Shown: one piece after another, positions 1 through 61,430 of the stretch
Layout: the number at the start of each line of letters is the position of its first letter
Position numbering within the stretch: position 1 is the stretch's first letter
From: a virus
Direction: 5' to 3' (one strand)
DNA length: 61,430 bases
Virus record (IMG/VR): IMGVR_UViG_3300025574_000085
Location: 1 to 61,430 of that record
Notes under the pieces: model-generated
What the model saw: the letters and a program-made list of their open reading frames with translations, nothing else
Databases searched by the model: none
Told to the model about the DNA's origin: nothing
Position numbers and translations under genes: made by a program

Positions 1-372
1 TCAGGACTTGGCCGCGGTGCTGCCGGACGTGCTCGCCGTGCCCGTGCTGGTGCCTGTGCCGGTGGCCGGCTTCGCCGGGCTGGTCTGGCCAGCGGCAGCG
101 GCCTGGCTGCCGCTGGTGTCCTTTGCGGCCTGCTCGGTCTCGTCCGCGGCGTCCTTGCGGGCGCTGGTCGCGATCTCTCCGAGGTCGGCCAGCACCTTCG
201 TGAGGGTGTTCACGCTCGCCTGGCTTACCGGTGCGCCGGTCATGACACCGGTGTTCAGGTCACCGATGGCGGCATGGGCGCTGGCCAGGATGGCGGTCAG
301 GCGGTCGGCGAAGTCGGTTAGGACGGCCATGGGTGAAGCCTTTCCGTAGGTGCCGGTCGACAGTGCGGGCAT
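1..372 (-). CDS. hypothetical protein with Ala/Thr/Ser-rich tail
   Basis: This 123-aa protein has an amphipathic helical first half (about residues 15-75) and a low-complexity tail rich in Ala, Gly, Ser and Thr. The ATG at 372 is preceded by GGAGACC at a good distance; an internal ATG at 330 is the alternative. It is the last gene of the minus-strand early operon, and its stop codon is the first three bases of the window. I do not recognise a family. Confidence 0.6.
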   Translation of the reverse strand: MPALSTGTYGKASPMAVLTDFADRLTAILASAHAAIGDLNTGVMTGAPVSQASVNTLTKVLADLGEIATSARKDAADETEQAAKDTSGSQAAAAGQTSPAKPATGTGTSTGTASTSGSTAAKS

Positions 373-375
373 GGT

Positions 376-519
376 TCAGGTCTCCGTGGTCAGGTGACGG
401 CTGCACAGGCAGTACGGGTGGCAGTTCTTCTCCACCCATGCGCCGGATTCCCACTGCAGCCAGCTAACGCAGCCGCACGAGTATTCGCGGCGGTTGCATG
501 CCATCCAGCAGAGAGCCAT
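376..519 (-). CDS. Cys-rich microprotein (47 aa)
   Basis: This small protein has seven cysteines, including CGC and CLC clusters and a CHPYC motif, so it probably binds zinc. It lies 3 bp from the gene at 1-372 and 3 bp from the membrane protein upstream, in the same packed operon. No family is recognised. Small Cys-pair proteins like this recur across this genome. Confidence 0.55.
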   Translation of the reverse strand: MALCWMACNRREYSCGCVSWLQWESGAWVEKNCHPYCLCSRHLTTET

Positions 520-522
520 GGC

Positions 523-693
523 TCACACGCCGCTGCGGTAGGTGCGGCCGCCGCGGTTCCAGCCCCACGCGACCTCGGCGGCGACGAGGGCCCCGCCGAT
601 GATGATCAGCCAGATGATCGCGGCCGGGTACTTGCCCGTGAGCTGCAGGATGGCCGCGATCACATAGAGGACAAAGCCGAGGATGGCGAGCAT
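523..693 (-). CDS. small membrane protein (56 aa)
   Basis: Two hydrophobic stretches (about residues 2-18 and 24-43) suggest a two-pass membrane protein with a short Arg-rich tail. GGAGGGAT stands seven bases before the ATG. It sits in the minus-strand early operon between a Cys-rich microprotein and a hypothetical protein. The function is unknown. Confidence 0.6.
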   Translation of the reverse strand: MLAILGFVLYVIAAILQLTGKYPAAIIWLIIIGGALVAAEVAWGWNRGGRTYRSGV

Positions 694-710
694 GGTTTAT
701 CCCTCCGCGA

Positions 711-938
711 TCAGGTCAGCACTTCGCTGTCGTAGTGCTGGGCCGCGATCATCCTCCGGCCGTCCGCGTTCCTGCGGGTGACCTGGATGTTTCGGTCCTG
801 GGCCGTGGCACCGCCAGAGATCTGGAGGGGAGCGCCTTCGTGGCCCGTAATCTCATGCGCGCCGTCGGGGATGTCGCCGTAGCTGCCGCTGATCTCCAGC
901 TTGCCGCCCTGGCTCTTTACGGTGATTCCGTACGTCAT
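711..938 (-). CDS. hypothetical protein (75 aa)
   Basis: The 75-aa protein is beta-rich and charged. I chose the ATG at 938 because GGAGGC lies six bases before it; a GTG at 944 would overlap that ribosome site. It is in the same direction as its neighbours. No motif or family is recognised. Confidence 0.6.
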   Translation of the reverse strand: MTYGITVKSQGGKLEISGSYGDIPDGAHEITGHEGAPLQISGGATAQDRNIQVTRRNADGRRMIAAQHYDSEVLT

Positions 939-969
939 GCTCACGCCTCCGCGATCAGGTCAGGGTCTT

Positions 970-1803
970 TCACCAGAGCGGGACTTCAATCGCGCTGGGG
1001 TGGATGTAGACGAGATCCCAGCCGCCGTCAGCGGCTGCTTCGGTCTCGGCGTCCGCGTCGGGGACACGTTCCCAGCCATGGCCGGTGAGACGGTACCAGC
1101 CGCTCTCGCGGGGAAGCTCACGGTCAGCCATGGCTCGTTTCCGGAGATGCGTCGCGTGCCCAAAGAGTAACTCAATTCCGCTGGGTGCGGCGGCAGGCGC
1201 GAGGAACGGCACCAGCGCGCCATGGAGTTCCATGGCTTCCTCCAGATTGACTGCGATGCGGCGAAGCCGCTCCGGGTCGTCGCGTGCATACCCGATGATG
1301 ATGTTGCATCGGGTGCAGGCAATCCCCCGGCGGCACGCTGGGCACGACTTCTTGCGCCCGCAGCAATCATGCCGATGATCCATGACGGCCTTGCTGTTCC
1401 CGTTGGGGCCTTCCATCCGCAGCTCATCACCACAGAGGTAGCAGCATCCTTGCTGCGCTTCCCACATCGCATCCCACTCGTCACGTCGCATTCCGTGCCT
1501 GCGGCGCAGTTCGCCATCCCGGTCCTTGCTTTTGTCCCGGATCTCCTTGTTCCGTGCGTTGATCTTCTCGCGGTTCGCGGCGTAACGAGCACGCGCGAGC
1601 CCTCGCGCGTGCTCGGGGTTGGCGGCACGCCGGGCACGTACCTGAGCGTTTACCTTGTCCGCATTGGCGGCGCGGTAGGCCCGCTGCCATTCCATGATCT
1701 CTTCGGAGTGTCTCGTGTAGCGGCGCCGCGCTGCCGCACGCCGCTTCTCCGCCTGCTCCGGAGTCTCATTTTCTCGCCACCTCGCTCGCGTCATAGGCAT
1801 CAT
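970..1803 (-). CDS. recombination endonuclease VII-type HNH nuclease
   Basis: This 277-aa protein has an Arg/Ala-rich helical N-terminus (1-100) and then an endonuclease VII zinc-nuclease core. CxxC is at 121-124, the catalytic DHRH at 142-145 and the second CxxC at 163-166, followed by NIIIGYARDDP. Enzymes of this family resolve branched DNA before packaging or act as homing nucleases. Residues 225-277 look like an unrelated small protein fused in frame, with their own ATG at 1131 and GGAAACGAG before it, so that part may also be made alone. The start overlaps the previous stop (TAATG). Confidence 0.8.
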   Translation of the reverse strand: MMPMTRARWRENETPEQAEKRRAAARRRYTRHSEEIMEWQRAYRAANADKVNAQVRARRAANPEHARGLARARYAANREKINARNKEIRDKSKDRDGELRRRHGMRRDEWDAMWEAQQGCCYLCGDELRMEGPNGNSKAVMDHRHDCCGRKKSCPACRRGIACTRCNIIIGYARDDPERLRRIAVNLEEAMELHGALVPFLAPAAAPSGIELLFGHATHLRKRAMADRELPRESGWYRLTGHGWERVPDADAETEAAADGGWDLVYIHPSAIEVPLW

Positions 1804-2012
1804 TATGCCAGCCAGGGGGCCAATGCCGCATGTAGCCGGAGTATCTCAGTCGCGTCGTACTCGGGCGCTGGGCGTCCCGCGCGGCCGGTGTAGCGGTGAC
1901 CGGCGGGCATCCAGCCGAGGGCATGGACGATCTGCCGCAGCTGCCGCTCGGACAGGGGCGGGTCCAAAACCTGGCTTGCTTCGGCCAAGGTGAGAGAGAC
2001 CGCCGACGCCAT
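1803..2012 (-). CDS. small helix-turn-helix-like protein (69 aa)
   Basis: The N-terminal part, around LTLAEASQVL and SERQLRQIVHALGW, resembles a helix-turn-helix of the MerR/excisionase size class. The C-terminal half is short and hydrophobic. Its stop overlaps the start of the endonuclease VII gene, so the two are probably co-translated. DNA binding is inferred from pattern only. Confidence 0.6.
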   Translation of the reverse strand: MASAVSLTLAEASQVLDPPLSERQLRQIVHALGWMPAGHRYTGRAGRPAPEYDATEILRLHAALAPWLA

Positions 2013-2052
2013 GATGCTCTATGGTGCACGACACGGCTCATGGTGTGCATGC

Positions 2053-2631
2053 TCATGGCGCCACCAGGCCGTCGTTCCAGCGAATCAGCGGGTCGCCGGT
2101 GAGCCGGGAGACGTCCATCCGCCCGACCGGGTGGTGCCCGTCCGCGTCCCGGCAAGCCCCGTATCTCAGACACGTAACGGTGCCTTCGCGGGGCTGGACG
2201 CGGAGCATCGTGCAGCCGCAGTACGGGCAGGCGACGCCATGGACGCGCCGCCATGGCTCGACCTCGTCCACGGCGGGCAGTTCCTGGATCTGCCGCACAA
2301 GCCGGTCCAGGTGCCGCGCCGTGACGGCGATAGCCGCGCCGCTGACGTTGGCGTGACTGAGGGCCTCGATGGCGGCGATGGCGGCCATGGTGGCGGCGTC
2401 GGAGCCGCCGCGGCGGCGTGCGGGCAGCCCGGCTTCCATGCGCAGGGCCAGCTCCAGGTGGCGGACACCGGCGTGGGCGTCCATCTCCGCGTTGGCGGCG
2501 GCACTATTCCAAGGCGGGCGCGGGCCTGGCTTGCCTTTCCCAGACGAGCCGTCAGCATCCTGCTCAGCTATCAGCGCGGCGGCGACCGGCAGCCAGTTAG
2601 CAAGATCCGCACAGGATTCACTAAGGCTCAT
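2053..2631 (-). CDS. zinc-finger early protein with a replaced 5' end
   Basis: This 192-aa protein has a conserved start (SESCADLANWLPVAAALI), an Ala-rich helical middle, and a C-terminal zinc site (CPYCGC near residue 138, a further Cys pair after it). Its first 30 residues match the start of the ORF at 3401, but nearly every synonymous codon differs (GAA for GAG, TGT for TGC, GAT for GAC). The ATG overlaps the stop of the HNH gene (ATGA). The simplest reading is a host gene whose 5' end was replaced when the HNH gene moved in. Its own function is unknown. Confidence 0.65.
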   Translation of the reverse strand: MSLSESCADLANWLPVAAALIAEQDADGSSGKGKPGPRPPWNSAAANAEMDAHAGVRHLELALRMEAGLPARRRGGSDAATMAAIAAIEALSHANVSGAAIAVTARHLDRLVRQIQELPAVDEVEPWRRVHGVACPYCGCTMLRVQPREGTVTCLRYGACRDADGHHPVGRMDVSRLTGDPLIRWNDGLVAP

Positions 2632-3179
2632 GGCTGCCGCCACGTCAAGCCTGCTAGCGCAACGCTCATGGTCGAAGCGTCCACTTGATGCTCTCGCGCC
2701 AGAGCGGCGATGGTTGCGCCCGCCGCTCGGCGGAGTCGGCATTCCGCGACGATGGCCCATGACAGCTTGGCGTTGCCATTGACATCGCCGGACGGGGAGA
2801 AGTGCGTCACAGTGCCGTCGCGAACCTTGTCTGCCGAGTTCTCGGCGGGCGTGCCGTAAGACAGGTTGACGGCGCGATTGTCCAGCTTCCCGCTGGGACC
2901 GTGGCGAACCTGCTGGCCCGGCGGACATGGCCTAATGAACGCGGCAGCAACGAGCCCGTGCACGCTGACCGTGAGGTGGTCCCCTGAGCGGCTGAGGGTG
3001 ACCGCGAGGTAACGGCGGCGAATGCGCGGAGCCAGGATTCTGCCCTCGCGCCTGGTGCGGCCATGGGGCCCGTTCCTGATCTCGCGGGGCAGGCTCCGCA
3101 CCCGGCCAAGGTCGCTGACCTCGTACAGGCCTTCGAACCCGGCAATTGGCCGCCAGGTCTCGTCGGTAGCATCGTTCAT
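2628..3179 (-). CDS. NUMOD4-HNH homing endonuclease
   Basis: The 183-aa protein begins with a NUMOD4 motif (WRPIAGFEGLYEVSDLGRVR), followed by a beta-rich region and an HNH core (VHGLVAAAFI, then a region ending LDNRAVNLSYGT). A short C-terminal helix-turn-helix (ATIAALAREHQVDASTMS) probably contacts DNA. The ATG at 3179 has GAGGTG five bases before it. Upstream the frame stays open to 3401, but that part is the displaced N-terminus of the neighbouring gene. This is a free-standing mobile gene in the early operon. Confidence 0.82.
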   Translation of the reverse strand: MNDATDETWRPIAGFEGLYEVSDLGRVRSLPREIRNGPHGRTRREGRILAPRIRRRYLAVTLSRSGDHLTVSVHGLVAAAFIRPCPPGQQVRHGPSGKLDNRAVNLSYGTPAENSADKVRDGTVTHFSPSGDVNGNAKLSWAIVAECRLRRAAGATIAALAREHQVDASTMSVALAGLTWRQP

Positions 3180-3401
3180 GTCGCACCTCACAGCAGGTGT
3201 GGCCACGCCCCGGGGCCGGTTGCACGGTCGCCGGGGCCTACCCGTAAATTCTATCGTTTTCACGCCGCTACCAGGTCGTCTTGCCACAGCCGCGCGCCGT
3301 TCCACGGTGGTGCCGTCGGCGTCGGGCTCGGTGATGAGGGCGGCGGCGATGGGCAGCCACGCGGCGATAGCCGCGCACGACTCAGCCAGGTCAGCGGTCA
3401 T
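3180..3401 (-). pseudogene. displaced 5' fragment of the gene at 2053-2631
   Basis: From the ATG at 3401 the frame encodes AESCAAIAAWLPIAAALI and about 20 more residues. These are clearly homologous to the start of the downstream gene, then run in frame into the HNH endonuclease. The fragment uses the high-GC codons typical of the genome. It may still be translated as a short leader or an HNH fusion (257 aa). I read it as the old 5' end left behind by the insertion. Confidence 0.6.
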
Positions 3402-3589
3402 GGTGCCTCAGCGCGGATGCCATGGCGCTCCAGTGCCGTCTCGTACAGCGTCGTGAATTCGGTTGGGTGCTCGCGGGCGAGCGCTTCAAGGGCCTCCCGA
3501 CGCGCCCTGCTGCGCCGTCGATTGCGCTCGACGTACTCGGGGTGTGCGGCGCGGTAGGTGCGCTCGGCCTCGACGTTGCGTGGGCTCAT
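3398..3589 (-). CDS. small charged helical protein (63 aa)
   Basis: This Arg/Glu-rich protein (RTYRAAHPEYVERNRRRSRA and on) looks fully helical. Its first part recalls the repeated arginine-rich N-terminal segment of the endonuclease VII gene at 970-1803. ATGA overlap with the upstream stop fixes the start at 3589. The function is unknown. Confidence 0.6.
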   Translation of the reverse strand: MSPRNVEAERTYRAAHPEYVERNRRRSRARREALEALAREHPTEFTTLYETALERHGIRAEAP

Positions 3590-3771
3590 GAGGCCGCCCG
3601 GTAGGCGCGGTAGCTGGTGGTCTTCGCGGTGGATTCGCTGGTCAGGTGCCAGAAGCCGCCGTCGCACCGGTAGGCCCGCAGCTTGCCGCGGGTCCGCCGG
3701 AACCGTCGCGCCTCCTGCCGGGCGTGCTTGCGGGTCAGGAACCGGATCTTCCCGCACGCGCATTCAGCCAT
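3586..3771 (-). CDS. small basic zinc-finger-like protein (61 aa)
   Basis: The protein starts MAECACGKIRF and has a third Cys in YRCDGGFWHLT, a common layout in actinophage microproteins. GAGGGA lies before the ATG at 3771. Its stop overlaps the next start. Nucleic-acid binding is plausible from the basic Arg/Lys content but is not shown. Confidence 0.6.
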   Translation of the reverse strand: MAECACGKIRFLTRKHARQEARRFRRTRGKLRAYRCDGGFWHLTSESTAKTTSYRAYRAAS

Positions 3772-4000
3772 GGCCGTCCCTCGGGTCCACGGGGGCGCCG
3801 GTGGCGTCAATCACCATCACCGGCGTGGTTGCTGGGTCTCGCCCGGACAGGATCAGCAGGCAGTCGAAGCACACGCCCTCATCCGGGCCAGGATTGCTGG
3901 CACCCACGCCGTAGTAGTCATCCAGCGGCGTGCACTGGTAGGTGCGCTTGCAGCGCTGGCAGGTCACTTGCTGCCATTGGATCGCCTCGTTCAGGTCCAT
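3764..4000 (-). CDS. zinc-ribbon protein (78 aa)
   Basis: CQRC near residue 14 and CFDC near residue 44 form a two-knuckle zinc ribbon. The C-terminus is Pro/Asp-rich. The gene overlaps both neighbours by a few bases within the packed operon. No specific family is assigned. Confidence 0.65.
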   Translation of the reverse strand: MDLNEAIQWQQVTCQRCKRTYQCTPLDDYYGVGASNPGPDEGVCFDCLLILSGRDPATTPVMVIDATGAPVDPRDGHG

Positions 4001-4134
4001 GGCGTGTCCTTGAGGCGTGCCTTGCGGCGCCGGTCGCGCTTCGTCTTGGCGTTGCGAGCCTCCGCCTCGCGGCGCTTGACGACCCGGAGGTCTCGCGCCG
4101 CGCCTTTCCGCTGCGGCCCGTGCCAGGCGCTCAT
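3991..4134 (-). CDS. Lys/Arg-rich microprotein (47 aa)
   Basis: The sequence is strongly basic (RREAEARNAKTKRDRRRKAR) and likely helical, so it may bind nucleic acid. The start at 4134 forms an ATGA overlap with the upstream membrane-protein gene. No family is recognised. Confidence 0.5.
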   Translation of the reverse strand: MSAWHGPQRKGAARDLRVVKRREAEARNAKTKRDRRRKARLKDTPWT

Positions 4135-4343
4135 GGGCGCCACGTCACGTACATGTTGCGCGGGGAATGCGTGCACTCCCAGCAGATCGACGCCCCCATA
4201 GCAATCGCCCACGGGACGCAACCAGCCATTCCCCAGAAAGAGCCGGTCGCCAGGAGGATTGGCCAGGACACGGCGTGGGCCAGGATGAGCGTTATCCACA
4301 TCCATTTGAGCCATGGATTTCTGAGGCCGCATCCAGTACGCAT
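4131..4343 (-). CDS. small membrane protein (70 aa)
   Basis: Two hydrophobic segments (about residues 12-31 and 35-52) are followed by CWECTHSPRN, suggesting a two-pass protein with a Cys pair. GAGTGG precedes the ATG at 4343. The function is unknown. Confidence 0.55.
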   Translation of the reverse strand: MRTGCGLRNPWLKWMWITLILAHAVSWPILLATGSFWGMAGCVPWAIAMGASICWECTHSPRNMYVTWRP

Positions 4344-4348
4344 CCGCG

Positions 4349-4795
4349 TCACCACTCGCTGCCCATGGTCGCGCTCAGCAGCGCCGGCAGCGAGGCGGGG
4401 ACGGGACCTGGCTCCCATTTCGGCGGGCAGTCCCAGACCATCGTGGCGGCCTTGCGGACGAGGACGCGGGTGGGGTGCCTGCGGGGCAGCCGCCGCTTCT
4501 CCCGACGGGCGGTGTCGGCCTCGTCGAGCTGGCACAGGCGGCCACGGTCGCCTAGGTAGCCGACCTCGGCTTCGAGGAGGACGAGGGTCTTCTGCACCTG
4601 CCGCGTGCCCGGTGCGGCCTGTACCGGCGCCGGGAGCGCGGGTGGCGGTGAGGGGGTGGTGAGGTCGTGGCGGGGCCGCGGCGGGTTCTTCAGGAGGGTG
4701 ATCTCTGACCGGGTGAACGGGTGTGTGATGTCCCGCCGGACCGGGGCTTCGATGGCGAGGCGGTCGGCGTGCTGGCCGCGGTGGAAGAGGCTCAT
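4349..4795 (-). CDS. hypothetical protein (148 aa)
   Basis: I chose the ATG at 4795, which overlaps the previous stop as ATGA. The N-terminus reads MSLFHRGQHADRLAIEAPV and the middle is Pro-rich. A short charged segment then leads to a C-terminus with WDCPPKWEPG. No domain is recognised. Confidence 0.55.
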   Translation of the reverse strand: MSLFHRGQHADRLAIEAPVRRDITHPFTRSEITLLKNPPRPRHDLTTPSPPPALPAPVQAAPGTRQVQKTLVLLEAEVGYLGDRGRLCQLDEADTARREKRRLPRRHPTRVLVRKAATMVWDCPPKWEPGPVPASLPALLSATMGSEW

Positions 4796-5205
4796 GCGTG
4801 CCTCCCGGACCATGCCATCACCATGCGTGACCAGTCCGGATACCACTCGATCGCTGGCAGCGTGTGGAAAACGTTCTCGCGCGGGCCAACGATCACCAGG
4901 CGCTTGCCGAGCCCGAGCGCCAGCCCGAACTCGACGTGACGCCCGCCTTTCCCGCCGCCGCCCGCCGAGGTGAACGAGATCACCGTGTCGGCGGCTTCGA
5001 GGTCTTCGAGGTCGACGCGGGCGTACTTCGCGCACTCGTCCGGCTGGGCGTTCAGCTTCTCAGCGACGAACGACTCCAGCAGGTTCCCGCCGTGCTGATC
5101 GATCCAGCGGGAGGTGACCTCGTGGCCGAGCGCCTGGAGGACGTCGCGGACGCCCCGCATCTCGTCGTTCCGGCTGTAGCGGGCGGCTAGGTAGATCTTG
5201 CTCAT
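4792..5205 (-). CDS. nucleoside 2-deoxyribosyltransferase-like protein
   Basis: The 137-aa protein starts MSKIYLAARYSRNDEM, the typical first strand and loop of this fold. It has the E92 motif GRHVEFGLALGLGK, where the Glu is the expected nucleophile. Known enzymes exchange or cleave the base-deoxyribose bond. In phages such proteins may recycle nucleotides or sense nucleotide signals. AGGAG stands before the ATG at 5205. The fold assignment is good; the substrate cannot be told. Confidence 0.75.
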   Translation of the reverse strand: MSKIYLAARYSRNDEMRGVRDVLQALGHEVTSRWIDQHGGNLLESFVAEKLNAQPDECAKYARVDLEDLEAADTVISFTSAGGGGKGGRHVEFGLALGLGKRLVIVGPRENVFHTLPAIEWYPDWSRMVMAWSGRHA

Positions 5206-5492
5206 GCGGTTCTCCTGGTGTCGCGGATGGGTTCGTGGCTGCCGCATGGCCCGTGGTCCCAGACATGGATCAGGGCCAGGCAGCGACGGCAATGGCGGTA
5301 CTGGGGCAGGGATTTGGCGGCGAGGGGATGGCAGGCGAGGCACCGCTGCGGCCCGTCCGGGGTATCCATTTGCCGGGTGCCTTTCTGGCACTGGCCGCAC
5401 CATTCCGGGGCTGCGCCTTTGAATTTGCCGTTGTCGGCATCCAATTCAAATCGCCCTTTCGTCTCGCTTGTGGATAACCTCGCGCGTTCCAC
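5202..5492 (-). CDS. zinc-binding protein (about 96 aa)
   Basis: Three Cys pairs (CGQC, CLAC, CRRC) followed by a Cys-Gly-Ser-His end suggest two zinc sites. The start is uncertain: a GTG at 5492 lacks a clear ribosome site. A perfect DnaA box (5469-5477) lies inside its first codons. It is the first gene after the repeat-rich control region. Confidence 0.55.
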   Translation of the reverse strand: MERARLSTSETKGRFELDADNGKFKGAAPEWCGQCQKGTRQMDTPDGPQRCLACHPLAAKSLPQYRHCRRCLALIHVWDHGPCGSHEPIRDTRRTA

Positions 5493-5693
5493 CGGTACCG
5501 GTGAGGTCAGGTGCTTCAGGGGGTTGGCTTGGTGTCTTGGTTAAGTTCTTAAGGTCCTGCTCTTAGGTGGGGTGAACTGAGTTCACATGATCCGGGCTAT
5601 CAGGTGAACTCAGTTCACGTGTTCCTGTCGCTCAGATCATGTGAACTACGATCAGGTGATCTGAGTTCACGTGTTCAAGGTGGGTTATCCACA
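5469..5693. promoter_or_regulatory. candidate replication origin/control region
   Basis: Two perfect DnaA boxes (TTATCCACA) face each other at 5469-5477 and 5685-5693. Between them lie two 15-bp palindromes of the form GTGAACTNAGTTCAC and further half sites. There is also a short AT-rich stretch around 5540-5555 (TTAAGTTCTTAA). The region lies beside a winged-helix gene at 5675-6070. This layout fits an origin with iterons next to an initiator gene, or a repressor-bound promoter for the downstream early genes. Confidence 0.5.
5572..5676. repeat. GTGAACTNAGTTCAC palindrome cluster
   Basis: Perfect palindromes with one central base lie at 5572-5586 and 5604-5618. Half sites GTGAACT (5641-5647) and AGTTCAC (5664-5670) flank GATCAGGTGATC. 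AGTTCACGTGTTC also occurs twice in direct order (5612-5624 and 5664-5676). Such spacing suggests several dimers of one DNA-binding protein. Confidence 0.75.
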
Positions 5694-6070
5694 GGCTGTG
5701 ACGGCACCCGGTAGGCCGGGTCAAGCATCGGCACCCGGTCAAGAATGTCCTTCGGAATTGTCAGCCGGTACACGTCAGACATTGCCCGCCGCCCCTGTTT
5801 GCTGCCTTCGCAATAGCGCCACATAAGCTCCCATTCGCGTATCTGCGCCAGCGCGTTTATAACCGCTCGCGTGCTCATCTCGCCGCATATCGCGCTGAGG
5901 ACGACATTGCCCGGGTGGATATTCGCGCCGTCGTTGTAGTCGGCAAAATAGGCTGCCATCGCGCCGACGAGCTTCACCGACTGGGCCGCGCGGACCCGGA
6001 CCCACACGCGCATCCATTCGTGGGGGCCGACCGCCATCAGTCCCTCGGGCGGCTCGGGCGGCTTGGTCAC
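5675..6070 (-). CDS. winged-helix replication-initiator-like protein
   Basis: This 131-aa protein has a helical start, then AMAAYFADYNDGANIHPG and SAICGEMSTRAVINALAQI. This is the usual pattern of winged-helix domains (HTH_36 type) in phage and plasmid replication or regulator proteins. The C-terminus ends SQPVDNPP, whose codons contain a DnaA box. A GTG start at 6070 follows the upstream stop directly. Its position beside the palindrome cluster suggests it binds there; that is inference. Confidence 0.6.
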   Translation of the reverse strand: MTKPPEPPEGLMAVGPHEWMRVWVRVRAAQSVKLVGAMAAYFADYNDGANIHPGNVVLSAICGEMSTRAVINALAQIREWELMWRYCEGSKQGRRAMSDVYRLTIPKDILDRVPMLDPAYRVPSQPVDNPP

Positions 6071-6313
6071 TCACGTTGTCCTGTTCTCCGGTTCGGCATG
6101 GATGGATGGGCCTGCGGTGGTGCGGGCCGCGCCTAACGGGCTCACCGCCCGTACGTCCGCGCCCCACGTCCCACGCGGCCCCAGCACCGGAATCCGCCGC
6201 CACACACTGGCCTCATGGGATGCCTCCCACCAGAACATCAGCGAGGCGCTTGAGAGCATCTGCCGCCCGTCCGGCGCGGTCAGCACGACCACCCACACCC
6301 GCCCGGCGCTCAC
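6071..6313 (-). CDS. hypothetical protein (80 aa)
   Basis: I place the start at the GTG at 6313, which overlaps the upstream stop (GTGA), as is usual in this operon. The protein has VWVVVLTAPDGRQM near its start and a Thr-rich end. No family is recognised. Confidence 0.5.
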   Translation of the reverse strand: MSAGRVWVVVLTAPDGRQMLSSASLMFWWEASHEASVWRRIPVLGPRGTWGADVRAVSPLGAARTTAGPSIHAEPENRTT

Positions 6314-6531
6314 GGCGCGGCCGCCTGGATCGGTGAGCCGCGCTCCTCGGCGCACACTGAGCATTCGGGAATCCGGAGCCATGTCGTGTTGTCGAGGATG
6401 TCGTGACCGGGGCCGACGACGTGTTCCAGGTAGAGGTCGCCGAACCTAATCCAGCGCGAGCAGGAGACGTAAGCACTGCTGCAGCGCCGCTCCTTCCGAG
6501 CACGGCGCACGGTCGTCCGCTCAACCGCCAT
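6310..6531 (-). CDS. Cys-containing hypothetical protein (73 aa)
   Basis: A basic start (RRARKERRCSS) is followed by GDLYLEHVVGPGHDIL and a CSVCAEE site, a pattern I associate with small zinc-binding actinophage proteins. The ATG at 6531 lies within the end of the upstream gene. The function is unknown. Confidence 0.6.
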   Translation of the reverse strand: MAVERTTVRRARKERRCSSAYVSCSRWIRFGDLYLEHVVGPGHDILDNTTWLRIPECSVCAEERGSPIQAAAP

Positions 6532-6754
6532 CACTCACCCCCGCGTGCTCGATCGCCCACGCCTCGGCTTGCCGCTCAGCCTCGAAGTAGCCCCTGATGA
6601 AGGCGTCCCGCTCGTCCAGGCCGAGGATTGCCGTGGAGCGTCCCACGGTGACCAGGACGGCGTCGCAGTCGGCCCGCAGCCGGACCTTCAGGCCCATCGC
6701 GTCGAGCAGCTCACCGGCGTCCTGGAGGCCGCCCGGCGGCCTGCCGCTAGGCAT
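6521..6754 (-). CDS. hypothetical protein (77 aa)
   Basis: GGAGGG precedes the ATG at 6754. The protein reads ELLDAMGLKVRLRADCDAVL and ends with a helical Glu/Ala-rich segment. It is translationally packed with genes on both sides. No domain is recognised. Confidence 0.6.
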   Translation of the reverse strand: MPSGRPPGGLQDAGELLDAMGLKVRLRADCDAVLVTVGRSTAILGLDERDAFIRGYFEAERQAEAWAIEHAGVSDGG

Positions 6755-6869
6755 CGGCGCCCTCCGGCTTCTCGCCGCTCTCTGCCCTGTATGACGGGTC
6801 GGTCCGGTCGAACCATTCCTGCGCGGTCTCGGTGCCGTTCCACTGGTATTCCAGGTCGGCGTCAGCCAT
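6747..6869 (-). CDS. acidic microprotein (40 aa)
   Basis: This short frame starts at 6869, inside the last codons of the recombination-type gene, and ends with TAG at 6747-6749, overlapping the next ATG. The product (MADADLEYQWNGTETAQEWF and 20 more residues) is acidic. Its tight overlaps with both neighbours support it. Confidence 0.45.
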   Translation of the reverse strand: MADADLEYQWNGTETAQEWFDRTDPSYRAESGEKPEGADA

Positions 6870-8163
6870 CGCTGCCCTCCGGCTTCTCGCCGTCAACGAG
6901 CAGCGCAATGAGCGCGTCCCGTGACCCCTCGCACCCCTCCAGCGTGCTGATGAGCGTGCTGGCCTCGTTGACGGACAGGTCCGAGGACGACCCCAGCTCC
7001 CGGCCCGCGATCTGCGAGGCGGCCACGAGCCGCTGCTCCCGCTCCTTGCCGGTGAACCCGAGTCCGGTGAACAGCGCGCCGAGCTTGGTCAGCTGCGCCC
7101 TGGTGACCGTGCCGGGCGTGTCGTAGTCGCTGTCTGCACTGAAGACGGCGCCATCCCTCTGGTCCGTATCCGAGGTAGCCGCGTCTCCATTCGTGGGGAC
7201 CTCTTGCTCGTCTGGAGCCTCCCCCGCGGACTCCGCTGGGGGGGTTTGCGGAGCTGCAGCAGGGTGCTGCCGCTCCGCGGGGGAGGCGTCTGGGGGCGCG
7301 CTGGCCGCCTGGCGGGCGAGGTCGCCGACGTGGACGGGCTGGGCAGCTTGAACGAGGCCCCTGAGGCGGAGCCGGATGCGGTTCTGTATGTGCGTGGCCT
7401 GGCCGGGGGTGCACTGGCCGTCGCGGGCGGCGGTGGCGGCGTCGCGCCAGATCTGCTGCCCGGCCGCCTCGGTGGTGAATGTGGCCGCCTCCTCGAGCAG
7501 GCGCATGGCCGGTGTCGGGCCGTCGTCCGCCGCGGCGGCGGTGTCCTCGCCGCCGTCTTCAGCGCTGAACAGGCCGGCGGCGGCGGTGGCATCGACCGTG
7601 GCACCGACGAGGGCGCGCTTCTGCGCCATCCTGATGATGGTGTTCCAGGGTGCCCGGTATTCGGTGAGGTGCTTCCACTTGTTCGGGTTGGCTACCCTGC
7701 GGTCTTTCTCAGCCCACATCCGCTCCTTGGCCTCGGCCTTGAACTGGGCCTGCTCGGCGGTGGTGAAGAATTTGGCCTCGTCGTAGCCCGCGTAGCCCTC
7801 GCAGGTCGCGACGGTGACGATGTGGCCGCCGGGCAGCTGCCTGGTGATGGTGGCCCGGTAGGTGACGCCTTCCTTGCGGTTGTCGCTGTCGTACTCGGTT
7901 TCGGTGCGGTCGCAGGTGAACGCGAGGCCGAACCACTGGAGCAGCTTCTCCGCGCCCGGCTTGAACAGAACCTTTCTGTCATCGGTGCCCGGTATGGTGC
8001 CGTAGTCCACGCTTTCGCGGAGCACGGCGAGGGTGCAGGCGCGCAGCTGGGCGTCCAGGGCCTTGGCGTCCTCAGGCGTCATGACGATCCGCGCCCGGTA
8101 TTCCTCCACCTGCCCGCCGGTGTAGGGCATCAGGCCGGTTTCGGGTGTCTCTGTAGCTGTCAT
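6862..8163 (-). CDS. phage protein of the LFKPGAEKL type, possibly recombination-related
   Basis: This 433-aa protein carries VDYGTIPGTDDRKVLFKPGA and WKHLTEYRAPWNTIIRMAQK, hallmarks of a widespread uncharacterised phage family often found near DNA recombination genes. A low-complexity linker (about 225-340) precedes a C-terminal module (TRAQLTKLGALFTGLGF, then an ASTLISTLE segment). That module is also seen at the end of phage single-strand annealing and DNA-binding proteins. The start at 8163 overlaps the upstream stop (ATGA). It is the largest early gene, so a role in DNA recombination is likely but unproved. Confidence 0.6.
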   Translation of the reverse strand: MTATETPETGLMPYTGGQVEEYRARIVMTPEDAKALDAQLRACTLAVLRESVDYGTIPGTDDRKVLFKPGAEKLLQWFGLAFTCDRTETEYDSDNRKEGVTYRATITRQLPGGHIVTVATCEGYAGYDEAKFFTTAEQAQFKAEAKERMWAEKDRRVANPNKWKHLTEYRAPWNTIIRMAQKRALVGATVDATAAAGLFSAEDGGEDTAAAADDGPTPAMRLLEEAATFTTEAAGQQIWRDAATAARDGQCTPGQATHIQNRIRLRLRGLVQAAQPVHVGDLARQAASAPPDASPAERQHPAAAPQTPPAESAGEAPDEQEVPTNGDAATSDTDQRDGAVFSADSDYDTPGTVTRAQLTKLGALFTGLGFTGKEREQRLVAASQIAGRELGSSSDLSVNEASTLISTLEGCEGSRDALIALLVDGEKPEGSDG

Positions 8164-8501
8164 GACGTGTGCCTTCCTTCGAGCCAGTTCAGGTAGTCCT
8201 GGTCCTTGCGGGACAGCTGAGTGAACGTGGTGTGGTCGTACGTGCAGCCGGGATACGTGCAGTTGGCCGGGCAGGTGCACCGCCCATAGCCCCCGTCCCG
8301 GCACAGCGTGCACAGCAGGGCCAGCACCGACGCGATCTGCACGTCGGCCGCGTCCTCCGCCTGCCGGCGGGCGGCCCGCGTGCCCCGCCAGCCCCGTACC
8401 AGGTCGGCGGCGGCGACGGCGGCGAGGGCGGTGACAACGAAGGGCGCGGCGATGACCACGATCAGGCAGGCTTTCAGCAGCAGCGGCGGGAACGGGGTCA
8501 T
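8160..8501 (-). CDS. membrane protein with Cys-rich tail (113 aa)
   Basis: A single hydrophobic segment (residues 5-35) is followed by a charged linker. A Cys/His-rich domain follows (CTLCRDGGYGRCTCPANC, then YPGCTYDH), which probably binds zinc. It overlaps both neighbours by 4 bp. The function is unknown. Confidence 0.6.
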   Translation of the reverse strand: MTPFPPLLLKACLIVVIAAPFVVTALAAVAAADLVRGWRGTRAARRQAEDAADVQIASVLALLCTLCRDGGYGRCTCPANCTYPGCTYDHTTFTQLSRKDQDYLNWLEGRHTS

Positions 8502-8806
8502 GACGCACCCGCCGTCCGGAGGGCCCGCTGGTAGCGGAGGATGGTGCGCTCTTTGACGCCGAGCCTTCTGGCGGCCTCCTCGAGAGTGACTTCGCCGGGC
8601 CCGGGGTGCCCGGTGCTGGCCAGCCGCATGGTGGCGAGGAGGGCGAGCCGCGCATCCCGCGTGCGCTGGGCGTCGGTGGGCTCCCGTTGGCGCCCGGTGC
8701 GGGGCGGGGGCATGGCGGGTGCCGGGATGGGCTGGCCACGCCAGCGGTACGGCTTCGGTTCGGCCATGCCGTTACAGGGACCGCCGAGGCCCATCGCGGT
8801 GATCAT
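8498..8806 (-). CDS. helix-turn-helix protein (102 aa)
   Basis: The C-terminal 35 residues (TLEEAARRLGVKERTILRYQ) form a clear helix-turn-helix. The N-terminal half is Pro-rich. I use the ATG at 8806, which overlaps the upstream stop (ATGA); another ATG at 8767 is possible. It is probably an early regulator. Confidence 0.6.
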   Translation of the reverse strand: MITAMGLGGPCNGMAEPKPYRWRGQPIPAPAMPPPRTGRQREPTDAQRTRDARLALLATMRLASTGHPGPGEVTLEEAARRLGVKERTILRYQRALRTAGAS

Positions 8807-9105
8807 GACCGCCGTCCCTGGCCCCGCCGCCACGTCAGGGTGAACTCGAACGGGGCGCCCGGGTCGCCCAGCTCATCGAGGGCACCGATGAAGTTCCCGG
8901 CGGATTGGGGCAGGGGGGCCCATATCTCGCTGTCCGGCAGGAAGACGACGGCCCGGTAGCCGCCGACCGCGACCACTGAGCCTTCGGGCAGGAGGTCCCC
9001 GAGCGCGCGGATGATCGCCAGGGCGGCCGGGCACTCATGGCAGTTGCGGGGCTTACCGTGCGCGATGTCCCACGGGGTGACCCGCACGAGGGTTGCCTGT
9101 TCCAT
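8803..9105 (-). CDS. hypothetical protein (100 aa)
   Basis: The start at 9105 overlaps the upstream stop (TGATG). The protein has NCHECPAALAIIRALGDLLP early and a beta-rich middle (VVAVGGYRAVVFLPDSEI). No family is recognised. Confidence 0.6.
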   Translation of the reverse strand: MEQATLVRVTPWDIAHGKPRNCHECPAALAIIRALGDLLPEGSVVAVGGYRAVVFLPDSEIWAPLPQSAGNFIGALDELGDPGAPFEFTLTWRRGQGRRS

Positions 9106-9359
9106 CACGTCTGCTCCCCTGTGTAGATGACGGTGGCGCTGGTGAAGAGGGGCACGGAGCACAGGACGGCCCGGTATTCCGCCTCGCTGATGAGCCCCCG
9201 CCGGTACGCCCTCCCGAACCGGGACACGTGCAGGCCCCGGGTGCCGCCCCGGTCCTCGCACGCCAGCGCGGCCAGCTGCCCGCACAGCCCGCACCGCACC
9301 AGCCGGGTGACCTCGCAGATGCCGGCCAGGTCGCGCGGCGGCGCATCGGTGGCGGTCAT
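9105..9359 (-). CDS. Cys-containing hypothetical protein (84 aa)
   Basis: CGLCGQLAALACEDR suggests a metal site in the first half. The second half has GRAYRRGLISEAEYRAVL, a short helical pair. ATGA overlap with the upstream gene fixes the start at 9359. Confidence 0.6.
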   Translation of the reverse strand: MTATDAPPRDLAGICEVTRLVRCGLCGQLAALACEDRGGTRGLHVSRFGRAYRRGLISEAEYRAVLCSVPLFTSATVIYTGEQT

Positions 9360-9559
9360 GAGGCACCGACGCGCCGCGGCCAGGAGTGGCACAGGACGAC
9401 CGGCCGGTCGGGCGGGTCCCCTTCTTCGAGCCAGCCGCCATAGGCCATGTGCGGCCCGGTGTGACCCTTGGCCGCCGTGCAGAAGTAGTCGCTGTCCTTG
9501 GCTCCGCATTCAGGCGTAGCCGAGTCAACATACAGAGGCCCGTTGTCCGGCCTGGTCAT
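9356..9559 (-). CDS. hypothetical protein (67 aa)
   Basis: This small protein has two Cys in its centre (ECGAKDSDYFCTAAKGHTGP), a known layout in small actinobacterial and phage proteins. Its start overlaps the preceding stop (ATGA). The function is unknown. Confidence 0.6.
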   Translation of the reverse strand: MTRPDNGPLYVDSATPECGAKDSDYFCTAAKGHTGPHMAYGGWLEEGDPPDRPVVLCHSWPRRVGAS

Positions 9560-9717
9560 TGCGTCTTCACCTCCGCGATGTGGTCGTTGAGGTGCAGGCG
9601 CCGGTCGGTGTCGGCAGCGGCCACGGTGACGCGCAGCTCGCCAGTCCAGCCGCAGCCCTTGCGGTGGCAGTGGGCCTGGTAGAGGCGGTCGATGCTGACG
9701 TGCGGCGGGGCGGTCAC
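9556..9717 (-). CDS. C2H2-like zinc-finger microprotein (53 aa)
   Basis: The frame runs from a GTG at 9717 and is fixed by GTGA and ATGA overlaps on both sides. HCHRKGCGW followed by LHLNDH gives a Cys-X4-Cys to His-X4-His spacing like a C2H2 finger. It may bind DNA. Confidence 0.55.
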   Translation of the reverse strand: MTAPPHVSIDRLYQAHCHRKGCGWTGELRVTVAAADTDRRLHLNDHIAEVKTQ

Positions 9718-9863
9718 GGCTGCTCGCCGATCAGGACAGTCGCCACATACGGGCCGTCTTCGCAGTCACAGCAGCCGCCGCACCGGTAGCACGCGGCGCA
9801 CAGTTCGTAGTCGGTGCACATGTGCTCGTCTGGGTAGTACTCGTCATCGCCGGGCCCGGTCAC
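9714..9863 (-). CDS. Cys-rich microprotein (49 aa)
   Basis: Seven of 49 residues are Cys (CAACYRCGGCCDC), so it probably binds one or two zinc ions. A GTG start at 9863 overlaps the upstream stop. It is one of many such microproteins in this operon. Confidence 0.55.
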   Translation of the reverse strand: MTGPGDDEYYPDEHMCTDYELCAACYRCGGCCDCEDGPYVATVLIGEQP

Positions 9864-10201
9864 GGCTGCCTCACCTGCCTGCTCAGCTGGTCCCGCAGAT
9901 CTTGGACCTGCTCAGCGGTGAGCGGCTCACCGCGGCGGTATGCCTCGCACTGGGCGCGGAAGTACCGGTGGTGCCCCCGTTCGCCGAGTGTGCGGCAGGC
10001 GACGGCGAGCTGCCCGGTTTTGGCGTAGCGGGTGATGGTCTTAACACTGAGCTGGTCGCAGTCGGCGCGGGACTCCATGTACAGCTTGGTGGTTCCGCGC
10101 TGCGCGGTGCCGATGACCGCGAACGGCCTGGCCCCGCTTGAGTTGAGGTGGACGGCGAACTCGCCGTCACCGACGTTCGCGCCTGGCGTGTGGATTCGCA
10201 T
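9860..10201 (-). CDS. hypothetical protein (113 aa)
   Basis: The first half is beta-rich (GEFAVHLNSSGARPFAVIG) and the second is helical with basic residues (TRYAKTGQLAVACRTLGERG). It heads a run of overlapping genes, and about 97 bp of non-coding DNA lies upstream. No family is recognised. Confidence 0.6.
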   Translation of the reverse strand: MRIHTPGANVGDGEFAVHLNSSGARPFAVIGTAQRGTTKLYMESRADCDQLSVKTITRYAKTGQLAVACRTLGERGHHRYFRAQCEAYRRGEPLTAEQVQDLRDQLSRQVRQP

Positions 10202-10257
10202 GGATGCTCCCTTTATGCTGGCTGGGTTGTCCCGGTGCGGATGCTCCCCGGGACCGT

Positions 10258-10294
10258 GAGACGCGCCGGGCCGGGCAGGTCAACGGCGCGTCTC
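10258..10294. terminator. hairpin between early gene groups
   Basis: GAGACGCGCC (10258-10267) pairs with GGCGCGTCTC (10285-10294) across a 17-nt loop. It lies between the stop of the gene at 10299 and the start of the one at 10201. There is no U-run, so it may be an attenuator or regulatory hairpin rather than a full terminator. Confidence 0.5.
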
Positions 10295-10298
10295 GCGT

Positions 10299-10541
10299 TT
10301 ACGGGCTCTGTGCGACGGGCTCCCGCTCGGCCTCCCGCTCGGCCTCGACCTCTTTGCGGCCAAGGTCAGTGATCCGCCAGTGCTTGTAGCGGCGGCCGCC
10401 CTCGACGGTCCAGTACGGCTCAGCGAGGCCGCGCCGATGCAAGCTGGGCATGCGCCGTGCGGTGGACGTGGACACCAAATCGAGCCCCAGCAGCGTCAGA
10501 GCGCGGCGCTGACCCTTGGTCAGAGGGCGCAGCGAGGTCAT
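10299..10541 (-). CDS. winged-helix-like protein (80 aa)
   Basis: The protein begins RPLTKGQRRALTLLG and includes a Trp/Tyr-rich beta hairpin (YWTVEGGRRYKHWRITDLG). This matches small winged-helix proteins that end in a Glu/Arg helix. It is translated with the excisionase-like gene (ATGA). A regulatory role is likely. Confidence 0.6.
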   Translation of the reverse strand: MTSLRPLTKGQRRALTLLGLDLVSTSTARRMPSLHRRGLAEPYWTVEGGRRYKHWRITDLGRKEVEAEREAEREPVAQSP

Positions 10542-10765
10542 GACGCCACACCTTCGGATGCTGGCCGGGCGGCGTCCTCGTTCTCCTTCCGGACGCGCTC
10601 GACCTCGGCCGCGTCGAAGATGTAGGCGCCGCTCTTGCCGGGCATCTTCTGCAGCGCATTGATGCGCGGCGGGTCAGCGAGGACCCAGCGGGTGAGGGTG
10701 CTGCGGTCGATGCCGAGGATGCCGCACGCCTCAGCGCTTCCGATCAAAGAGGGGGCGTCTGTCAT
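10538..10765 (-). CDS. excisionase-like helix-turn-helix protein
   Basis: The 75-aa protein has a MerR/excisionase-type HTH (SAEACGILGIDRSTLTRWV) and a short basic C-terminus. The ATG at 10765 was chosen over an upstream ATG at 10801, which falls inside the operator region. It is divergent from the repressor gene. It may be the excisionase (Xis) for the integrase, or the early Cro-like regulator. Confidence 0.65.
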   Translation of the reverse strand: MTDAPSLIGSAEACGILGIDRSTLTRWVLADPPRINALQKMPGKSGAYIFDAAEVERVRKENEDAARPASEGVAS

Positions 10766-10855
10766 GCGAAGAGCTTTGCACATTGCACGAGGGCCGCGCA
10801 ACCCGGCTGCGGGAAGTTATTGCAAAAGCACAGGTCTGCGTGCAATGATCGGCGC
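10766..10855. promoter_or_regulatory. divergent promoter/operator region of the immunity switch
   Basis: The 90 bp between the excisionase-like and repressor genes carry three similar motifs: TTTGCACATTGCAC at 10775, TTATTGCAAAAG at 10817 and GTGCAATGATC at 10840. Related motifs lie before the integrase (TTTTGCATTGATT, 11231) and after it (GTGCATTGTGCAAAG, 12237). They are likely operators of the XRE repressor. Confidence 0.55.
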
Positions 10856-11176
10856 ATGAGTGAGGTACCCGTGGCGACCAGGATTCCCACCTGGGACACA
10901 GCCGACCGCATGAAGAAGGCGCTCCGAGAGGCTGACCTCGGAGTACAGGAGATCGCGGAATACCTTGGAGTGTCCCGCAACACCGTCAGCACATGGATCA
11001 ACGGCCGGATCGAGCCCTCGAAACAGACGCTCCGATTGTGGGCGATGAAGACCGGCGTACCCTTCGACTGGCTCACCGATGAGGCGGACCCTAGTGGCCG
11101 GGGGGGCCACCGGCGCAGGGCTGGCCCGGGGTTCAGAACATCGCGGTTCCGATCGCTCAGAACACGGGCCGCTTAG
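10856..11176 (+). CDS. XRE-family repressor (immunity protein candidate)
   Basis: This 106-aa protein has a classic XRE helix-turn-helix (LGVQEIAEYLGVSRNTVSTW, then a GRIEPSKQTLRLWA segment) followed by a short basic tail. The length matches the small repressors of actinophages. It is divergent from the early operon and sits before the integrase. It is the best candidate for the lysogeny repressor. Confidence 0.75.
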   Translation: MSEVPVATRIPTWDTADRMKKALREADLGVQEIAEYLGVSRNTVSTWINGRIEPSKQTLRLWAMKTGVPFDWLTDEADPSGRGGHRRRAGPGFRTSRFRSLRTRAA

Positions 11177-11192
11177 CGTGATACGGACATTA

Positions 11193-11247
11193 CGGGATGT
11201 ATCCCGCGCAAATTCTTCGCGCACATGAACTTTTGCATTGATTAAGG
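11193..11247. promoter_or_regulatory. control elements before the integrase
   Basis: The 130 bp between repressor and integrase hold the palindrome CGGGATGTATCCCG (11193-11206) and a TTTTGCATTGATT motif (11231-11243) like the immunity operators. These may allow the repressor to control integrase expression. No clear -35/-10 pair was found. Confidence 0.4.
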
Positions 11248-11305
11248 CATCCTTCCCGTGAAGGCTGCGGGCACAGACGGTGCCCCCAGAGATCAATGGG
11301 AGCGG

Positions 11306-12217
11306 ATGTGCATGCCGTTGTTTTCCGCGCAGGAGGCCGTCGTAGTCGCCGCGCACCTGCGCCACATACACCTGATGGGCCACACCGAGGGCAGCGTGTA
11401 CTCCAGGGCCCGGGCGCTGCACCGGATGGCCATCTACCTGGCCGGGTCACTGATCGAGGCCACCGCCGCCGAGCTGCTCACCTGGCGGACGTCCCTGGCG
11501 GTCACCGATGAGACAGTCGTCCACTACGTCAGTCACGCGAGGGAGTTCTACAGCTGGTGTATCCACGAGGGCTTCAGGACCGACAATCCGGCCGAGGGCA
11601 TCCCGGTGCCGAAGATGCCCCGGCGGCTGCCGCGGCCGATCAGCGACGAGGAGCTGGCGTACGCGGTCGCCGCGGCAGATGGCCGCATCCGGCCGTGGCT
11701 GATCCTGGCCGCCTGGTGCGGGCTGAGAGCCAAGGAGATCGCCCTGCTGCGCTGGGAGTGCGTGCTGGACACCGCCGCGCCGCCGGTGCTGCTGGTGGCC
11801 GCGGACGCGACAAAGGGACGGAAGGAGCGTGCGATCCCGCTGCACGAGTTCGCCGCGTCCGAGCTGGCCGCCGTGCGCGGCCGCCGGGTGGGGTACGTGT
11901 TCGGCCGCCACGACGACCGCCCGGGCCCGAACCAGCCGCACCAGGTCTCCCATCTGGCGAACGAGCACCTGCACGCCTGCGGGTCGGCCGCGACGCTGCA
12001 CCAATTGAGGCACTGGTTCGGCACGAACACCTACCGGGCGAAGCGGGACCTGCGGGTGGTTCAGGAGCTGCTCGGCCACGTCAGCCCGGCGACCACCGCC
12101 GGGTACGCGGCGTACGACCGGAGCGAGGCGACGGAGGCGGTCAACGCCCTCCCGGTCCCGTCCGCGCTGCGCCCGGTCCCGGGGCGCAAGGATTCTGGCC
12201 CCGCGGCCTTGCCATAG
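11306..12217 (+). CDS. int: tyrosine-type integrase
   Basis: This is a tyrosine recombinase of about 303 aa with a SAM-like DNA-binding N-terminus (1-110) and a catalytic domain. The catalytic residues are R141 (GLRAKEIALLRW), K170 (TKGRKER), HxxR at 232-235 (HQLRHWFG), H258 (LLGH) and the nucleophile Y267 (AGYAAYD). The ATG at 11306 has GGGAG before it; a GTG at 11258 would add 16 residues. It integrates and, with an excisionase, excises the prophage. Confidence 0.9.
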   Translation: MCMPLFSAQEAVVVAAHLRHIHLMGHTEGSVYSRARALHRMAIYLAGSLIEATAAELLTWRTSLAVTDETVVHYVSHAREFYSWCIHEGFRTDNPAEGIPVPKMPRRLPRPISDEELAYAVAAADGRIRPWLILAAWCGLRAKEIALLRWECVLDTAAPPVLLVAADATKGRKERAIPLHEFAASELAAVRGRRVGYVFGRHDDRPGPNQPHQVSHLANEHLHACGSAATLHQLRHWFGTNTYRAKRDLRVVQELLGHVSPATTAGYAAYDRSEATEAVNALPVPSALRPVPGRKDSGPAALP

Positions 12218-12270
12218 CGGGCAATCGGCGTAGTCTGTGCATTGTGCAAAGATCTGTGGAGGGGGAACGG

Positions 12271-12462
12271 ATGGACCGGGACGAGGCCCTGAAGGATCTC
12301 CGGTACCACTGGGGTTCCGCGTACGAGCTCAGCGAGGGCAGCGGAGTGTGGCGGGCCGTCCGGCTCGACAACCAGCGGGCCCTGATCGCCACCGATCCCC
12401 GGGACCTCCGGGGCCTGATCCTCGCCGACTACAGCAGCAACCCCGTGAACACCCGGGCATAA
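12271..12462 (+). CDS. small hypothetical protein (63 aa)
   Basis: The protein starts MDRDEALKDLRYHWGSAYEL and is acidic, resembling small proteins that follow integrases in actinobacterial elements. GGAGGGGG precedes its ATG. An operator-like GTGCATTGTGCAAAG lies just upstream at 12237-12251. The function is unknown. Confidence 0.6.
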   Translation: MDRDEALKDLRYHWGSAYELSEGSGVWRAVRLDNQRALIATDPRDLRGLILADYSSNPVNTRA

Positions 12463-12473
12463 CTGAAAAAGGC

Positions 12474-12509
12474 GGGCCGCGAGGGGACTCAAGATCCCCG
12501 CCGCGGCCC
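12474..12509. other. strong hairpin; candidate attP core or terminator
   Basis: GGGCCGCG (12474-12481) pairs with CGCGGCCC (12502-12509). Inside, GGGGA and TCCCC enclose a 7-nt loop CTCAAGA. That loop has the form of a tRNA-Leu(CAA) anticodon loop, a common integration target. On the minus strand the hairpin is followed by a T-run, which fits a terminator. The two readings cannot be separated from sequence alone. Confidence 0.4.
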
Positions 12510-12550
12510 GGAGACCGTAGCCTCACCCCCTGAGCAAGCAGGAGGCCCAG

Positions 12551-12808
12551 ATGAACTCTAGAAGCAGCACCACCAGGCGCCGCAAGTACGCCGCCGCTAT
12601 TTTCGTGCTCGCCGTCGTGCTCATAGCGCTGTCCGGCTGCACGAAGACCGTCACCGTCACCGCGAAGTACCGCGGGATCTTCGGCTGGTACTTCGTCTGC
12701 ACCGGGACACTTCCGGGTCACTGCTACAAGGGCCACGTCTGGCGCGTTACGCAGAGCGAGTACGGCCGCGCGCGCGTCGGCCAGACCTACACGATCAGCA
12801 TTGGCTGA
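12551..12808 (+). CDS. small lipoprotein (85 aa)
   Basis: A basic start, a hydrophobic segment and a lipobox (IALSGC, Cys near 30) indicate export and lipid anchoring. The mature part has two more Cys (FVCTGTLPGHCYKG), likely a disulfide. AGGAGG lies before the ATG. As the first gene of the plus-strand operon it could alter the lysogen's surface, for example in superinfection exclusion; this is inference. Confidence 0.65.
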   Translation: MNSRSSTTRRRKYAAAIFVLAVVLIALSGCTKTVTVTAKYRGIFGWYFVCTGTLPGHCYKGHVWRVTQSEYGRARVGQTYTISIG

Positions 12809-12813
12809 CGGCG

Positions 12814-13038
12814 ATGAGCAGCGATAACGGCAGGCCCCAGCTGACGGACACCCAGCTGCGCCGCCTGGCGGCGGCCCGCGTGCTGGCGGGCGCGGAAGCC
12901 GATGACCTGTCCGCCGGGTACGAGTACGTCGATCCCCGGAACCGGACGATGGTGTATAGCTTCGCGTTCGGCATGGCGAAGGTGAGCATCACCGAGCTCC
13001 TGGAGATCATCGGCGCCCTGACTGGCGACACCCAGTGA
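12814..13038 (+). CDS. hypothetical protein (74 aa)
   Basis: This small helical protein (QLTDTQLRRLAAARVLAGAE) overlaps the start of the DUF2637 gene (GTGA). The gene pair suggests a shared role, but no family is recognised. Confidence 0.6.
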   Translation: MSSDNGRPQLTDTQLRRLAAARVLAGAEADDLSAGYEYVDPRNRTMVYSFAFGMAKVSITELLEIIGALTGDTQ

Positions 13039-13694
13039 CGGGCGTCCTGCGCACGCCCCGGCGGGCGGCGCTAATGGTGGTGGCCGCGCTGGTGGCCGCC
13101 GCTTCGCTAACCTCGTTCGCCGAGTCTTACCGTGGCCTGTACGACTGGGCGAACGAGCATGGCCTGTCCGGGGCGTGGGCGGCGATCTGGCCGCTGCAGG
13201 TGGACGTGTTCATCGCGGTCGGTGAGCTGGCCCTGTTCGTGGCCCTGGTGGACGGCTGGGCCCGGCGGTCCCGAGCCGCCGCGTGGACGGTCATCCTCGC
13301 CGGGCTGGCTGTGTCGGTGGCGGGCAACGTCGGCCACGTCGCCGGTCATTCCCTGGCCGACCGGGTGACGGCCGCGGTCCCGCCGCTCGCCGCCGCCGCT
13401 GCGCTGGCGGTCGGCCTGGGTGTCCTGAAGCGGGTCGTCGAGCAGCATCACGCGGGCCCGCTGCCCAGGGTGGCGGCGGACGCCCAGAGTGCGGCGCTGG
13501 CCGCGCTGCGGGCCACCACGGCGGCGGGTAACCCGCTGTCCGGCAGGCAGCTGGAAACGCGGTTCGGGCTGTCCCGCGCGGACGTGTCCAGGGTGCGCGA
13601 GCTGGTCCCTGATCGTGGCCGGGACGGGGGCGGCCTACCTGCCGTCCCGGCCACACCAGCCCCGTCGATGAACGGGAACGGAGGTGCGCCGTGA
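13035..13694 (+). CDS. DUF2637 (Spd-like) membrane protein with C-terminal HTH
   Basis: The 219-aa protein has four hydrophobic segments (about residues 12-28, 45-75, 83-105 and 112-130) with the DUF2637 signature ASLTSFAESYRGLYDWA and WPLQVDVFIAVGELALF. DUF2637 proteins accompany intercellular plasmid spread (Spd) genes in Streptomyces. Residues 165-190 (SGRQLETRFGLSRADVSRVR) form a helix-turn-helix. The start is a GTG overlapping the previous stop. Confidence 0.8.
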   Translation: MTGVLRTPRRAALMVVAALVAAASLTSFAESYRGLYDWANEHGLSGAWAAIWPLQVDVFIAVGELALFVALVDGWARRSRAAAWTVILAGLAVSVAGNVGHVAGHSLADRVTAAVPPLAAAAALAVGLGVLKRVVEQHHAGPLPRVAADAQSAALAALRATTAAGNPLSGRQLETRFGLSRADVSRVRELVPDRGRDGGGLPAVPATPAPSMNGNGGAP

Positions 13695-13855
13695 AGAGGT
13701 ACGTCATGACCGGCACCGAGGTGACCCGGTGCGTCTGCGGCGGTATCGACATGGGTGACGACAACTGGGACCTTGACGTGCGGCCTGACTGCCCGATCCA
13801 TGGCGATGAGGCCCCCGGCGATCAGCTGGCCATCGCAGACGAGGACCCCTTCTGA
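13691..13855 (+). CDS. zinc-ribbon-like microprotein (54 aa)
   Basis: CVCGG and CPIHG, about 20 residues apart, could form one zinc site, followed by an acidic tail. GTGA and TGATG overlaps fix both ends. It is translated between the DUF2637 protein and the transfer-like operon genes. Confidence 0.55.
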   Translation: MKRYVMTGTEVTRCVCGGIDMGDDNWDLDVRPDCPIHGDEAPGDQLAIADEDPF

Positions 13856-14043
13856 TGACCGTCTTCACTGACCCGGCCGAGGCGGGAAAGCTCATCTGCT
13901 GCCCGGCGATCTCGGTGGACGGGCTGGATTATGAACCGCCGCCGCTGAACCTGGACCTGTCCCGGTTCGTCCCGGACTATGAGGCCATGCCCCGACGGCG
14001 GTTCTGGGCCCGCGTGTGGTGGTGCCTGCGGGGCTGCCCGTGA
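13855..14043 (+). CDS. hypothetical protein (62 aa)
   Basis: The protein starts MTVFTDPAEAGKLICCPAIS and ends in a Trp/Arg-rich helix (RRRFWARVWWCLRGC). Its ATG overlaps the previous stop, and its stop overlaps the GTG of the translocase gene. The function is unknown. Confidence 0.55.
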   Translation: MTVFTDPAEAGKLICCPAISVDGLDYEPPPLNLDLSRFVPDYEAMPRRRFWARVWWCLRGCP

Positions 14044-15716
14044 CCGGCACTAACCGGCAGGAGCTGGGCATCTTCGCCTTCTTCCGGTTCCTGGGGCTGC
14101 TGTGGCGGGTCTACACCGGCTACACCGGCCACGAATGCGACCCGCGCCGTCCCGGCGGATGCGCGGCCGGGCGGCCACTGGAGCACCGGATCGCGCTCCG
14201 CTGGCATCACCTGCCGCGGCCCGCCCGGGCCGGTGTCGCCCTGGCCCTGACAGCGACCTTTTATGGCCTGCTCGTGGCTCGCACCCTCACCCTGATCGTG
14301 CTGGCCGTCACTGCCGGTGTTTGCCTTGGAGGGGCTGTCTGGCTGGTGATCCACGGCGTCCGCAACTGGCGGCACCGGCGTCACTACGTCGCCCCGCTCG
14401 AGGCGCGGCTGGCGCATGTGGTAGGCCACGCCCCGGAACATATCCAGATCGAACGGGACGGCGATGCGGTCAAGTCCGTCGAGATCACCTGGCCGGCAAC
14501 GGCAGAAATTGCGCCCGCTAACGCGCCGCTGATCCTGGAGGCCGTCACCGCCCGGCTGGCGATCGAGGCGCCGGAGCCGGACCGGTCCAACTTCAAGGGC
14601 CGGAACAGGACGGTCCGGTACGTGCAGAGCGCCCCCCCGCCGGAACGTGTCACCCTGCGTGATCTGCGGTCGGCCATCGAGGGGTCCGGGCCCGACCAGA
14701 TCGTCATGGGACTCGGCCGCCGCAGCACCGTCGTGCCCATTGACCTGCACAGCGACTCACCGCACATCGCGCTGTCGATCGGCAGCGGCGGCGGCAAGAG
14801 CATCGCGGCCAGGGGGATGGCCGTCCAGGTGCTCCGCAAGGGCGGCCTGGTGGTCGTGCTGAACGCTAAGAAGTCCTCTTACAACTGGACCCGGGGGCTG
14901 CCGAACGTCTGTCACTGCAAGACGGTCGATGAGATCGCGGCGATGCTGATCTGGCTGAACACCGAACGGAAGCGCCGCGAGGACGTGGCCGAGCAATCCG
15001 GCGACATCGAGGACGTGGTGCATGCCCGGGTTGGCCCGCGCATCCTGATCGTCTTCGAGGAGCAGAACCTCACCGTCCCGAAGATCAAGGCCACCGACCC
15101 GGAGGCGTACGAGGCACTCGGTGACATGAACTTCGCCGGCCGGGCGGCCTTCATGAACATGGTGGCGATTGCGCAGCGTTACAGCGCGAAGGCCGCGGGC
15201 GGCGGCGATGTCCGGGCGACGGTGAACGCGCGCATCCTCGGCCGCTACGAGAAGTCAGCATGGAAGATGCTCGCCGAGCAGTTCCCGATGCCCGCGCCGA
15301 GCAACACCCCGGGCCGGGTGCAGGTGGTCACCGACCGTGTGGCCGAAGCCCAGATGCCGTACACGGGCGGCCAGGAAGCCCACGACTTCGCGCTGTCCGG
15401 GGAGGTGGCCCTGTGCCCGGGGGATATGCCCGCCCGGTGCGCGATCGGTGCCGCTGTCCCAGTGGGACAACTCGTAAATACCGGCCCTGAGCAGCCACTG
15501 TCCCAGGGACAGGATCCGGTTCCGGCCCTTTCGCCGCCTCAGCTGATCGGGCTGTCCGAGGCGGTCAGTGAGGGCGTCGTGAGCCTCAGCCTGGCCGCTG
15601 TCCGCAAGCGCCGCCAGCGCGACCCTGGCTCATTCCCGGCGCAGCGCGGCCAGCGTGGCACCGAGGCGCTCTTCGCCGAGACCGAACTCATCGAATGGGA
15701 GGAGAGCAGGAGATGA
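14040..15716 (+). CDS. FtsK/SpoIIIE/Tra-like DNA translocase
   Basis: The 558-aa protein has two transmembrane segments (about residues 62-107) and an FtsK-type ATPase with Walker A GSGGGKS (248-254) and Walker B ILIVFEE (335-341). It ends with a helix-turn-helix-like segment (LSLAAVRKRRQRDPGS). Such proteins pump double-stranded DNA, as TraB/TraSA does in Streptomyces conjugation. Together with the Spd-like protein it forms a transfer-like module. A GTG start overlaps the upstream stop. Confidence 0.8.
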   Translation: MTGTNRQELGIFAFFRFLGLLWRVYTGYTGHECDPRRPGGCAAGRPLEHRIALRWHHLPRPARAGVALALTATFYGLLVARTLTLIVLAVTAGVCLGGAVWLVIHGVRNWRHRRHYVAPLEARLAHVVGHAPEHIQIERDGDAVKSVEITWPATAEIAPANAPLILEAVTARLAIEAPEPDRSNFKGRNRTVRYVQSAPPPERVTLRDLRSAIEGSGPDQIVMGLGRRSTVVPIDLHSDSPHIALSIGSGGGKSIAARGMAVQVLRKGGLVVVLNAKKSSYNWTRGLPNVCHCKTVDEIAAMLIWLNTERKRREDVAEQSGDIEDVVHARVGPRILIVFEEQNLTVPKIKATDPEAYEALGDMNFAGRAAFMNMVAIAQRYSAKAAGGGDVRATVNARILGRYEKSAWKMLAEQFPMPAPSNTPGRVQVVTDRVAEAQMPYTGGQEAHDFALSGEVALCPGDMPARCAIGAAVPVGQLVNTGPEQPLSQGQDPVPALSPPQLIGLSEAVSEGVVSLSLAAVRKRRQRDPGSFPAQRGQRGTEALFAETELIEWEESRR

Positions 15717-16489
15717 CGACAGACAGTGACCAGCACACGGAGGCATCCCCGGCGTGCGCGGCCTGGCTGGACGCTCACCCAGAGTGGGTGGCGATACCGG
15801 GTGCCCGGTATTACGAGGCCAGCCACCGGGGGAACGGCATCCGCTCCCTCGACCGCACCGTCGGCGGGCGGCAGCTGAAGGGGAAGGTGCTAAGCACCCC
15901 TCCCGGCAGCAGCGGATACCCCAAATGCAAGATCACCCGCGACGACGGGACCATCATCACCGGCTACGTGCACGCCTTCGTGCTGGCCGCTCACGCCGGG
16001 CCGTGCCCAGACGGCCTGGAGACGCTGCACGGCAAGGGCGGCCCGCTGGACAGCCGCTACTGCGGCTGCCCAGCCGCCGAGTGCACCGAGGGGAACCTTC
16101 GCTACGGCACGCACGTGGTGAACGTCGGCGAGACGATCGCCGCGGGCAACGCCAGGCGCCCCGCCACGCACCCGTGCGTCAACAATGAGCGGTGCGGCGG
16201 GATGGTCGTCAACCCCGGCCGCCGCTGCCTCCCGTGCGCGATGGAGGTCGGCCGGGAGGCAGCCGCGATGCTCAGCGCGGGCCTCGTCCTGGAGGAGGTG
16301 ACGCAGCGGCTTGGCTACCAGAGCCGCCCATGGGTGGAGAAGCTGGCCCGCGACCACGGCGGGTTCGCGGGCCCGCTGCCGCAGCCGTGGCCACGGCAGC
16401 CGAGGACGCACCACCGCCAGCCGTGGCCGCAGCGCGTGATGGCTACACTCCGCTACCGGCTCAAGATCAAAAAGGGTGACGCAAAGTGA
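15713..16489 (+). CDS. NUMOD4/HNH-type homing endonuclease
   Basis: This 258-aa protein has a NUMOD4-like start (WVAIPGARYYEASHRGNGIR), then GYVHAFVLAAHAGPCPDG and LETLHGKGGPLDSRYCGC, which match HNH cores. Further Cys pairs follow (CVNNERCGG, CLPC) and a C-terminal HTH (LEEVTQRLGYQSRPWVEKL). The ATG overlaps the translocase stop. It is a probable mobile gene; a 19-bp direct repeat spans its 3' end. Confidence 0.72.
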   Translation: MTTDSDQHTEASPACAAWLDAHPEWVAIPGARYYEASHRGNGIRSLDRTVGGRQLKGKVLSTPPGSSGYPKCKITRDDGTIITGYVHAFVLAAHAGPCPDGLETLHGKGGPLDSRYCGCPAAECTEGNLRYGTHVVNVGETIAAGNARRPATHPCVNNERCGGMVVNPGRRCLPCAMEVGREAAAMLSAGLVLEEVTQRLGYQSRPWVEKLARDHGGFAGPLPQPWPRQPRTHHRQPWPQRVMATLRYRLKIKKGDAK

Positions 16490-16519
16490 CGCCCGAGAAT
16501 TGGCTACACTCCGCTACCG
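16440..16519. repeat. 19-bp direct repeat at the end of the HNH gene
   Basis: TGGCTACACTCCGCTACCG occurs at 16440-16458, inside the HNH gene, and again at 16501-16519, just after its stop. The copies are exact. They may be a duplicated target or homing site, or recombination junctions. Confidence 0.75.
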
Positions 16520-16539
16520 TCACGCACCGTGACAACAGC

Positions 16540-16593
16540 GCGAGGGGCACGCGCCCAGAGCTCCGGCCGGCTTCGCCGGCTCGTGCCCCTCGC
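16540..16593 (+). terminator. strong intrinsic terminator-like hairpin
   Basis: GCGAGGGGCACG (16540-16551) pairs with CGTGCCCCTCGC (16582-16593), enclosing a second stem GCCGGC-TTC-GCCGGC. It follows the HNH gene. The 130 bp after it hold repeated TGCGACA motifs and a TTGACC, perhaps a promoter for the next gene group. No other gene is seen in 16490-16724. Confidence 0.6.
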
Positions 16594-16724
16594 CATTTGA
16601 CCTGCGACAATGTGACTATCTGCGACATTCCTGGGACAACGCTCCGTGACCGCCTCTCCGGTGGTCACTCGCCGTGGTGTTCACTCAGGGTCACAAATCG
16701 CGGCCCGAGCAACCGTCACTCTGG

Positions 16725-17000
16725 GTGCATGCCGTGACGTGGCTCCTCGCCGTCGCGGCCGCGGTCATCGTGGCGTGGCTGCTGGCCTGGACCCGGTTCT
16801 TCCCGTACCGCCCGTGCTGGGCGTGTCGCGGGCGGAAGGGCCGGGGCCTGGGCTCGACGGCGAAGGCGTACAGCCGGTGCCGCCGCTGCGCCGGGTCCGG
16901 TGAGCGGGTCCGGCCGCTGAGCCGGATCTGGCCGAGGCACAACGCGGAAGCCAAACGCAGGCGCGCGGAAATCAAGCGCGGCCGCGAGGAGAGGAGGTGA
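16725..17000 (+). CDS. membrane protein with DnaJ-type zinc ribbon (91 aa)
   Basis: One transmembrane segment (residues 3-22) is followed by CWACRGRKGRG and CRRCAGSGE, a CxxCxGxG pair, and a basic tail. A GTG at 16725 is the likely start; another lies at 16734. It opens the second part of the plus-strand operon. Confidence 0.6.
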   Translation: MHAVTWLLAVAAAVIVAWLLAWTRFFPYRPCWACRGRKGRGLGSTAKAYSRCRRCAGSGERVRPLSRIWPRHNAEAKRRRAEIKRGREERR

Positions 17001-17006
17001 AACACG

Positions 17007-17144
17007 ATGGGCAAGGCAAAGGATGCGGCACAGAAGGCCAAGGATGAGATCAAGTTCCGGGCCGAATCACCGAAGAGCAAGGACTTCGGCAAGTCCAAGG
17101 CTGACTGGAAGGCCAGCAAGGACGCAGCCAAGAAGGGCAAGTGA
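17007..17144 (+). CDS. Lys-rich microprotein (45 aa)
   Basis: Fourteen of 45 residues are Lys, in repeats of KAKD, KSKD, KSKA and KASK. The preceding AGGAGGTGA is the strongest ribosome site in the region, so it is probably well expressed. A histone-like or nucleic-acid-binding role is possible. Confidence 0.6.
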   Translation: MGKAKDAAQKAKDEIKFRAESPKSKDFGKSKADWKASKDAAKKGK

Positions 17145-17148
17145 CCTG

Positions 17149-17562
17149 ATGAGCAGATGTCCCGGCCTGCATTGTGACGGATGCGGCCGCGGCGGCGGTG
17201 TCCTCGCGGCCCTGGCCGCTACCGTCGCCGCGGGTGCCGTGGTGGCGGAGTTCCTGGTGGACCTGCTGATCGCGGCGGGCACGGTGGTCGGCCTGGCGCT
17301 GACGGTGGCGGTGGTGGTCCTGACGCGGATGAAGCGCCAGGGTCAGCTGTCGCTTCACCCGGATGGCCTGTGGCAGCCGGGCGCGGTCCGGCCGGTGTCA
17401 TCGCCTGCCCCCGTCACCGGCCGGCCCGCTCGGGCGCTCCCAGCGCCGCAGGAGCTTCACGTCCACATCTACGGCACGCCGACGCGGGAGCAGCTCGCCG
17501 GGCTGGCCGCGATTCAGCAAGCCAGGCCCAGCGCCTGGCGTGAGGGAGAAGATCATGACTGA
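17149..17562 (+). CDS. membrane protein with Cys-rich N-terminus (137 aa)
   Basis: The start has CPGLHCDGCGRGGG, then a long hydrophobic region (about residues 16-58), and a tail that includes QELHVHIYGTPTREQLAGL. Its end overlaps the next start (ATGACTGA). The function is unknown. Confidence 0.6.
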   Translation: MSRCPGLHCDGCGRGGGVLAALAATVAAGAVVAEFLVDLLIAAGTVVGLALTVAVVVLTRMKRQGQLSLHPDGLWQPGAVRPVSSPAPVTGRPARALPAPQELHVHIYGTPTREQLAGLAAIQQARPSAWREGEDHD

Positions 17563-18151
17563 TACCCAGAGTGACCAGGGCCGGACTGCATCTTCCGGTG
17601 CGCTGATCGGCGCGGTCATCGTCACGTTCGGCCTGGGGATGGCCGACCTGCACATGCCGGCCTGGTGCGGCTTCGCCTTAAATTGGTCCGTCATCCTCGG
17701 CGCCTGCTACGTCACCACGGTCTATAAGCGCCGCTGGTATGGCTGGCTGGTGTTCTGGGGCCTGGCGGTCACCTGCCTGATCGCGGCCATCCTGGGCCTG
17801 ATGGGCGTGGTTAGCGGCAATAGGCCCAACGGGGCCGGGCTGGTGATCGGCGCGGCGATCGTCGGCGCCTATTACTGGCTGCTCTGTATCCCGCGGCGGC
17901 AGGCGGGCGCACCGGCCCCCCGCAGCGAGGTGCACGTCTTCCATCACGTCGTGCACCATGGCCAGTCGTCCGGCCCGGCGGTAGTGACGGCTGCCGCCGC
18001 CCGCGCCCAGTTCCCCGGTCCTGTACAGAAGGTCATCGGCGGCAGGGTGGCGCAGGTCATCACCGCGCCGCACCGCAAGATCAGCGCCCTGACCACCGGC
18101 CGGGAAGAGGCCTCCGTAGTTGCCAGACGTCAATCAGGCGAGGGGAGGTGA
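17555..18151 (+). CDS. multi-pass membrane protein (198 aa)
   Basis: Three to four hydrophobic segments lie between residues 15 and 115, followed by a soluble tail with the His-rich motif EVHVFHHVVHHG. A similar short motif (ELHVHIYG) is in the gene before, so the two products may work together. No family is recognised. Confidence 0.6.
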   Translation: MTDTQSDQGRTASSGALIGAVIVTFGLGMADLHMPAWCGFALNWSVILGACYVTTVYKRRWYGWLVFWGLAVTCLIAAILGLMGVVSGNRPNGAGLVIGAAIVGAYYWLLCIPRRQAGAPAPRSEVHVFHHVVHHGQSSGPAVVTAAAARAQFPGPVQKVIGGRVAQVITAPHRKISALTTGREEASVVARRQSGEGR

Positions 18152-18156
18152 ACGCG

Positions 18157-18603
18157 ATGGGCAAGTGGATCAAGAGCACGCTTAGCTTCGCGAACGGCAA
18201 TTGCGCCGAGGTCACGGACCTGCCGGACGGCACGGTCGGTGTCCGTAACAGCCGGTTCCCGGACGGCCCGGTGCTGTCGTTCACCCCGGCCGAGTGGCAG
18301 GCGTTCCTAGGCGGGGCGCGGGCCGGGGAGTTCGACCGGTTCGGCGCGACCCCTGCGGTCGTCTCGGTGCGCAGGCTGTACGTCTATTGCTCGCTCCCGG
18401 CCGGCGGCGCGGATGGCGCCTGCTGGCTGCCCGCGGACAGCGCTGTTCTCATGGAGAACGGCGAGTACGAGTGGCGCTGCGGTGCGCACGAGGGCCTGCG
18501 GCGGCCGGGGGAGAAAAAAGGACCGGTCTGCGCGGAAGTTCCGGCGGCTGCTATGAAGAGCAGCCCGGCGCCCCGTGGGAGGATGGCGGGATGGCAGTCG
18601 TAA
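18157..18603 (+). CDS. DUF397-domain protein
   Basis: Residues 1-65 match DUF397: KWIKSTLSFANGNCAEV, then VGVRNSRFPDGPVLSF and TPAEWQAFLGGARAGEFD. DUF397 proteins of actinomycetes are small regulators usually paired with XRE proteins. The rest (to 148 aa) has four Cys that may bind zinc. GGAGGTGA sets the ATG at 18157. It points to an actinomycete host. Confidence 0.8.
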   Translation: MGKWIKSTLSFANGNCAEVTDLPDGTVGVRNSRFPDGPVLSFTPAEWQAFLGGARAGEFDRFGATPAVVSVRRLYVYCSLPAGGADGACWLPADSAVLMENGEYEWRCGAHEGLRRPGEKKGPVCAEVPAAAMKSSPAPRGRMAGWQS

Positions 18604-18923
18604 TCCGTGGCCCGGGCGGCGGCTTCGATTTTGGCTCGTCGGCGGTCGCCTCGTTCACGATGGATCTTGGCGCAGGTTCGTGGGAGCCGGGTCCTCTGCC
18701 GTGCACCGGGGACCTGGTTGTGCTTGAAGTCCGCAAGCCGGTGACTCCCATTATCTGGCCACCCGGCTGGACTGCATTTTCAGATGGTCGCACCTGCCAC
18801 AAGATCTGGAGCAGCCAGGAGCCCACCTCGGTCACCTTCTACGCCAACGACGCAACCGAGTGGGAAGTCAAGGGCTACGCCTTCGCCGCCGGGTCCTACG
18901 AACTGCCGCCGTCGGCCGGATGA
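18591..18923 (+). CDS. hypothetical protein (110 aa)
   Basis: The protein is beta-rich, with FDFGSSAVASFTMDLGAGSW and SVTFYANDATEWEVKGYAF. GGGAGGATGGCGGG precedes the ATG, a start cassette seen twice more in this window. It overlaps the DUF397 gene by 13 bp. The function is unknown. Confidence 0.55.
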   Translation: MAVVIRGPGGGFDFGSSAVASFTMDLGAGSWEPGPLPCTGDLVVLEVRKPVTPIIWPPGWTAFSDGRTCHKIWSSQEPTSVTFYANDATEWEVKGYAFAAGSYELPPSAG

Positions 18924-18927
18924 CGGG

Positions 18928-19170
18928 ATGAGCGAGCAGGACGCCGGGCCTTACCTAGAGGAAGGATCACCCGCCGCGAATCCGCTGGCGCAGCGGCAGG
19001 GGGGCGTGGCTGACCGGCTACATTGCCGCCAGGGCGTCAGCGCTGCGGCCGGAAGGTGTCATCGGCTTCGGTGTGGCCGAAACAGACCAGTACGTGCTCA
19101 TTCTCGACGGGTGTGACGACCTTGAAATCTCCCACTTCATGTTCTGGTTCGATCACCCCGAACTAACGCG
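18928..19170 (+). pseudogene. frameshifted hypothetical gene
   Basis: The frame from 18928 encodes MSEQDAGPYLEEGSPAANPL. After a six-G run near 18997-19002, sensible coding continues in the +1 frame (WLTGYIAARASALRPEGVIG, then TDQYVLILDG). In its own frame it stops at 19116. The +1 frame has no stop before running into the convergent gene at 19172. A real indel, a sequencing error in the G-run, or frameshifting could explain this. Confidence 0.45.
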
Positions 19171-19171
19171 C

Positions 19172-19858
19172 CTACTGCCTGACCGGCGTACTCCAGGCCT
19201 TCCCGTCGTAGGCGGTGTGCCAGGCGTTCCCGTCGGTGCCGGTCCCCGCGTACAGCCCGGACGTGCCCTGCTGCCAGATGCCGGGCGGCGCACTGCCGAC
19301 GGTGTAGTCCCCTGGGACAGCCGGGGCGGCCTTCCCGGACACGGCGGCCAGCCAGGCGCCGCTGATCGCGGAGACGTCGTAGTTCCCGGCGTTGCGGAAC
19401 TGCACCCCGATGACCGGGAACGGCCCGCTTCCCCCGAGGACCTGTGCGGTCTCGGCGGCGAGATTGTTGTCCCACCTAGCCAGCCACAGCCCGACCCCGG
19501 CCGTGACGCCCCCGGCGATCAGCGCGTTAACGACGGGCGTCGCGTTTGACGCGCTCATGTAGATCGCCGGTGCCCGCTGCCCGGGCCGCGCCGCCGTCCG
19601 GTAGCTGGACATGGCCGCCTTGGCCCAGCCGGGGCAGTCCGCGAGGGTGGCCGCCCCGGACTCTACGTCTAGGACGTCGGCGCTGTGGTCGCTGGCGCTG
19701 ACGTTCTGGCAGATCCGGACGGCACCCGGGTGGGCGGCCCAGTCGGCGGGCGACCATGGCACGTCACCGCTGCCGGTGCTGTACCCGGCGGCCTGCTGCC
19801 CTCTGGGCAGGGACGGGACGTTGGCGTGGGTGGCGTCGTTGACAATGACAATGGCCAT
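19172..19858 (-). CDS. GH25-like (TIM-barrel) endolysin candidate
   Basis: This 228-aa protein has AGYSTGSGDVPWSPADWAAH, an acidic DVLDVESG motif (residues 62-69) and later LWLARWDN, as in glycoside-hydrolase lysozymes of the GH25/DUF1906-like group. Its C-terminus has short Trp/Gly-rich segments that may bind the wall. No signal peptide is seen, so release would need a holin. Its start overlaps the upstream stop (TGATG). Confidence 0.6.
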   Translation of the reverse strand: MAIVIVNDATHANVPSLPRGQQAAGYSTGSGDVPWSPADWAAHPGAVRICQNVSASDHSADVLDVESGAATLADCPGWAKAAMSSYRTAARPGQRAPAIYMSASNATPVVNALIAGGVTAGVGLWLARWDNNLAAETAQVLGGSGPFPVIGVQFRNAGNYDVSAISGAWLAAVSGKAAPAVPGDYTVGSAPPGIWQQGTSGLYAGTGTDGNAWHTAYDGKAWSTPVRQ

Positions 19859-20076
19859 CAGGCACCCCACGTTCCGGCTGGCCAGACGTCAGGAATTACG
19901 TAGTGGCACTGGCAGTCGCCGTGCTCGCAGCTGCCGTGGCGCTTGCGGGTGCCGTAGAACTCCGCGTCGGAGCACGGCAGGCACAGGCCGTCGAGCGCCG
20001 TGAGCCACGCGGGCCGTTGGCGGGCCGGCTCTGCGGGCGCACCTGCTTCTGTGCCTGACTTGAGATCGGTAGCCAT
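19858..20076 (-). CDS. Cys-rich small protein (72 aa)
   Basis: The second half has CLPCSDAEFYGTRKRHGSC and EHGDCQCHYV, six Cys likely to bind zinc. It overlaps both hydrolase genes by single bases. The function is unknown. Confidence 0.6.
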   Translation of the reverse strand: MATDLKSGTEAGAPAEPARQRPAWLTALDGLCLPCSDAEFYGTRKRHGSCEHGDCQCHYVIPDVWPAGTWGA

Positions 20077-21029
20077 CAGTTGCTCCTTCCGAACGCGGCG
20101 AGGAACGCCGCGCGGGCCTGCGGTGCGGCGACGAGCCGCCGGGGCAGGTCGTCGGGGTCGGCGACGCCCATCCCCGGGTCCTCCCATAGTGCGTGCATCT
20201 GCGCTCCGGTGTCCTGCATCCACGCGGCCATCTCCTTGATGAGCACCGCATTGTCCCCGCCGCCGCTGTACTGGCCGCCGGAGTTCCACAGCTCCAGCCC
20301 CCACTCGGGGTAGGCGAGCGGCTTGTGATGAGTGAAGGCGAGCTGCAGCCAGCCGGTCAGCCCGTCCCACTGGTCCCGGAGGGTGGCCCAGGTGGCGTGC
20401 TGCTGCGATTCGGTGCGGAGCACTTCCCCGGGCGGATACACCCCGTCGTACAGGTCCAGGCCGATCACGTCGACGAACCCGTCACCAGGGTAAACGGCCT
20501 CGACGCCGGAGGACGGCCCGAAGTTGCCCTGCCCGATGTAGGGGTTCCACATGAACGTGCCCCTGAATCCGGCGGCGCGCATGGTGGTCACGATCCGCGG
20601 ATAGGCGACCAGGTAGCCGGCGGCGGTGCCCGGGGTGACCTTCCACCGGTACCAGGACCCGTTGAACTCCCGCCCGATCCGCAGCACGCAGTCCCCGAGT
20701 CCGGCGGTCACGAGGTTGCGGGCGAGCGCGGCCCAGTGCGCGTCGTTGACCCCGGAGCCTTCCATCGTCCAGCTGGTGCCCACGCAGCACGCGGGGACGG
20801 CCAGCATCAGCTTGCGGGCGCCGAGGATGGGCACCCAGTCCGCGGCGATGTTCCTGCCCGCCGGGCCGTTGGTGGTGCCCTGGAGCGCCCCCGCCTCGAA
20901 CTGGCTCCAGGACGGATCGTCGGCCATGAACGCCAGCACGTAATCGACCTCGCGGCCAATGAACTGCTCGTAGGCGGTGATAGGCGTGATGTCCACCGCC
21001 GCCCCCCGGTACACCCCGATCTGCGTCAC
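20076..21029 (-). CDS. GH26-like glycoside hydrolase
   Basis: The 317-aa protein shows the GH26 pattern: CVLRIGREFNGSWYRW with a Glu at 121 as acid/base, FMWNPYIGQ, YPGDGFVDVIGLDLYD, and PLAYPEWGLE with Glu 242 as likely nucleophile. GH26 enzymes cut beta-mannan and related glucans. Lying in the lysis region, it may cut a cell-surface polysaccharide. A GTG start at 21029 has AGGAG before it; an ATG at 21104 is less likely. Confidence 0.75.
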   Translation of the reverse strand: MTQIGVYRGAAVDITPITAYEQFIGREVDYVLAFMADDPSWSQFEAGALQGTTNGPAGRNIAADWVPILGARKLMLAVPACCVGTSWTMEGSGVNDAHWAALARNLVTAGLGDCVLRIGREFNGSWYRWKVTPGTAAGYLVAYPRIVTTMRAAGFRGTFMWNPYIGQGNFGPSSGVEAVYPGDGFVDVIGLDLYDGVYPPGEVLRTESQQHATWATLRDQWDGLTGWLQLAFTHHKPLAYPEWGLELWNSGGQYSGGGDNAVLIKEMAAWMQDTGAQMHALWEDPGMGVADPDDLPRRLVAAPQARAAFLAAFGRSN

Positions 21030-21160
21030 GTCTCTCCTGTCTCCGGACACAAAAAACCCGGCCCGGGAGAGGTTTTGGGGGGCCATCCCGGCCGGATCGG
21101 ACATGCTTCCCGCGTCTCAGGGTACCGCCGCGGTCTCCTTCTGGGTGAGAGGATGGCGGG

Positions 21161-21370
21161 ATGGACCAGCAGCCTGCCGAAGTGGTGACGCGCACCATGA
21201 CCGGGCCGGAGCTGCGGCGCCGGAAGGCCGAGCTGGAGCGCATCCTGGACGTGCTGACGGAATACACCCTGGACAGCGTGTGCGCAGAGCTGGGCGAGAT
21301 CAGCTACCTGCTTGGCGAGTCTCCTTCTGGCGGCCGATACTGGGGACACGGCGACGCGCGCCGCGGGTGA
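21161..21370 (+). CDS. small coiled-coil-like protein (69 aa), tentative
   Basis: The frame encodes LRRRKAELERILDVLTEYTL and a Glu-rich helix. It has the same 16-bp start cassette (GAGGATGGCGGGATGG) as the gene at 18591. It overlaps a plausible minus-strand gene at its 3' end, so one of the two may be false. Confidence 0.45.
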   Translation: MDQQPAEVVTRTMTGPELRRRKAELERILDVLTEYTLDSVCAELGEISYLLGESPSGGRYWGHGDARRG

Positions 21371-21527
21371 GGCACTGGCCGCCGCGGCCGCTGGGCTTGC
21401 GGGTGTGGGCGCCGAGCAGCACCCAGCGCTTCTCCGCCGTCGCCCGCTCGATCCCATCCGCCCGGCCGGCCACAGTGCGCCCGCAGTCCGGGCATACCCC
21501 GTACGTGCCGGGTCCGCGCTTACCCAT
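21300..21527 (-). CDS. zinc-knuckle protein (75 aa)
   Basis: MGKRGPGTYGVCPDCGRTVA is followed by HTRKPSGRGGQCLT, the layout of a common small actinophage zinc protein. The ATG at 21527 is chosen over an upstream TTG. It overlaps the plus-strand frame at 21161-21370. Confidence 0.5.
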   Translation of the reverse strand: MGKRGPGTYGVCPDCGRTVAGRADGIERATAEKRWVLLGAHTRKPSGRGGQCLTRGARRRVPSIGRQKETRQAGS

Positions 21528-21587
21528 AGATCCCCACTTTGCCAATGAGAGGATGGCGGCGTTCTCCCATATCCAGCAGAGAAGGTA

Positions 21588-22766
21588 ATGATGACCAGTA
21601 AGACCCGCATCACCCTCACAAGGAGATGGATCTTGTTTCCATTTAAAAGGATGGCCGCTGCGGCGGCCGGTATCGCACTGGCGGGTGGTGCCGCTCTCGC
21701 GGTGGCTGCGCCCGCCGGGGCCGCCACCTACACCGACACGTCGCTTCAGGCCAATACGCCCAGCGGTTACAGCATCAACCCATCGGCCATCACTGGCACC
21801 GTCTCCGGGAAGGTGCTCACGTTTGCCGCCACCGGCAGCGAGACGCTTGCCGCCCCGGCGATCTCCGGGGGCACCGGCGGTGACCTGACTACCGCTGGTT
21901 CCACATCGACGGCGGTCACGCTAACCGGCTCGGCCACGACGGCAACGTCCCCGTACGCGCTGACCTTCAAGATCAGCAGCGGTACCGGGAGCACCGACGT
22001 TGAAACCGTCACGGGGATCACTGAGGTTACGGGCACACCTGGCCCTGCCTCGGCACCTGGCACCATTACCGACGCGATCAGCACGATCACCACGCACAAC
22101 AACAACGTGACCGGGGCCGTCGACTTCGGCATCACCGGCACCACCTCGGCGCTGAACTCGGTCACCGAGGGCAACCTGCCTTCCGGCCTGGTCTCTGGTA
22201 ACCCGCTGGTTCCGGGCACCGCAATCCCCGGCACGTACAACGGCGTGACGGTGGCCGCCACTGACGCGGCCGGGTCTGCACTCTCCGGTCACTTCGGCCT
22301 GAAGGTCAACGCCACCCAGGCGGTCGTGCACAAGAGCTACGGACCAGGCGCGATCAGCAATTTCTACAGCGCCAAGTGCCTGGACACCGCCTACCGCTGG
22401 TTCAACGGCGGCGGCCTAGTGCAGTGGACGTGCGGATCATCCGGCGGTATCAACCAGCAGTTCGAGCTGGTCTATTCGGGCTCGGGCTATGAGCTGCAGG
22501 CCATCGCACCGTCCGGTAAGCCAGCAGGCCCGTGGTGCGTGACCACCGACAAGGTGACCGGCGACCAGCTGACCCTCCAGACCTGCGCAACCGCCGGGAC
22601 CACCCCGCCGGCCGGGCAGGAGATCACCAAGAGCGGCCCGTACTACAAGTTCACCGGCACCGCGCAGGTCATCAATGACCCCGGGTACCAGACGTACAAC
22701 AGCGCCTGGGTGATCGGCTGGCCGCTGGTGCCGGGAGCGGCGAACGAGAAGTACACGTTGCCGTAG
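21588..22766 (+). CDS. secreted protein with ricin-type (beta-trefoil) domain
   Basis: The 392-aa product has a basic start and a long Ala-rich signal peptide ending near APAGAA (46). Then comes a Thr/Ser/Gly-rich region (47-255), and a C-terminal beta-trefoil-like lectin region (SAKCLDTAYRWFNGGGLVQW, then INQQFELV and repeats). It is alone on the plus strand among minus-strand lysis genes, with a strong hairpin after it. It looks like a lysogen-expressed accessory gene whose product is exported and may bind sugars. Confidence 0.7.
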   Translation: MMTSKTRITLTRRWILFPFKRMAAAAAGIALAGGAALAVAAPAGAATYTDTSLQANTPSGYSINPSAITGTVSGKVLTFAATGSETLAAPAISGGTGGDLTTAGSTSTAVTLTGSATTATSPYALTFKISSGTGSTDVETVTGITEVTGTPGPASAPGTITDAISTITTHNNNVTGAVDFGITGTTSALNSVTEGNLPSGLVSGNPLVPGTAIPGTYNGVTVAATDAAGSALSGHFGLKVNATQAVVHKSYGPGAISNFYSAKCLDTAYRWFNGGGLVQWTCGSSGGINQQFELVYSGSGYELQAIAPSGKPAGPWCVTTDKVTGDQLTLQTCATAGTTPPAGQEITKSGPYYKFTGTAQVINDPGYQTYNSAWVIGWPLVPGAANEKYTLP

Positions 22767-22801
22767 GGCACCCAGCCGTGATCTGACAGTTCCATGATCG
22801 G

Positions 22802-22854
22802 CCTGCGCGGTCCGGGCGCTAGCGACTTAGGGGGCGGCCCCCGGCCCGCGCAGG
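22802..22854. terminator. bidirectional terminator-like hairpin
   Basis: CCTGCGCGGTCCGGG (22802-22816) pairs with CCCGGCCCGCGCAGG (22840-22854) with one mismatch. It lies between the convergent lectin and XRE genes and could end both transcripts. Confidence 0.6.
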
Positions 22855-22873
22855 TCCATGACGGCACCGTCAG

Positions 22874-23224
22874 CTACGAGAGAGGCAGCAACGCTGAATA
22901 GCTGGCCAGGATGCTAGCAAACACTTCATTCCTGTCAGGCCGTGCGCACAGCCCGCGAAGGAATCCGCTTACGCGCGGGTCGCTGTCCATCCATTCCCTG
23001 ACCTCCGGCGTGATCCGGGGGTCAAGGGCTTGCAGTTCGGCTAGCGGGAGATCCAGGACGGCGGCGACCCGGGCGAGCACCTCATGGCCGGGCATGCGGT
23101 TGCCTGCCTCGATATCGACAACGAACGCCGGTGCGATGCTGGCGGAGCGGGCGAGACCCCTGAGAGTGAGTCCGGTTTCCTGGCGGCGCTCCTTTATGCG
23201 TTCCCCAAGACTGGCCACGGTCAC
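22874..23224 (-). CDS. XRE-family regulator (116 aa)
   Basis: The N-terminal 70 residues form an XRE HTH (LGERIKERRQETGLTLRGLA, then a core with SIAPAFVVDIEAGNRMPG). The rest is helical, as in antitoxin-like or stress regulators. It lies alone between terminator-like hairpins. It may control the lectin or lysis genes; it is a second regulator, distinct from that at 10856. Confidence 0.75.
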   Translation of the reverse strand: MTVASLGERIKERRQETGLTLRGLARSASIAPAFVVDIEAGNRMPGHEVLARVAAVLDLPLAELQALDPRITPEVREWMDSDPRVSGFLRGLCARPDRNEVFASILASYSALLPLS

Positions 23225-23272
23225 ATGTTAGCAGACTTGGCGAACACGTGACCGGGGACTGCCGGCCCGGGC

Positions 23273-23743
23273 TTACGAGGGCGTGACGGACGGGCTGGGC
23301 GGCGCGATGCCGGGAGCCGTGCTGTCACCAGGCGACGGCGATAGCGACGGCACCGGCTGGCTGGGTGAAGGGCCCGTGGATGCGGGCAGCACCGGGCCCG
23401 GCTGGCTCACCGATGGGCTGACCGCTGCCGTGACGGGCGGCGGGGCAGGCAGACGGGTGGTGGCTGCGGGGGCGGCAGAATACGGCACCGTCCGCTGCGG
23501 CGCTGCCGCCTGGGCGGGTGCTGCCGTCACAGGCAGCGGCCCGGCGGGCGGCGGCGCGCTGAATGCGCGGACCGGCTGTGGCGGTGTGCTGGTCGCCGAA
23601 GGACGGGCCACCGTTACTGCTGACGGGCGGAGCAGGTACGCGCCGCCGAACACCGCCCCCGCACCCGTCCACAGCGCCGCGATGCACGCCATGCCGTACA
23701 GGAGGCGGAACTGCCAGGTGCTCGCTGCTGGTACTCGATGCAC
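23273..23743 (-). CDS. membrane-anchored Pro-rich protein (156 aa)
   Basis: One transmembrane segment (residues 12-40, FRLLYGMACIAALWTGAGAV) is followed by a long Pro/Ala/Ser/Thr region. A GTG at 23743 is the likely start; the ATG of the membrane segment is an alternative. Such proteins can span the wall. A spanin-like or holin-partner role is possible in this lysis region. Confidence 0.5.
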   Translation of the reverse strand: MHRVPAASTWQFRLLYGMACIAALWTGAGAVFGGAYLLRPSAVTVARPSATSTPPQPVRAFSAPPPAGPLPVTAAPAQAAAPQRTVPYSAAPAATTRLPAPPPVTAAVSPSVSQPGPVLPASTGPSPSQPVPSLSPSPGDSTAPGIAPPSPSVTPS

Positions 23744-23788
23744 CCGCGCCCGCTTCCGTCTCGTGCCGTTCCCGGGACGCGCCCGTGA

Positions 23789-23825
23789 TGCCGCCCGGCC
23801 CCTCGTCCTGAGGGGCCGGGCGGCA
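23789..23825. terminator. perfect 15-bp hairpin
   Basis: GCCGCCCGGCCCCTC (23790-23804) pairs perfectly with GAGGGGCCGGGCGGC (23810-23824) around a 5-nt loop. It follows the stop of the papain/NlpC-like gene in the minus direction. It is one of the strongest hairpins in the window. Confidence 0.7.
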
Positions 23826-23840
23826 TTGGAAGCTAACTAG

Positions 23841-24350
23841 TTAGGCACTCTGTCGCCGGATCAGCCCGGCCAGCGAAGCAGGAGTTACGAACCCAGGCCA
23901 CCGCGAGTCCGTGTAGAGATGCACGCCCGCGTCCGCGTAGCACTGGTCGACCAATTGCGAACAAATCATCGACTTGCTGCTGCCGATATAGGCCCGCAGC
24001 CCCGGTGCGGGGATGTGCAGCCGGTGCGCGGCCAGCGCCGCATAGTCGGCGAACGAGTACGGCACCCCCACGTACCCGCGTGCCGCGTCACAGATGGCTT
24101 TCCGCTGCGGGTCGGTCAGCGGGATGACGTCGCTGGACCAGAGGATCTGCGCGTGCGGGGTCAGCGCCGCCTCGGCCGCGCCGCCCGGCTCAGCCTGGAT
24201 GACCCGCCCGGAGCCGATGTAGATGAAGGCATGCTCGAAGTCGCCGAACCCGTCACCGTTCAGCCACTCACCGACCGCGATGGCGCGGCCCACGGGGCCG
24301 CCGACGGAGACGACGGCGAAGTCCCCGGGCTGCGGCGGGATGGTGGTCAC
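23841..24350 (-). CDS. NlpC/P60-papain-like amidase candidate
   Basis: This 169-aa protein shows the circularly permuted NlpC pattern: FEHAFIYIGSG with a likely catalytic His early, and CSQLVDQCYADAGV with the likely nucleophile Cys late. These enzymes cut cell-wall peptides or lipid-linked amides. Its GTG start overlaps the upstream stop. It is in the lysis cluster and could be the peptidase of the lysis system. Confidence 0.65.
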   Translation of the reverse strand: MTTIPPQPGDFAVVSVGGPVGRAIAVGEWLNGDGFGDFEHAFIYIGSGRVIQAEPGGAAEAALTPHAQILWSSDVIPLTDPQRKAICDAARGYVGVPYSFADYAALAAHRLHIPAPGLRAYIGSSKSMICSQLVDQCYADAGVHLYTDSRWPGFVTPASLAGLIRRQSA

Positions 24351-24661
24351 ACCTGCCTCCAGACGTGGCCTTCATCGAGGTAGCCGTGCCAGCCGTCGTC
24401 GCTAGCCCCGGTCGTGTCCCCGGCCATCAGGTTGCTGATGCTGTTCCTGATCTCCAGCGATCCGTCTGGGCACTCCCGGTAGGTGTGCGGCGGGAAGCAG
24501 ACGTGCTGGACGCTGCGGGCCCGCGGCGGCACGCCCTCATCCCGGGCATTGGGCTTCAGGAAGAACACGGCAGGCAGGTCGCCCGTCCAGCCCTTGGCCG
24601 GGCCGAAGTAGTCGCCCGGCCGCTCAATCTCCGCGAGACTCTGCACGCGCCGCCCGATCAC
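24347..24661 (-). CDS. hypothetical protein (104 aa)
   Basis: The protein has [20 protein letters not shown] near the start and ends [17 protein letters not shown]. It overlaps both the PLD-like and NlpC-like genes by 4 bp, so it belongs to that cluster. No family is recognised. Confidence 0.6.
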
Positions 24662-25203
24662 GTGACCGCCCCGGACTTGGCCTGCACGGTGAGCATGTGC
24701 GTGTGGATCATGTCCACCCGGGCGCGGGCCTCGGCGGCCACGTACGGGTCACGGACGATCGTCAGCTGATTGTCCTGGGTGCCCTCGCCGCCCGCCGACC
24801 AGTTCGTGGAGCCGGTCACCACGTCCAGGCCGTCGATGACGACCAGCTTCATGTGCATGATCGCGCCCTTCTCGCTGCGGCCGATCGCCACCGAATTGCT
24901 GGGGAACGCATCCTTGGCCAGCAGCGCCTTCTCGTGCACGCCGCCTGCCTGGCTGGAGTCGAGGGTGAGCTGCACGAACACCTGCTCGTTGTCAAGCTTC
25001 CCGAGCAGCGCATCGGCGAGCTCGTCATCATCCCATCCGTACATCGCGACCACCGCTGACTTGCTGGCCGACTTGATCATGTCCACGAGCACGCCGTGCA
25101 CGTCGTCGACGGGGCTGTAGAACGTCAGCGCCGAGGGCGGGTAGCCGGTGACGAACGGGACGGCCTTGTGCTTGCTCAGGACGGACAGGTCAGGCAGCGC
25201 CAT
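24658..25203 (-). CDS. phospholipase D-like (HKD) protein
   Basis: The 181-aa protein carries one HKD motif (HMKLVVIDG with H117, K119, D124) followed by GSTNWS (131-136), as in single-domain PLD nucleases such as Nuc. Such proteins act as dimers and cut DNA or phosphodiesters. GGAGGG stands before the ATG. Its place beside holin and amidase genes is unusual and may point to a role on membranes or host DNA at lysis. Confidence 0.75.
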
Positions 25204-25330
25204 GGTGGCCCTCCGGTGCGTAGGTGTTGTAGCAGCCGCAGGCGGGACACCACCAGTAGCGGACAGCGGTCTCGGCGGCGAGGGTGAGCCGGAACGGGCA
25301 CAGCCCGCAGGTGATCATCTGCCGCGTCAC
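25190..25330 (-). CDS. zinc-ribbon microprotein (46 aa)
   Basis: TCGLCPF and [10 protein letters not shown] give two CxxC knuckles. A GTG at 25330 follows the holin-like gene; an ATG at 25318 is possible. Its end overlaps the start of the PLD-like gene by 14 bp. Confidence 0.55.
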
Positions 25331-25333
25331 CGG

Positions 25334-25705
25334 TCAGGCCAGCGGAATCGGGCCCGGGTCGTCTGGTGCGGGCGGCACGGCTGTCGTCGACGGCGTGCGC
25401 ATCGCGGCGGCGAGCTGGCGCTTGATCTCCGCGGCCTCGGCCCCGCTGATCGTTCCCGGCGCCGTGGTAGTTCCCGGGTAGGCCGGCGGCAGTTCCGGCA
25501 GCGCGGCCGGGGGCGCGGGTGTGTTGGGGACGGCGAGCACGCCGAGCGCGACCGCTGCGGCCGTGAACACCTCAACCCAGCGGTTGTTCGCGGCGTAGGT
25601 GGTGTCCGCGAACACCAGGGCGTTGCCGGCCAGGGCGGTAATGAACTTCGCGTACCGGCCGGGCAGGGTCCTGACGGTTGCTGCTGTGGCCACGACGGGC
25701 CTCAT
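25334..25705 (-). CDS. holin-like protein (123 aa)
   Basis: The start AKFITALAGNALVFADTTYA, then FTAAAVALGVLAVPNTP, matches a family of small holin-like actinophage proteins with one or two membrane segments and a Pro-rich tail. It lies directly upstream (in transcription) of lysis enzymes. ATGA overlap fixes its start. Confidence 0.65.
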   Translation of the reverse strand: MRPVVATAATVRTLPGRYAKFITALAGNALVFADTTYAANNRWVEVFTAAAVALGVLAVPNTPAPPAALPELPPAYPGTTTAPGTISGAEAAEIKRQLAAAMRTPSTTAVPPAPDDPGPIPLA

Positions 25706-26304
25706 TTCTTGGTGGCGTACAGGATGATGCTGATCACCGTGGCCAGCACGGCGAGCGCCGCGATCACCTGACTCACGTTGAGACGCTGCTCGCTGCGGCC
25801 CGACGCCGCGCCGCTGTCGGAGCCCTCGCCCCGGTCGATGCGCTCTTTCAGCTCGGTGAGCCGGTCGTCGAAAGCCTTCTGCATCGTGTCGATACGGCTG
25901 CCGATCTGGTCGATCTGCTTGGTCGTGGACTGCTCGGTCTTCTCGGAGGTGGCGGCGTTGGCGTCGTTCTGCTGGGCGACCAGTTCCTTCGCGGCCAGCA
26001 AAGCGGCGTCGAGGGCTTCCTTGGATGCCTTGGCGACGTTCTCGGTGCGGACGTCCCGTTCCCTGAACTGCTGGCTGATTGAGTCGAACCGCTCGGCCAC
26101 CAGCTCGCGGACGTGGGTGATCTCCGTCTGGATGACGGTGGGGGTCCGGTTGACAGTCTCGGACAGCACCACGCTGGCGCGGTCCATCCCGTCCAAACGT
26201 GCCTGAAGGATCTCCCGCAGCGCGGAGACGTCCCGGCGCAGTTCTTCGGTGGTCAGGTAGGCGGGACCGGGGATGCTTCCGTTGCGCGGATCATCACCGG
26301 CCAT
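25702..26304 (-). CDS. coiled-coil protein with C-terminal membrane anchor (200 aa)
   Basis: A long coiled coil (about residues 25-170) precedes one C-terminal transmembrane segment (VIAALAVLATVISIILYA). GGAGAG stands before the ATG. This type often sits beside phage holins and may be a membrane partner or second holin. The function is not established. Confidence 0.6.
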   Translation of the reverse strand: MAGDDPRNGSIPGPAYLTTEELRRDVSALREILQARLDGMDRASVVLSETVNRTPTVIQTEITHVRELVAERFDSISQQFRERDVRTENVAKASKEALDAALLAAKELVAQQNDANAATSEKTEQSTTKQIDQIGSRIDTMQKAFDDRLTELKERIDRGEGSDSGAASGRSEQRLNVSQVIAALAVLATVISIILYATKK

Positions 26305-26384
26305 CACGCCCGCTCTCCAGTAACACCATCCCCAGGCATACGCCCAGTTTAGTTACGCCAGATTACAATTCAGGTGCCACAGGG

Positions 26385-26406
26385 CCGGTCACGCCTTCGC
26401 GACCGG
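26385..26406. terminator. short hairpin after the fibre gene
   Basis: CCGGTC (26385-26390) pairs with GACCGG (26401-26406), with CGC/GCG extending the stem toward a CTTC loop. It lies after the stop of the fibre-like gene at 26452. Nothing else is seen in 26305-26451. Confidence 0.45.
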
Positions 26407-26451
26407 GGTGAGCGCGGGTACGGGGTGATCGTCAGGGTCTGGGCCCGCAAA

Positions 26452-26898
26452 TTACCATTGCGAAGAATCTGCACTGATCGACCCGATAGCGAACTGGACC
26501 GTGTCCCCGTTGACGACGCCGGTGATGCTGGTGATGCTGCCCTGCAGCCAGCGGAGCGGGGTGCCTGCACTGTCCCAGATTTCGATGCCGACGACGGTCG
26601 CCCAGGTGCCGGTCGCGGCCCAGGACACGAGGTTGCTGTTGGTGGCGACCCCGGCGGTGGGGGCACCGAACGCGGATGAGCCCATCGACGCGCCGAGCGC
26701 GGTGTACCCGCCGGTGGTGGTGAGCTCGGTGCCGGTCGCGGTGTTGATCGGTGACCCGTTCGCGGACATGAGCCGCAGCTTGTACGGGGGGGTGAGGACC
26801 AGCGCGGACCCGCCGCCGGTGCCAGGGGTGAACGTCGCTGTCGCTGAGGCGGTGAAAATGGCCTGGAGCAGCCAGCTGACCCGGGCCCGTTCGGTCAT
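26452..26898 (-). CDS. phage tail fibre-like protein (148 aa)
   Basis: The protein shares layout and motifs with the one at 46111-46554: KLRLMSANGSPINTATGTEL, YTALGASMGSSAF and TWATVVGIEIWDS. This is the pattern of small actinophage tail or decoration proteins. The two copies seem to be paralogues at opposite ends of the tail module. Confidence 0.6.
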   Translation of the reverse strand: MTERARVSWLLQAIFTASATATFTPGTGGGSALVLTPPYKLRLMSANGSPINTATGTELTTTGGYTALGASMGSSAFGAPTAGVATNSNLVSWAATGTWATVVGIEIWDSAGTPLRWLQGSITSITGVVNGDTVQFAIGSISADSSQW

Positions 26899-26908
26899 GT
26901 TAGCGATG

Positions 26909-27157
26909 TCAGCCTCCGAGGATGAGGTTGGCGTTGGCGTGGTGGACGACCGGCCGGCACACCTTGCAGCCGTCGGGGCGTGGCCCGGACTGGGGGCCCT
27001 GCCAGCATTCGTGGCTGTCGTCGAGGGCGCATTCGGCGTTGCCGTCGGCGTGATGGTGGTCGATGGTGCAGCACTGGCACCAGGTCAGGGTGTGCGGGTC
27101 GGTGCCGGGGTCGACGTTGATCGACGCCAGGCACTGCTTGCAAGAGATGAGCGGCAA
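26909..27157 (-). CDS. Cys/His-rich protein (82 aa)
   Basis: CKQC, CQCC, a DHHHADGNAEC segment and CKVC suggest two zinc sites. A TTG start at 27157 is supported by GGAGAACCCC directly before it. It lies between two fibre genes. Confidence 0.6.
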   Translation of the reverse strand: MPLISCKQCLASINVDPGTDPHTLTWCQCCTIDHHHADGNAECALDDSHECWQGPQSGPRPDGCKVCRPVVHHANANLILGG

Positions 27158-27172
27158 GGGGTTCTCCGTGGT

Positions 27173-29299
27173 TTAGCCGGCTGCGGTGATGGGTGTCATG
27201 ACCGTGTTGGTGGCGGACAGCATCCCCGTGACGGACTGGTCCCAGAGAGCCATCGGCGTCAGGGTGAACACCTGCGAGTAGTCGTTCCACTCATAAGCGC
27301 CGGTCACGAACTGGATGGGGCTGCCGGGTGCGACTTCCCCGCCGTACCCGTAGTCGGTGAGGATCGCCCGGCAGCAGGTGGCGGCCTGGTCGGTGCCGGG
27401 GTCGATGGGCACGCCGCCGAGGGTCATCAGGTCCCCGTAGTGGCCGGTGATCGGCTGGGTGAAGCTGGCCCGTTTGTAGATGGCGAGGATGTTGTTCCCG
27501 ACAGCCTGTGCGGCGCCGGAGGACTGGACGCCGACGTCGGACAGGTCGATGAACGTTTCGATGGTGCCGTGCGCGGCGACGGACGCGGCGCTGGTGGCGG
27601 TGACTAGCCCGTACGTGGCGGCCGTCCCGCCGCTGGATGAGGTGTCGGCGGTGGCCTGGTAGCGGATGACGATCGTGTTGATGTCGCCGCCCAGTGTGCG
27701 GGGGGCCGCGTCGGAGACGATCAGCAGCCGGTTCGGGACCGACGGGAGGGGGAAGACGCTGATGTCGGTGCCGGGGAGGCCGCCGGGCTGGCTGTTCGCG
27801 TACCAGGTGAGCTGGCCGCGGGTCGTGACCAGGTTCAGCAAGGCCGTGAGGGTCTGGGCGCCTGAGTCGACCTGCTGCCCGAACCATGCCCCCGCCGGTG
27901 AACCGATGCCGGGGTTGACCCACGGCAGGCCCCGGGCGATGGCCTGATTCACGGCCTCGTCGGGCTGGGCGGCCGGCCAGGTGCTCGTGTAGAGCGCGAG
28001 GAAGTCGGTTCCCCGCTGCCCGTCCCCGACCGCGGTCAGTGTCCACCCCGCCGCGCTGGGCACTGGCTCGTCGAGCCGCCCGGTCCACACGACGTGCCCG
28101 CCGCGGGTGACGCGCACCTGCCAGCCAGGGTTGAACGCCTGGGTCCGGTAGGTGGCGGGCACCATGACCGTACAGGTCATTTTGTCCGCCCCGCCGGGGC
28201 ACACGAAGCTGTAGGTGAGGGCAGTGACGACCCCGATGGTGCCGAGGTAAATCCAGTTCGATGACCCGGGCGGGGCGACCGCGACCTGGCTGCTGCCCGG
28301 ATATGCCTGCGGGATGGTGGCACCGGGTGAGGCGAACACCAGGCCTCCGGTGGCCTGCAGCACGCTCAGGGTGCCCTGCCCGGCCAGCGGTGCCGGGTAT
28401 CCGAGCTGTACCCCGGACAACCCCAGTGTGCCCAGCCCGGCGAGGGCGGCGGGCGGCTGCTGCAGCAGCCCGATCCAGGTGGCGGCCAGGGTGCCGGACC
28501 CGGACAGCGCCGCAGACTGGGTGAAGGTGCCAGTCAGCGCCCCGGACAGGGCACCGATCCCGGACAGGGCGGCGCCGCCGCCGAACCCGGTGGCGGTGGC
28601 GGTGCCGGAGAGGGTGCCGGACCCGGACAGGCCAGCCGCGCCCGCGAACACGCCCGCCCCGGACAGCGACCCGGACCCGGACAGGGCCGCGGCGCCGGAG
28701 AGGGTGGCTCCCTCAATGATCAGGACGTCCACACCGAAGATCGTGTCGGTGCCGCCGGCCCACACCGGGGCCTGCGCCGCAGAGGTACAGGCCAGGTCGT
28801 AGCACAGCGCGTTGCCGTTCGGGTCCAGCGCGTACACATACCCGGAGGTGGACCCGGCGGTCAGGTTCCCGGCGACGGTATAGGCGAAACCGAAGTACAG
28901 TTCCCCCGCACCGGTGGGGGTGCTCGCGGTGAACGTCTGGGTGGCCGCGGCGTCGATGGTGCCGCGTTTGTCGACCACCCACGCGCCGATGCTGGAGGAG
29001 AACATCCGGCCGGCGGCGCGGATCGTTGGGGTGGTGCCCGAAAACGCCAGGGTCGCGGTCGCGGACCCCGAAGCGGTCGAGACTCCCTGCCACAGCGACA
29101 CGTAATAGGCGGTGGTGGTGCCTTTGAATGGGGTGCCGATCTGCGTCCAGGTGCAGTTACCGCCGGAGATGCCGTTGCAGAACACGGTCGCTGATTCGGC
29201 GACGACCGCGACGAGCGCGAGCTGATTGGTGCCGGTGGGTGCGACGGTCAGCGACGTCGATGTCGTCGCAAAAAGAGACCCGACCGGCGTCCAGGTCAT
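27173..29299 (-). CDS. large minor tail protein with LSGxG repeats
   Basis: The 708-aa protein has three parts. Residues 1-200 match the N-terminus of the giant fibre at 45432 (NGISGGNCTWTQIG). Residues 200-300 are repeats of the type ALSGSGSLSG. Residues 320-708 are a baseplate-type beta domain (YLGTIGVVTALTYSFVCPGG and on). It is probably a distal tail or baseplate protein that meets the host surface. Confidence 0.65.
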   Translation of the reverse strand: MTWTPVGSLFATTSTSLTVAPTGTNQLALVAVVAESATVFCNGISGGNCTWTQIGTPFKGTTTAYYVSLWQGVSTASGSATATLAFSGTTPTIRAAGRMFSSSIGAWVVDKRGTIDAAATQTFTASTPTGAGELYFGFAYTVAGNLTAGSTSGYVYALDPNGNALCYDLACTSAAQAPVWAGGTDTIFGVDVLIIEGATLSGAAALSGSGSLSGAGVFAGAAGLSGSGTLSGTATATGFGGGAALSGIGALSGALTGTFTQSAALSGSGTLAATWIGLLQQPPAALAGLGTLGLSGVQLGYPAPLAGQGTLSVLQATGGLVFASPGATIPQAYPGSSQVAVAPPGSSNWIYLGTIGVVTALTYSFVCPGGADKMTCTVMVPATYRTQAFNPGWQVRVTRGGHVVWTGRLDEPVPSAAGWTLTAVGDGQRGTDFLALYTSTWPAAQPDEAVNQAIARGLPWVNPGIGSPAGAWFGQQVDSGAQTLTALLNLVTTRGQLTWYANSQPGGLPGTDISVFPLPSVPNRLLIVSDAAPRTLGGDINTIVIRYQATADTSSSGGTAATYGLVTATSAASVAAHGTIETFIDLSDVGVQSSGAAQAVGNNILAIYKRASFTQPITGHYGDLMTLGGVPIDPGTDQAATCCRAILTDYGYGGEVAPGSPIQFVTGAYEWNDYSQVFTLTPMALWDQSVTGMLSATNTVMTPITAAG

Positions 29300-29300
29300 G

Positions 29301-29612
29301 TCAGGTGGGCCCGGTCAGGGCTTTGAGCTCGTCAGCGAAGTTGAACGTGGACGCGCCGGATCCGCCGGTGCCGCCGTGCTGCAACTGCCCGCTGTAGATG
29401 AGCGGGAATGTGGACAGGTGGCTGGCCTGAGTAAGCATCGCCTGCGCGTCGGGGCCGGTGAACCCGAGATTTTGCAGCCCGGCCGCCCCCTGCCCGGCTA
29501 CCCAGTCGGTGAACACGGTGATCTGATGCATCAGGGTGCGCAACTGGGTGGCAAGCTGGGCACCCTGGCTGTTCAGCTGGAATGTGGTAGTCGGGGCATT
29601 CCCGATCGGCAT
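29301..29612 (-). CDS. small tail-associated protein (103 aa)
   Basis: A helical protein (TQLRTLMHQITVFTDWVAGQ) with a Gly-rich end (HGGTGGSGASTF). AAGGAGA precedes the ATG. It lies between two structural genes in the tail operon. The function is unknown. Confidence 0.6.
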   Translation of the reverse strand: MPIGNAPTTTFQLNSQGAQLATQLRTLMHQITVFTDWVAGQGAAGLQNLGFTGPDAQAMLTQASHLSTFPLIYSGQLQHGGTGGSGASTFNFADELKALTGPT

Positions 29613-29621
29613 ACGGTCTCC

Positions 29622-30128
29622 TTATTGCAGCAGGTTGGTGGCGTTCAGCCGGAACATCAGCCCGTTGTGCATGTTGAGCAGGTTGGTATGGTCGGCGCGC
29701 AGCGTGGCTATGGCAACGACCAGGTTCCCGTGGTCCCCGATGTGGTCGTTGAACGCTTTGACCGTGTCGGAGTAGGAGTTCCGCAGGTTGTTGAAGTCGT
29801 TGGCCAGGTTCCCGTAATAGTGGCCGTGCGCGATCGAGTGGTAGTGCGCGGTGGGGGCACCGCCGAGCGGCCAGCTGCTGTTCCCGTTGTCGGGGCCGCC
29901 GATGCTGTCGGCGCTGGACGAGATCGGATAGGAGTAGTTGCCGGACGTGTAGGAGGTGTTGCCGGGCCCGAAACTGTTGTTCACGGCCGGCCCGTCGTAC
30001 GGCTGCGGCCACGGGATACGTGGCATCGCGGTGTTCAGCCGGTCTTCGGTGTTCCGGGTTTTCGCAGTGTTCCCCGTCGGGGCCGCCATCCACAGCGCGA
30101 TCCCGGCGAGCAGCAGTTTCCCCAGCAT
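29622..30128 (-). CDS. tail-associated protein with hydrophobic start (168 aa)
   Basis: The start MLGKLLLAGIALWMAAPTGN is a signal-like or membrane segment. The rest has a His/Asn-rich middle (HYHSIAHGHYYGNLAND) and a helical end. The ATG at 30128 has AGGAA before it; upstream frames are less likely. The function is unknown. Confidence 0.55.
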   Translation of the reverse strand: MLGKLLLAGIALWMAAPTGNTAKTRNTEDRLNTAMPRIPWPQPYDGPAVNNSFGPGNTSYTSGNYSYPISSSADSIGGPDNGNSSWPLGGAPTAHYHSIAHGHYYGNLANDFNNLRNSYSDTVKAFNDHIGDHGNLVVAIATLRADHTNLLNMHNGLMFRLNATNLLQ

Positions 30129-30187
30129 GCGGCATTCCTTTACTGCAGGTATTGGGACATGTGGGGGATGACGAATACCATCGGCAG

Positions 30188-30424
30188 ATGGACATACCGC
30201 CATCCCAGGCAGACATCAGCGAACTCAGCGTGACGATGTGGCGGGCAGGCAACGCGGCCCTGGCGGCCACCGGTGAGGACCGGGAAGAACTGACCCGATG
30301 CAGCAGCCTCCTGGGATCTGTGCATGACCTCGCTGAACTGTGGCGGTCCGGTGCCCCGCCAGATCCGTCCGCGTGGCCTGGTGACGGTTACTGGAAACGG
30401 TCGAAGAACCAGGCGGGCGAGTAA
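30188..30424 (+). CDS. small plus-strand protein (78 aa) within the tail operon
   Basis: The frame encodes MDIPPSQADISELSVTMWRA and a natural-looking acidic helical remainder ending DPSAWPGDGYWKRSKNQAGE. It is opposite to all its neighbours and overlaps the 3' end of the gene at 30388 by 37 bp. No clear ribosome site was seen, so the call is tentative. Confidence 0.45.
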   Translation: MDIPPSQADISELSVTMWRAGNAALAATGEDREELTRCSSLLGSVHDLAELWRSGAPPDPSAWPGDGYWKRSKNQAGE

Positions 30425-33400
30425 CTGAGGCTTATGGCGGGGGCCTGCGCGTCCGCGGAGTAGGCGAACAGCGAGTTCTCGCCGTCGGCGGGCTCGATCG
30501 CGATGGCGGGCCCGGAGATGGTGCAGTCGGCGAACACGGACACGGCGCTGGGCCGCCCCTGGTTGCTGCCCTGGATGAGCCCCAGGTTCAGGTTCGGGTC
30601 GGGGGCGTCGACGTAGTAGTTGATGTAGCTGCCGCCGGACCGGTTGATAACGATGGTCTGGCCCTGGGTGTCCAGGAAGATCGCCTCATAGAACCGGTCA
30701 TTTGTGTTGGTGTCGGTCACCGAGACAGAGTAGTAGCCGCCGGAGTTGTCCGCCGCGACCTGCTTGACCGGCAGCGTCAGCACGCCTGCGGTGACGATCC
30801 CGTTGGTGATCTGCGCGGGGGTAACCGTCACCGGCAGCGTCGACATGGCGTAGCTGGGGCCACCGGCGTACTCGTACTGGGTGACGGTGACCGTGATGGT
30901 CCTGGCGCTGGACCCGTTCCAGCTCGAGTTGATCAGGTAGATCGTGTAGGTGCCGCCGAAGTCGGCGTTGATGCCGGTCAGCGGCTGGGGCACCGAATAC
31001 TGATGGGTGCCGTCGGGGGCGTCACCGCCGCCGCCGACCGGGACCAGCGGCATGAACGTTTTCAGGGCCCCCAGCGGCGGCCGGTGCACAATCAATGATT
31101 TGAACGCTGCGCTGCTGTATGGGGTGATGATCAGTTTCCCGGCCGCGCCCACCCCGCCAGCCTCGGCGGTGCCGGTGGAGCAGCCGCCGCCGCCCGCTCC
31201 GCCAGGCGCCGACCCAGCCGACCCGGCCGTGTTCGCGGATGGGCCGCCCGCGCCGCCCGCGCCGCCGCCTGCGACAGCCGCCGCGCCGTTGCTGGTGGGT
31301 GCGCCGAGCCCGCCGGGGAAGGTGAGCCGCACCTGTCCCGCGGCGCCGGCCCCGGACGCGACCCCGCCCGCGAAGGTGGCGCCGCCGCCGCCGCCGGGTG
31401 CGCTGCCTGCTGTACCAGGGTTGCTGTTCGCTCCGGACCCGGCGCCTCCGTTCCCGCCGCCAGCTGGTGCGGGAGTGGTGTTCCCGTACCCGTTGCCAGG
31501 GTTACCGGCCGATCCGGGGGCCGCCGACGACCCGCCGGACCCGGAGTAGGGGACCTCGGAGCCGCCTTTCCCGCCGGGGAAATGGAACGTGCTCCCTGAC
31601 CCGGTACCGCCTGCACCGCCGTCGCTGCTGTTGTACCCGGACTGGCCGCCGCCGCCGCCGTGGGCGGTGATGGTCAGCGCGGCGTCCCCCGTGAACGTCG
31701 CGGACGCCCCGGTGCCGCCGCTGGCCCCGGAACTGGATGTGCTCGCCCCGCCAGACGGGACGGTGTAGGAGTACAGGTTGCCGGGGGTGACGTTGACGAA
31801 CCCGGCGGCGTACTCACCGCCACCACCGCCGGCACCGTTCCCGGACCCGGACCCGTCACCGCCGCCGCCACCGGACCCCCAGCATTCGGCGTACACCTGG
31901 GTGACCCCGGGCGGGCAGGTCCAGTTCGCGGTGGCGGGGCTCGTGAACGTGGTCGCGGCGGTCCCGGTGGGGGTCAGGCCCGCACTGGCGGTGCCGCCGG
32001 AGCTCGCGCCGCCACCGCCCACTGACCCGGACGCGGTCCGCCCGGTCCCGCCCGGGAAACTGATCACGTTCGCGGACACCAGCCCGCCCAGGCCGCCGGC
32101 CGCCGAGTTCTGTGCCGCTGAGCTCCCGCCGTTGGCGGTGACAACCAGCGGCCCGGCCGGGCCGGGCCCGAAAATGGCCGGCTGCCCGGCGACGGGGCTC
32201 GCGCCCGCGGTCCCGCCGATCCCGACGTTGTAGGGGATCACATCCCCCGGGGCGCAGGGGAACACGTTTTCCCGGCTGTAACCGCCGCCGCCGCCGCCAC
32301 CGCCGTTCCCGGTGGTGGTAAGCGACGCACCCGCACCGCCCGCGCCGATCGCCTCCACTTTCAGGTAGGCGGTGTTCGCGGGGACGGTGTAGTTCCCGAC
32401 CCCGGTCGCGGTGACCGTTGTCGGGGTGCCCGCCGACGGGGCCTGCTGAAACGACAGGGTGGCCTCGGCGCGGGCGGTGCCCTGCAGCCCGTACAGCACG
32501 TACTGGGAGCCGCGGACAACCGGGGTGGTGGTCTGGCTCGGCGGATACGCGGTGAGGGCGTCGACGTAACAGGTCACCCAGGACAGGCGCCGTATCCGGT
32601 CGTTCCGGTTGACGACCTCGATGGTGTAGCCGCTAACCGAGGTGTAGTCGAAAACGGCGTTCCCGGGGATCGGCATGGTGACCCGGGAGAAACACGGCTG
32701 CTGGCTGTTCGGCGACGCGGGCAGCCGCAGACGCTCGCGGGAGAACAGCAGTTTCCGGCCGGACGTGTCGGTCAGGGTGACGCTGACGCTGACCCCGTGG
32801 ATGATCCCCCGGTACTCCAGGTTCCAGTAGTACCTGCTGCCGAACCCGAGCCACATGGCCAGCGACGTCATGCCGCTGATGTTCAGGGTGGCGGCCAGGC
32901 TCGCGTTATACAGGAACGTGCTGTTCTGGCCGCCGGGGTCGTTGTTCCGGTAGTCGTCCGGGTCCCACCCGCACGACCGCGGACCGACCACGCACTGGGT
33001 GGACTGGAAATGCTTCGCGGAGGAGATCGAGCTGAACGTGTCGATCACCACCGGCGGCGGCGGTGGCGGCGGGGCCGCGGGCACGGGGGCGGCGAACGGG
33101 ACCTGCACCTGGGTGTCGGACCGGCCATACGGCCGCGCGGGGATGGTCAGGGTGACCCACATGACGCCCTGGTCCGCGGCGAGCGGGTCGTAGGCCGGCC
33201 TGGACGGCTGCGCGCGGAAGCAGTCCAGGATCAGCGGCAGCGGGGTCCCGCCGGGCCCGGGGTCGCGGGTCCATGTAATCGTGAAAATGTCCTGGTCGAC
33301 GGCCTGCCCGAGGACCTCGCGGGCGGCGGCGAGGAGTTCCAGGGGGTTCGCACTCCCGGGCGGCGCGACGATCTTCACCGGCAGGGTAATGGTCCGGTTG

Positions 33401-33603
33401 GAGGCGCGGCGCCCGAACGGCCGTTCCCCGTCGAGGATGAGGGAGGCGACGTAGTCGGCGGTGGGCTGGGGTGCGCCCAGGCCGTATGACCCGTCGTTGG
33501 CGAGCAGGAATATGGCCCCGGCACAGGCGGGGATGACCGACGGGACGCCGCCCTCGGCGCCCAGCAATTCAATGGTGTTCGCCAGGATGAGACTGTTCGC
33601 CAT
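30388..33603 (-). CDS. distal tail/minor tail protein with glycine-rich domains
   Basis: This 1071-aa protein follows the tape measure, the usual place of the distal tail protein. Its N-terminus (residues 1-200) has the Dit-like pattern. Residues 350-480 form a beta domain. Two poly-glycine domains (about 490-620 and 650-800, with runs like GGGGGGGGYSREN and GGAGGTGSG) resemble glycine-rich brushes of receptor-binding proteins. Its start overlaps the tape-measure stop (TGATG). Confidence 0.7.
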   Translation of the reverse strand: MANSLILANTIELLGAEGGVPSVIPACAGAIFLLANDGSYGLGAPQPTADYVASLILDGERPFGRRASNRTITLPVKIVAPPGSANPLELLAAAREVLGQAVDQDIFTITWTRDPGPGGTPLPLILDCFRAQPSRPAYDPLAADQGVMWVTLTIPARPYGRSDTQVQVPFAAPVPAAPPPPPPPVVIDTFSSISSAKHFQSTQCVVGPRSCGWDPDDYRNNDPGGQNSTFLYNASLAATLNISGMTSLAMWLGFGSRYYWNLEYRGIIHGVSVSVTLTDTSGRKLLFSRERLRLPASPNSQQPCFSRVTMPIPGNAVFDYTSVSGYTIEVVNRNDRIRRLSWVTCYVDALTAYPPSQTTTPVVRGSQYVLYGLQGTARAEATLSFQQAPSAGTPTTVTATGVGNYTVPANTAYLKVEAIGAGGAGASLTTTGNGGGGGGGGYSRENVFPCAPGDVIPYNVGIGGTAGASPVAGQPAIFGPGPAGPLVVTANGGSSAAQNSAAGGLGGLVSANVISFPGGTGRTASGSVGGGGASSGGTASAGLTPTGTAATTFTSPATANWTCPPGVTQVYAECWGSGGGGGDGSGSGNGAGGGGGEYAAGFVNVTPGNLYSYTVPSGGASTSSSGASGGTGASATFTGDAALTITAHGGGGGQSGYNSSDGGAGGTGSGSTFHFPGGKGGSEVPYSGSGGSSAAPGSAGNPGNGYGNTTPAPAGGGNGGAGSGANSNPGTAGSAPGGGGGATFAGGVASGAGAAGQVRLTFPGGLGAPTSNGAAAVAGGGAGGAGGPSANTAGSAGSAPGGAGGGGCSTGTAEAGGVGAAGKLIITPYSSAAFKSLIVHRPPLGALKTFMPLVPVGGGGDAPDGTHQYSVPQPLTGINADFGGTYTIYLINSSWNGSSARTITVTVTQYEYAGGPSYAMSTLPVTVTPAQITNGIVTAGVLTLPVKQVAADNSGGYYSVSVTDTNTNDRFYEAIFLDTQGQTIVINRSGGSYINYYVDAPDPNLNLGLIQGSNQGRPSAVSVFADCTISGPAIAIEPADGENSLFAYSADAQAPAISLSYSPAWFFDRFQ

Positions 33604-36590
33604 CACGCGCCCCCGGCTGGATACCTGCTCCGGAACCCGGCGGCACCCGCGGCGCCGCTGATGGCCCCCCCGACGTGCGCGCCGGTCGCGGCGGGGACGG
33701 CGGCGGTGGTGCGGATCAGTTCGGCCATCTGGCCGCGCAGCGCCCGCAGCTCGGCGGCCAGCCCCGGCTGCGGGCCGTTCCCGGAGCCGATCGCGCCGCG
33801 GACCGCGGCGGCGAGTTCGGCGGGCAGGATCATCTCCCCCTGATGCACGACCGCGGGCCCGGTGACCGGAATGTTCCACGACCCGCTCGCGTACCGGGCA
33901 CCGGAGCCCCCGACCGCACCGGTCCCGATCGTCGCCGCCTGCGCCGCCGCCCTGGCCACTGAGACCGCCGCGTTGATCGCATCGGTCATCGCCTTGGTTA
34001 TCGCGTTGATCCCGTAGGCGACGGTCGCGTCATAGGACCGGCCCACCCACAGGGACTGGCCGGCCAGCTGGTTGCCGCCGACCACTCCCCCGGCCGCGTA
34101 CCCGGGGACACCTATCGCCGCGAAGTACGGGGCCAGCTGCGCCGAATGCGCCGCGCTGACGACGGTCTCATTCCGGCTCGCCCGGATGAGCACGTCATCG
34201 GCGGTCGGGGTGGTCCCTGCCGTGATCCGGCCCCCGGAAGCGTAGCCGACCAGTTTCTGCTGCAGGCTGCCCTGCGCGATCGACCAGGCACCCTGGCCGT
34301 TGACGCTGATGCTGACGGGCTTGTTGGCGGGGAGGGTCGTGATTGACCGGGCGAGCCCATCCACCAGGGCGGCGGCGTTCTTGCCGCTCACCCCCGAGTT
34401 CACCAGGTCGGTGATCAGCCGCAGCCGGGCGCCCCGGTAGGCGTCGCCGGTCAGGCCGTGCTTCTGGACCGCCGTGGTCAGGGCGTCCATGTCTGTCTTA
34501 CCGCTCCTGGAGTTATTGCTGGCGGCCAGGATGTCGCTGATTATCCGCTGCCGGGCGGCCCGTGCCTGGTCGGAGTAGATGCCGTTGTTCGCGACCGCGG
34601 TGGTGTAGGCGGCGACGTCACCGTTGGCGGTGGTGGCTTTCACCCCGGAGTTCACCAGGTCGGTGATCAGCTGGCCCCGGGCCTGCTGCGCGGCCTGGGA
34701 GGTGACACCGTTGAACCGGACTGTGTTCGTGTAGTTGTCCAGGGCGCTCTTGGCGTTCGTGGCGTACTGGCCCTGACGGGTGAAGTCGGCGACGATCTGG
34801 GCGGTGGCCGTGGTGCTGGTTTTCTGCTGGGCGGTCAGCTGCCCCTGCCAGCCCTGCATGGTCTTGATCATGCCGTTGAACGCGCCGTCGACCCCGGCTC
34901 TGAATCCGTCGAACCCGGCGGCGGCGGTCTTCAGTTTCGGGCCGAGCCCGGGCACCCAGCCGAACGCGGCCGCGGCCCCGTTGATGATGGAGCCGAAGAA
35001 ACCGAGTACCCCGTCGACGACGACCTTCAGGCCCTGCACGACGGTGATGCCCATCCCGAGAACGACCGCGCCGAGGGTCTTGATCACGTCCCGGAACCCG
35101 GCGGACTTCTGCCAGGCCACATAGAACGCGGCACCGAGGGCGGCGATGGCGACCACGGCAATCCCGATCGGGTTCGCGTCCAGCGCGATGTCCAGCAGCG
35201 CCTGCGCCGCCGTCCACTCCTTCGTCCCCGTGACGATTCTCCCGATGGTGTTGACCAGCGCCAGCCCGCCGGAGAACACACCCGCCTTGTTCAGCAGCAG
35301 CAGCGCCCCCCCGACCGCCGCGATCGGCCCGGCCAGGCCCGGCGGCAGTTTCGCGACCAGGCCGAAAAAATCCGACACCAGCTTCAGTTCCGTGACACCA
35401 CCGGCGCCCAGGCCCGGCGCGAGCATGGCCAGCGTCCTGCCGATGTTCCCCAGCAACTGCGTCAGCACCGGCCCGTTTGCGTAGAACCAGGCCATAAACG
35501 ACTTGATGCCATCAGCGGTCTTCTGCGAACCCGCCCACTTCAGGACCGCGGGGCCGAGTCCGGCGATCCCGCCGGTCATCGTCAGGATCAGCGGGTTGAA
35601 CTGCGGTAGCAGGGTCATGAGCGACTTGACGAAATCGATCAGGGTGCTACCTACCGCGCCGACCACCTTCGAGCCGGTGCTGGCGATGAAATCCCGGAAC
35701 CCCTTAAACGCCGCGGAGTTGACCAGGGCATCGAACTGGGTGCCGAGCCCCTTGATGACCGGGGACACCGCCGCGATGATCGGCCCTAGCTGGCCGGTCA
35801 GGTCCGTGACCGACTTCAGCCACGGCTGAAGCGCCCCAGCCACGACCGGGGTCTGGGCGGCTTTGAGATCCTGCCAGGCGTTCGCCATGTTCCCGAGCTG
35901 CTTCGACAGGGCGATCTGCTGGGGGGACAGCTCCGCGTAGGCCTTGCCGATCGCCACCTGCTCGGCCTTGTAGGCGACGGACTGCTTGGTGCCGTTGGCG
36001 ATGGCGACGGTGTAGTTGTCCTGCGCCTTCTGGACGGCCTGCTCGGCGGTCAGTGCGCTGGCCAGGACCGGCTTGGCGACGGCCCCGAACGCGGCCAGCG
36101 CGCCGCCTCCGGCGACGAACGCCCCGCCGAGCCCGATCGCCGCGCCGCCCAGCAGCCCGACCGCGGTTGCGGCCGCGGGAACGAACGCGAGCGCGGCGCC
36201 CATCGCACTGAACTGAGGACTGATACCTTTCAGGGCGCCCTGCAGCTGGGACAGCTTGCTGGACTTGTCATCGAGCTTGCCGAGGGCGGCGTCGACCGCG
36301 CTGATGTCGGCGATGGCCCGCGCGGCGCCCTCGACCTTCAGGTTCGGGTTCGCGACACGCCGGTCCAGGGCGAGCAGCTTCGCGTCCGTCCGGTCCAGTG
36401 CCGCCAGCGCTTCGGCGTTCCCGTCCAGGCGCACCCGGGCGGCCGCGGACTTGCGGCTTATCTCATCCAGGCGCCGCGACAGCTTGTCGACATTCCCGGC
36501 AGCCTCGGACGCGGACCGGCCAGCGGCGGAGAACCCCGACGACGCCCTATCCTGCGCGATGATATCGAAGCGGAGAGTCTCGTTAGCCAC
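33603..36590 (-). CDS. tape measure protein
   Basis: The 995-aa protein has a coiled-coil N-terminus, several hydrophobic segments in its middle (for example AAIGLGGAFVAGGGALAAFG and GIAVVAIAALGAAFYVA), and a repetitive central part. This is the standard tape-measure layout of siphophages. It lies after the frameshifted chaperone and before the distal tail protein. The GTG start at 36590 has GGAGAAG upstream. Confidence 0.88.
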   Translation of the reverse strand: MANETLRFDIIAQDRASSGFSAAGRSASEAAGNVDKLSRRLDEISRKSAAARVRLDGNAEALAALDRTDAKLLALDRRVANPNLKVEGAARAIADISAVDAALGKLDDKSSKLSQLQGALKGISPQFSAMGAALAFVPAAATAVGLLGGAAIGLGGAFVAGGGALAAFGAVAKPVLASALTAEQAVQKAQDNYTVAIANGTKQSVAYKAEQVAIGKAYAELSPQQIALSKQLGNMANAWQDLKAAQTPVVAGALQPWLKSVTDLTGQLGPIIAAVSPVIKGLGTQFDALVNSAAFKGFRDFIASTGSKVVGAVGSTLIDFVKSLMTLLPQFNPLILTMTGGIAGLGPAVLKWAGSQKTADGIKSFMAWFYANGPVLTQLLGNIGRTLAMLAPGLGAGGVTELKLVSDFFGLVAKLPPGLAGPIAAVGGALLLLNKAGVFSGGLALVNTIGRIVTGTKEWTAAQALLDIALDANPIGIAVVAIAALGAAFYVAWQKSAGFRDVIKTLGAVVLGMGITVVQGLKVVVDGVLGFFGSIINGAAAAFGWVPGLGPKLKTAAAGFDGFRAGVDGAFNGMIKTMQGWQGQLTAQQKTSTTATAQIVADFTRQGQYATNAKSALDNYTNTVRFNGVTSQAAQQARGQLITDLVNSGVKATTANGDVAAYTTAVANNGIYSDQARAARQRIISDILAASNNSRSGKTDMDALTTAVQKHGLTGDAYRGARLRLITDLVNSGVSGKNAAALVDGLARSITTLPANKPVSISVNGQGAWSIAQGSLQQKLVGYASGGRITAGTTPTADDVLIRASRNETVVSAAHSAQLAPYFAAIGVPGYAAGGVVGGNQLAGQSLWVGRSYDATVAYGINAITKAMTDAINAAVSVARAAAQAATIGTGAVGGSGARYASGSWNIPVTGPAVVHQGEMILPAELAAAVRGAIGSGNGPQPGLAAELRALRGQMAELIRTTAAVPAATGAHVGGAISGAAGAAGFRSRYPAGGA

Positions 36591-37065
36591 CGGTGATCTT
36601 CTTCTCCGTCTCCGTCAGCGCCGCCAGCACGTGCTCACGGATGTCCGGTGCCGCCTTCTCGCACGGGTCAGTGAAAAACCCGGGCCGCATGCCGCCCGTC
36701 TGGCCGTTCTGCCATTTCCACTCGCTGCGCGGCCGATGCCCCGGCCACTTCGGGTGGTTGATGACGCCGTCGTCGAGCAGCTTCACCTTCCGCCGCTTCG
36801 CCCGGGCCTTCGCCCGGATGCTCACGCGCGGGCTGGAGGCGAAGATCTTCTGGGCGCCGACAGCCAGATCGGGGGCCAGGATCGCGGCGTAACGGTCCGG
36901 CAGGTACGGCTTCAGGTGCTCCACGTCAGCGATCTCACGGGCGATCGGCTGCGCGGCCGCGTCCAGCTGCTTCATCAGCTCTTTACGGAAGCCTTTGCCC
37001 TCGTCCCCGGCTTCCTTCAGCCGCGCCGCGAGGGCGTTCAGCTGCTCACGCCCGTCGACCGCCAT
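36583..37065 (-). CDS. tail-associated HK97 gp10-like/minor protein (160 aa)
   Basis: The protein is basic and helical (LNALAARLKEAGDEGKGFRK, ASSPRVSIRAKARAKRRKV). Its end overlaps the tape-measure start. GGGGAGGTGAGTGTG precedes the ATG at 37065. Proteins of the HK97 gp10 or tail-completion type have this size and character, but the place between chaperone and tape measure is unusual. Confidence 0.55.
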   Translation of the reverse strand: MAVDGREQLNALAARLKEAGDEGKGFRKELMKQLDAAAQPIAREIADVEHLKPYLPDRYAAILAPDLAVGAQKIFASSPRVSIRAKARAKRRKVKLLDDGVINHPKWPGHRPRSEWKWQNGQTGGMRPGFFTDPCEKAAPDIREHVLAALTETEKKITGG

Positions 37066-37136
37066 CACACTCACCTCCCCTGGCCACGTCATGTACCGAT
37101 CGTGTCGATCCGCATGGGCGCATGGTGGAAGGTGAT

Positions 37137-37672
37137 CTAGGACCGCTGTTCCCGCTCGGCTTCCACCTCGGCCGCCTCCAGCTTGTACAGGGCCATCCAC
37201 TCAGTCAGCTCATAGGAGCTGATCCGGGCGAGGAGCTCGGCGACAGTGCATCCAAGCTCCCGGGCGAGGGTGAAGCAGAACCGCCGCCCAGGTCGGCCGG
37301 TGAGTCTTTTCCCAGCTCCTCCAGGTCATCGTCGGCGATCCCCGACAGCCGGGCGGCGACCTCGAAGATGCGGTCGAGGGCGGCGCAGGACTTCTTCCCC
37401 AGCTCGTGCACGTCGGACTGGGTGAACATGGGTTCCCCGTCGTCGCCGATGATGCAGCGGGCCACCAGCTTCGCGCGGATGTTTGCCGTATCGCGGATCG
37501 CCTGCTCCTTGCCCATCGGGCCGCGCATCGTGATCATGGACGCCTCGAACTCATCCCGCCCGGTGCCGTTCAGCCCGCGCACGAGAACCTCCCCGCCCCA
37601 CTCCGGGACGTTCACCGCCTCGGTAAGCAGATCGTCGGCCGCGAGGATCTGATCCCGGTTCAGGCGGCTCAT
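37137..37672 (-). CDS. tail assembly chaperone, frameshifted long form
   Basis: A -1 slip at GGGAAAA (minus-strand 37313-37307, read G GGA AAA after CTG) joins 122 codons of the short form to 56 more. The added part reads RFCFTLARELGCTVAELLAR, then ELTEWMALYKLEA, the well-known gpT segment of siphophage chaperones. The product is about 178 aa. Tail assembly normally needs both forms in fixed ratio. Confidence 0.78.
37205..37672 (-). CDS. tail assembly chaperone, short form
   Basis: This 155-aa protein (MSRLNRDQILAADDLLTEAV and on) has the usual gpG character: NIRAKLVARCIIGDDGEPM and LGKKSCAALDRIFEVAARLS. It lies directly after the tail-tube gene. It ends in a Pro/Ser-rich tail in frame 0, or continues as the frameshifted form described next. 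Confidence 0.8.
   Translation of the reverse strand: MSRLNRDQILAADDLLTEAVNVPEWGGEVLVRGLNGTGRDEFEASMITMRGPMGKEQAIRDTANIRAKLVARCIIGDDGEPMFTQSDVHELGKKSCAALDRIFEVAARLSGIADDDLEELGKDSPADLGGGSASPSPGSLDALSPSSSPGSAPMS
37307..37313 (-). other. programmed -1 frameshift site GGGAAAA
   Basis: The heptamer fits X XXY YYZ in the chaperone frame (AAA codon at 37309-37307). The frame opened by the slip runs on to a stop at 37137 and encodes the conserved second half. Confidence 0.78.
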
Positions 37673-38151
37673 GCCGGGATCGTAACGTTCAGGCTGGGAA
37701 CTTTGGTGATAACGAAGTCGACGTCGACCTGGGCGGCGTCCGCGATCCCCGTTTCCAGGGCACACGTCCCCACCTTGACCGGCCAGACGTCCATCTTCTG
37801 CGTCGGGACGTCACCCTCCCACAGCGTGATGATGAAACCCGTCGTGTCCCTCGGCAGCACCGTCCGCACATCCGCGCTGGTGCTTGAGGCGTAGAACTGG
37901 ATCTGGCTGTTCGCCGCCGTGATCTCACCGGGGATCTGGGAGGTGAACCGGGATGACAGGTCCGCGGTCGGTTTCGTCCCCGACGCCAGCGTGAACCCGG
38001 TCATTACCCCGATCTCCGCGGTCAGGTCCACTCCCGCGTTCATCTCCGCGCGGGTCGGTGCGGACTGGCTGGCGATCGCGGCCACGAAGTAGATCTTCCT
38101 GACCGACTGGGGGACGTACCGGACGGTGGGGGTCAGCGGTGGTGGCGCCAT
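37669..38151 (-). CDS. major tail tube protein
   Basis: The 160-aa beta-rich protein has KIYFVAAIASQSAPTRAEM and TGFIITLWEGDVP, matching tail-tube proteins of actinophages. It lies before the chaperone, as expected, and shares a 4-bp overlap with it. It should be among the most abundant virion proteins. Confidence 0.75.
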   Translation of the reverse strand: MAPPPLTPTVRYVPQSVRKIYFVAAIASQSAPTRAEMNAGVDLTAEIGVMTGFTLASGTKPTADLSSRFTSQIPGEITAANSQIQFYASSTSADVRTVLPRDTTGFIITLWEGDVPTQKMDVWPVKVGTCALETGIADAAQVDVDFVITKVPSLNVTIPA

Positions 38152-38370
38152 TTACTTCTCCTTCTTGGGCGCGGCTTCGGGCGCCGGGGGGGCGACCTCG
38201 GCGACGGTGACCGGCGGGGGCACCGTCAGCGGCGGGTCCGGGGGCTGCTCGCCGTCGGCCAGCAGACGCCACCCGCTCATGTACCACGTGGGCAGCGACG
38301 TCTCCGGGACCTCGCTGATGCTGTCCCGGCCCAGTTCCGGGTGAATGATGCGCACAAACCCTGGTTCCAC
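38152..38370 (-). CDS. small head-tail or tail protein (72 aa)
   Basis: A GTG start at 38370 has TAGGAGCGG before it. EPGFVRIIHPELGRDSISEV, then SLPTWYMSGWRLL, is a common small protein before actinophage tail-tube genes. The tail is Pro/Ala/Lys-rich. Confidence 0.6.
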   Translation of the reverse strand: MEPGFVRIIHPELGRDSISEVPETSLPTWYMSGWRLLADGEQPPDPPLTVPPPVTVAEVAPPAPEAAPKKEK

Positions 38371-38381
38371 TGCTGCCGCTC

Positions 38382-38744
38382 CTAGGTGGTGATGTAGATG
38401 CAGGCGCCGCTGACTGTGCCGGCCGCGACGTCGAATGTGCACAGGCCGCCGATGCTCGGGTCGCCGTAGTCCGCGGCAACTAGCGGGATGATGGTGATGG
38501 CGCCGGAGGTGGCCGGCAGCGTCACGATCCGGTTGCCGATCGCGATCCCGTCGAGTGTGGTGGCGGTGGGGACGTGCAGCGTCACCACGCAGGTCGCGGC
38601 GGCGCCGTTGATGAGCAGGAGCCCGAGGCTGGGCCCGCAGGGTGCGGTGTGCCCGGTGAACCCGCCCAGCGCCGCGAACTGGGTGACCGGGTTCAGGCCG
38701 GTGGCGTGCGGGGCGGTCTGTACCGTCAGTGCGGTCTGCGCCAT
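38382..38744 (-). CDS. hypothetical virion protein (120 aa)
   Basis: The protein is beta-rich with many Thr and Ala (LLLINGAAATCVVTLHVPTA), a character of virion decoration or connector proteins. It lies in the connector region. No certain family is assigned. Confidence 0.55.
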   Translation of the reverse strand: MAQTALTVQTAPHATGLNPVTQFAALGGFTGHTAPCGPSLGLLLINGAAATCVVTLHVPTATTLDGIAIGNRIVTLPATSGAITIIPLVAADYGDPSIGGLCTFDVAAGTVSGACIYITT

Positions 38745-38762
38745 GAACTACTCCCTAACTAT

Positions 38763-39254
38763 TTAGCGGAGCCCCAGGCTCCTGAAGGCCAGGCCGAACG
38801 TCACCCGCGCAATCGCGCCGGTCTGCGTGTTGTTCTGCAGCAGCGACCCCGACGTGACACCCGGCGTCGCGAACACCACGTTCCCGCCGAACTGGGTGGC
38901 GTCCGTGGCCATGAGCACCTCGACGGCCGCGAGAATCCCGAACGCGGCCACCCGCACCGTGCGCGGGTCATCGGTGCCCGCCCACGCCTGCGCGCAGCAA
39001 TGCACCGTGATCGTCTCGTCGCGGGACGAGCCCATCCCCGCCCACGCCTGCGTGAAATCGGCGCCCGCCTCCGCCTGCACGTTGTCCGGGTCAGGGACGC
39101 CCACGTACAGCGCGAGGCCCGGGTCCAGTTCCGTCGTCGGCGGCCCGTCGAAGATCGTCACCGCAGGCGTGGCGGCGCCGAGGGTGGCGGCGTTTGTGAA
39201 CAGGGCGACCAGGTAGTCGATCAGCGCCGGGACGCGGCTGGTGATCGTCGGCAT
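38763..39254 (-). CDS. tail terminator/neck protein candidate
   Basis: The 163-aa protein (PALIDYLVALFTNAATLGA, LALYVGVPDPDN, and the C-terminal TFGLAFRSLG) has the size and alpha/beta pattern of tail-terminator or tail-completion proteins. It lies between the connector genes and the tail tube. Confidence 0.5.
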   Translation of the reverse strand: MPTITSRVPALIDYLVALFTNAATLGAATPAVTIFDGPPTTELDPGLALYVGVPDPDNVQAEAGADFTQAWAGMGSSRDETITVHCCAQAWAGTDDPRTVRVAAFGILAAVEVLMATDATQFGGNVVFATPGVTSGSLLQNNTQTGAIARVTFGLAFRSLGLR

Positions 39255-39283
39255 GCGGCCACCTTTCCCGGTAACATGTACCT

Positions 39284-39829
39284 ATGCCGAAACAGTCTCT
39301 CCCGGCCATTGAGCGCTTCTGGCCAAAGGTCGATAAGAACGGGCCAGTCCCAGCGCACGCGCCGCACCTCGGCCCGTGCTGGCTATGGCTGGGCTACTGC
39401 CGGGCCGGCCGCTACCCGTGGATGTACTACGAGGGGCGACCGCTTGCCGCCTACCGCGTCGCCTACATCCTGCTTGTCCGGCCGATCCCCGAAGGGCTGC
39501 AGCTAGACCACCTGTGCCGCGTCGCGTCATGCGTGAACCCGGCCCACCTGGAACCCGTCACCCAGCAGGAGAACATCAGGCGGCAGGGCGCGACGATCAC
39601 GCACTGCCCGCAGAACCACGAGTACACGCCGGAGAACACGGGGTACTCAACCGGCGCCCGGTACTGCCGCATCTGCAGCCGCGTAAAAGCGGCACGCGGC
39701 AGAAGGTCAATATCACAGCGGCTGTGCGAGCATTGCCGCCAGCCCTACAAGCCTGGCGACTACCGGCAGCGCTTCTGCGGTCGCGTCTGCTCGCGGCAAG
39801 CTCAGCTGCTCAGACAAAAGCTTCAATGA
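39284..39829 (+). CDS. HNH homing endonuclease on the opposite strand
   Basis: This 181-aa protein starts with a PRK/Trp-rich segment (CWLWLGYCRAGRYPWMYYEG) and has the HNH core LQLDHLCRVASCVNPAHLEP, typical of phage HNH endonucleases. Two further Cys pairs follow. It is the only plus-strand gene between two head-tail connector genes and is probably a mobile gene that landed there. Confidence 0.82.
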   Translation: MPKQSLPAIERFWPKVDKNGPVPAHAPHLGPCWLWLGYCRAGRYPWMYYEGRPLAAYRVAYILLVRPIPEGLQLDHLCRVASCVNPAHLEPVTQQENIRRQGATITHCPQNHEYTPENTGYSTGARYCRICSRVKAARGRRSISQRLCEHCRQPYKPGDYRQRFCGRVCSRQAQLLRQKLQ

Positions 39830-40703
39830 GGAACGGAATCCCGTTCTGTGAGCCGTTTAGCAGCTCGGCGGCCTGGTTCGGAATCGCGAACCCGAACCCC
39901 GGCACCGTCACCATGTCATCCCCTGCGCCCATACCTGGCCGCGCCGACGGGCCATGCTGGGTCTTCCACAGGTTCTGGATGATGATCCGCGCCGCCGTGT
40001 TGAACGCGGCCGGCACCGCCGGGCCCCACCCGGCGACGTAGGTCACGTTGACCTGCGGGAGCCAGGAGAAGAACGGGCCGTAGAACGGCAGGCCCAGCTT
40101 GCGGCGGATCAGGCCCGCGTTCGCGTCCAGGTCCAGGCCCGCGCTGATGTCGATCGCCCCGCCGGACGCCGAGATGATCGACGTGACCGACACAAGCGGG
40201 CGGCAGCGGACCGGGATGACCGTCTGGCCGGCCATCATCTCGGTGCGCTCGGCGGTGATCGTCTTAGACGCCAGCGGGCCGCCGGTGTACCGCTCCAGGC
40301 AGGACTCGATCGTGGCGATGTAGCCCTGAATCTCGCTGTCGTTCGCGGTCGTGGCCTGCGGGATGTTGAGGGCGTCCTTGGCGTCCTGGAGCGGCAGGAC
40401 GGACGGTTCGAAGGGGTCGAAGACGTCGAACTGGCCGAAGGAGACACCGGCCCCGGTGCCGGTCGCCGTCCACGTGAACTGGTAGTGGCCGATCGCCGCC
40501 AGGTCCGTGACCGGGATGTCCTGATGGTAGGTACCGGTGGAATCGTTGGACGGGGTGGCGTACGTGCCGGTGGTCAGCTGTGTCCCGTCGGCCTGCGCGA
40601 TCTTCACCAGCAGCGTCAGCGCGGTCGCGTTGACCAGCGTGCCGGTGACGTCCTTGACGGTGGTCAAAATGCGAACAGGTTGATTCAGGGGGTACCTGGC
40701 CAT
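39810..40703 (-). CDS. head-tail connector protein with Ig-like N-terminus
   Basis: The first 110 residues form an Ig-like beta domain (PVRILTTVKDVTGTLVNATA). The rest matches gp6-like connectors: LPLQDAKDALNIP, DSEIQGYIATIESCLERYTG, and the end AARIIIQNLWKTQHG. GGAGGTG stands before the ATG at 40703. It follows a zinc-ribbon gene in the minus direction. Confidence 0.65.
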   Translation of the reverse strand: MARYPLNQPVRILTTVKDVTGTLVNATALTLLVKIAQADGTQLTTGTYATPSNDSTGTYHQDIPVTDLAAIGHYQFTWTATGTGAGVSFGQFDVFDPFEPSVLPLQDAKDALNIPQATTANDSEIQGYIATIESCLERYTGGPLASKTITAERTEMMAGQTVIPVRCRPLVSVTSIISASGGAIDISAGLDLDANAGLIRRKLGLPFYGPFFSWLPQVNVTYVAGWGPAVPAAFNTAARIIIQNLWKTQHGPSARPGMGAGDDMVTVPGFGFAIPNQAAELLNGSQNGIPFLIEAFV

Positions 40704-43700
40704 CTGGCACCTCCTCCCGTCGCGGTCTTCCTGCGGGGCCACCAGCGGCGCCGCCACGCCGGGCAGCTGCACAGGCCGCAGTCGCTGCCTGGCCGGTAAT
40801 GCTGGTGGGCGGCGGCAGGGTGGCCGCATCGCACGCAAGGGGACTGCCGCATAAGCTGCCGGGTCCTCCCGTCGTCTGCGTCGTGGCTGTGAGGACGCCG
40901 CCGCTGGCCGCCCCGGGCGACGTCGCGGCGGTCAGCGTGCCGACGGTGAACGCGAGCTGGACGCCGCTGATGGCGACGGCCGAACCGGCGGCGGTGATCG
41001 CTGCGGTGGCCTGCTGGGTGGCCAGCGCGGACAGGGCCGCTGCCCCGGCTGGTGCCGCCGTGGCCGCCTGCACCGCGGCAGTGGTGACGGCCCCGGCACC
41101 CGCCACGCTGGCAGTGCCGGTGATCTGCCCTGCGGCGGCGGCCGTGCTTGCCCCGGCCGCTGCGGCTTTCGCTGCCTGCGCGACTGTGGCCGCTGCGGCG
41201 CCGGTCCCGGCGGCCGTCGCGGTGGCTATCTGCGTGGCAGCCGCGGTGACCGATCCGGCCCCGGCCGCGGTGGCAGTGGCACCGGCGCCGGTGACGCTGC
41301 CTGCGGCGGTGACCGCACCGGCGACCGCCGCGGCGGCGGTGACCGCCTGCGCGGCCAGGGCCGTGACCGTGCCCGCGGCGGTGGCCGCCGCTGACGTGGC
41401 CTGGGTGACCGGTGCTGGTCCTGCCGTGCCCGCGCCGGCCGCGGTGGCTGGGGCCGGCTGGGCGGCTACCGCAGCTGCCGTAGCCGCAGCCGGGGCGCTT
41501 GCGGTGGCTGCCTGCGCGCCTGCGGCTGTGACCGCGCCAGACCCGGCCGGGGATGCCGCGCTGATGACGACCGCGGTGGCCGTGACCGACCCGGCGCCCG
41601 CGGCCGATGCGGTGACAGCCTGTGCGGCCTTCGCGGTGACCGAGCCCGCGCCAGCCGGGGCTGCGGTGACAGCCTGCGTGACAACCGCGGTGACCGAGCC
41701 CACGCCTGCGCCAGCCGCCCCGGCCGTGACAGCCTGCACTACGGCACCGGTGACCGACCCGGCACCGACGGCGGACCCCGGCGTTACCTGAGTTGCTACG
41801 GCAGAGGCCGCGCCCGCCGCCGCGATTGCGGCGGTGGCCGCCAGCTGGGACGTAACACCCTGAATGACCGGCACGCGGGCGGCCCAGGTGGTCGCCACCG
41901 CAGACCAGGAGGTGACAGCCGCAGGCGACGACGTGACGAAATATTCCAGGGAAGTGCTGTCGGTCTCGTGCCAGTAGTTGATGCCGATGACATTCGGCAT
42001 GTCCGCCGGGACGATCCGGAGCATGTCCGTGAACCACTGCGCCTTGGTCTGGGCTACCGAGTCCCAGCCGAGCGTGGTGGCCCCGGGGGTCACCGTGGCG
42101 GACGCCTGGCGCCCGGCGATGAAGCTGCCCCCGTCATTGCTGTCATCGAATTCGGTGATGGTGACGGTCGTGGCGGCGGCCGGCTGAAGCCCGGGGGACG
42201 CCTTGCCGTTCGTGGCCTGAAGATAGACCCACGACCCGGCGGCGGTGGTGGTGACCGATCCGGTGGAAATCGTCACCCCGGTAGCGGAGTGGACTGAGGC
42301 TGATCCGGCGCCCGCCTGGCTGGACGCGGCGTTCATGACGACCCGGACTGCGAGCTGCATGCCCTGCGTGGCGGTGTTTGAGTTGGTCGCAGTGACGGTA
42401 ATCGGTCCCGGCGCGCTGGACAGGTACCGGTACCAGATGCCTGACGACTCGTACTGAGTGTCGTAGGCGAACGGTCCCGTCGTGTAGCTGCCGGACACCG
42501 AGTCCGAGATGGTGATGGCGGCTGTGGTCGCGCTGGTCGCATTGACCACGCCGACGGTGATCTCCAGGAGCGCCCCGGCTGGCGGGCTGAACACCGGCGA
42601 GCTGATCACGCCGCCGGTCAGGGCCGACTGGTAAGCCGTCTGCGGGGTGCTGGCGTCTTCGTAGATGGAATGGCCGGCTAGGGGCAGGACCTCCTGCGCC
42701 ACCCAGGAGTACGGGACGGACTGGGCGGATGACGGGATCTCGTCGGTCTCCCACGACCCGATCTCGCCCAGGATCATCGGCTTGGCGGTAACCGGGCCGC
42801 CTGTGTACGGGTCGCCGCTGTACAGTGCCGCGTAACTGGGCTGGAAGACGCTGCCGAAGGTCTGCCATGCTGCGGGAGTCTTGTTGTACCCGTCCAGGCC
42901 GACGTAATCAACGTAGGCGTCGCCGGGGTAGAGCAGGGCGGTCGTTCCTGACGTCCTGGAGTACCCGGAGTTGTTCGGGGTGGCGGCCCCCGGGGGGAAA
43001 ACGTTGGGGCACCACAGCCACCGGGCGTTCGTGGCGCCCTGCTGCGCGAATACCTGGACGATGTGCCGCCATGCGGCCACGAACATCGCGCAGGTCGTGG
43101 TCCCCGGCTGTGACGATGACCCCGGGCAGTACCCGGACCAGGTGCCGTTGAATTCGTGCATCAGCCGGATGATTACCTGGCCGCCCGGCTGGCTGCCGTA
43201 AGCAGGGTTCCCTGAGCTGGAGGCGGGCCATGCCTTGCACGCCAGTGCGGCGGGGATGATGGTGGACGTGTCGTAGGTCCCGGCGGCGATGGCGGCCAGC
43301 GACGTGGTGCCCAGGTCCCAGGAGATGATAGGGACGGCCGGGATGGCAGTGCTGCCGTCCGGGTTTTTCGGCGTGGTCCATGTCCCGGCGGGCACCGGCA
43401 GTGACGTCAGGGCTGCCGGGGCGGTCAGCTGCCCCTCGTAGACGGGATAGCCGCCGTTAGTGGCCGATCCCCCCGACCCGGTGCCGTAGTACAGCAGGGC
43501 GATGTTCCCCCCGCTGCCGGGGGTGTTGGTGTTCATGAAGCAGCCGACCGTGGCTGGCCACGGGAACGCCTGGAGGTAGTCGGTGAACGATTCGAGGCTG
43601 GCCGGGAGGGTCTGCTGGGTCTGCGGGGAACCGCCGCCAGTGAACGGGACGGTGGCCAGGCCACCCTCGTCCGTGGTGGTCAGGGCCTTCCCGGCCATCC

Positions 43701-45432
43701 CGGACCGGTTGGTCAGGTCCATGGTGAACCCGGTGAACCGGGGCGTACTTGTCGTGGCTACCGCCGTGGCGGTCCCGGACGAGGCCGCCGACGCGTCTTG
43801 TGCGGCCAGGGCCGTGGCAGCGCCTGCCCCGGTAGCTGCGGCATGGATGATCACCGTAGCGACGGCGGTGACGGTCCCAGCTCCTGCGGCCGCAGCCTTG
43901 GACGCCTGGGCAGCAGCACCTGCGGCAGCCCCGGCCCCGGCACCAGCTGCCGGGACGGCCTGTGCCGATAGTCCGCTGACGGCACCCGCACCCGCCGCGG
44001 TCGTGAGCGTCCCGGCGTCTTGCGCTGCCAGGGCCGTGGCAGCGCCTGCCCCGGTAGCTGCGGCGGTAGCGGTGATGGTAACGGCGGTCGTGGCTGCGAC
44101 CGGGAACACTTGCTGACGCCGCTTCGCCACGCGCCGCCGGTACGCCTGCCCGCCGGCGTACGGCGCAACCGGGGCCGGGGCGGCCTGCACGGGCAGGATC
44201 TCCAGCGCCGCCCACGAATAGCCGGTACTCGTGGCCGTCCAGCCGGGGGTGGTCGCGCCCGGGGTGATCGTGGCAGGGGTCTGGGCGCCGAACATGGACT
44301 CGATGCCGTTAACCGAGTCTTCGTAAGATCCCTGAAGGGTGGTGCCTGCCACCGCCGTGGGCGCGAAAGCATTATTCTCGGTGACGGTGAGCAGGACCCA
44401 TGATCTGGGCTGGGTTGTGGTGATGCTCCCGGTCAGGCTTGTGGCGGCACCCGAGATTGCGGCGAACGCCGCGGCAGCCTGGCTGGCTGCCGCCCCGGGC
44501 AGGACCAGGACATACATGCTGACGGTCGCGGCTGTTGCCGAATTACGGGTCGCCGTGACTGTTATAGGTCCCGGCGCGGTCGCATAATAATGGCTGAAAA
44601 TCGCTGAGAAGCTGAACGTGCCGGTATTGGCAGACGGCCCGGCATCATAGGAGACGCTGCCGGAATCCGCGACGGTAACAACAGGACCGGTTGCGGTCGA
44701 GGTAGCCCACCCGAACCCGTACAGCACTACGACCAGGGAATTGGCCGGCGGCGAGAATGAGGCAGACTGGATCGTCGTCGCGCTGGCGCTTGCGAGCTGC
44801 CCGGTGAGACCGGGGGTTGACGGGTCAATGTCAATCCCGGGCAGCACTTCGCGCATCAGGACGGCGACGCCGAGCCTGGTGTTCGAGTCGCCGAAGGCCG
44901 GGTTCTGCGCCGCCGACGTGCAGGCGGCGTTCCAGCACATGCCGTTGCCGCCGGCGTCGATCGCGTACGTGTATCCGGTGGTGGCCCCTGCGGTCGCGGT
45001 GCCGGCGTCGAATGCGTACCCGAAGTACAGGTCGCCGGCGGCCGCGGGGGTCAGGGATGCGATCGTCGTTATCGCCGTGTGGTCGACGGCGCCCGGCGGC
45101 CCATCTACTGTCCAGTAGCCGACGGTGGAGCTGAACTCGTGCCCGGCGCAGTAGAAGGCCGGTGTGGTCCCGCTGAACGTCAGGGTGGCCGTGGCGGCCC
45201 CGGTGGCGGTGACCTTCCCGGCGAACAGGGTCACATAACGGGAGGTGTAGTTGCCGAGGAACGGCGCGCCGATCTGGGTCCAGGTGGCGCCTCCGCCGGA
45301 GATGCCGTTACACCAGACAGTCGCCGAGCTGGCGACGACCTCGACCAGGAGCAGGTCTGTGACGGCCTGGTTGGCCATCGTCAGCGACGTGGTGGTCGTG
45401 TAGAGGTTGCCGCCTACCGGCGCGAACGTCAC
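40264..45432 (-). CDS. giant tail fibre with GH26 domain and Ala/Thr repeats
   Basis: The frame is open for 1722 codons. Residues 1-195 match the minor tail protein at 29299. A beta domain and an Ala-rich repeat follow, then a GH26-like hydrolase (VIIRLMHEFNGTW, ARWLWCPN, YPGDAYVDYVGLDGYN, KPMILGEIGSWE). Next come a carbohydrate-binding-like domain and about 300 residues of AGAGSVTAxAxQ repeats. The frame then runs over the next two genes, so its true end is probably near 40,850-40,900 or lost by an indel. It is likely a receptor-binding or depolymerase fibre. Confidence 0.65.
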   Translation of the reverse strand: MTFAPVGGNLYTTTTSLTMANQAVTDLLLVEVVASSATVWCNGISGGGATWTQIGAPFLGNYTSRYVTLFAGKVTATGAATATLTFSGTTPAFYCAGHEFSSTVGYWTVDGPPGAVDHTAITTIASLTPAAAGDLYFGYAFDAGTATAGATTGYTYAIDAGGNGMCWNAACTSAAQNPAFGDSNTRLGVAVLMREVLPGIDIDPSTPGLTGQLASASATTIQSASFSPPANSLVVVLYGFGWATSTATGPVVTVADSGSVSYDAGPSANTGTFSFSAIFSHYYATAPGPITVTATRNSATAATVSMYVLVLPGAAASQAAAAFAAISGAATSLTGSITTTQPRSWVLLTVTENNAFAPTAVAGTTLQGSYEDSVNGIESMFGAQTPATITPGATTPGWTATSTGYSWAALEILPVQAAPAPVAPYAGGQAYRRRVAKRRQQVFPVAATTAVTITATAAATGAGAATALAAQDAGTLTTAAGAGAVSGLSAQAVPAAGAGAGAAAGAAAQASKAAAAGAGTVTAVATVIIHAAATGAGAATALAAQDASAASSGTATAVATTSTPRFTGFTMDLTNRSGMAGKALTTTDEGGLATVPFTGGGSPQTQQTLPASLESFTDYLQAFPWPATVGCFMNTNTPGSGGNIALLYYGTGSGGSATNGGYPVYEGQLTAPAALTSLPVPAGTWTTPKNPDGSTAIPAVPIISWDLGTTSLAAIAAGTYDTSTIIPAALACKAWPASSSGNPAYGSQPGGQVIIRLMHEFNGTWSGYCPGSSSQPGTTTCAMFVAAWRHIVQVFAQQGATNARWLWCPNVFPPGAATPNNSGYSRTSGTTALLYPGDAYVDYVGLDGYNKTPAAWQTFGSVFQPSYAALYSGDPYTGGPVTAKPMILGEIGSWETDEIPSSAQSVPYSWVAQEVLPLAGHSIYEDASTPQTAYQSALTGGVISSPVFSPPAGALLEITVGVVNATSATTAAITISDSVSGSYTTGPFAYDTQYESSGIWYRYLSSAPGPITVTATNSNTATQGMQLAVRVVMNAASSQAGAGSASVHSATGVTISTGSVTTTAAGSWVYLQATNGKASPGLQPAAATTVTITEFDDSNDGGSFIAGRQASATVTPGATTLGWDSVAQTKAQWFTDMLRIVPADMPNVIGINYWHETDSTSLEYFVTSSPAAVTSWSAVATTWAARVPVIQGVTSQLAATAAIAAAGAASAVATQVTPGSAVGAGSVTGAVVQAVTAGAAGAGVGSVTAVVTQAVTAAPAGAGSVTAKAAQAVTASAAGAGSVTATAVVISAASPAGSGAVTAAGAQAATASAPAAATAAAVAAQPAPATAAGAGTAGPAPVTQATSAAATAAGTVTALAAQAVTAAAAVAGAVTAAGSVTGAGATATAAGAGSVTAAATQIATATAAGTGAAAATVAQAAKAAAAGASTAAAAGQITGTASVAGAGAVTTAAVQAATAAPAGAAALSALATQQATAAITAAGSAVAISGVQLAFTVGTLTAATSPGAASGGVLTATTQTTGGPGSLCGSPLACDAATLPPPTSITGQAATAACAAARRGGAAGGPAGRPRREEVPDGQVPPESTCSHFDHRQGRHRHAGQRDRADAAGEDRAGRRDTADHRHVRHPVQRFHRYLPSGHPGHGPGGDRPLPVHVDGDRHRGRCLLRPVRRLRPLRTVRPAAPGRQGRPQHPAGHDRERQRDSGLHRHDRVLPGAVHRRPAGV
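40685..40852 (-). CDS. zinc-ribbon microprotein (55 aa)
   Basis: MRQSPCVRCGHPAAAHQHYR with later CGLCSCPAWRRR is a pattern I know from small actinophage zinc proteins. GGAGGACCC lies before the ATG. It overlaps both the connector start and the open frame of the giant fibre. Confidence 0.6.
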   Translation of the reverse strand: MRQSPCVRCGHPAAAHQHYRPGSDCGLCSCPAWRRRWWPRRKTATGGGARWPGTP

Positions 45433-45515
45433 GAGGCCACAGCCCTCCCGGCTAGGATGCGGTCAGTTCAGTCCCGCAGCATGAACCGCCAGGTACTCGA
45501 TCAGCCCGGCCACGG

Positions 45516-46073
45516 CTAATTCAGGCCGAACAGGAACATCTGCTGCAGCGTGGTCGTGTTACCCGCGGCCGAAGCGGACCAGGTGCCGAACAGCTCGATG
45601 TAGTTGTCGACGCGCGGGTCCATGCCGGTAATGAGCCCTGAGAACCCGGCATTTAGCGCCGCTGCGCTCGCCACGCCACCGGAGGCTACGCTTTCCATCT
45701 TCCAGTAACCGTTGACCTGAAGGCTGAAGGTGCTAGTAGCGAAAGCCGTGCAGGTGTACCACGCCTCAAAGTCAAACGGGGCGGTGATAGCGGCGACCGG
45801 CGCGGTAGCGGCCATGACGCCAACCGCGTTCGCCTTGGTGCCCGCAGTGGGATCAAGGCCGAGGTTGACCGCGATCGTGGCGGCGGAGGTGGTGGCGATG
45901 GTTCCCTTGCACCGCAGGTACAGGGAGCGCCCCACCGGGTTGGGATTGTCACTGGAGAAATAGCCGCCGGACAGCTTGCAGACGGTGTTCGTGCCCAGGA
46001 CGCCGGAGAAGGCAGCCTCGGTCGTGTACGTGTTCTTGGTTACCGCAGCGGACAGCGAGTACAGCTGCTCCAT
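45516..46073 (-). CDS. tail fibre-associated protein (185 aa)
   Basis: The protein is beta-rich and Thr/Ala-rich (LSGGYFSSDNPNPVGRSLYL, YIELFGTWSASAAGNTTTL), like actinophage tail or capsid accessory proteins. It lies between the giant fibre and the small fibre-like paralogue. No specific family is assigned. Confidence 0.55.
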   Translation of the reverse strand: MEQLYSLSAAVTKNTYTTEAAFSGVLGTNTVCKLSGGYFSSDNPNPVGRSLYLRCKGTIATTSAATIAVNLGLDPTAGTKANAVGVMAATAPVAAITAPFDFEAWYTCTAFATSTFSLQVNGYWKMESVASGGVASAAALNAGFSGLITGMDPRVDNYIELFGTWSASAAGNTTTLQQMFLFGLN

Positions 46074-46110
46074 CTGGGTGCCGGTGATTCCAGAGATTTA
46101 AAGCCACCTC

Positions 46111-46554
46111 CTACGTCAGCGAGATCTGGATACCGGCCGCGGCCCCGGACCCGCCGGTCACCTGGAAGGTGTTGCCGATGCCGACGACGATCGGCTGGGC
46201 GTTGAACAGCCCCCACCACGACCGCTGTGCCGCGTTACCGGTCAGGTCGAACGACACGATCGACCACGCTGCCGTCGCGGTCGCCGACTGGGTGGTGAGC
46301 GGCACGCCCACCGCGCCGCCCGCGCTCGATGCCGTGGATGCGCCCAGCGACGTCCATCCGCCGGCCGCGTACCCGGTGCCGTTCGCGATCTCCGTGCCCG
46401 CCGCGGTCGCCGTGCTCGCGGTCGAGTTGAGCCGCAGCTTCATCGCGGTAGTGCCTACCGGCGTGCCAAGCGCCGTCCCCGGGATGCCCGCCGCCCCCGT
46501 CGGCGTCAGTGCGTTAAGGATCAACGACACCAATGTCTGGTCGATGGCTGCCAT
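46111..46554 (-). CDS. phage tail fibre-like protein (147 aa)
   Basis: KLRLNSTASTATAAGTEIAN and WTSLGASTASSAGG, with a long beta-rich end (IVVGIGNTFQVTGGSG), match the small fibre-like family. It resembles the product at 26452-26898, so the tail module holds two copies of this type. Confidence 0.65.
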   Translation of the reverse strand: MAAIDQTLVSLILNALTPTGAAGIPGTALGTPVGTTAMKLRLNSTASTATAAGTEIANGTGYAAGGWTSLGASTASSAGGAVGVPLTTQSATATAAWSIVSFDLTGNAAQRSWWGLFNAQPIVVGIGNTFQVTGGSGAAAGIQISLT

Positions 46555-46680
46555 TTACGTCTCCTCGCCTGCGTCCGCGGACGCTTCCAGCACGGTCTGC
46601 GGCCCGCTGGCCACCACGTTTCCGTCCGGGCCGGTCACCTGCCACCCGACGGGTTGTTCTTCTGAAGTCGGCTCACCCAT
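46555..46680 (-). CDS. small protein (41 aa), copy 2 of a tandem pair
   Basis: WQVTGPDGNVVASGPQTV resembles WRVLDPDGHVVDAGPKTV in the next gene upstream, so the two arose by duplication. It overlaps that gene by 8 bp. The function is unknown. Confidence 0.5.
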   Translation of the reverse strand: MGEPTSEEQPVGWQVTGPDGNVVASGPQTVLEASADAGEET

Positions 46681-46870
46681 GGCGCTCCTGCCCGGTGCCG
46701 AGCAGCGGGATGCCGTCGAGCGCGCCCAGCGAATCGAGCAGGTCCAGCGTCGCGTGCGCGACCGTCTTCGGGCCCGCGTCGACCACGTGGCCGTCCGGGT
46801 CCAGCACCCGCCAGCCCTGGTCCGGCTCCCACGGCGGCAGCACAAGCTGCGCCACGCCCAGCAGATGCAT
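46673..46870 (-). CDS. small protein (65 aa), copy 1 of a tandem pair
   Basis: The product MHLLGVAQLVLPPWEPDQGW and the WRVLDPDGHVVDAGPKTV motif pair it with the gene at 46555. It lies among structural genes. The function is unknown. Confidence 0.5.
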   Translation of the reverse strand: MHLLGVAQLVLPPWEPDQGWRVLDPDGHVVDAGPKTVAHATLDLLDSLGALDGIPLLGTGQERHG

Positions 46871-46885
46871 GTGATTCTCCCTAGA

Positions 46886-47167
46886 TCAGCGCGGTATCTG
46901 GCCGCGGGCGAGCAGCAGACCGCTCCCGTTGGCGCCCGGGCCGGCCTCGGGGATGTGCTCCCAGCAGTACGGGAGCGCCACCACGCCGACACCGATGACC
47001 TGGCCGCCGGGGCCAGGGATCGGGGCCGCCGTGGGCACCATCGTCACCGCTTCGCGGACCGGCTGCTCCGGGTCGGCCTTGCGGGCCGCGCAGCACGGAT
47101 TGCACAGGCCGAGCGGCCCGGACACCTTCACCTGCGGTGGGATCAGGACGGGACGGGGGTTGGTCAA
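46886..47167 (-). CDS. small Cys-containing protein (93 aa)
   Basis: A TTG start at 47167 is likely, with GAGAGG upstream. The first half has CNPCCAARKADPEQP, possibly a zinc site. The second half is Gly/Pro-rich. The function is unknown. Confidence 0.5.
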   Translation of the reverse strand: MTNPRPVLIPPQVKVSGPLGLCNPCCAARKADPEQPVREAVTMVPTAAPIPGPGGQVIGVGVVALPYCWEHIPEAGPGANGSGLLLARGQIPR

Positions 47168-47180
47168 CTCGGGGGGCCTC

Positions 47181-47846
47181 TCAGATCAGCATCGTTGTCT
47201 TGATGTGGCCCACGCGGACGCCCGTGTGGACGTGCACCGGGATGCCAGCCGTGGCGGCCCGGAGGCAGAACGTCAGGTCCTCACCGACCAGCGCCGCCCC
47301 GATGACCGACTCCCGGAACCACGGGGCCGCCCGGTCGCCGGAGGCCTTCCCGGTGGCTTCGAGGGCGTCGCGGTGCATCAGCAGGAACGCCGCACCCGTC
47401 GCCGCCACCGGCACGCACGTGTCCTCCGGCCAGCGCCTGTACCGGGCGAAACCCACCTGGCCGCCGTCCTCCTGCACGAGTTCGTACATCGTCGGCTGCG
47501 CCGCGCCCGTCTGGCCGTCCTGGGAGAAGCACAGCGCACCCAGCAGCGGGCGGGCCACCGGGTCAGCGGCGGCTGCCAGCTTGTCCACGTCCGCCGGGGT
47601 GAACACCATGTCGGTGTCCGCCATCAGCAGCCACGGGGCGCGGCACTCCTCGAGGAACCGGCGGACGATCAGGTTGCGGGCCTCGGAGATGTTCGGGCCC
47701 GACGGGGCGGCCAGGAACACGTCGATCCGGGTCCCGCCGCTCTTGCGGGCCAGGGCCAGCATCGAGGCGAGGAACTCCGCGCGGACCGTCCCGCCGTGCA
47801 CGTAGCCGACCGCCGCGTGCTGCGGCGGGGTGCGGCCGTGCGGCAT
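47181..47846 (-). CDS. GT-A type glycosyltransferase
   Basis: This 221-aa protein has an N-terminal GYVHGGTVRAEFLASMLALA and the metal-binding motif LLMADTDMVF (DxD), followed by VPVAATGAAFLLMHRDALEA. Enzymes of this fold transfer a sugar from a nucleotide sugar. Being among virion genes, it may glycosylate capsid or tail proteins, as seen in some actinophages. TAATG overlap fixes its start. Confidence 0.75.
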   Translation of the reverse strand: MPHGRTPPQHAAVGYVHGGTVRAEFLASMLALARKSGGTRIDVFLAAPSGPNISEARNLIVRRFLEECRAPWLLMADTDMVFTPADVDKLAAAADPVARPLLGALCFSQDGQTGAAQPTMYELVQEDGGQVGFARYRRWPEDTCVPVAATGAAFLLMHRDALEATGKASGDRAAPWFRESVIGAALVGEDLTFCLRAATAGIPVHVHTGVRVGHIKTTMLI

Positions 47847-48106
47847 TATCTCGCTGCCAGTCGCCGGATCTCGTCGCGCATGTCCGGTCGCCGCACGGCT
47901 GTCTCCATCGTGGCGCACGGCAGGCGGCGGCCGGTCAGCGTCCGGTAGCCGTCGAAGCCGCCCTCGCGGTAGGTGCGGTGCCAGAGCGCACGATCCCAGA
48001 CAACGAACCGGCGCTCACCGGTCCTGATGTCATCGGTGTACTGCTCAATGCCGATGATCACGTCCAGGTCAGGGTCGGGCGGTGGCGGTTCCGGTGGCAT
48101 AGCCAC
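47846..48106 (-). CDS. hypothetical protein (86 aa)
   Basis: The protein has a Pro-rich start and DLDVIIGIEQYTDDIRTGER, then WDRALWHRTYREGGFDGY. It is translated just before the glycosyltransferase (TAATG) and may be its partner. The start may be the GTG at 48106 or the ATG at 48100. Confidence 0.5.
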   Translation of the reverse strand: MAMPPEPPPPDPDLDVIIGIEQYTDDIRTGERRFVVWDRALWHRTYREGGFDGYRTLTGRRLPCATMETAVRRPDMRDEIRRLAAR

Positions 48107-48108
48107 GG

Positions 48109-48681
48109 TCAGCTGGTGCCGTACTTGGTCAGGCCGTCCTGCGTCGTGCCCGGGTAGTCGCCGCCAGCATTGCCGGTCTCGTCTGATTCGTCGGACATGG
48201 TGCCCGTCTCCGGGGGCAGGCCCGGGATGCCGGAACCGCCGCCGAGTCCCGCCGTGAACTGCGGCACCCCGTCCTGCGTGGTGCCCGGGTACTCACTGGT
48301 GTGCCCCTGGATCGGGTTCTCCATCGCCGCGCCCGGCGAGATGTCGGCGCTCTCGTAGTCGGGGAAGCCGGTCAGGATGGACACGGCCCCGTACCCCTGC
48401 GGCGAGTTCAGGAACGCTTCGGCGGCAGCCTGCCGGGGGCTGTGCATGTCACCGAGCCCCGCACCCGTGGGCACGCCCTCCGAGCCGCCGGTCAGCGCCT
48501 GTGCCGCCGCGACAGCGCCGGTGAGCGCCGCGATGTCCTGCGGGGCGGAGATGTCGTAATCGGCCGGGCCGATGCCCTCCGGGGTGACCTGCGCCCAGCC
48601 GGCCGCGTCGCCGGGGCTGTCCTGCGGCGTCACCGGGTCCGGCGCGCCAGCAGGGTCAGGGGACTGGAAGAACTGAGACAT
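48109..48681 (-). CDS. virion-region protein with YPGTTQDG repeats (190 aa)
   Basis: The product is acidic, Gly/Pro/Ser-rich, and carries two copies of YPGTTQDG near its end. GGAGAA precedes the tandem ATGs at 48684 and 48681. It may be a minor virion or scaffold protein; no family is recognised. Confidence 0.55.
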   Translation of the reverse strand: MSQFFQSPDPAGAPDPVTPQDSPGDAAGWAQVTPEGIGPADYDISAPQDIAALTGAVAAAQALTGGSEGVPTGAGLGDMHSPRQAAAEAFLNSPQGYGAVSILTGFPDYESADISPGAAMENPIQGHTSEYPGTTQDGVPQFTAGLGGGSGIPGLPPETGTMSDESDETGNAGGDYPGTTQDGLTKYGTS

Positions 48682-48920
48682 CATTTCTCCTCTGGAGACA
48701 TCAGCGCCTGCCGGCGGTGCCGCATGCACGACCGGAACCCCGTAGCAGGATTCCGGTGACCCGCGATCCGCCAGCAGCCCTTCTCATGGCAGTTCAGGTG
48801 ATGCCAGATCACGACCACGATCGCGAACTCGCCCAGGTCGGAACCAGGCCCGGACCAGAATAGATAGACCGGCCCCGAGCCGTTATCCAGGCCCAGGACG
48901 TGCGCCAGCCAGTGCGGCAC
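48681..48920 (-). CDS. zinc-binding protein with hydrophobic segment (79 aa)
   Basis: HHLNCHEKGCWRIAGHRNPA, then RSCMRHRRQ, is a Cys/His pattern common in small actinophage proteins. A hydrophobic stretch (GEFAIVVVIWH) precedes it. A GTG at 48920 is the start. Confidence 0.6.
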   Translation of the reverse strand: MPHWLAHVLGLDNGSGPVYLFWSGPGSDLGEFAIVVVIWHHLNCHEKGCWRIAGHRNPATGFRSCMRHRRQALMSPEEK

Positions 48921-48929
48921 TCAGCCCGG

Positions 48930-49433
48930 CTAGGCGGGGTTGGTCTCAGGGAAGAACGGCCCCTCGAACGGCGGGTTATCCGGGCCGTTCGTGCCCACCG
49001 CGGGATTCATCGGCGACTGCGGCAGGTCCATCAGGTCCCCGTACGTGGACCCCTGGCCGAACGTGTCGCCCTGGAACTCCTGCCAGCGCCCGGTAGCGTT
49101 CGCCACCGCGCCGGCCACCGTGGCGGACACGTCGTCGCGGCCGCCCGCGTCCGGGTCACCAGCGGCGTCGATGGGAGACAGCGCGCCCGGGTAGTACGGG
49201 GCATCCACCGTCCCCGCGGCCAGGTCATGCGCGGACGGGTCCTCGGTCGTGCCCAGGTTCGTGACACCAGCCATCACCGATGCCGCCCCATCCCCCAGCG
49301 GCCCCAGGTCCGCCGCATAGCCCGGCGGCTCCGGGGACAGATCCGTCCCGCCGTACGGCACCGGCGCCGGGCCCGAGTTCGGCGCGGCGGGCATCTGCGG
49401 GGCGTCACCCGGGCTGCCGTGGATCTCAGCCAT
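48930..49433 (-). CDS. acidic virion-region protein (167 aa)
   Basis: The protein is Pro/Gly/Asp-rich with little order (GGTDLSPEPPGYAADLGPLG) and some helical segment in its middle (VSATVAGAVANATGRWQEFQ). It overlaps the upstream stop by 1 bp. It may be a capsid accessory protein. Confidence 0.55.
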   Translation of the reverse strand: MAEIHGSPGDAPQMPAAPNSGPAPVPYGGTDLSPEPPGYAADLGPLGDGAASVMAGVTNLGTTEDPSAHDLAAGTVDAPYYPGALSPIDAAGDPDAGGRDDVSATVAGAVANATGRWQEFQGDTFGQGSTYGDLMDLPQSPMNPAVGTNGPDNPPFEGPFFPETNPA

Positions 49434-49678
49434 CAGGACTTGCCGCCGGCCGGTGCCTTCTCGGGCGCCGCAGCCTTCGCCTCACTTTTGGCAGGCGCCT
49501 CATCATCGCCGCCGCCCAGGTCCAGCGGCCGGAACAGCCCCCCGGACCCCTCCCGGTCCCGGCGCACCAGCTCATGACCGAACGGCAGGATCTGCCCCTT
49601 CGTCACCAGCTGATCCGACCCGTCCTTCATCGTCGCCACAAACGTGTCCGTCGCCTGCATCGGCTGCTGCTGCGCCAT
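49433..49678 (-). CDS. small virion protein (81 aa)
   Basis: The core DTFVATMKDGSDQLVTKGQI, then LPFGHELVRRD, is a common small protein near actinophage capsid genes. It ends in an Ala/Lys-rich tail. The function is unknown. Confidence 0.6.
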   Translation of the reverse strand: MAQQQPMQATDTFVATMKDGSDQLVTKGQILPFGHELVRRDREGSGGLFRPLDLGGGDDEAPAKSEAKAAAPEKAPAGGKS

Positions 49679-49688
49679 TCTGAGTCTC

Positions 49689-50228
49689 CTAAAGTTCCGG
49701 TCCCGACGGATGCACCGCGAGGTACTGCAGCCGCCCCGGGCTCACGTGGTTCGTCCCGGCCACCGGCACCGTCGTCACGAACGCATTCGGGTTCGCCACC
49801 ACCGCCGGGTGCGTGCTGTCCCGCAAAGAGCCCGCCTCCGTCAGCATCGAGCTGATCTCCGCGGTGCTCACGGCCGGAGGGACCGCCGCCGTGCCTGCGG
49901 TGCCCGTGTCCGTGTAGGCCACCACCGCGCCCAGCGTCGCCACCAGAACATTCTCCGTGTTCGTCACCGTGCCGCGGTACACCTTCACCCCGGTCGTGCC
50001 CGCCGGGAGGGCCGCCCAGGTGAGCGACGCGGTCCCGTTCAGCGCCACCGCCGTCGTCGCCTCATTCGAGACGACCGTCTCGCCGCGGCCGTTCAGCCCG
50101 GTGATCTTCCAGAAGTAGGTCGCCGCCGCGAACGACCCGCCGCCCACGTTCGGCGACGCGGCCAGCGTCGACGGCGGCGCCAGGATCGTCGCGAGGACGA
50201 AACTGTCCGTGCAGTAGCGTGCGGCCAT
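49689..50228 (-). CDS. beta-sandwich virion protein (179 aa)
   Basis: TYFWKITGLNGRGETVVSNE and TTGVKVYRGTVTNTENVLVA match a fibronectin-type fold found in virion proteins. It lies after the capsid in transcription. It may decorate the head or join head and tail. Confidence 0.55.
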   Translation of the reverse strand: MAARYCTDSFVLATILAPPSTLAASPNVGGGSFAAATYFWKITGLNGRGETVVSNEATTAVALNGTASLTWAALPAGTTGVKVYRGTVTNTENVLVATLGAVVAYTDTGTAGTAAVPPAVSTAEISSMLTEAGSLRDSTHPAVVANPNAFVTTVPVAGTNHVSPGRLQYLAVHPSGPEL

Positions 50229-50230
50229 CC

Positions 50231-50896
50231 TTAGCCTGCCTTTCCGGCCAGCATGTCCAGCATGGCAGCCGCGTGATACTCCGCGATGTACTCCATCAAG
50301 TCCTCGACGCGCTGGCCCGTCGGCTGCATGATCAGCCAGAGTTCCAGGTTGCCCGGGTCGTTGTCGTGCTTGATGCCGTTCTTGTGGTGGACGTTCTCAA
50401 GGCCCACGAGGCGTCGGCCGAGTTGCTGTTCCATCACGAGCACGTGCGCCAGGACCCGGCGGCCGTCCGGCATCGTGCGCCGGACGTAGCCTTCCTTGCC
50501 CGGCTTGACGACACCCCTGGCGCGCATCGGCTGCGCGGGCCCGACTTCGCCGGTACGGCGCAAGCGCTCGCCGTGCAAATGGCAGTAGGTCGCGCCCTTG
50601 CGACGCCGATCGCAGCCCTCGACCGCGCAAATCGGATCGGGCGCGGGCATGCGGCCTTTCTTCACAAGTCCCGCCGGGCCCGGCTCGCCGTGAGCCCGGA
50701 CGCGGGAACGGTGCATCGCGCAGTAGCCGCGCGACTCCGTGTCCCTTTCGCAACCCTCAACCGAGCATTGAGCCTTTGGCTGCCAGGGACGAGCTTCGAG
50801 ACTTCCGCTGCGGTGCAACCGGGTGTAGTGGAGCCGGCAAAGCCCGCGCGCCACTACGACCCGGTTGCATCCGTCGACACTGCATATCTGGTCCAT
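50231..50896 (-). CDS. HNH endonuclease beside the intron-split capsid gene
   Basis: This 221-aa protein has three Cys4-like repeats (CSVDGCNRVVVARGLCRLHY and two like it) and a C-terminal HNH core (VLVMEQQLGRRLVGLENVHH, then NDPGNLELW). It starts 36 bp after the second capsid exon ends, outside the intron. It may help the intron home. The last codons run into the next gene's ribosome site. Confidence 0.8.
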   Translation of the reverse strand: MDQICSVDGCNRVVVARGLCRLHYTRLHRSGSLEARPWQPKAQCSVEGCERDTESRGYCAMHRSRVRAHGEPGPAGLVKKGRMPAPDPICAVEGCDRRRKGATYCHLHGERLRRTGEVGPAQPMRARGVVKPGKEGYVRRTMPDGRRVLAHVLVMEQQLGRRLVGLENVHHKNGIKHDNDPGNLELWLIMQPTGQRVEDLMEYIAEYHAAAMLDMLAGKAG

Positions 50897-50931
50897 ACCT
50901 GGTAGTTTACCAGAATATAAACCAGAATTTG

Positions 50932-51003
50932 TCACAGGCCCTTCATTACCCTGAACGCCCCGGGAACGGCGACCTGCGAGGATGTGCGCCAGAACATGAA
51001 CCA
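50932..51003 (-). other. major capsid gene, exon 2
   Basis: This short exon encodes WFMFWRTSSQVAVPGAF, then RVMKGL and a stop. It is the usual end of HK97-type actinophage capsid proteins and is joined to exon 1 after the intron is removed. It has no start of its own. Confidence 0.75.
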
Positions 51004-52656
51004 CGGATTGTTACTCACTCATCACAGTAAGTGAGGCCAGGTCATTTCTGCCTGGCTCTGCATCTTTTCCATCGATGCAGACCGGACTATAACTTCACCT
51101 GCGGTGCACTGCCCCTATTGCACTCGGGGCAGGTCCCATAACACAGGTGCCACACGCTTAGTCTCTACGGAACCCTGAATGCGAGGTTTCCACGGTATTC
51201 CCCACGAACTCGGAGGGGTTCACCGTTACGGTGCGGTTTTCACTGACCGATCACTCGGTCAGGCGGCCAGTTCGAATTGACCGGCTTGCCCTGACGGAAG
51301 CGACGAACCAGAGCCCTTAACGAGGGGCTCGTAAATAAGACTAACCCCCACACGGTCGACCACTATGAACTGCCCGAAGTCGCCCATGACGGCTTCGAGG
51401 CTGCCGATGGAGGTGGTGCCGGACATGGTGGTGGACTCGTAGATCGGGGCGCCCAGCAGCGTCTCGGGCTGGCCTTTCCCCAAATTCGTCCAAAAACTCG
51501 CACCTCCAGCCGTGTCAAGCTGGCGGAACTTGTTGATAATCGCGACGTTCGCGACCCACGCGGCACCCGGCGCGTTGCGGAACCGCGGCGGCAGCGCGCC
51601 CTGGACGGCGTAGATGTCGCCGACCGCGATGACCAGCGTGGTCGCCGTGGTGACCACGGTGGTCGCGCCGGTGATGACGCCCGCCGGGACGCCGCCGGAA
51701 CCCGCGCCGGTCGCGAAGGCGGCCTCTTCCAGCCGGTCCTTCGCGTCTGCGAGAAGACGCGGGAGCTGCTGGCCGAAGTCGGTGTCCTCCAGCACTTCGT
51801 AGGAACCGAACACCCACGCCGCAGCCTTCTGCGGGGTGATCTGGACGTTCCCCACGGTTGGGGTGCTGTCGGTGGACGTCGTGCCTTCAGTGAGCCACGC
51901 CGCGCTGACACCGGCCGACGTGACGCCGTTCCACGTGTTGCTGGTCGTCTGCTTGACGTTGCTGATCCGCCGCCACGGGTTCGCGGAGCCGGTGTTGGTG
52001 AGGATGATCGTCGGGTCCAGCACGAACGGCAGCAGGTAGCCGCCGTTGGCCAGGGTCAGGGTCAGCGCGGCGCGCTGTGCCATTCCCTGCGGGTCTTCCA
52101 CGTAGGCGCGGAAGGTTTCCTGGTAGTCCTCGGAGCCGGTGAGCAGGATGTGCTCGGCGACGCCGCGGCCGTAGGTGCCGGGGTTCTCCTGGACCATGCG
52201 GGTGGCGTTCTCCGCGAAGTCCTGTGCCAGGTTTCCCCGCTTGGCCTCAAGCTCAACGGCGTCGAACGCGCGGCCGCGGAGCTCAGGGGTGCGGATCATG
52301 TGGGAGCGGACCGCGTCCGGGTCCTCGTACGGGTCCCGGTAGCGGCTGGTCACCAGGTCGGGGCTGCCGCCGCGGTACGGGGTGCCGCGGCGGGCGCTCC
52401 CGTTCCCGTTGCCGTTCCCGTCGCCGTCGGGCCGTTCGAGGTTGGCCTCGTCGTCGGTGGCTCGGGTGATGCCCCGGATCTTCTCCATCCGCTCGATGAT
52501 CGGCTTGGAGTCGGCGTCGAGCCCTTCCCACCGGTCCAGGAGGGTGTCGCGGTAGTTGCCGTCGTCCTCTTCGGTGACGGACTCGTCGGTCTCCATCCGC
52601 TGGAGTTCCTGCTTGATCCTCGCCATCTCGTCGAGGATGTCCTTCAGTGCGGTCAA
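50932..52656 (-). CDS. HK97-type major capsid protein, split by an intron
   Basis: The spliced product joins 52656-51280 (459 codons) to 51003-50932, giving about 482 aa. An N-terminal scaffold-like helix and a DPDGNG-rich linker (to about residue 120) come first, then the capsid core (GGYLLPFVLDPTIILTN, NTWNGVTSAGVSAAWLTEG, FGQFIVVDRVGVSLIYEP). Without splicing the frame would stop soon after QFELAA at 51259 and lack the conserved end. A TTG start at 52656 has GAGG upstream; an ATG at 52626 is possible. Confidence 0.8.
51004..51279 (-). ncRNA. group I self-splicing intron in the capsid gene
   Basis: On the minus strand the exon ends GCCGGT and the intron starts CAATTCGAAC. P1 forms between CGGTCA and TGGCCG with a U-G pair at the 5' splice site. 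P10 forms between GAACT and the start of exon 2, GGTTC. P7 is GACTA (51163-51159) with TAGTC (51089-51085). P8 is CTGCCCC/GGGGCAG and P9 is TCTGCATC/GATGCAGA; two more hairpins follow. The intron ends with G. It has no ORF. Confidence 0.78.
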
Positions 52657-52681
52657 GGGGGCCGCCTCACTTTCGGTCTGG

Positions 52682-53980
52682 TTACCAGACCAGCCCGGCC
52701 TTCTCCCGCGCGTCCTTGGCGCGGAGCACGTAGAGGGCGTGCTGGTGATACCGGGCCGAGTGCTCGCCGCCGTCAGGCGTGAGCGGGTCGCCGGGGGCGG
52801 GTCCCTCATCGGGGGGAGTGCCGGGGTCTTGCTCCTCGTCCGGGTCCGGGCTCCAGGAGCCGGGAGTGGACATACGGACGCCGAGGATCTCGGCGCCCGT
52901 GTAGGCGGGCCACAGCACCGGGCCGTAGTCCCGCAGGCCCAGTTCGGTGCGGCGCACCACCGGGAGTTCACCGCCGCGCGGGCGGTACTTGTCACCCATC
53001 CGCAGCTGCGGATCGGATCGCATGATCCCGCCGACGAACGACTGCGCGGTGATCGCGCCGCTGCGGATGTTCTCCAGCACCTCATCGGCCAGCGGGGTCT
53101 CGCTGTAGCGGGTGCGGGTCAGCACTCCCCGCGCCTCCGCGCGGATGCCGTCCTCGACGGGGACGCCGATTGGCATGGAGAACCGGTCGGACGGGTTTCC
53201 GGCCAGGTCCCGGCCGTGGTTCCACAGGACCTTCACTGAGGCGGGGAAACCGCCGCGGGACCGCTGCGCGTGGTCGATCGCGCGGTTGAACGCGCCCGGG
53301 TCGATCGTCTCCAGGTAATGGCCCTGGTGGTCCTGGATCTCGGCTTCCTGGTTGAATACCGCCGCGTACGCCTCGACGGTGCGGCCGTCGCCGCCGTCCG
53401 CGGAGCGCAGGATGTGGATGTCCTCCAGCGGGTAGATCCGCATGAACTCCGCGCGGGACGCTGGCTTGCTGTCATCGCTGCTCACATCAACTCCGAGCCT
53501 CTTAGCCGCAGCTTTTATCTTCGGCATGGCCTTGTCACCGAACGGGGACTGCGGGGCGCGGCCGAGCGCGTCGCGGACGTGCGCGGCGTCGTGGACCGGG
53601 AAGTGCCGCAGCGAGCGGGGGACCGTCCGGCCGGAGCCGTCCTTGGTGCCGCCGGGCTCGATATGGGCGAACGCGCTGTCGGGCAGGTTGTTGACGCTCG
53701 CGGAGGCCATCTCCGCGCGCTCCGCTGTTGCCGTCACCAATGACCTCCCGGTCGCCTTCTTGTCCATTGCCGCGTGCTGCGCCGGGTACATGCCGGTAGC
53801 GGCCTTGTGCGCCAGATTGCAGTAGCCCTCGGCGTCGTCGATGTACTTGCCCAGGTGCTCGACGCACCGGGCGAAGTCCGACGGCTCGCCCCAGCGGATC
53901 TTCGCGGCGCCCTCGCCGTGCACCCAGTAGGCGTGCAGCCGCTCGGTGTCCCCCGGATGAGCTGCAGCGCCGCCTGCCAT
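52682..53980 (-). CDS. HK97-family prohead protease with N-terminal extension
   Basis: The 432-aa protein has a first domain (residues 20-170) with SFAHIEPGGTKDGSGRTVPR, then HFPVHDAAHVRDALGR, as seen in other actinophage proteases (DUF6582-like). The second is a U35 protease: RTVEAYAAVFNQEAEIQDHQ, LETIDPGAFNRAI and VKVLWNHGRDLAGNP. It should cut the capsid protein during maturation. The start overlaps the upstream stop (TGATG). Confidence 0.8.
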   Translation of the reverse strand: MAGGAAAHPGDTERLHAYWVHGEGAAKIRWGEPSDFARCVEHLGKYIDDAEGYCNLAHKAATGMYPAQHAAMDKKATGRSLVTATAERAEMASASVNNLPDSAFAHIEPGGTKDGSGRTVPRSLRHFPVHDAAHVRDALGRAPQSPFGDKAMPKIKAAAKRLGVDVSSDDSKPASRAEFMRIYPLEDIHILRSADGGDGRTVEAYAAVFNQEAEIQDHQGHYLETIDPGAFNRAIDHAQRSRGGFPASVKVLWNHGRDLAGNPSDRFSMPIGVPVEDGIRAEARGVLTRTRYSETPLADEVLENIRSGAITAQSFVGGIMRSDPQLRMGDKYRPRGGELPVVRRTELGLRDYGPVLWPAYTGAEILGVRMSTPGSWSPDPDEEQDPGTPPDEGPAPGDPLTPDGGEHSARYHQHALYVLRAKDAREKAGLVW

Positions 53981-54462
53981 CAGAGCTTCCCGGCCTGTGC
54001 GACCAGCGCCCGGGCATTGGACAGCAGGACGTGGATCTGGTGCTGCAGGTGGGCCACGTGCGCCTTGTGCGCCGACAGCTTGTGCTTCGTGGTGGCGGCC
54101 TTCTTGTGCGCGGTGACGGCCTTTTTCACCGTGGTCGCCTTCTTCGCCGCCGTGGTCGCCTTCTTCGCCGCTGTGGTGTGCGCGGCCGTCTGCTTCTGCA
54201 CCGTGGCCAGCTGGGCCATCAGCGTGTGCGCCTGGGCGCGGAGCGCGGCGGCCTGCGCGAGCAGCTGCGCCTTGCGGGCTGCGTTCGGATTGGCCGCGCT
54301 CTTGCCGCCGCCGGTGCCGCCCGTGGCCGCGCTGCCGCCGCCGCCGCTGGAGGACGCGAACTGGCCGCCGGTGGGGCCGCCGGCCGCGGCGTGGGTCATG
54401 TTGAACCGCTGCGCGCCCGCCGCCCACTCACCAGCCCAGCGGGATGACCACGAGTCAGGCAT
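53980..54462 (-). CDS. Lys/Ala-rich coiled-coil head protein (160 aa)
   Basis: The start has THAAAGGPTGGQFASS, a motif common near the portal/protease genes of actinophages. The rest is an Ala-rich helix with histone-like K-A-A-K repeats (AAKKATTAAKKATTVKKA). It lies directly before the protease and may bind DNA or scaffold the head. It is divergent from the pentamer-repeat cassette. Confidence 0.55.
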   Translation of the reverse strand: MPDSWSSRWAGEWAAGAQRFNMTHAAAGGPTGGQFASSSGGGGSAATGGTGGGKSAANPNAARKAQLLAQAAALRAQAHTLMAQLATVQKQTAAHTTAAKKATTAAKKATTVKKAVTAHKKAATTKHKLSAHKAHVAHLQHQIHVLLSNARALVAQAGKL

Positions 54463-54516
54463 GGCTGCGTTTTCACCTCGCATTGATGCGCGCACTGATA
54501 CGCTGGCGTCTAACAC

Positions 54517-54591
54517 AGCCCAGCGGAGCTGAGCCAAGCCCAGCCCGGCATGGCATAGCGGAGCTGAGCCAAGCAGAGCAGAGCACAGTCC
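54517..54591 (+). repeat. AGCNN pentanucleotide array 1 (15 units)
   Basis: The 75 bp consist of 15 units of 5 bp, nearly all AGC followed by two variable bases; two units are GGCAT and one is AGTCC. The block AGCGG AGCTG AGCCA occurs twice, 35 bp apart. It lies just before the RAMP-like gene and ends 16 bp before its ATG. Confidence 0.85.
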
Positions 54592-54607
54592 CCACGGAAG
54601 GAACCCG

Positions 54608-55216
54608 ATGCGAACCGAGACCAAGGCACGGCTGGAGCTGACCGGCGTGACGCCGCTCGTCGTCAACAACGCCCAGCTCGCCGACCCGACGAACGACTAT
54701 GCGATGAAGATCAGGACCATCACCGATAAGGGCATCAAGATGACTCCCGAGGAGCGCGAGCAGAAGGAAGCGCTCCAGTGGGCTGGAAGTCTCTACGTCG
54801 CCGACGACGGCCACCTGGTCTTCCCCGGCCGGAACTTCATCCGCGCGTTCCGCGACGTCGCGCCTGCGTTCAAGTCGGGCGCGGACATCGACCGCGGCGG
54901 CGTCATGATCGCCGAGACCGAGGTGGACATTCAGCACGACGGCCCGGCCGACCGCCGCGAGCTATGGGAGAACCCGCGTTACCGGTTCCGCACTGTCGTC
55001 AACGGCAATCCGACCAAGGGGCCGAAGGGCGGCAAGGTCGTATCGATGCGGCCGGTGTTCCCCGTCTGGGCGATGACGGTCAACGTCGTCGTGTTCGCGG
55101 ACATCCTCGGCTGGGACAAGTTCGAGCTGATCATCGACGCGGCCGGAGCGCAGGGCATCGGCAACGCCCGCAAGCTCGGCTACGGCCGGTTCACCGCCAA
55201 GGTCACCAAGCTCTAA
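54608..55216 (+). CDS. RAMP/Cas7-like protein of unknown function
   Basis: The 202-aa protein starts with a beta strand and LTGVTPLVVNNAQLADP, has an LVFPGRNFIRAFRDVA segment (residues 70-85, like the IPGSSLKG helix of Cas7/Csm3 proteins), and ends with a glycine-rich loop GIGNARKLGYGRF (183-195) that recalls the RAMP signature. Related phage proteins are known to me, but no function is. GGAAGGAA stands before the ATG. It is plus-strand, between two pentamer arrays, and reversed to the head operon. Confidence 0.6.
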   Translation: MRTETKARLELTGVTPLVVNNAQLADPTNDYAMKIRTITDKGIKMTPEEREQKEALQWAGSLYVADDGHLVFPGRNFIRAFRDVAPAFKSGADIDRGGVMIAETEVDIQHDGPADRRELWENPRYRFRTVVNGNPTKGPKGGKVVSMRPVFPVWAMTVNVVVFADILGWDKFELIIDAAGAQGIGNARKLGYGRFTAKVTKL

Positions 55217-55222
55217 AGCCGT

Positions 55223-55357
55223 AGCCCAGCTAAGCCCAGCGCAGCCCAGCTAAGCGGAGCCGAGCGAAGCACAGCACAGCGAAGCAAAGCAGGGCGCAGC
55301 GGAGCGCAGCTTGGCGTAGCACAGTGCAGCGGAGCTAAGCCCAGCAGAGCACAGCAC
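55223..55357 (+). repeat. AGCNN pentanucleotide array 2 (27 units)
   Basis: After the stop of the RAMP-like gene and one 6-bp unit (AGCCGT), 27 units of 5 bp run in perfect phase to 55357. Almost all are AGCNN; two are GGCNN and one is AGTNN. It ends AGCAG AGCAC AGCAC, just before the ribosome site of the next gene. Confidence 0.88.
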
Positions 55358-55368
55358 AGAAAGGATTC

Positions 55369-55881
55369 ATGATGAGCCCCTTCCCCCCGAAAGGGTCACG
55401 GGCGCTGCGGATCATCGTCACGGAGATGGCAGCCGCCGCCGAGTACGGCGACGTGCTGACCTTCACCGAACTGGCGCAGGCCATCGAAGCCGAGGACGAC
55501 GACGCCGGCCACGCGCAAGTCAGGCAGGTTGTCAGCGCCGCCCGGCCCCTGCTCCTCGCCGACCACGGCCGCGCGCTGGTCGCCGTCCGCGGCAAGGGCT
55601 ACCGCGTCGCACTGCCCGGCGAGATGGCCGGGATAGCGCAGGATCACCGGCGGCGGGCCGACCGGCAGGTCGGCAAAGCCCTCGCCGTAATCGACCAGGC
55701 CGACATGACCGCCGCGACCGATGAGGAACGCCAACGGTTCCAGGCGGTCGGCGTCGTCATCCGCAACCTGCACTCACGCATGACATCGGCTGAACAGCGC
55801 CTCGCCGACCTTGAAGACGCCGTATTCGGCCAGAAGCCGCGTCAGAAGGTCATCCCCGGCGAGGTCGAGAAAGAGAACTGA
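55369..55881 (+). CDS. winged-helix protein of the pentamer-repeat cassette
   Basis: The protein (170 aa from the ATG at 55369, or 169 aa from 55372) has a winged helix: TFTELAQAIEA, then a recognition helix, then the wing ALVAVRGKGYRVALPG. A basic helix (QDHRRRADRQVGKALA) and a C-terminal coiled coil follow. It is probably a DNA- or RNA-binding regulator. AAAGGATTC precedes its start. It is flanked by arrays 2 and 3. Confidence 0.65.
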   Translation: MMSPFPPKGSRALRIIVTEMAAAAEYGDVLTFTELAQAIEAEDDDAGHAQVRQVVSAARPLLLADHGRALVAVRGKGYRVALPGEMAGIAQDHRRRADRQVGKALAVIDQADMTAATDEERQRFQAVGVVIRNLHSRMTSAEQRLADLEDAVFGQKPRQKVIPGEVEKEN

Positions 55882-55892
55882 GCGGAACTCTC

Positions 55893-55962
55893 AGCACAGC
55901 TCAGCCCAGCGGAGCGAAGCGGAGCGGAGCAAAGCCAGGCACAGCCGAGCCCAGCACAGCAC
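55893..55962 (+). repeat. AGCNN pentanucleotide array 3 (14 units)
   Basis: Fourteen 5-bp units (AGCAC, AGCTC, AGCCC, AGCGG and so on, with one GGCAC) run from just after the winged-helix gene to 6 bp before the portal stop. It ends AGCCC AGCAC AGCAC, close to the end of array 2. Confidence 0.85.
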
Positions 55963-55967
55963 AGGTT

Positions 55968-57386
55968 TCACGGTCGGCCATTCAGCGCACGCCGCGCACT
56001 GGCTGGCCGCGGCGTCGGCCTCGTCCCGTTCCCGCCATCACCAGGACTGGTGCTGCCGACCGGCAGGCGGGGCATTGACGGCGGCAGGGGGTCGGCGGTC
56101 GCGCCCGGCTGGCCGGGCTGCGGCAGAAGATGCTGCACGTTCCCGGCCGGGAGCTGGGGCGGGACGTCAGCCACCTTCAGCTGGCCCATGTCACCCGCCT
56201 CGATCGCGTCGACCGCGCTCATCTTGTCGTACCCGGCCTGGCCGAGGGCCAGGAGAGCCTGCGCGCGGATCAGGGTCACCTGCGCCCGGACCTGCTCACC
56301 GTCCTGCAGCGCCGCGATGCTGGAGGTGTCCACCCACAGCCGGGACCCGGTGGGCAGATCCGGGACAAGAGGCTCCAGCGCCCCGCACAGCGACCGCCAC
56401 AACGGCCGCAGCGTCAGGTCACCGAAACGGCGGATCACTTCCTGATACGACTTCCCGGCGCCCTTGATGGACTCCAGGCCGATCAGCAGCGGCGGCACAC
56501 CGGCGGCGGCCAGAATGCGCTCGATGCCCAGCCCCATGACGCTCGTGAAATCGATCTGCTGCATGCTGTTGCCGACCGCTACCAGGTCCGCGCCCTGGTC
56601 CAGGATCAGGGTCTTGCCCGCGTTGGTCGTGCCGCCGTAGCGGGCGGACATCCGCTCCCGGATCGAATCCACCGTGCCCGGCTGAAGCTTCTGCGCGTAC
56701 TTGATGACCAGGTTCGGGGTTGCGTTGGCATCCAGGTAGCGGATCTTGTACTGGGCCATCCCGTCGTCGCCCTGAATGTCCCGCATCACCGGGGTCAGCC
56801 AGGACATGCCGCGGAAGTCGGCCTGCGGGTCCGGGATAGGCGCCCAGTGGGCCACCTCGGCGGCCTGGTACAGCTGGCCCTTGCCCCGGTCCAGGACGCT
56901 CTTCGGCGGTTCCACCCAGTAGCCGACCTTGCGGCGGTACTGGCCGCCGCCGGGCACCTGGACCAGCTCGGAGATGATCGTGGTCCAGTCGGGGCGCAGC
57001 CGGACCAGCACGTCCTCGCCAGGGGGTGCCCAGGTGTAGGAATTGCCGGCCACGCTGGCGTCCTGCTCACAGCGGGCGATCAGCTCACCGGAGGTCGAGT
57101 CCGGGCCCCACGGATGCTCCAGTACCGCCAGGGACTGGTTGCCGTACAGGTGCTTGTCATCCTTGGCCTGGAACTGGAACTGCGCTTCGGACAGCAGCAT
57201 CATCCGGACGAGGATCGCGGAGAACACCGGGGAATCGGATGCGTTGGCCTGCTGCGCCCACCCGGAAATCTGCGGCAGGATCGACTCACGGTCCGGGCTG
57301 CCGTACGTGGTCGTCAGGACCGCCGCGCCGCTCGCCTGGCCCTCAAAGAAGCCGCTCCGCGAGAGCAGGCGGTCAAGGAGCCTCAC
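55968..57386 (-). CDS. portal protein (HK97 family)
   Basis: This 472-aa protein has the HK97-type portal pattern: SGWAQQANASDSPVFSAILV, LEHPWGPDSTSGELIARCEQ, the MSWLTPVMRDI motif and MGLGIERILAAAGVPPLLIG. It ends in a Pro/Gly-rich tail. A GTG start at 57386 overlaps the upstream stop (GTGA). It forms the DNA entry ring. Confidence 0.87.
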   Translation of the reverse strand: MRLLDRLLSRSGFFEGQASGAAVLTTTYGSPDRESILPQISGWAQQANASDSPVFSAILVRMMLLSEAQFQFQAKDDKHLYGNQSLAVLEHPWGPDSTSGELIARCEQDASVAGNSYTWAPPGEDVLVRLRPDWTTIISELVQVPGGGQYRRKVGYWVEPPKSVLDRGKGQLYQAAEVAHWAPIPDPQADFRGMSWLTPVMRDIQGDDGMAQYKIRYLDANATPNLVIKYAQKLQPGTVDSIRERMSARYGGTTNAGKTLILDQGADLVAVGNSMQQIDFTSVMGLGIERILAAAGVPPLLIGLESIKGAGKSYQEVIRRFGDLTLRPLWRSLCGALEPLVPDLPTGSRLWVDTSSIAALQDGEQVRAQVTLIRAQALLALGQAGYDKMSAVDAIEAGDMGQLKVADVPPQLPAGNVQHLLPQPGQPGATADPLPPSMPRLPVGSTSPGDGGNGTRPTPRPASARRALNGRP

Positions 57387-57532
57387 GGCGTCCCCTGCGG
57401 CTCATGCTGGCAGTAACACCATCGGCTCGTGCCGGGGGCCATCGCCGGAATCTTGCCCAGGAGCTCGGCGCCGAGACGCATGGTGTCATCGCAGCCGGAG
57501 TGGTAGTCGTTCCGGCATGGCGGGCAGATCAC
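57383..57532 (-). CDS. zinc-ribbon microprotein (49 aa)
   Basis: CPPCRNDYHSGC near the start and WCYCQHE near the end could share a zinc ion. GTG start and GTGA overlaps on both sides place it in the operon before the portal gene. Confidence 0.55.
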   Translation of the reverse strand: MICPPCRNDYHSGCDDTMRLGAELLGKIPAMAPGTSRWCYCQHEPQGTP

Positions 57533-57747
57533 GCGGCGCGCCGGGCCCTCTCCAGCACGCTGGCCACCGTCGGGACCTCGTGCACGGCGGGCTGCGCGCC
57601 GGTGCCGTCGTCATGCAGCAGGGCGTACACGCCGAGGGCCAGGGAATCGAAGATCACCGCGCCGCCCAGGGCGGGCAGGCCGATCAGCGCCGCGCCGCCC
57701 AGGACGCCGGCCAGGGAAGCGATCAAGAGCAGCACAGATGAGCGCAT
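57529..57747 (-). CDS. small membrane protein (72 aa)
   Basis: A hydrophobic N-terminal half (two segments, residues 3-45) is followed by an acidic-to-basic tail. Its stop overlaps the zinc-ribbon gene. The function is unknown. Confidence 0.6.
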   Translation of the reverse strand: MRSSVLLLIASLAGVLGGAALIGLPALGGAVIFDSLALGVYALLHDDGTGAQPAVHEVPTVASVLERARRAA

Positions 57748-57761
57748 GTCATCTCCCCTGG

Positions 57762-58133
57762 CTAGAGTCGGTCGCTTGCCTTTTCGAACCAGCTGCGCAC
57801 ACCGTCCTGAAACAACTTCAGGTCAGTGGGCTTGTCCTTGCCGAACGGATACCGGACGGTCTTCGGGTCCATTGGGTCGCTTAGGCCATGGACGATCAGG
57901 ACGGTGCACTGATCAAGGCTGTTCAGCGCCTCAAGGGCACGCTCCTGCGCGCGCTCAACGGACCTGCCGGGCGGTTTCCACTCGACGACCAGAAACTGCC
58001 CGCGCCGCTCGACCAGGCCGTCAATGTCGCCCATCTTGCAGGGGCTCAGGGCGTCATTGAGCACGCTCCAGTCGGGCAGGCACGTCCGCTTGTAGCAGCC
58101 ATCCACGCTGCAGTCCCACCGGAAGTTGGGCAT
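57762..58133 (-). CDS. PD-(D/E)XK nuclease-like protein (123 aa)
   Basis: The motif GDIDGLVERRGQFLVVEWKP (D36/D38, then E51-W-K53) is the core of a PD-(D/E)XK nuclease. Four Cys in the first part may bind zinc. It is directly after the adenine methyltransferase gene. I prefer the ATG at 58133 over a GTG at 58142. Confidence 0.65.
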   Translation of the reverse strand: MPNFRWDCSVDGCYKRTCLPDWSVLNDALSPCKMGDIDGLVERRGQFLVVEWKPPGRSVERAQERALEALNSLDQCTVLIVHGLSDPMDPKTVRYPFGKDKPTDLKLFQDGVRSWFEKASDRL

Positions 58134-58134
58134 G

Positions 58135-58806
58135 TCAGGCACGCCTCACAACAGCGCCGTACCGCGCGAACTCGGCGGCAAAGGCGGCCGGATCAGGGCC
58201 GAGGTAGGCGAACACGCTGCCGTGCGTGGACCCGCCGCGTGATGCCGTGCCAGCCCCAAAGTTCAGGCGGCCGTGGGTGAAGCACAGCGTGTGATCCCAC
58301 AGTGGTCTGAACCAGCTGGTATCCGTGCAGTGGGCATTGACCAGCGTGACGGCCGCAGTAACGCGGCCCGCGTCATACTCGCGGGCGAGGTTGACGACGA
58401 ACTCACCGGCCAGCCGCCCATAGGGCGGGTTCAGCCAGACGCGGCCCTTCCACTGATGGCCGAGGCCCGGGTCCGCCTCGCTGTAGAACTGGCCGGCCTG
58501 GACGGTGGCGTTGGCTTCCTCGCAGCTGGCCGGGTCCAGGTCGATGGCGCCCATCACGCGGCGCGCGGCGTCGATGTACTCGGCGGGCGTATACCACTCG
58601 TTCGTCAGCGACTGAGTGACAGCGGCCGTGTTCTTGGACGCTTCGCGCTTCCGGTGCGCCTTGAGACGGCAGTTGGGCGAGCAGAACTCCTGCGCCGCAT
58701 GCCTGCGATTCAGTGGCTCCTTGCATTGCCCGCACCGGCACTTGCATGCGGCGCGGCCACCGTCCGGATACAAACCTTCACAGGTATCGCACTGGCGTTT
58801 CAGCAT
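58135..58806 (-). CDS. phage N6-adenine DNA methyltransferase
   Basis: The 223-aa protein has an N-terminal zinc region (CKCRCGQCKEPLNRR, FCSPNCRL), then the DNA_N6_adenine methyltransferase core: NEWYTPAEYIDAAR, IDLDPAS, VWLNPPYGRL with the catalytic NPPY at 126-129, and HGRLNFGAG near the end. It probably marks phage DNA against restriction. It lies next to a nuclease-like gene, recalling a modification pair. Confidence 0.85.
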   Translation of the reverse strand: MLKRQCDTCEGLYPDGGRAACKCRCGQCKEPLNRRHAAQEFCSPNCRLKAHRKREASKNTAAVTQSLTNEWYTPAEYIDAARRVMGAIDLDPASCEEANATVQAGQFYSEADPGLGHQWKGRVWLNPPYGRLAGEFVVNLAREYDAGRVTAAVTLVNAHCTDTSWFRPLWDHTLCFTHGRLNFGAGTASRGGSTHGSVFAYLGPDPAAFAAEFARYGAVVRRA

Positions 58807-58895
58807 GGAAACGCCAATGGCGAGTTTGCGTTGTAACGAGAACCGGCCGTTTGCGTTGCCGTACGTGAAACGGATCTAGCGCAGCGCTTCGCCAT
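58800..58895 (-). CDS. 31-aa leader ORF upstream of the methyltransferase
   Basis: An ATG at 58895 with AAGGAAATC upstream opens a frame of 31 codons (MAKRCARSVSRTATQTAGSR and 11 more). It overlaps the methyltransferase start by 7 bp. It could be a translational leader. No family is known. Confidence 0.4.
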   Translation of the reverse strand: MAKRCARSVSRTATQTAGSRYNANSPLAFPC

Positions 58896-59104
58896 GAAGA
58901 TTTCCTTCCGGGAATGCGAGAGCCCCCACGGCCCGGAAGTCCGCGAGGGCTCTCTAGCCCCGGTAGCTAGCCGGGGATTCTTGGATAGTGACACCTGTGA
59001 TATCGGTGACACGTTTTGGGTGGGGCTAGACCTGCCAGACGCCGGGGGTGGCCAGTTCCTCCCAGCGGGCGAACGCCCAGCACGCCAGCGTCGCCGCCTC
59101 AGAC
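58896..59104. promoter_or_regulatory. control region between terminase and methyltransferase genes
   Basis: Two hairpins lie here: GAGAGCCC (58918-58925) with GGGCTCTC (58947-58954), and CCCCGG with CCGGGG around 58958-58976. Direct repeats of GTGACAC occur at 58988 and 59006, around GATATC. The hairpins may end the terminase message and the repeats may be operator sites. I see no sure gene; a plus-strand frame from 58894 looks unlike protein. Confidence 0.45.
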
Positions 59105-59626
59105 CTACCAAACCCCCGGCTGTGACAGAACCTCCCAGCCGAGGAACGCCCACACTGCGAGCGTCGCCGCCTCCAGCGGCGACTGATCAACTTGCACGCC
59201 CCGCCGGTCCCACGCCTGCGCGCCAGCCAGGGGACGCTGCTGGGCCGCGCGGACCGCGGCGGTGAGCGGCGGCTGGTCCAGGTGCTCCAGGCCGCCGCCG
59301 TTCACCAGGTCCAGGAACTCCCCGTGCGCGATCGCCACCTCACGCACCGCCGGGGACTTCACCCACACCCCGGCATCAGCCAGCGGGCGCAGCAGCGTCG
59401 CTGACTGCGAGCCGGCATCCACCACCACGGCCAGCGGGTCATGCTTCTCACTCAGTTCCGCCAGCCGCGTGACCGCGCCGGACGGATGGTCATACCACAC
59501 CAGGTCAGCCACAACCCGGCCGGAAGTACCGCGCCCCGCCCCCACGATCGCCGCGTGCTGGCGGCCCTTGGTGTGACAGGTGCAGTGCTCGCTGATCTGG
59601 CAGCCGAACGCGATCTCGCCGCTCAC
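59105..59626 (-). CDS. large terminase, nuclease part
   Basis: This 173-aa protein is the nuclease half of a TerL: GRVVADLVWYD, LAVVVDAGSQSATLLRPLAD, AQAWDRRG and a final LEAATLAVWAF. The strand that normally carries the first catalytic Asp reads IAFGCQISEHC, with Gln instead. A GTG at 59626 overlaps the ATPase stop (GTGA), so it may be a separate subunit. It cuts the packaged DNA if active. Confidence 0.7.
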   Translation of the reverse strand: MSGEIAFGCQISEHCTCHTKGRQHAAIVGAGRGTSGRVVADLVWYDHPSGAVTRLAELSEKHDPLAVVVDAGSQSATLLRPLADAGVWVKSPAVREVAIAHGEFLDLVNGGGLEHLDQPPLTAAVRAAQQRPLAGAQAWDRRGVQVDQSPLEAATLAVWAFLGWEVLSQPGVW

Positions 59627-60564
59627 AGCCGCGCATCCCGGTTCACGCACGCCGCCCAGTCGTCCTCGCCGACGACATCCCAGCCGGGCTTAGCCACTTC
59701 CGGCCACTGGCAGCCGTAAGCTCTGCGGAACTCGCTTTCGACCATGAGCCCGAGGTCGGTCCGCACCGTCTCCTCGGTCACCGTGATCCCGAGTGCGGGC
59801 ATCCGCCGACGCCACGTCACCGGGTCCGCCGGGTCCTCATCGTCAGCGAACGAATAGCCGATGTAGCAGCCGTCGGACGTCACGCCCATCTCCGCGCGAG
59901 CCCGGCCGTCCTCGACCTTGGCGCGGAAATACTCCGACGTCTCATCGCCCGCCGCCGACACGATCCACAACTGCGCGTCCCGGGTCATCATCGCCGGGCG
60001 CATCGCCTGCTCCAGGTGGCCATCACGCTGCGCCCACGCCTCATCAATGACGCCCAGGTCCAGGTTGTCGCCGTGGCCGCTCACCTGCGTCCCCGACACG
60101 AGGCCCAGCATCGAGCCGTTCTTAAACAGGTACGCCTCAGACCCGGACCCCTTGCGGACCTCGATGAACCGCCGGAGCCTGGACCGCTCAATGATCGGCC
60201 ACCACACGTCCAGCAGCCGGTGACGGGCATCCAGGCGCGTCTGCGCCGTGTAGGAGATCTGCGTGCCCGGGCGGCGCAGGGCGCGGGCGATCATCATCGA
60301 CAGCAGGTCAACTGTCTTGCCCTGCTGCCGCATCACCTCCAGCACCACCTGGCGGTAAGCGAAGCGGCCGTCGGCGAGCAGCTCGGTCGCGATCGAGTTG
60401 GTGTCGTGCTGCCACGGCATCAGGCCCGGTCCCAGCGGCGTGGCGTAGCCGAGCAGCTCCGCCGTCCTCGCGATCCCCGCCGCCAGATTCGGCCGGCCAG
60501 TGGCCGGGGTCGCGAACCTAGGCTTGCAGGGCGCTGAAGAGGCCGGTGAGGTCGGCGTCGGCAT
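59623..60564 (-). CDS. large terminase, ATPase part
   Basis: The 313-aa protein has a Walker A VMRQQGKT (77-84) and Walker B LDLGVIDE (168-175), then WAQRDGHLEQAMRPAMMTR and a coupling region (LWIVSAAGDETSEY). It is TerL without its nuclease domain. It stops just where the nuclease frame begins. The start overlaps the small-terminase gene by 47 bp; AAGGG lies upstream. Confidence 0.8.
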   Translation of the reverse strand: MPTPTSPASSAPCKPRFATPATGRPNLAAGIARTAELLGYATPLGPGLMPWQHDTNSIATELLADGRFAYRQVVLEVMRQQGKTVDLLSMMIARALRRPGTQISYTAQTRLDARHRLLDVWWPIIERSRLRRFIEVRKGSGSEAYLFKNGSMLGLVSGTQVSGHGDNLDLGVIDEAWAQRDGHLEQAMRPAMMTRDAQLWIVSAAGDETSEYFRAKVEDGRARAEMGVTSDGCYIGYSFADDEDPADPVTWRRRMPALGITVTEETVRTDLGLMVESEFRRAYGCQWPEVAKPGWDVVGEDDWAACVNRDARL

Positions 60565-60844
60565 TCTCCGAGCCCTTCGGCATCAGTGCCTGCAGCGTCA
60601 TCCGCAGTTCGCGGGCCACCAGGGAGTTGGCCGGGTCGGCCTCGTGTGCGGCGGCCAGGCGAGACGCCAGGGCGCGGAGCTCGGCCGGAGGGTCGAGCGG
60701 CGGGGCTGGCTGCTGCGGGAGCGAGGTGACGCCGTGCAGGGGCTCGGCCTCGGCGCGGACGGCGGCGCAGCGGCGGCAGAGGGAATGATCGCCCGCTTTG
60801 TGGGCGCGGGCGCGGCGCATACGGAGAGCGTTTGAATCAGCCAT
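60518..60844 (-). CDS. small terminase-like protein (108 aa)
   Basis: The protein has RRARAHKAGDHSLCRRCAAV near its start and an Ala-rich helical region (LRALASRLAAAHEADPANSL). That motif is known to me from small terminase-type proteins of actinophages. GGAGGGTGATT precedes the ATG at 60844. It lies directly before the large terminase. Confidence 0.6.
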   Translation of the reverse strand: MADSNALRMRRARAHKAGDHSLCRRCAAVRAEAEPLHGVTSLPQQPAPPLDPPAELRALASRLAAAHEADPANSLVARELRMTLQALMPKGSENADADLTGLFSALQA

Positions 60845-61058
60845 AATCACCCTCCGTTACGTAACGCAGTGTGCCGGCATATATGCGCACGGCTGCGGAG
60901 TCCGCGGACGGCCGATGATCATGGTCGGCGATTCGATGTCCGTCTATATTACCAGGTCACAAGCCTGGATGGTGAATCAGCCGCGGGTGGTCAGTGCCGG
61001 GCGCGGGTGGTCAGGCTACGACCGTCCGGCAATGCCAGCCTTCGCCTGCTACTGACCG
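60845..61058. promoter_or_regulatory. palindrome-rich region before the terminase genes
   Basis: The 214 bp have no sure gene. They hold CGTTACGTAACG (60855-60866) and GCATATATGC (60877-60886), both perfect palindromes, the AT-rich TCTATATTACC, and a 13-bp direct repeat CGCGGGTGGTCAG (60982 and 61002). They may be the terminase recognition (cos/pac) site or the late promoter. Confidence 0.45.
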
Positions 61059-61430
61059 TCACCACTGCCGCGAACTGGCTGCCAGTTCGCCTGCGTGATA
61101 GTCGCACCTGCCGTCAGTGCTGGCACCGTTGCCGCATCGCTTGCCCTTAGCGCTGACGTTGATGCACAGGCATTCGGTGCACCACCGCCGCGTAGTGCGT
61201 TCGCCGCACCCGGGACACATATGGGCCAGCGAACGCGCGCCGTTATACACGGCTTGCCCTTCGGCCTTTGCCTCAGCGTGTGCCTCGGCCTGCGTCATGC
61301 CGTATCGCGCCTGCAGTTTGTTGACCCTCAGTCGCAGCAGCTGGCATACGCGCGCTGGGCAGACCTCGCGAAGCCGGGCACGTGCCGTCGTTACGCCGAC
61401 CTTGCCGCAGTACCGGCAGGTGTAGTACAT
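61059..61430 (-). CDS. multi-zinc-finger protein (123 aa)
   Basis: CRYCGK at the start, CPGCGERTTRRWCTEC in the middle and KGKRCGNGASTDGRCDYHAG at the end give several zinc sites; a helical segment with HAEAKAEGQAVY lies between. The ATG is the last three bases of the window. It may be a regulator or a degenerate endonuclease; no HNH core is seen. Confidence 0.6.
   Translation of the reverse strand: MYYTCRYCGKVGVTTARARLREVCPARVCQLLRLRVNKLQARYGMTQAEAHAEAKAEGQAVYNGARSLAHMCPGCGERTTRRWCTECLCINVSAKGKRCGNGASTDGRCDYHAGELAASSRQW

Follow-up and report, generated by a model that had tools for sequence, protein, structure and literature searches.

A predicted self-splicing group I intron in the major capsid gene of an uncultured phage, a further member of a family known from mycobacteriophages

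The window, that is, the whole stretch of 61,430 nucleotides analysed here, comes from an uncultured phage (IMG/VR record IMGVR_UViG_3300025574_000085, positions 1 to 61,430), and the genes discussed below lie on its minus strand. An HK97-type major capsid gene, whose protein matches phrog_10 (major head protein), starts with TTG at 52656 and runs through a first exon of 459 residues (51280..52656) ending in ...GCCGGT at 51280. Directly upstream, at 52682-53986, lies a head maturation protease gene (PF04586), and a protease gene directly before the capsid gene is the usual order in HK97-type phages. Past 51280 the capsid frame stays open for the short tail QFELAA and a stop (51259..51279, TGA at 51259-51261), giving an unspliced ORF of 465 aa that ends ...SGQAGQFELAA and matches PF05065 with an E value of 1.2e-34. 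Then follow the remainder of a 276-nt element (51004..51279, CAATTC...AATCCG) with no ORF of its own, a short second exon (50932..51003, reading TGGTTC... from 51003), and a free-standing HNH endonuclease gene of 221 aa (50231..50896). The original prediction held that the contiguous capsid frame ends in QFELAA and lacks the conserved end of the protein, that a downstream segment without start codon supplies it, and that splicing at 51280|51279 and 51004|51003 restores an in-frame protein of about 482 residues. Translation bears this out with exact coordinates: exon 2 reads WFMFWRTSSQVAVPGAFRVMKGL followed by a stop, the joined protein has 482 aa with the junction peptide GQAG-WFMFWR, and its alignment to the Pfam Phage_capsid profile covers positions 1-279 of 280, versus 1-242 of 280 for the unspliced ORF. 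The interruption falls between Gly459 and Trp460, 23 codons before the capsid stop.

We searched 63 related IMG/VR metagenomic loci, found by their capsid sequence, with the joined protein (tblastn). The insertion site was reached in 57 of them, the six others stopping short; it was empty, with contiguous coding sequence, in 52, and filled at the same place in five (L004, L016, L028, L061, L065). The junction thus corresponds to an empty/filled polymorphism, and is fixed because intronless and intron-bearing relatives are homologous there: exon 2 is homologous to the contiguous C-terminus of the intronless relatives and remains conserved, with its frame, where the site is filled. Filled alleles all have the same exon bases at the positions predicted to pair in P1, whereas empty alleles vary there. 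The combination of C at -4 with T at -1 is absent from all of 53 empty alleles and present in all of ten filled ones, which include L093, L139, L142 and L150 from a motif scan and are partly kin; C at -4, a position that is exonic whatever the exact junction, is found in 21/53 empty and 10/10 filled alleles. Placement of the junction required a U (T) at the exon end and a G at the intron end, and its base-exact position rests on this group I rule, since a shift by one base would also keep a glycine codon.

The element itself can be folded into the plan of a group I intron, with helices P1-P6, P7, P8, P9, P9.1 and P9.2 written from the window's own sequence. P1 (51264..51283) pairs exon CGGU and intron CA (51278-51283) with UGGCCG (51264-51269); P2 (51244..51261) is a hairpin with a GUGA (GNRA) loop; P3 (51231-51236/51150-51155) encloses P4, P5 and P6; P7 (GACUA 51159-51163/UAGUC 51085-51089) crosses P3 as a pseudoknot, with P8 between its strands; and P9 (51074-51081/51057-51064), P9.1 (51051-51056/51036-51041) and P9.2 (51030-51035/51014-51019) follow. 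The P7 pairing, the P8 and P9 hairpins and the terminal G (G51004), all named in the original prediction, are present and conserved in relatives, and the U-G pair it placed at the 5' splice site is formed by U51280 in the window and found in all 14 alignment rows that have letters on both sides. Its P10 fares less well, being recognisable by inspection only (intron GAACUG with exon UGGUUC), and two of its pairs are G-U. We aligned 14 capsid introns with the tail intron of mycobacteriophage BAKA (15 rows). In this alignment 93.0% of 947 cells are paired, versus 32.6-39.0% for slid versions of the structure, a comparison in which the named structure, like the family model R1, is favoured because it was derived from the same introns. 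Of the 64 pairs, 31 change on both sides, some of them in P7, and the covariation score is 0.316 against a shuffled mean of 0.118. Within the core, P4, P5 and P7 are paired in 100% of cells and P3 in 95.6%, P6 being the weakest (78.9%); two-sided changes affect 3/6 pairs in P3, 1/4 in P4 and 3/5 in P7, where GACUA/UAGUC changes in step to GACCA/UGGUC and GAGCA/UGCUC. The fold of the intron (MFE -120.7 kcal/mol) has a z of -3.6 relative to 100 shuffles, and in 58 of 61 representatives of the wider family the best early hairpin has a GNRA loop.

The Rfam group I intron model RF00028, proposed as a check in the original prediction, gave a mixed answer: it matches with 27.1 bits and an E value of 5.7e-5 in a search of 501 bases, but this lies under the Rfam gathering score of 50, at which no match is obtained anywhere in the window. 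The gathering score is the curators' threshold and not a biochemical property. Two introns of locus L128 pass it (86.2 and 57.7), and the BAKA intron, shown by RT-PCR to be spliced, is not listed for RF00028 even at E <= 0.01, so that the cut-off seems insensitive for this family. The family model R1 scores 296.6 bits at 50998-51287, exon flanks included, the window copy being one of its 15 training sequences, and finds no other family member in the window.

The original prediction made no mention of the downstream HNH gene, the mycobacteriophage relatives or the wider family. A blastn search retrieved 29 mycobacteriophage records: 27 carry a tail-gene intron (74-75% identity over 77% of the query, query positions 60-297, E 2e-28) and two correspond to the capsid intron of LittleE (75% over 66% of the query). 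Pope et al. (2013) report RT-PCR showing the removal of both the BAKA tail intron (28186-28450) and the LittleE capsid intron (PMC3706429). Position 51004 of the window aligns with BAKA 28450, the reported 3' end of that intron, and R1, whose training set includes BAKA, also finds Redno2 and LittleE. The BAKA/Redno2-type intron, which interrupts a minor tail gene in cluster J phages, is described as likewise ORF-less and 265 nt long (PMC3706429), and shares with the window intron the 3' end, the P2-P9.2 plan, the exon U and the terminal G. It differs in its host gene and, because the site differs, in P1 and P10; its unspliced tail reads LSDDLAAAAA instead of QFELAA, and in contrast to the window no HNH gene is annotated within the 2.2 kb examined. 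The LittleE intron is also a group I intron of a major capsid gene with a homologous core (R1 193.7 bits) and splicing reported from RT-PCR (PMC3706429), but it lies near the mature N-terminus, measures about 810-820 bp and contains an endonuclease ORF on the opposite strand, whereas the window intron has no ORF and its HNH gene lies outside. By its sequence, the window intron is thus a further member of a family already known in mycobacteriophages, where splicing is proven.

We consider that positions 51279-51004 are a group I intron in an HK97-type capsid gene, predicted to be self-splicing, with a probability of about 0.96. The original claim that such an intron splits the major capsid gene is borne out by the empty and filled relatives, the covarying structure and the 3' end matching that of BAKA. 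The major shell protein gene of this phage is then, as read from its sequence, interrupted near its end, and the RNA element in it very probably removes itself from the message, with catalysis and splicing efficiency inferred. One might instead take the unspliced 465-aa ORF for the real capsid protein and the downstream piece as dead, as this ORF is open and holds most of the capsid domain. Yet the last ~38 positions of the capsid profile are missing from it and are regained only by splicing, the missing end is contiguous in 52/57 relatives, exon 2 is kept in frame where the site is filled, and the covarying intron structure also speaks against this reading, which we regard as very improbable. 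Just as improbable, in our view, is a group I intron that has decayed and no longer splices, the phage being defective or using a second capsid copy: its RF00028 score below gathering would agree with decay, and activity of the window copy is predicted, but helices P3-P7 of the core are intact and shared by the 15 aligned introns, exon 2 shows no degradation, and the relatives with proven splicing have the same core and 3' end. A group II intron, an intein, a frameshift and an assembly error seem less apt, as a group I intron agrees with the structure, with the empty alleles and with the five further filled ones.

In the predicted self-splicing reaction, the transcript would fold into P1-P9.2, guanosine would attack after U51280, and the 3'-OH of exon 1 would then attack after the last intron base, G51004, joining the exons into the message for the 482-aa capsid protein. 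Ribosomes arriving at the junction before splicing would halt seven codons further on, at an in-frame UGA inside the 5' strand of P2, and would so be kept off the ribozyme core, leaving a truncated capsid product ending in ...QFELAA. The early stop agrees with the known requirement that ribosomes stay clear of the intron, and such stops in frame are a feature already described for group I introns (PMC3073962, PMC3984707).

The way these unspliced tails end deserves attention across the family. Of 122 hand-picked family introns, 104 had an exon T, an intron G and a clear frame, and the other 18 were dropped; the 104 were grouped into 61 site classes, with reading frames chosen by openness and third-position G+C. 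A stop occurs within 11 codons in 55/61 classes in frame versus 55/122 in the other frames, and the stop is preceded by Ala-Ala in 24/61 versus 1/122; without the nine loci in which the rule was first seen, the latter figures are 17/53 and 1/106. Of the 21 classes having the motif GCCGCCTRR, 19 show it in frame with exon 1, whatever the insertion phase, and the length of the P1 loop therefore offsets the phase. Certain endings bear a striking similarity to the ssrA tag (RRDFALAA, VEAKHDFALAA, LQRDTFALAA, YRNDWALAA), whose consensus is given as ending in ALAA, with AxAA called crucial (PMC8778911); QFELAA of the window has the LAA, but E instead of A before it. Another large group stops immediately (after V, VN, LN or LSA), one of the 24 Ala-Ala classes, L243, reads on for more than 80 codons before its stop and is surely due to chance, and three T4 introns used as control end in FLG, SFA and ELT, too few for proof.

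We put forward as a tentative and rather doubtful idea that the first codons of the intron add an ssrA-like -LAA or -ALAA end to unspliced capsid fragments, which would then be destroyed before poisoning assembly. The -AA endings may also be explained by RNA pairing together with the needed early stop. GGCCGCC looks conserved as RNA, forming the 3' strand of P1 and the joint to P2, and Ala-Ala is possibly a by-product because this sequence is fixed as RNA: given selection for an early stop in frame, NTG GCC GCC TGA automatically reads [LVM]AA and stop. That -AA endings also arise from different RNA (LAAAAA in BAKA, ATAAA in LittleE, AVAA in L161, WALAA in L128) argues mildly for selection on the protein. 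If such tags work, they would explain how phages tolerate introns in a gene where a truncated subunit should be dominant-negative. Among the papers listed in literature searches none on intron-encoded degradation tags was found, and no tRNA or tmRNA was found in the window.

The site-460 intron, patchily distributed, requires 6 changes on a capsid tree of 65 sequences, versus a shuffled mean of 9.4, and therefore moves. It has probably spread between phages by recombination, perhaps aided by the HNH endonuclease. The product of the HNH gene matches phrog_5351 (HNH endonuclease, E 2.9e-28) and PF13392 (HNH_3, E 3.7e-6, on the longer ORF 50231-51004), and a comparison with solved structures gave only a meaningless match (E 0.28). 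Its start codon (AUG at 50896) is covered by a hairpin (50880..50945, minus strand; MFE -22.8, z -3.6) that none of 200 shuffles equals in stability; this modelled fold suggests that translation of the endonuclease is repressed or late, and buried start codons have been reported for other phage homing endonucleases (PMC3073962).

Compatible with the group I intron reading, the HNH enzyme might cut empty capsid alleles at the intron site and carry the intron and its own gene along together. The gene starts 35 nt past the capsid stop and 107 nt from the intron site, and among genomes with at least 600 nt downstream an HNH gene is present in 5/6 filled versus 14/48 empty ones (one-sided Fisher p 0.017, ignoring kinship). 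The same layout, an ORF-less intron near a free-standing homing-type nuclease gene, is described for cyanophage psbA, T7-like phages and ICP1 terL (PMC10448857, PMC3984707); here, in contrast to those systems, the co-occurrence of intron and HNH gene is suggestive only. Against such collaborative homing, the HNH gene is present in 14 empty genomes, the filled loci L028, L139 and L150 show no HNH gene in the flank seen, and on the same 65-sequence tree the HNH state requires 20 changes versus 18.5 when shuffled, being no more clustered than shuffled labels. The linkage between HNH gene and intron is thus weak, and we place collaborative homing somewhat short of even odds; perhaps the intron hitch-hikes with the HNH gene.

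The family extends well beyond this site. Nine sites or more of this capsid gene hold an intron, in window numbering at 459/460, after residues 206, 214, 284, 393 and 437, and within codons 282, 288 and 436 (phase-2 sites numbered by hand), and L061 and L065 carry three introns each in the capsid gene. In L128, another capsid gene has five introns (minus strand copy, 3176-5432); after two of ten model-drawn boundaries had been moved (one by 2 nt, tested, the other by 5 nt, by inspection), its protein is 69% identical over 297 residues to that of a single-intron relative, L126. The searches with R1 returned 22, 109 and 120 rows, repeats included, and were run alongside motif scans of viral contigs. 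Members of the family also turned up in major capsid genes of other types (phrog_1357/Phage_capsid_4, SU10-type, phrog_2263) and in the gene of a major tail protein, the identity of the host proteins having been tested for seven and six proteins (L120 has no named function, L122 none in Pfam); as R1 and the motifs were built from capsid introns, the apparent preference for capsid genes is biased by the search. The introns sort neither by site nor by genome. The window intron is itself a mosaic, its core resembling L150 and L093 and its 3' end L004: 70 sites separate L004-like from L150-like sequence with only 6 switches between them (permutation p 5e-5).

Several group I introns per gene are also described for crAss-like and Jug phages, and a crAss-like Zeta capsid gene is reported to lie in five fragments, with group I intron-type domains in 3/4 intervening segments (PMC7886860, PMC12363816). 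Those are gut phages with other hosts, and the crAss-like introns bear nucleases, whereas the introns of the present family are mostly G+C-rich, measure about 230-323 nt (model bounds) and resemble actinophage introns. Splicing of the family is already proven in mycobacteriophages; seen here besides are its spread over many capsid sites and unspliced ends that often resemble a bacterial degradation tag. Annotation pipelines truncate such capsid genes and overlook the introns, and the Rfam gathering score finds none here. With nine sites or more in a single capsid gene, the family provides a natural series for studying site choice and site change in ORF-less introns, and a possible driving role of adjacent HNH genes.

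Beyond these cases, the P7-P9 motif occurs in 48 stretches of bacterial genomes (L170-L217), whose titles name Patescibacteria, Chloroflexi, Proteobacteria and further groups, and in no case an actinobacterium. A further group of loci (L243, L241, L239, L238, L225, L220, L226) shows a multi-intron gene in which some junctions misfit the exon U/intron G rule; its peptides resemble by eye the L120 protein, which matches phrog_13692 (unknown function). Finally, the uncultured phage contig L261 has five R1 matches in its capsid gene, like L128.

Follow-up and report, generated by a model that had tools for sequence, protein, structure and literature searches.

A two-gene phage cassette with AGC-type pentad arrays as a probable member of the VIPR systems

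VIPR and comparable systems

VIPR (Viral Interference Programmable Repeat) was described in a preprint of April 2026, with phage SUSP1 and a Pseudomonas fulva prophage among the examples and with PDB entry 36pp (PMC13142463). In the preprint, VIPR consists of a small ancestral RAMP encoded by phages and built on an RRM core with a G-loop (Vipr), an accessory gene named vap, and vrRNAs in which 9–16 GGY/NN pentads are followed by an invariable 3' tail. Double-stranded DNA is recognized through pairing with the NN letters, one base of the target being passed over at each step, and in types II, VI, and VII the vap product is predicted to bind DNA (PMC13142463). The abstract gives the fixed triplet as GGY, the preprint also allowing "a related consensus," and the system is proposed to represent RNA-guided DNA recognition that predates CRISPR (PMC13142463).

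Here we consider a cassette carried on an IMG/VR virus record, 61,430 bases long (the whole analyzed stretch is referred to as the window). With a probability of about 0.94, it is a VIPR system carried by a phage and belonging to a branch with an AGC consensus, and its arrays are vrRNA guides, one of them aimed at the portal genes of kin phages; the arrays are read as guides because gene 1 is a predicted vipr gene and gene 2 is vap-like. The earlier note on this DNA knew of no described system of this form, a statement overtaken by the preprint (PMC13142463): the cassette is a functional-looking member, in an AGC dialect, of the kind described there.

The cassette shares with VIPR the minimal two-gene phage locus encoding a Vipr RAMP and a predicted DNA-binding Vap, pentad repeats with hypervariable NN in flanking non-coding stretches, the one-nucleotide skip at the wobble base, and competing-phage targets on both gene strands. 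It differs in the triplet, AGC (RGY) versus GGY, and possibly belongs to the "related consensus" cases of the preprint: the triplet/NN form of vrRNA is present as RGYNN, whereas strict GGY is not, only five of 56 units starting with G. Further differences are the placement of the arrays, which form the leaders of both genes and a trailer, the lack of an observed hairpin or pseudoknot tail, and the decoded targets, which in sister phages are the genes for the terminase, portal, and capsid, compared to satellites or lysogeny regulators in the preprint.

The Csm3/Cas7 proteins of type III CRISPR systems are similar to the product of gene 1 in the fold and the G-loop, and are RNA-coating filament proteins, as is proposed for gene 1. 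The cassette differs from these systems in having a single small RRM protein, no CRISPR array, and a 5-nt pentad code, while the spacer of type III guides is contiguous, every sixth base being flipped. One more comparable case is TRAP, whose sites are (G/U)AG triplets with 2-nt spacers, about 11 repeats on RNA. The likeness lies in the triplet followed by two free bases and repeated on RNA, and the difference, in the unrelated protein and in the free bases, which in TRAP sites hold no target information.

Genes and arrays of the cassette

One array precedes gene 1, one separates the two genes, and one follows gene 2, all three being directed in the same way as both genes (Table 1). Three in-phase arrays of 15, 27, and 14 units around two plus-strand genes had been listed in the earlier note, and are present as described; the orientation of the cassette, with the arrays running along the genes and opposite to the head genes, is also confirmed by the flanking head genes on the other strand. 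The description of the unit as a nearly fixed AGC, with GGC and AGT as rare variants, followed by two variable bases, agrees with the per-position counts over 56 units: A in 51 and G in five at position 1, G in all 56 at position 2, C in 54 and T in two at position 3, and no constraint at positions 4–5. The window motif is R-G-Y-N-N, with AGC strongly preferred.

Table 1. Features of the cassette and its surroundings (window coordinates).
Feature	Coordinates	Strand	Description
Major head protein gene	51259-53085	-	neighbor of the cassette
Upstream vrRNA array (proposed)	54517-54591	+	15 RGYNN units; directly 5' of vipr
Gene 1, predicted vipr	54608..55216	+	202 aa, ATG start; phrog_4652; single-RRM RAMP with G-loop GIGNARKLGYGRF
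Middle vrRNA array (proposed)	55223-55359 (units to 55357)	+	27 RGYNN units + AG; between vipr and vap
Gene 2, vap-like accessory gene (candidate)	55369..55881	+	170 aa; phrog_5926
Downstream vrRNA array (proposed)	55893-55964 (units to 55962)	+	14 RGYNN units + AG
Portal gene	55968-57386	-	neighbor of the cassette
Phage's own version of the target site	56012..56052 (ends approximate)	-	3' end of the portal gene

The longest AGCNN run consists of 14 units and the longest RGYNN run, of 27, whereas 60 shuffles of the entire window that preserved dinucleotides gave at most three and five units, respectively, and no comparable runs were found elsewhere in the window when either strand was scanned. 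The NN entropy of the arrays is 2.75–3.23 bits, with the triplet nearly fixed.

In the upstream array, 13 units start with A and two with G, the final unit is AGTCC, and the guide letters are CC GG TG CA CC CC AT AT GG TG CA AG AG AC CC. The middle array may represent one long guide or two overlapping guides. The array ends, said in the earlier note to be alike (AGCAC-AG), indeed coincide in the middle and downstream arrays (...AGCAC AGCAC AG), but not in the upstream one, which ends with AGCAG AGCAC AGTCC. The claim of little self-pairing was only partly right, as folding of the upstream and middle arrays is slightly more stable than that of shuffled sequences, with z close to –2 (z-scores over the three arrays, –2.2, –2.0, and –0.9). 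No structured 3' tail, either hairpin or pseudoknot, was found on the window arrays.

Gene 1, judged by profile searches and a structural model, encodes a predicted Vipr protein of the RAMP fold. A profile of 24 homologues matches PDB 36pp_D, the SUSP1 Vipr protein, with E=3.9e-44, type III Csm5 RAMPs being far behind in the same search, and the window protein alone matches 36pp_D with E=2.6e-5 over positions 8–199, that is, nearly the whole length. The AlphaFold model (pLDDT 92, pTM 0.86) resembles the backbone RAMPs Csm3/Cas7 (Foldseek E 4.5e-7; Z up to 11.7); 36pp, found by the sequence search, is absent among the fold-search matches listed (entries up to April 2026). Invariant in the family are R148 and W154, as well as R188 and G193 of the G-loop, with the loop residue G183 nearly so. 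No matching model for gene 1 was found in PADLOC or Pfam. The earlier suggestion of a protein coating the array RNA with one subunit per 5 nt came close to this assignment, gene 1 being a predicted RAMP-fold Vipr and the Vipr of VIPR binding pentad RNA (PMC13142463), but it missed the NN payload as a non-contiguous guide.

Gene 2 stands next to vipr, as vap does in VIPR. Its model, of modest confidence (pLDDT 78), features an N-terminal winged helix and long C-terminal helices, the N-terminus also having a weak match to Trans_reg_C, and although the winged-helix matches are weak, the product may be considered a Vap-like winged-helix protein and a candidate for DNA binding. Homologues of gene 2 adjoin vipr in wV8 (a Felix-O1-like Escherichia phage), LittleE, Trine, MakoManhole, BWHA-1, and Medea1.

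Related loci in other phages

When IMG/VR was scanned for ten AGC triplets in phase, with protein information left aside, 81 stretches were obtained, some of them perfect microsatellites and many with free NN. Gene-1 relatives are seen by plain tblastn in seven of these stretches, down to 27% identity, and by iterated HMM searches 36 loci have a member of the gene-1 family and 18, of the gene-2 family, the window and protein-retrieved loci being included in these counts. The array-linked gene-1 homologues are only about 20–30% identical.

Retrieval by gene 1 alone leads to GGCNN/GGTNN period-5 tracts beside the gene pair in Trine, MakoManhole, LittleE, wV8, BWHA-1, and Medea1 (in Medea1 and BWHA-1 the tracts are below the scan threshold and were read by eye), and therefore the general motif is RGYNN. 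These in-phase tracts in six protein-retrieved lineages bear out the linkage between the arrays and the gene pair, on whose absence in other phages the earlier note would have let the idea of a linked function fall. In a tree of 30 Vipr proteins, every main branch includes AGC loci, and the six GGY phages lie in a single part; the AGC loci were gathered by the AGC pattern, so the triplet frequencies in this tree carry no meaning.

The organization of the arrays varies among these loci. Many vrRNA-like blocks of 8–11 AGCNN units are observed in L097 (900-2990), L052 (208-1800), and L022 (6514-7090), with short constant strings as separators, GGCAGGC in L097 and AACTGGC in L052; in L097 the blocks are located on both sides of vipr, and one of them is duplicated (2653-2712 and 2899-2958). 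In actinophage VIPR loci (Trine, MakoManhole, LittleE, BWHA-1) tRNA-like minihelices stand between the GGYNN arrays (L101 5575-5830, L102 1660-1700 and 2990-3170, L103 4730-4950 and 6170-6420, L106 4840-4910); these minihelices consist of a T-arm GGTTCGANTCC and an apparent short acceptor stem, with no anticodon arm. Five of the six pairs in the T-stem show compensatory changes, and no tRNA is called by Rfam at these positions. The minihelices, absent from the main text of the preprint (PMC13142463), are possibly RNase P/Z processing signals. Over the array loci in general, Rfam identifies no RNA family except one ordinary tRNA in L052.

In wV8 (L105) the annotated direct repeat DR_4 (4744-4801 and 6137-6194) flanks the Vipr/Vap pair and overlaps or abuts the GGTNN arrays, and therefore is probably a part of vrRNA genes. 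One more Vipr/Vap pair, in L124 (8320-9930, minus strand), lies upstream of a related portal gene and has C-rich period-5 tracts (CCYNN-like) with repeated CTCACCTAACGCTC ends in place of RGYNN; no credible target was found for these tracts.

Candidate targets and possible function

Read as NNx, the downstream array yields T S P G D/E G G N/K H/Q T R P, which recalls the C-terminus of the portal protein encoded by the phage itself (STSPGDGGNGTRPTP). Units 1–10 with a 1-nt skip (20 fixed letters) match exactly three contigs in IMG/VR, and the same units in the reversed order match none. All three matches fall in the homologous C-terminus of portal genes 61–65% identical to that of the window; the motif TSPGDGGN.TRP is conserved among portals, and hence the three are not independent events. 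The match extends to 12 of 12 units and 24 of 24 letters in L125, and to 23 of 24 letters in L126 and L127. Scored over 308 kb of portal-relatives, the array reaches 24.0 with the 1-nt skip, whereas skips 0, 2, 3, and 4 yield 10.5–12.5, and the best among 60 shuffles of the units yields 17.5. In targets with the frame set the skipped base is codon position 3, that is, the wobble base (for L125 this placement follows by arithmetic on the portal frame). The VIPR mode of targeting, with NN read at a 1-nt skip over the wobble base, is thus seen here as a sequence match, and we consider downstream units 1–12 to be a putative guide directed at portal genes in related phages. Units 13–14 (AGCAC AGCAC AG) look like a fixed 3' end, because they mismatch L125 and are shared with other arrays, this ending being common to several arrays and lying outside the target match.

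The closest sibling of the cassette is L098/L076, with gene 1 92% identical to that of the window, and with longer arrays of mostly different NN content. In the same 308 kb of portal-relatives skip 1 gives its three arrays scores of 20, 22, and 24, while other skips give at most 14.5; all three skip-1 scores exceed every shuffle, that of the upstream array barely so (20.0 versus 19.5). Their targets, in the same kin group, are the genes of the major head protein (antisense), the terminase large subunit (antisense), and the portal (sense); this matching of both gene strands favors DNA as the target. Among the 13 downstream units aligned between the window and L098, R has changed three times, NN in one of 26 letters, and G and Y never, and the lone NN change, CG to AG, fits the AGG codon of L126/L127. 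These counts, though small, fit NN as the payload.

A 1-nt-skip match to genes of kin phages is observed for one of the three window arrays, compared to all three in the sibling. The upstream array has no exact 9-unit match in IMG/VR and no match with up to three mismatches in 22 whole related records, and no convincing target for the middle array emerged from the same kinds of search. A tail-fibre-like gene in L128 (8150-8250, minus strand), a contig with no homology to the window, matches middle-array units 12–22 (11 units exact, 22 of 22 letters, 1-nt skip), but it was not accepted as a target, as the match may be due to chance. A partial middle-array match in L120 is antisense, lies in a 55-aa ORF, and looks like chance. 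No convincing target was found for the arrays of L099.

The carriers' own portals match their guides less completely, at 19 of 24 NN letters in the window and at 20 of 24 for the portal of L076 with the L098 guide, while the best VIPR-less relatives reach 22–24 and others, 18–21. The lower self match fits self-avoidance, but could also be explained by ordinary divergence.

The first lead was a TRAP-like mechanism, with the arrays being RNA leaders, bound by a ring or filament of the gene-1 protein that controls translation of both genes, and NN being mere spacers. Its anatomy is the same as that of TRAP sites, and arrays directly precede both start codons. It was dropped after gene 1 proved to be a RAMP and NN were decoded to portal codons, and now seems very improbable: gene 1 matches Vipr/Csm3 over the full length and not the TRAP (MtrB) fold, the third array stands after the last gene, and NN, more conserved than the R position between the window and L098, spell portal codons, the exact 12-unit match also being unfavorable to spacers. 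Even less is to be said for a class 1 CRISPR remnant, or a CRISPR-like array with contiguous spacers, suggested by the RAMP fold of gene 1 and by the adjoining repeats, since the locus has only two genes and 5-bp units in place of the long repeat/spacer structure of class 1, its scanned neighbors are head genes with no recognized cas gene among them, and the target match is non-contiguous, skip 0 giving only background.

The strict 5-bp phase and the candidate winged-helix protein would also suit an iteron or DNA-coating array, bound as double-stranded AGCNN DNA every half turn for partitioning, replication, or silencing. We regard this as hardly credible, given that NN hold target information and that arrays of relatives are split by RNA-type separators with compensatory changes in the T-stem. 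As for a neutral microsatellite, perfect AGCNN microsatellites do exist in viral contigs (many scan stretches have NN entropy near 0), but the entropy of the window arrays with their near-fixed triplet is the opposite of slippage, and the linkage to a protein family across distant homologues, together with the target match, refutes this explanation, leaving it a negligible probability.

Under the VIPR reading we infer transcription, RNP formation, DNA binding, and repression from the published system (PMC13142463). Each array would be transcribed into a vrRNA, successive Vipr (RAMP) subunits would hold the fixed RGY triplets, one per pentad, and the NN dinucleotides would pair with double-stranded DNA in a one-base-skip code (target = NNx NNx NNx ...) (PMC13142463). 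The portal gene of competitors within the kin group would be the target of the downstream vrRNA, whose binding, with the winged-helix Vap presumably helping on DNA, would silence this gene in a co-infecting or resident rival. Skipping the wobble position would allow one guide to cover many synonymous variants, and the carrier's own portal, which differs at several NN letters, may be partly spared. More tentatively, and at somewhat less than even odds, the cassette may represent an AGC-coded VIPR branch outside the main text of the preprint, in which sister phages are armed against each other's virion genes, their own genes drifting out of the guide range; Vipr lineages would have switched the fixed triplet, so the triplet would be an evolvable RAMP-read code (AGC, GGY, and possibly C-rich in L124). 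The cassette, which was first noticed in the raw sequence, is an independent natural case supporting the two-out-of-three reading rule of VIPR and extending it to AGC-type repeats in actinobacteriophage-like genomes, and the guide–target pairs (portal, terminase, capsid) could be used for testing inter-phage warfare and self-avoidance.

The cassette, carried as in VIPR by a phage (here, a virus record), occupies a site between the portal gene and the next head gene, where the interval is about 8 bp in L118 and about 1.7 kb, with the cassette, in L076. Within the stretches examined, gene 1 is present only in the window, L076/L098, and L124 among the portal-relatives. Searches of genome contigs with Vipr and the portal found no relative, and the portal relatives seen among collected phages, with identities below 60%, come mostly from phages of Gordonia, Mycobacterium, and Rhodococcus, hence only the wording "actinobacteriophage-like"; these portal relatives suggest an actinobacterial host. 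The minus-strand gene adjoining the cassette contains 21-bp tandem repeats (54129-54177, 96% matching), which encode an Ala/Lys/Thr-rich repeat (TTAAKKA).
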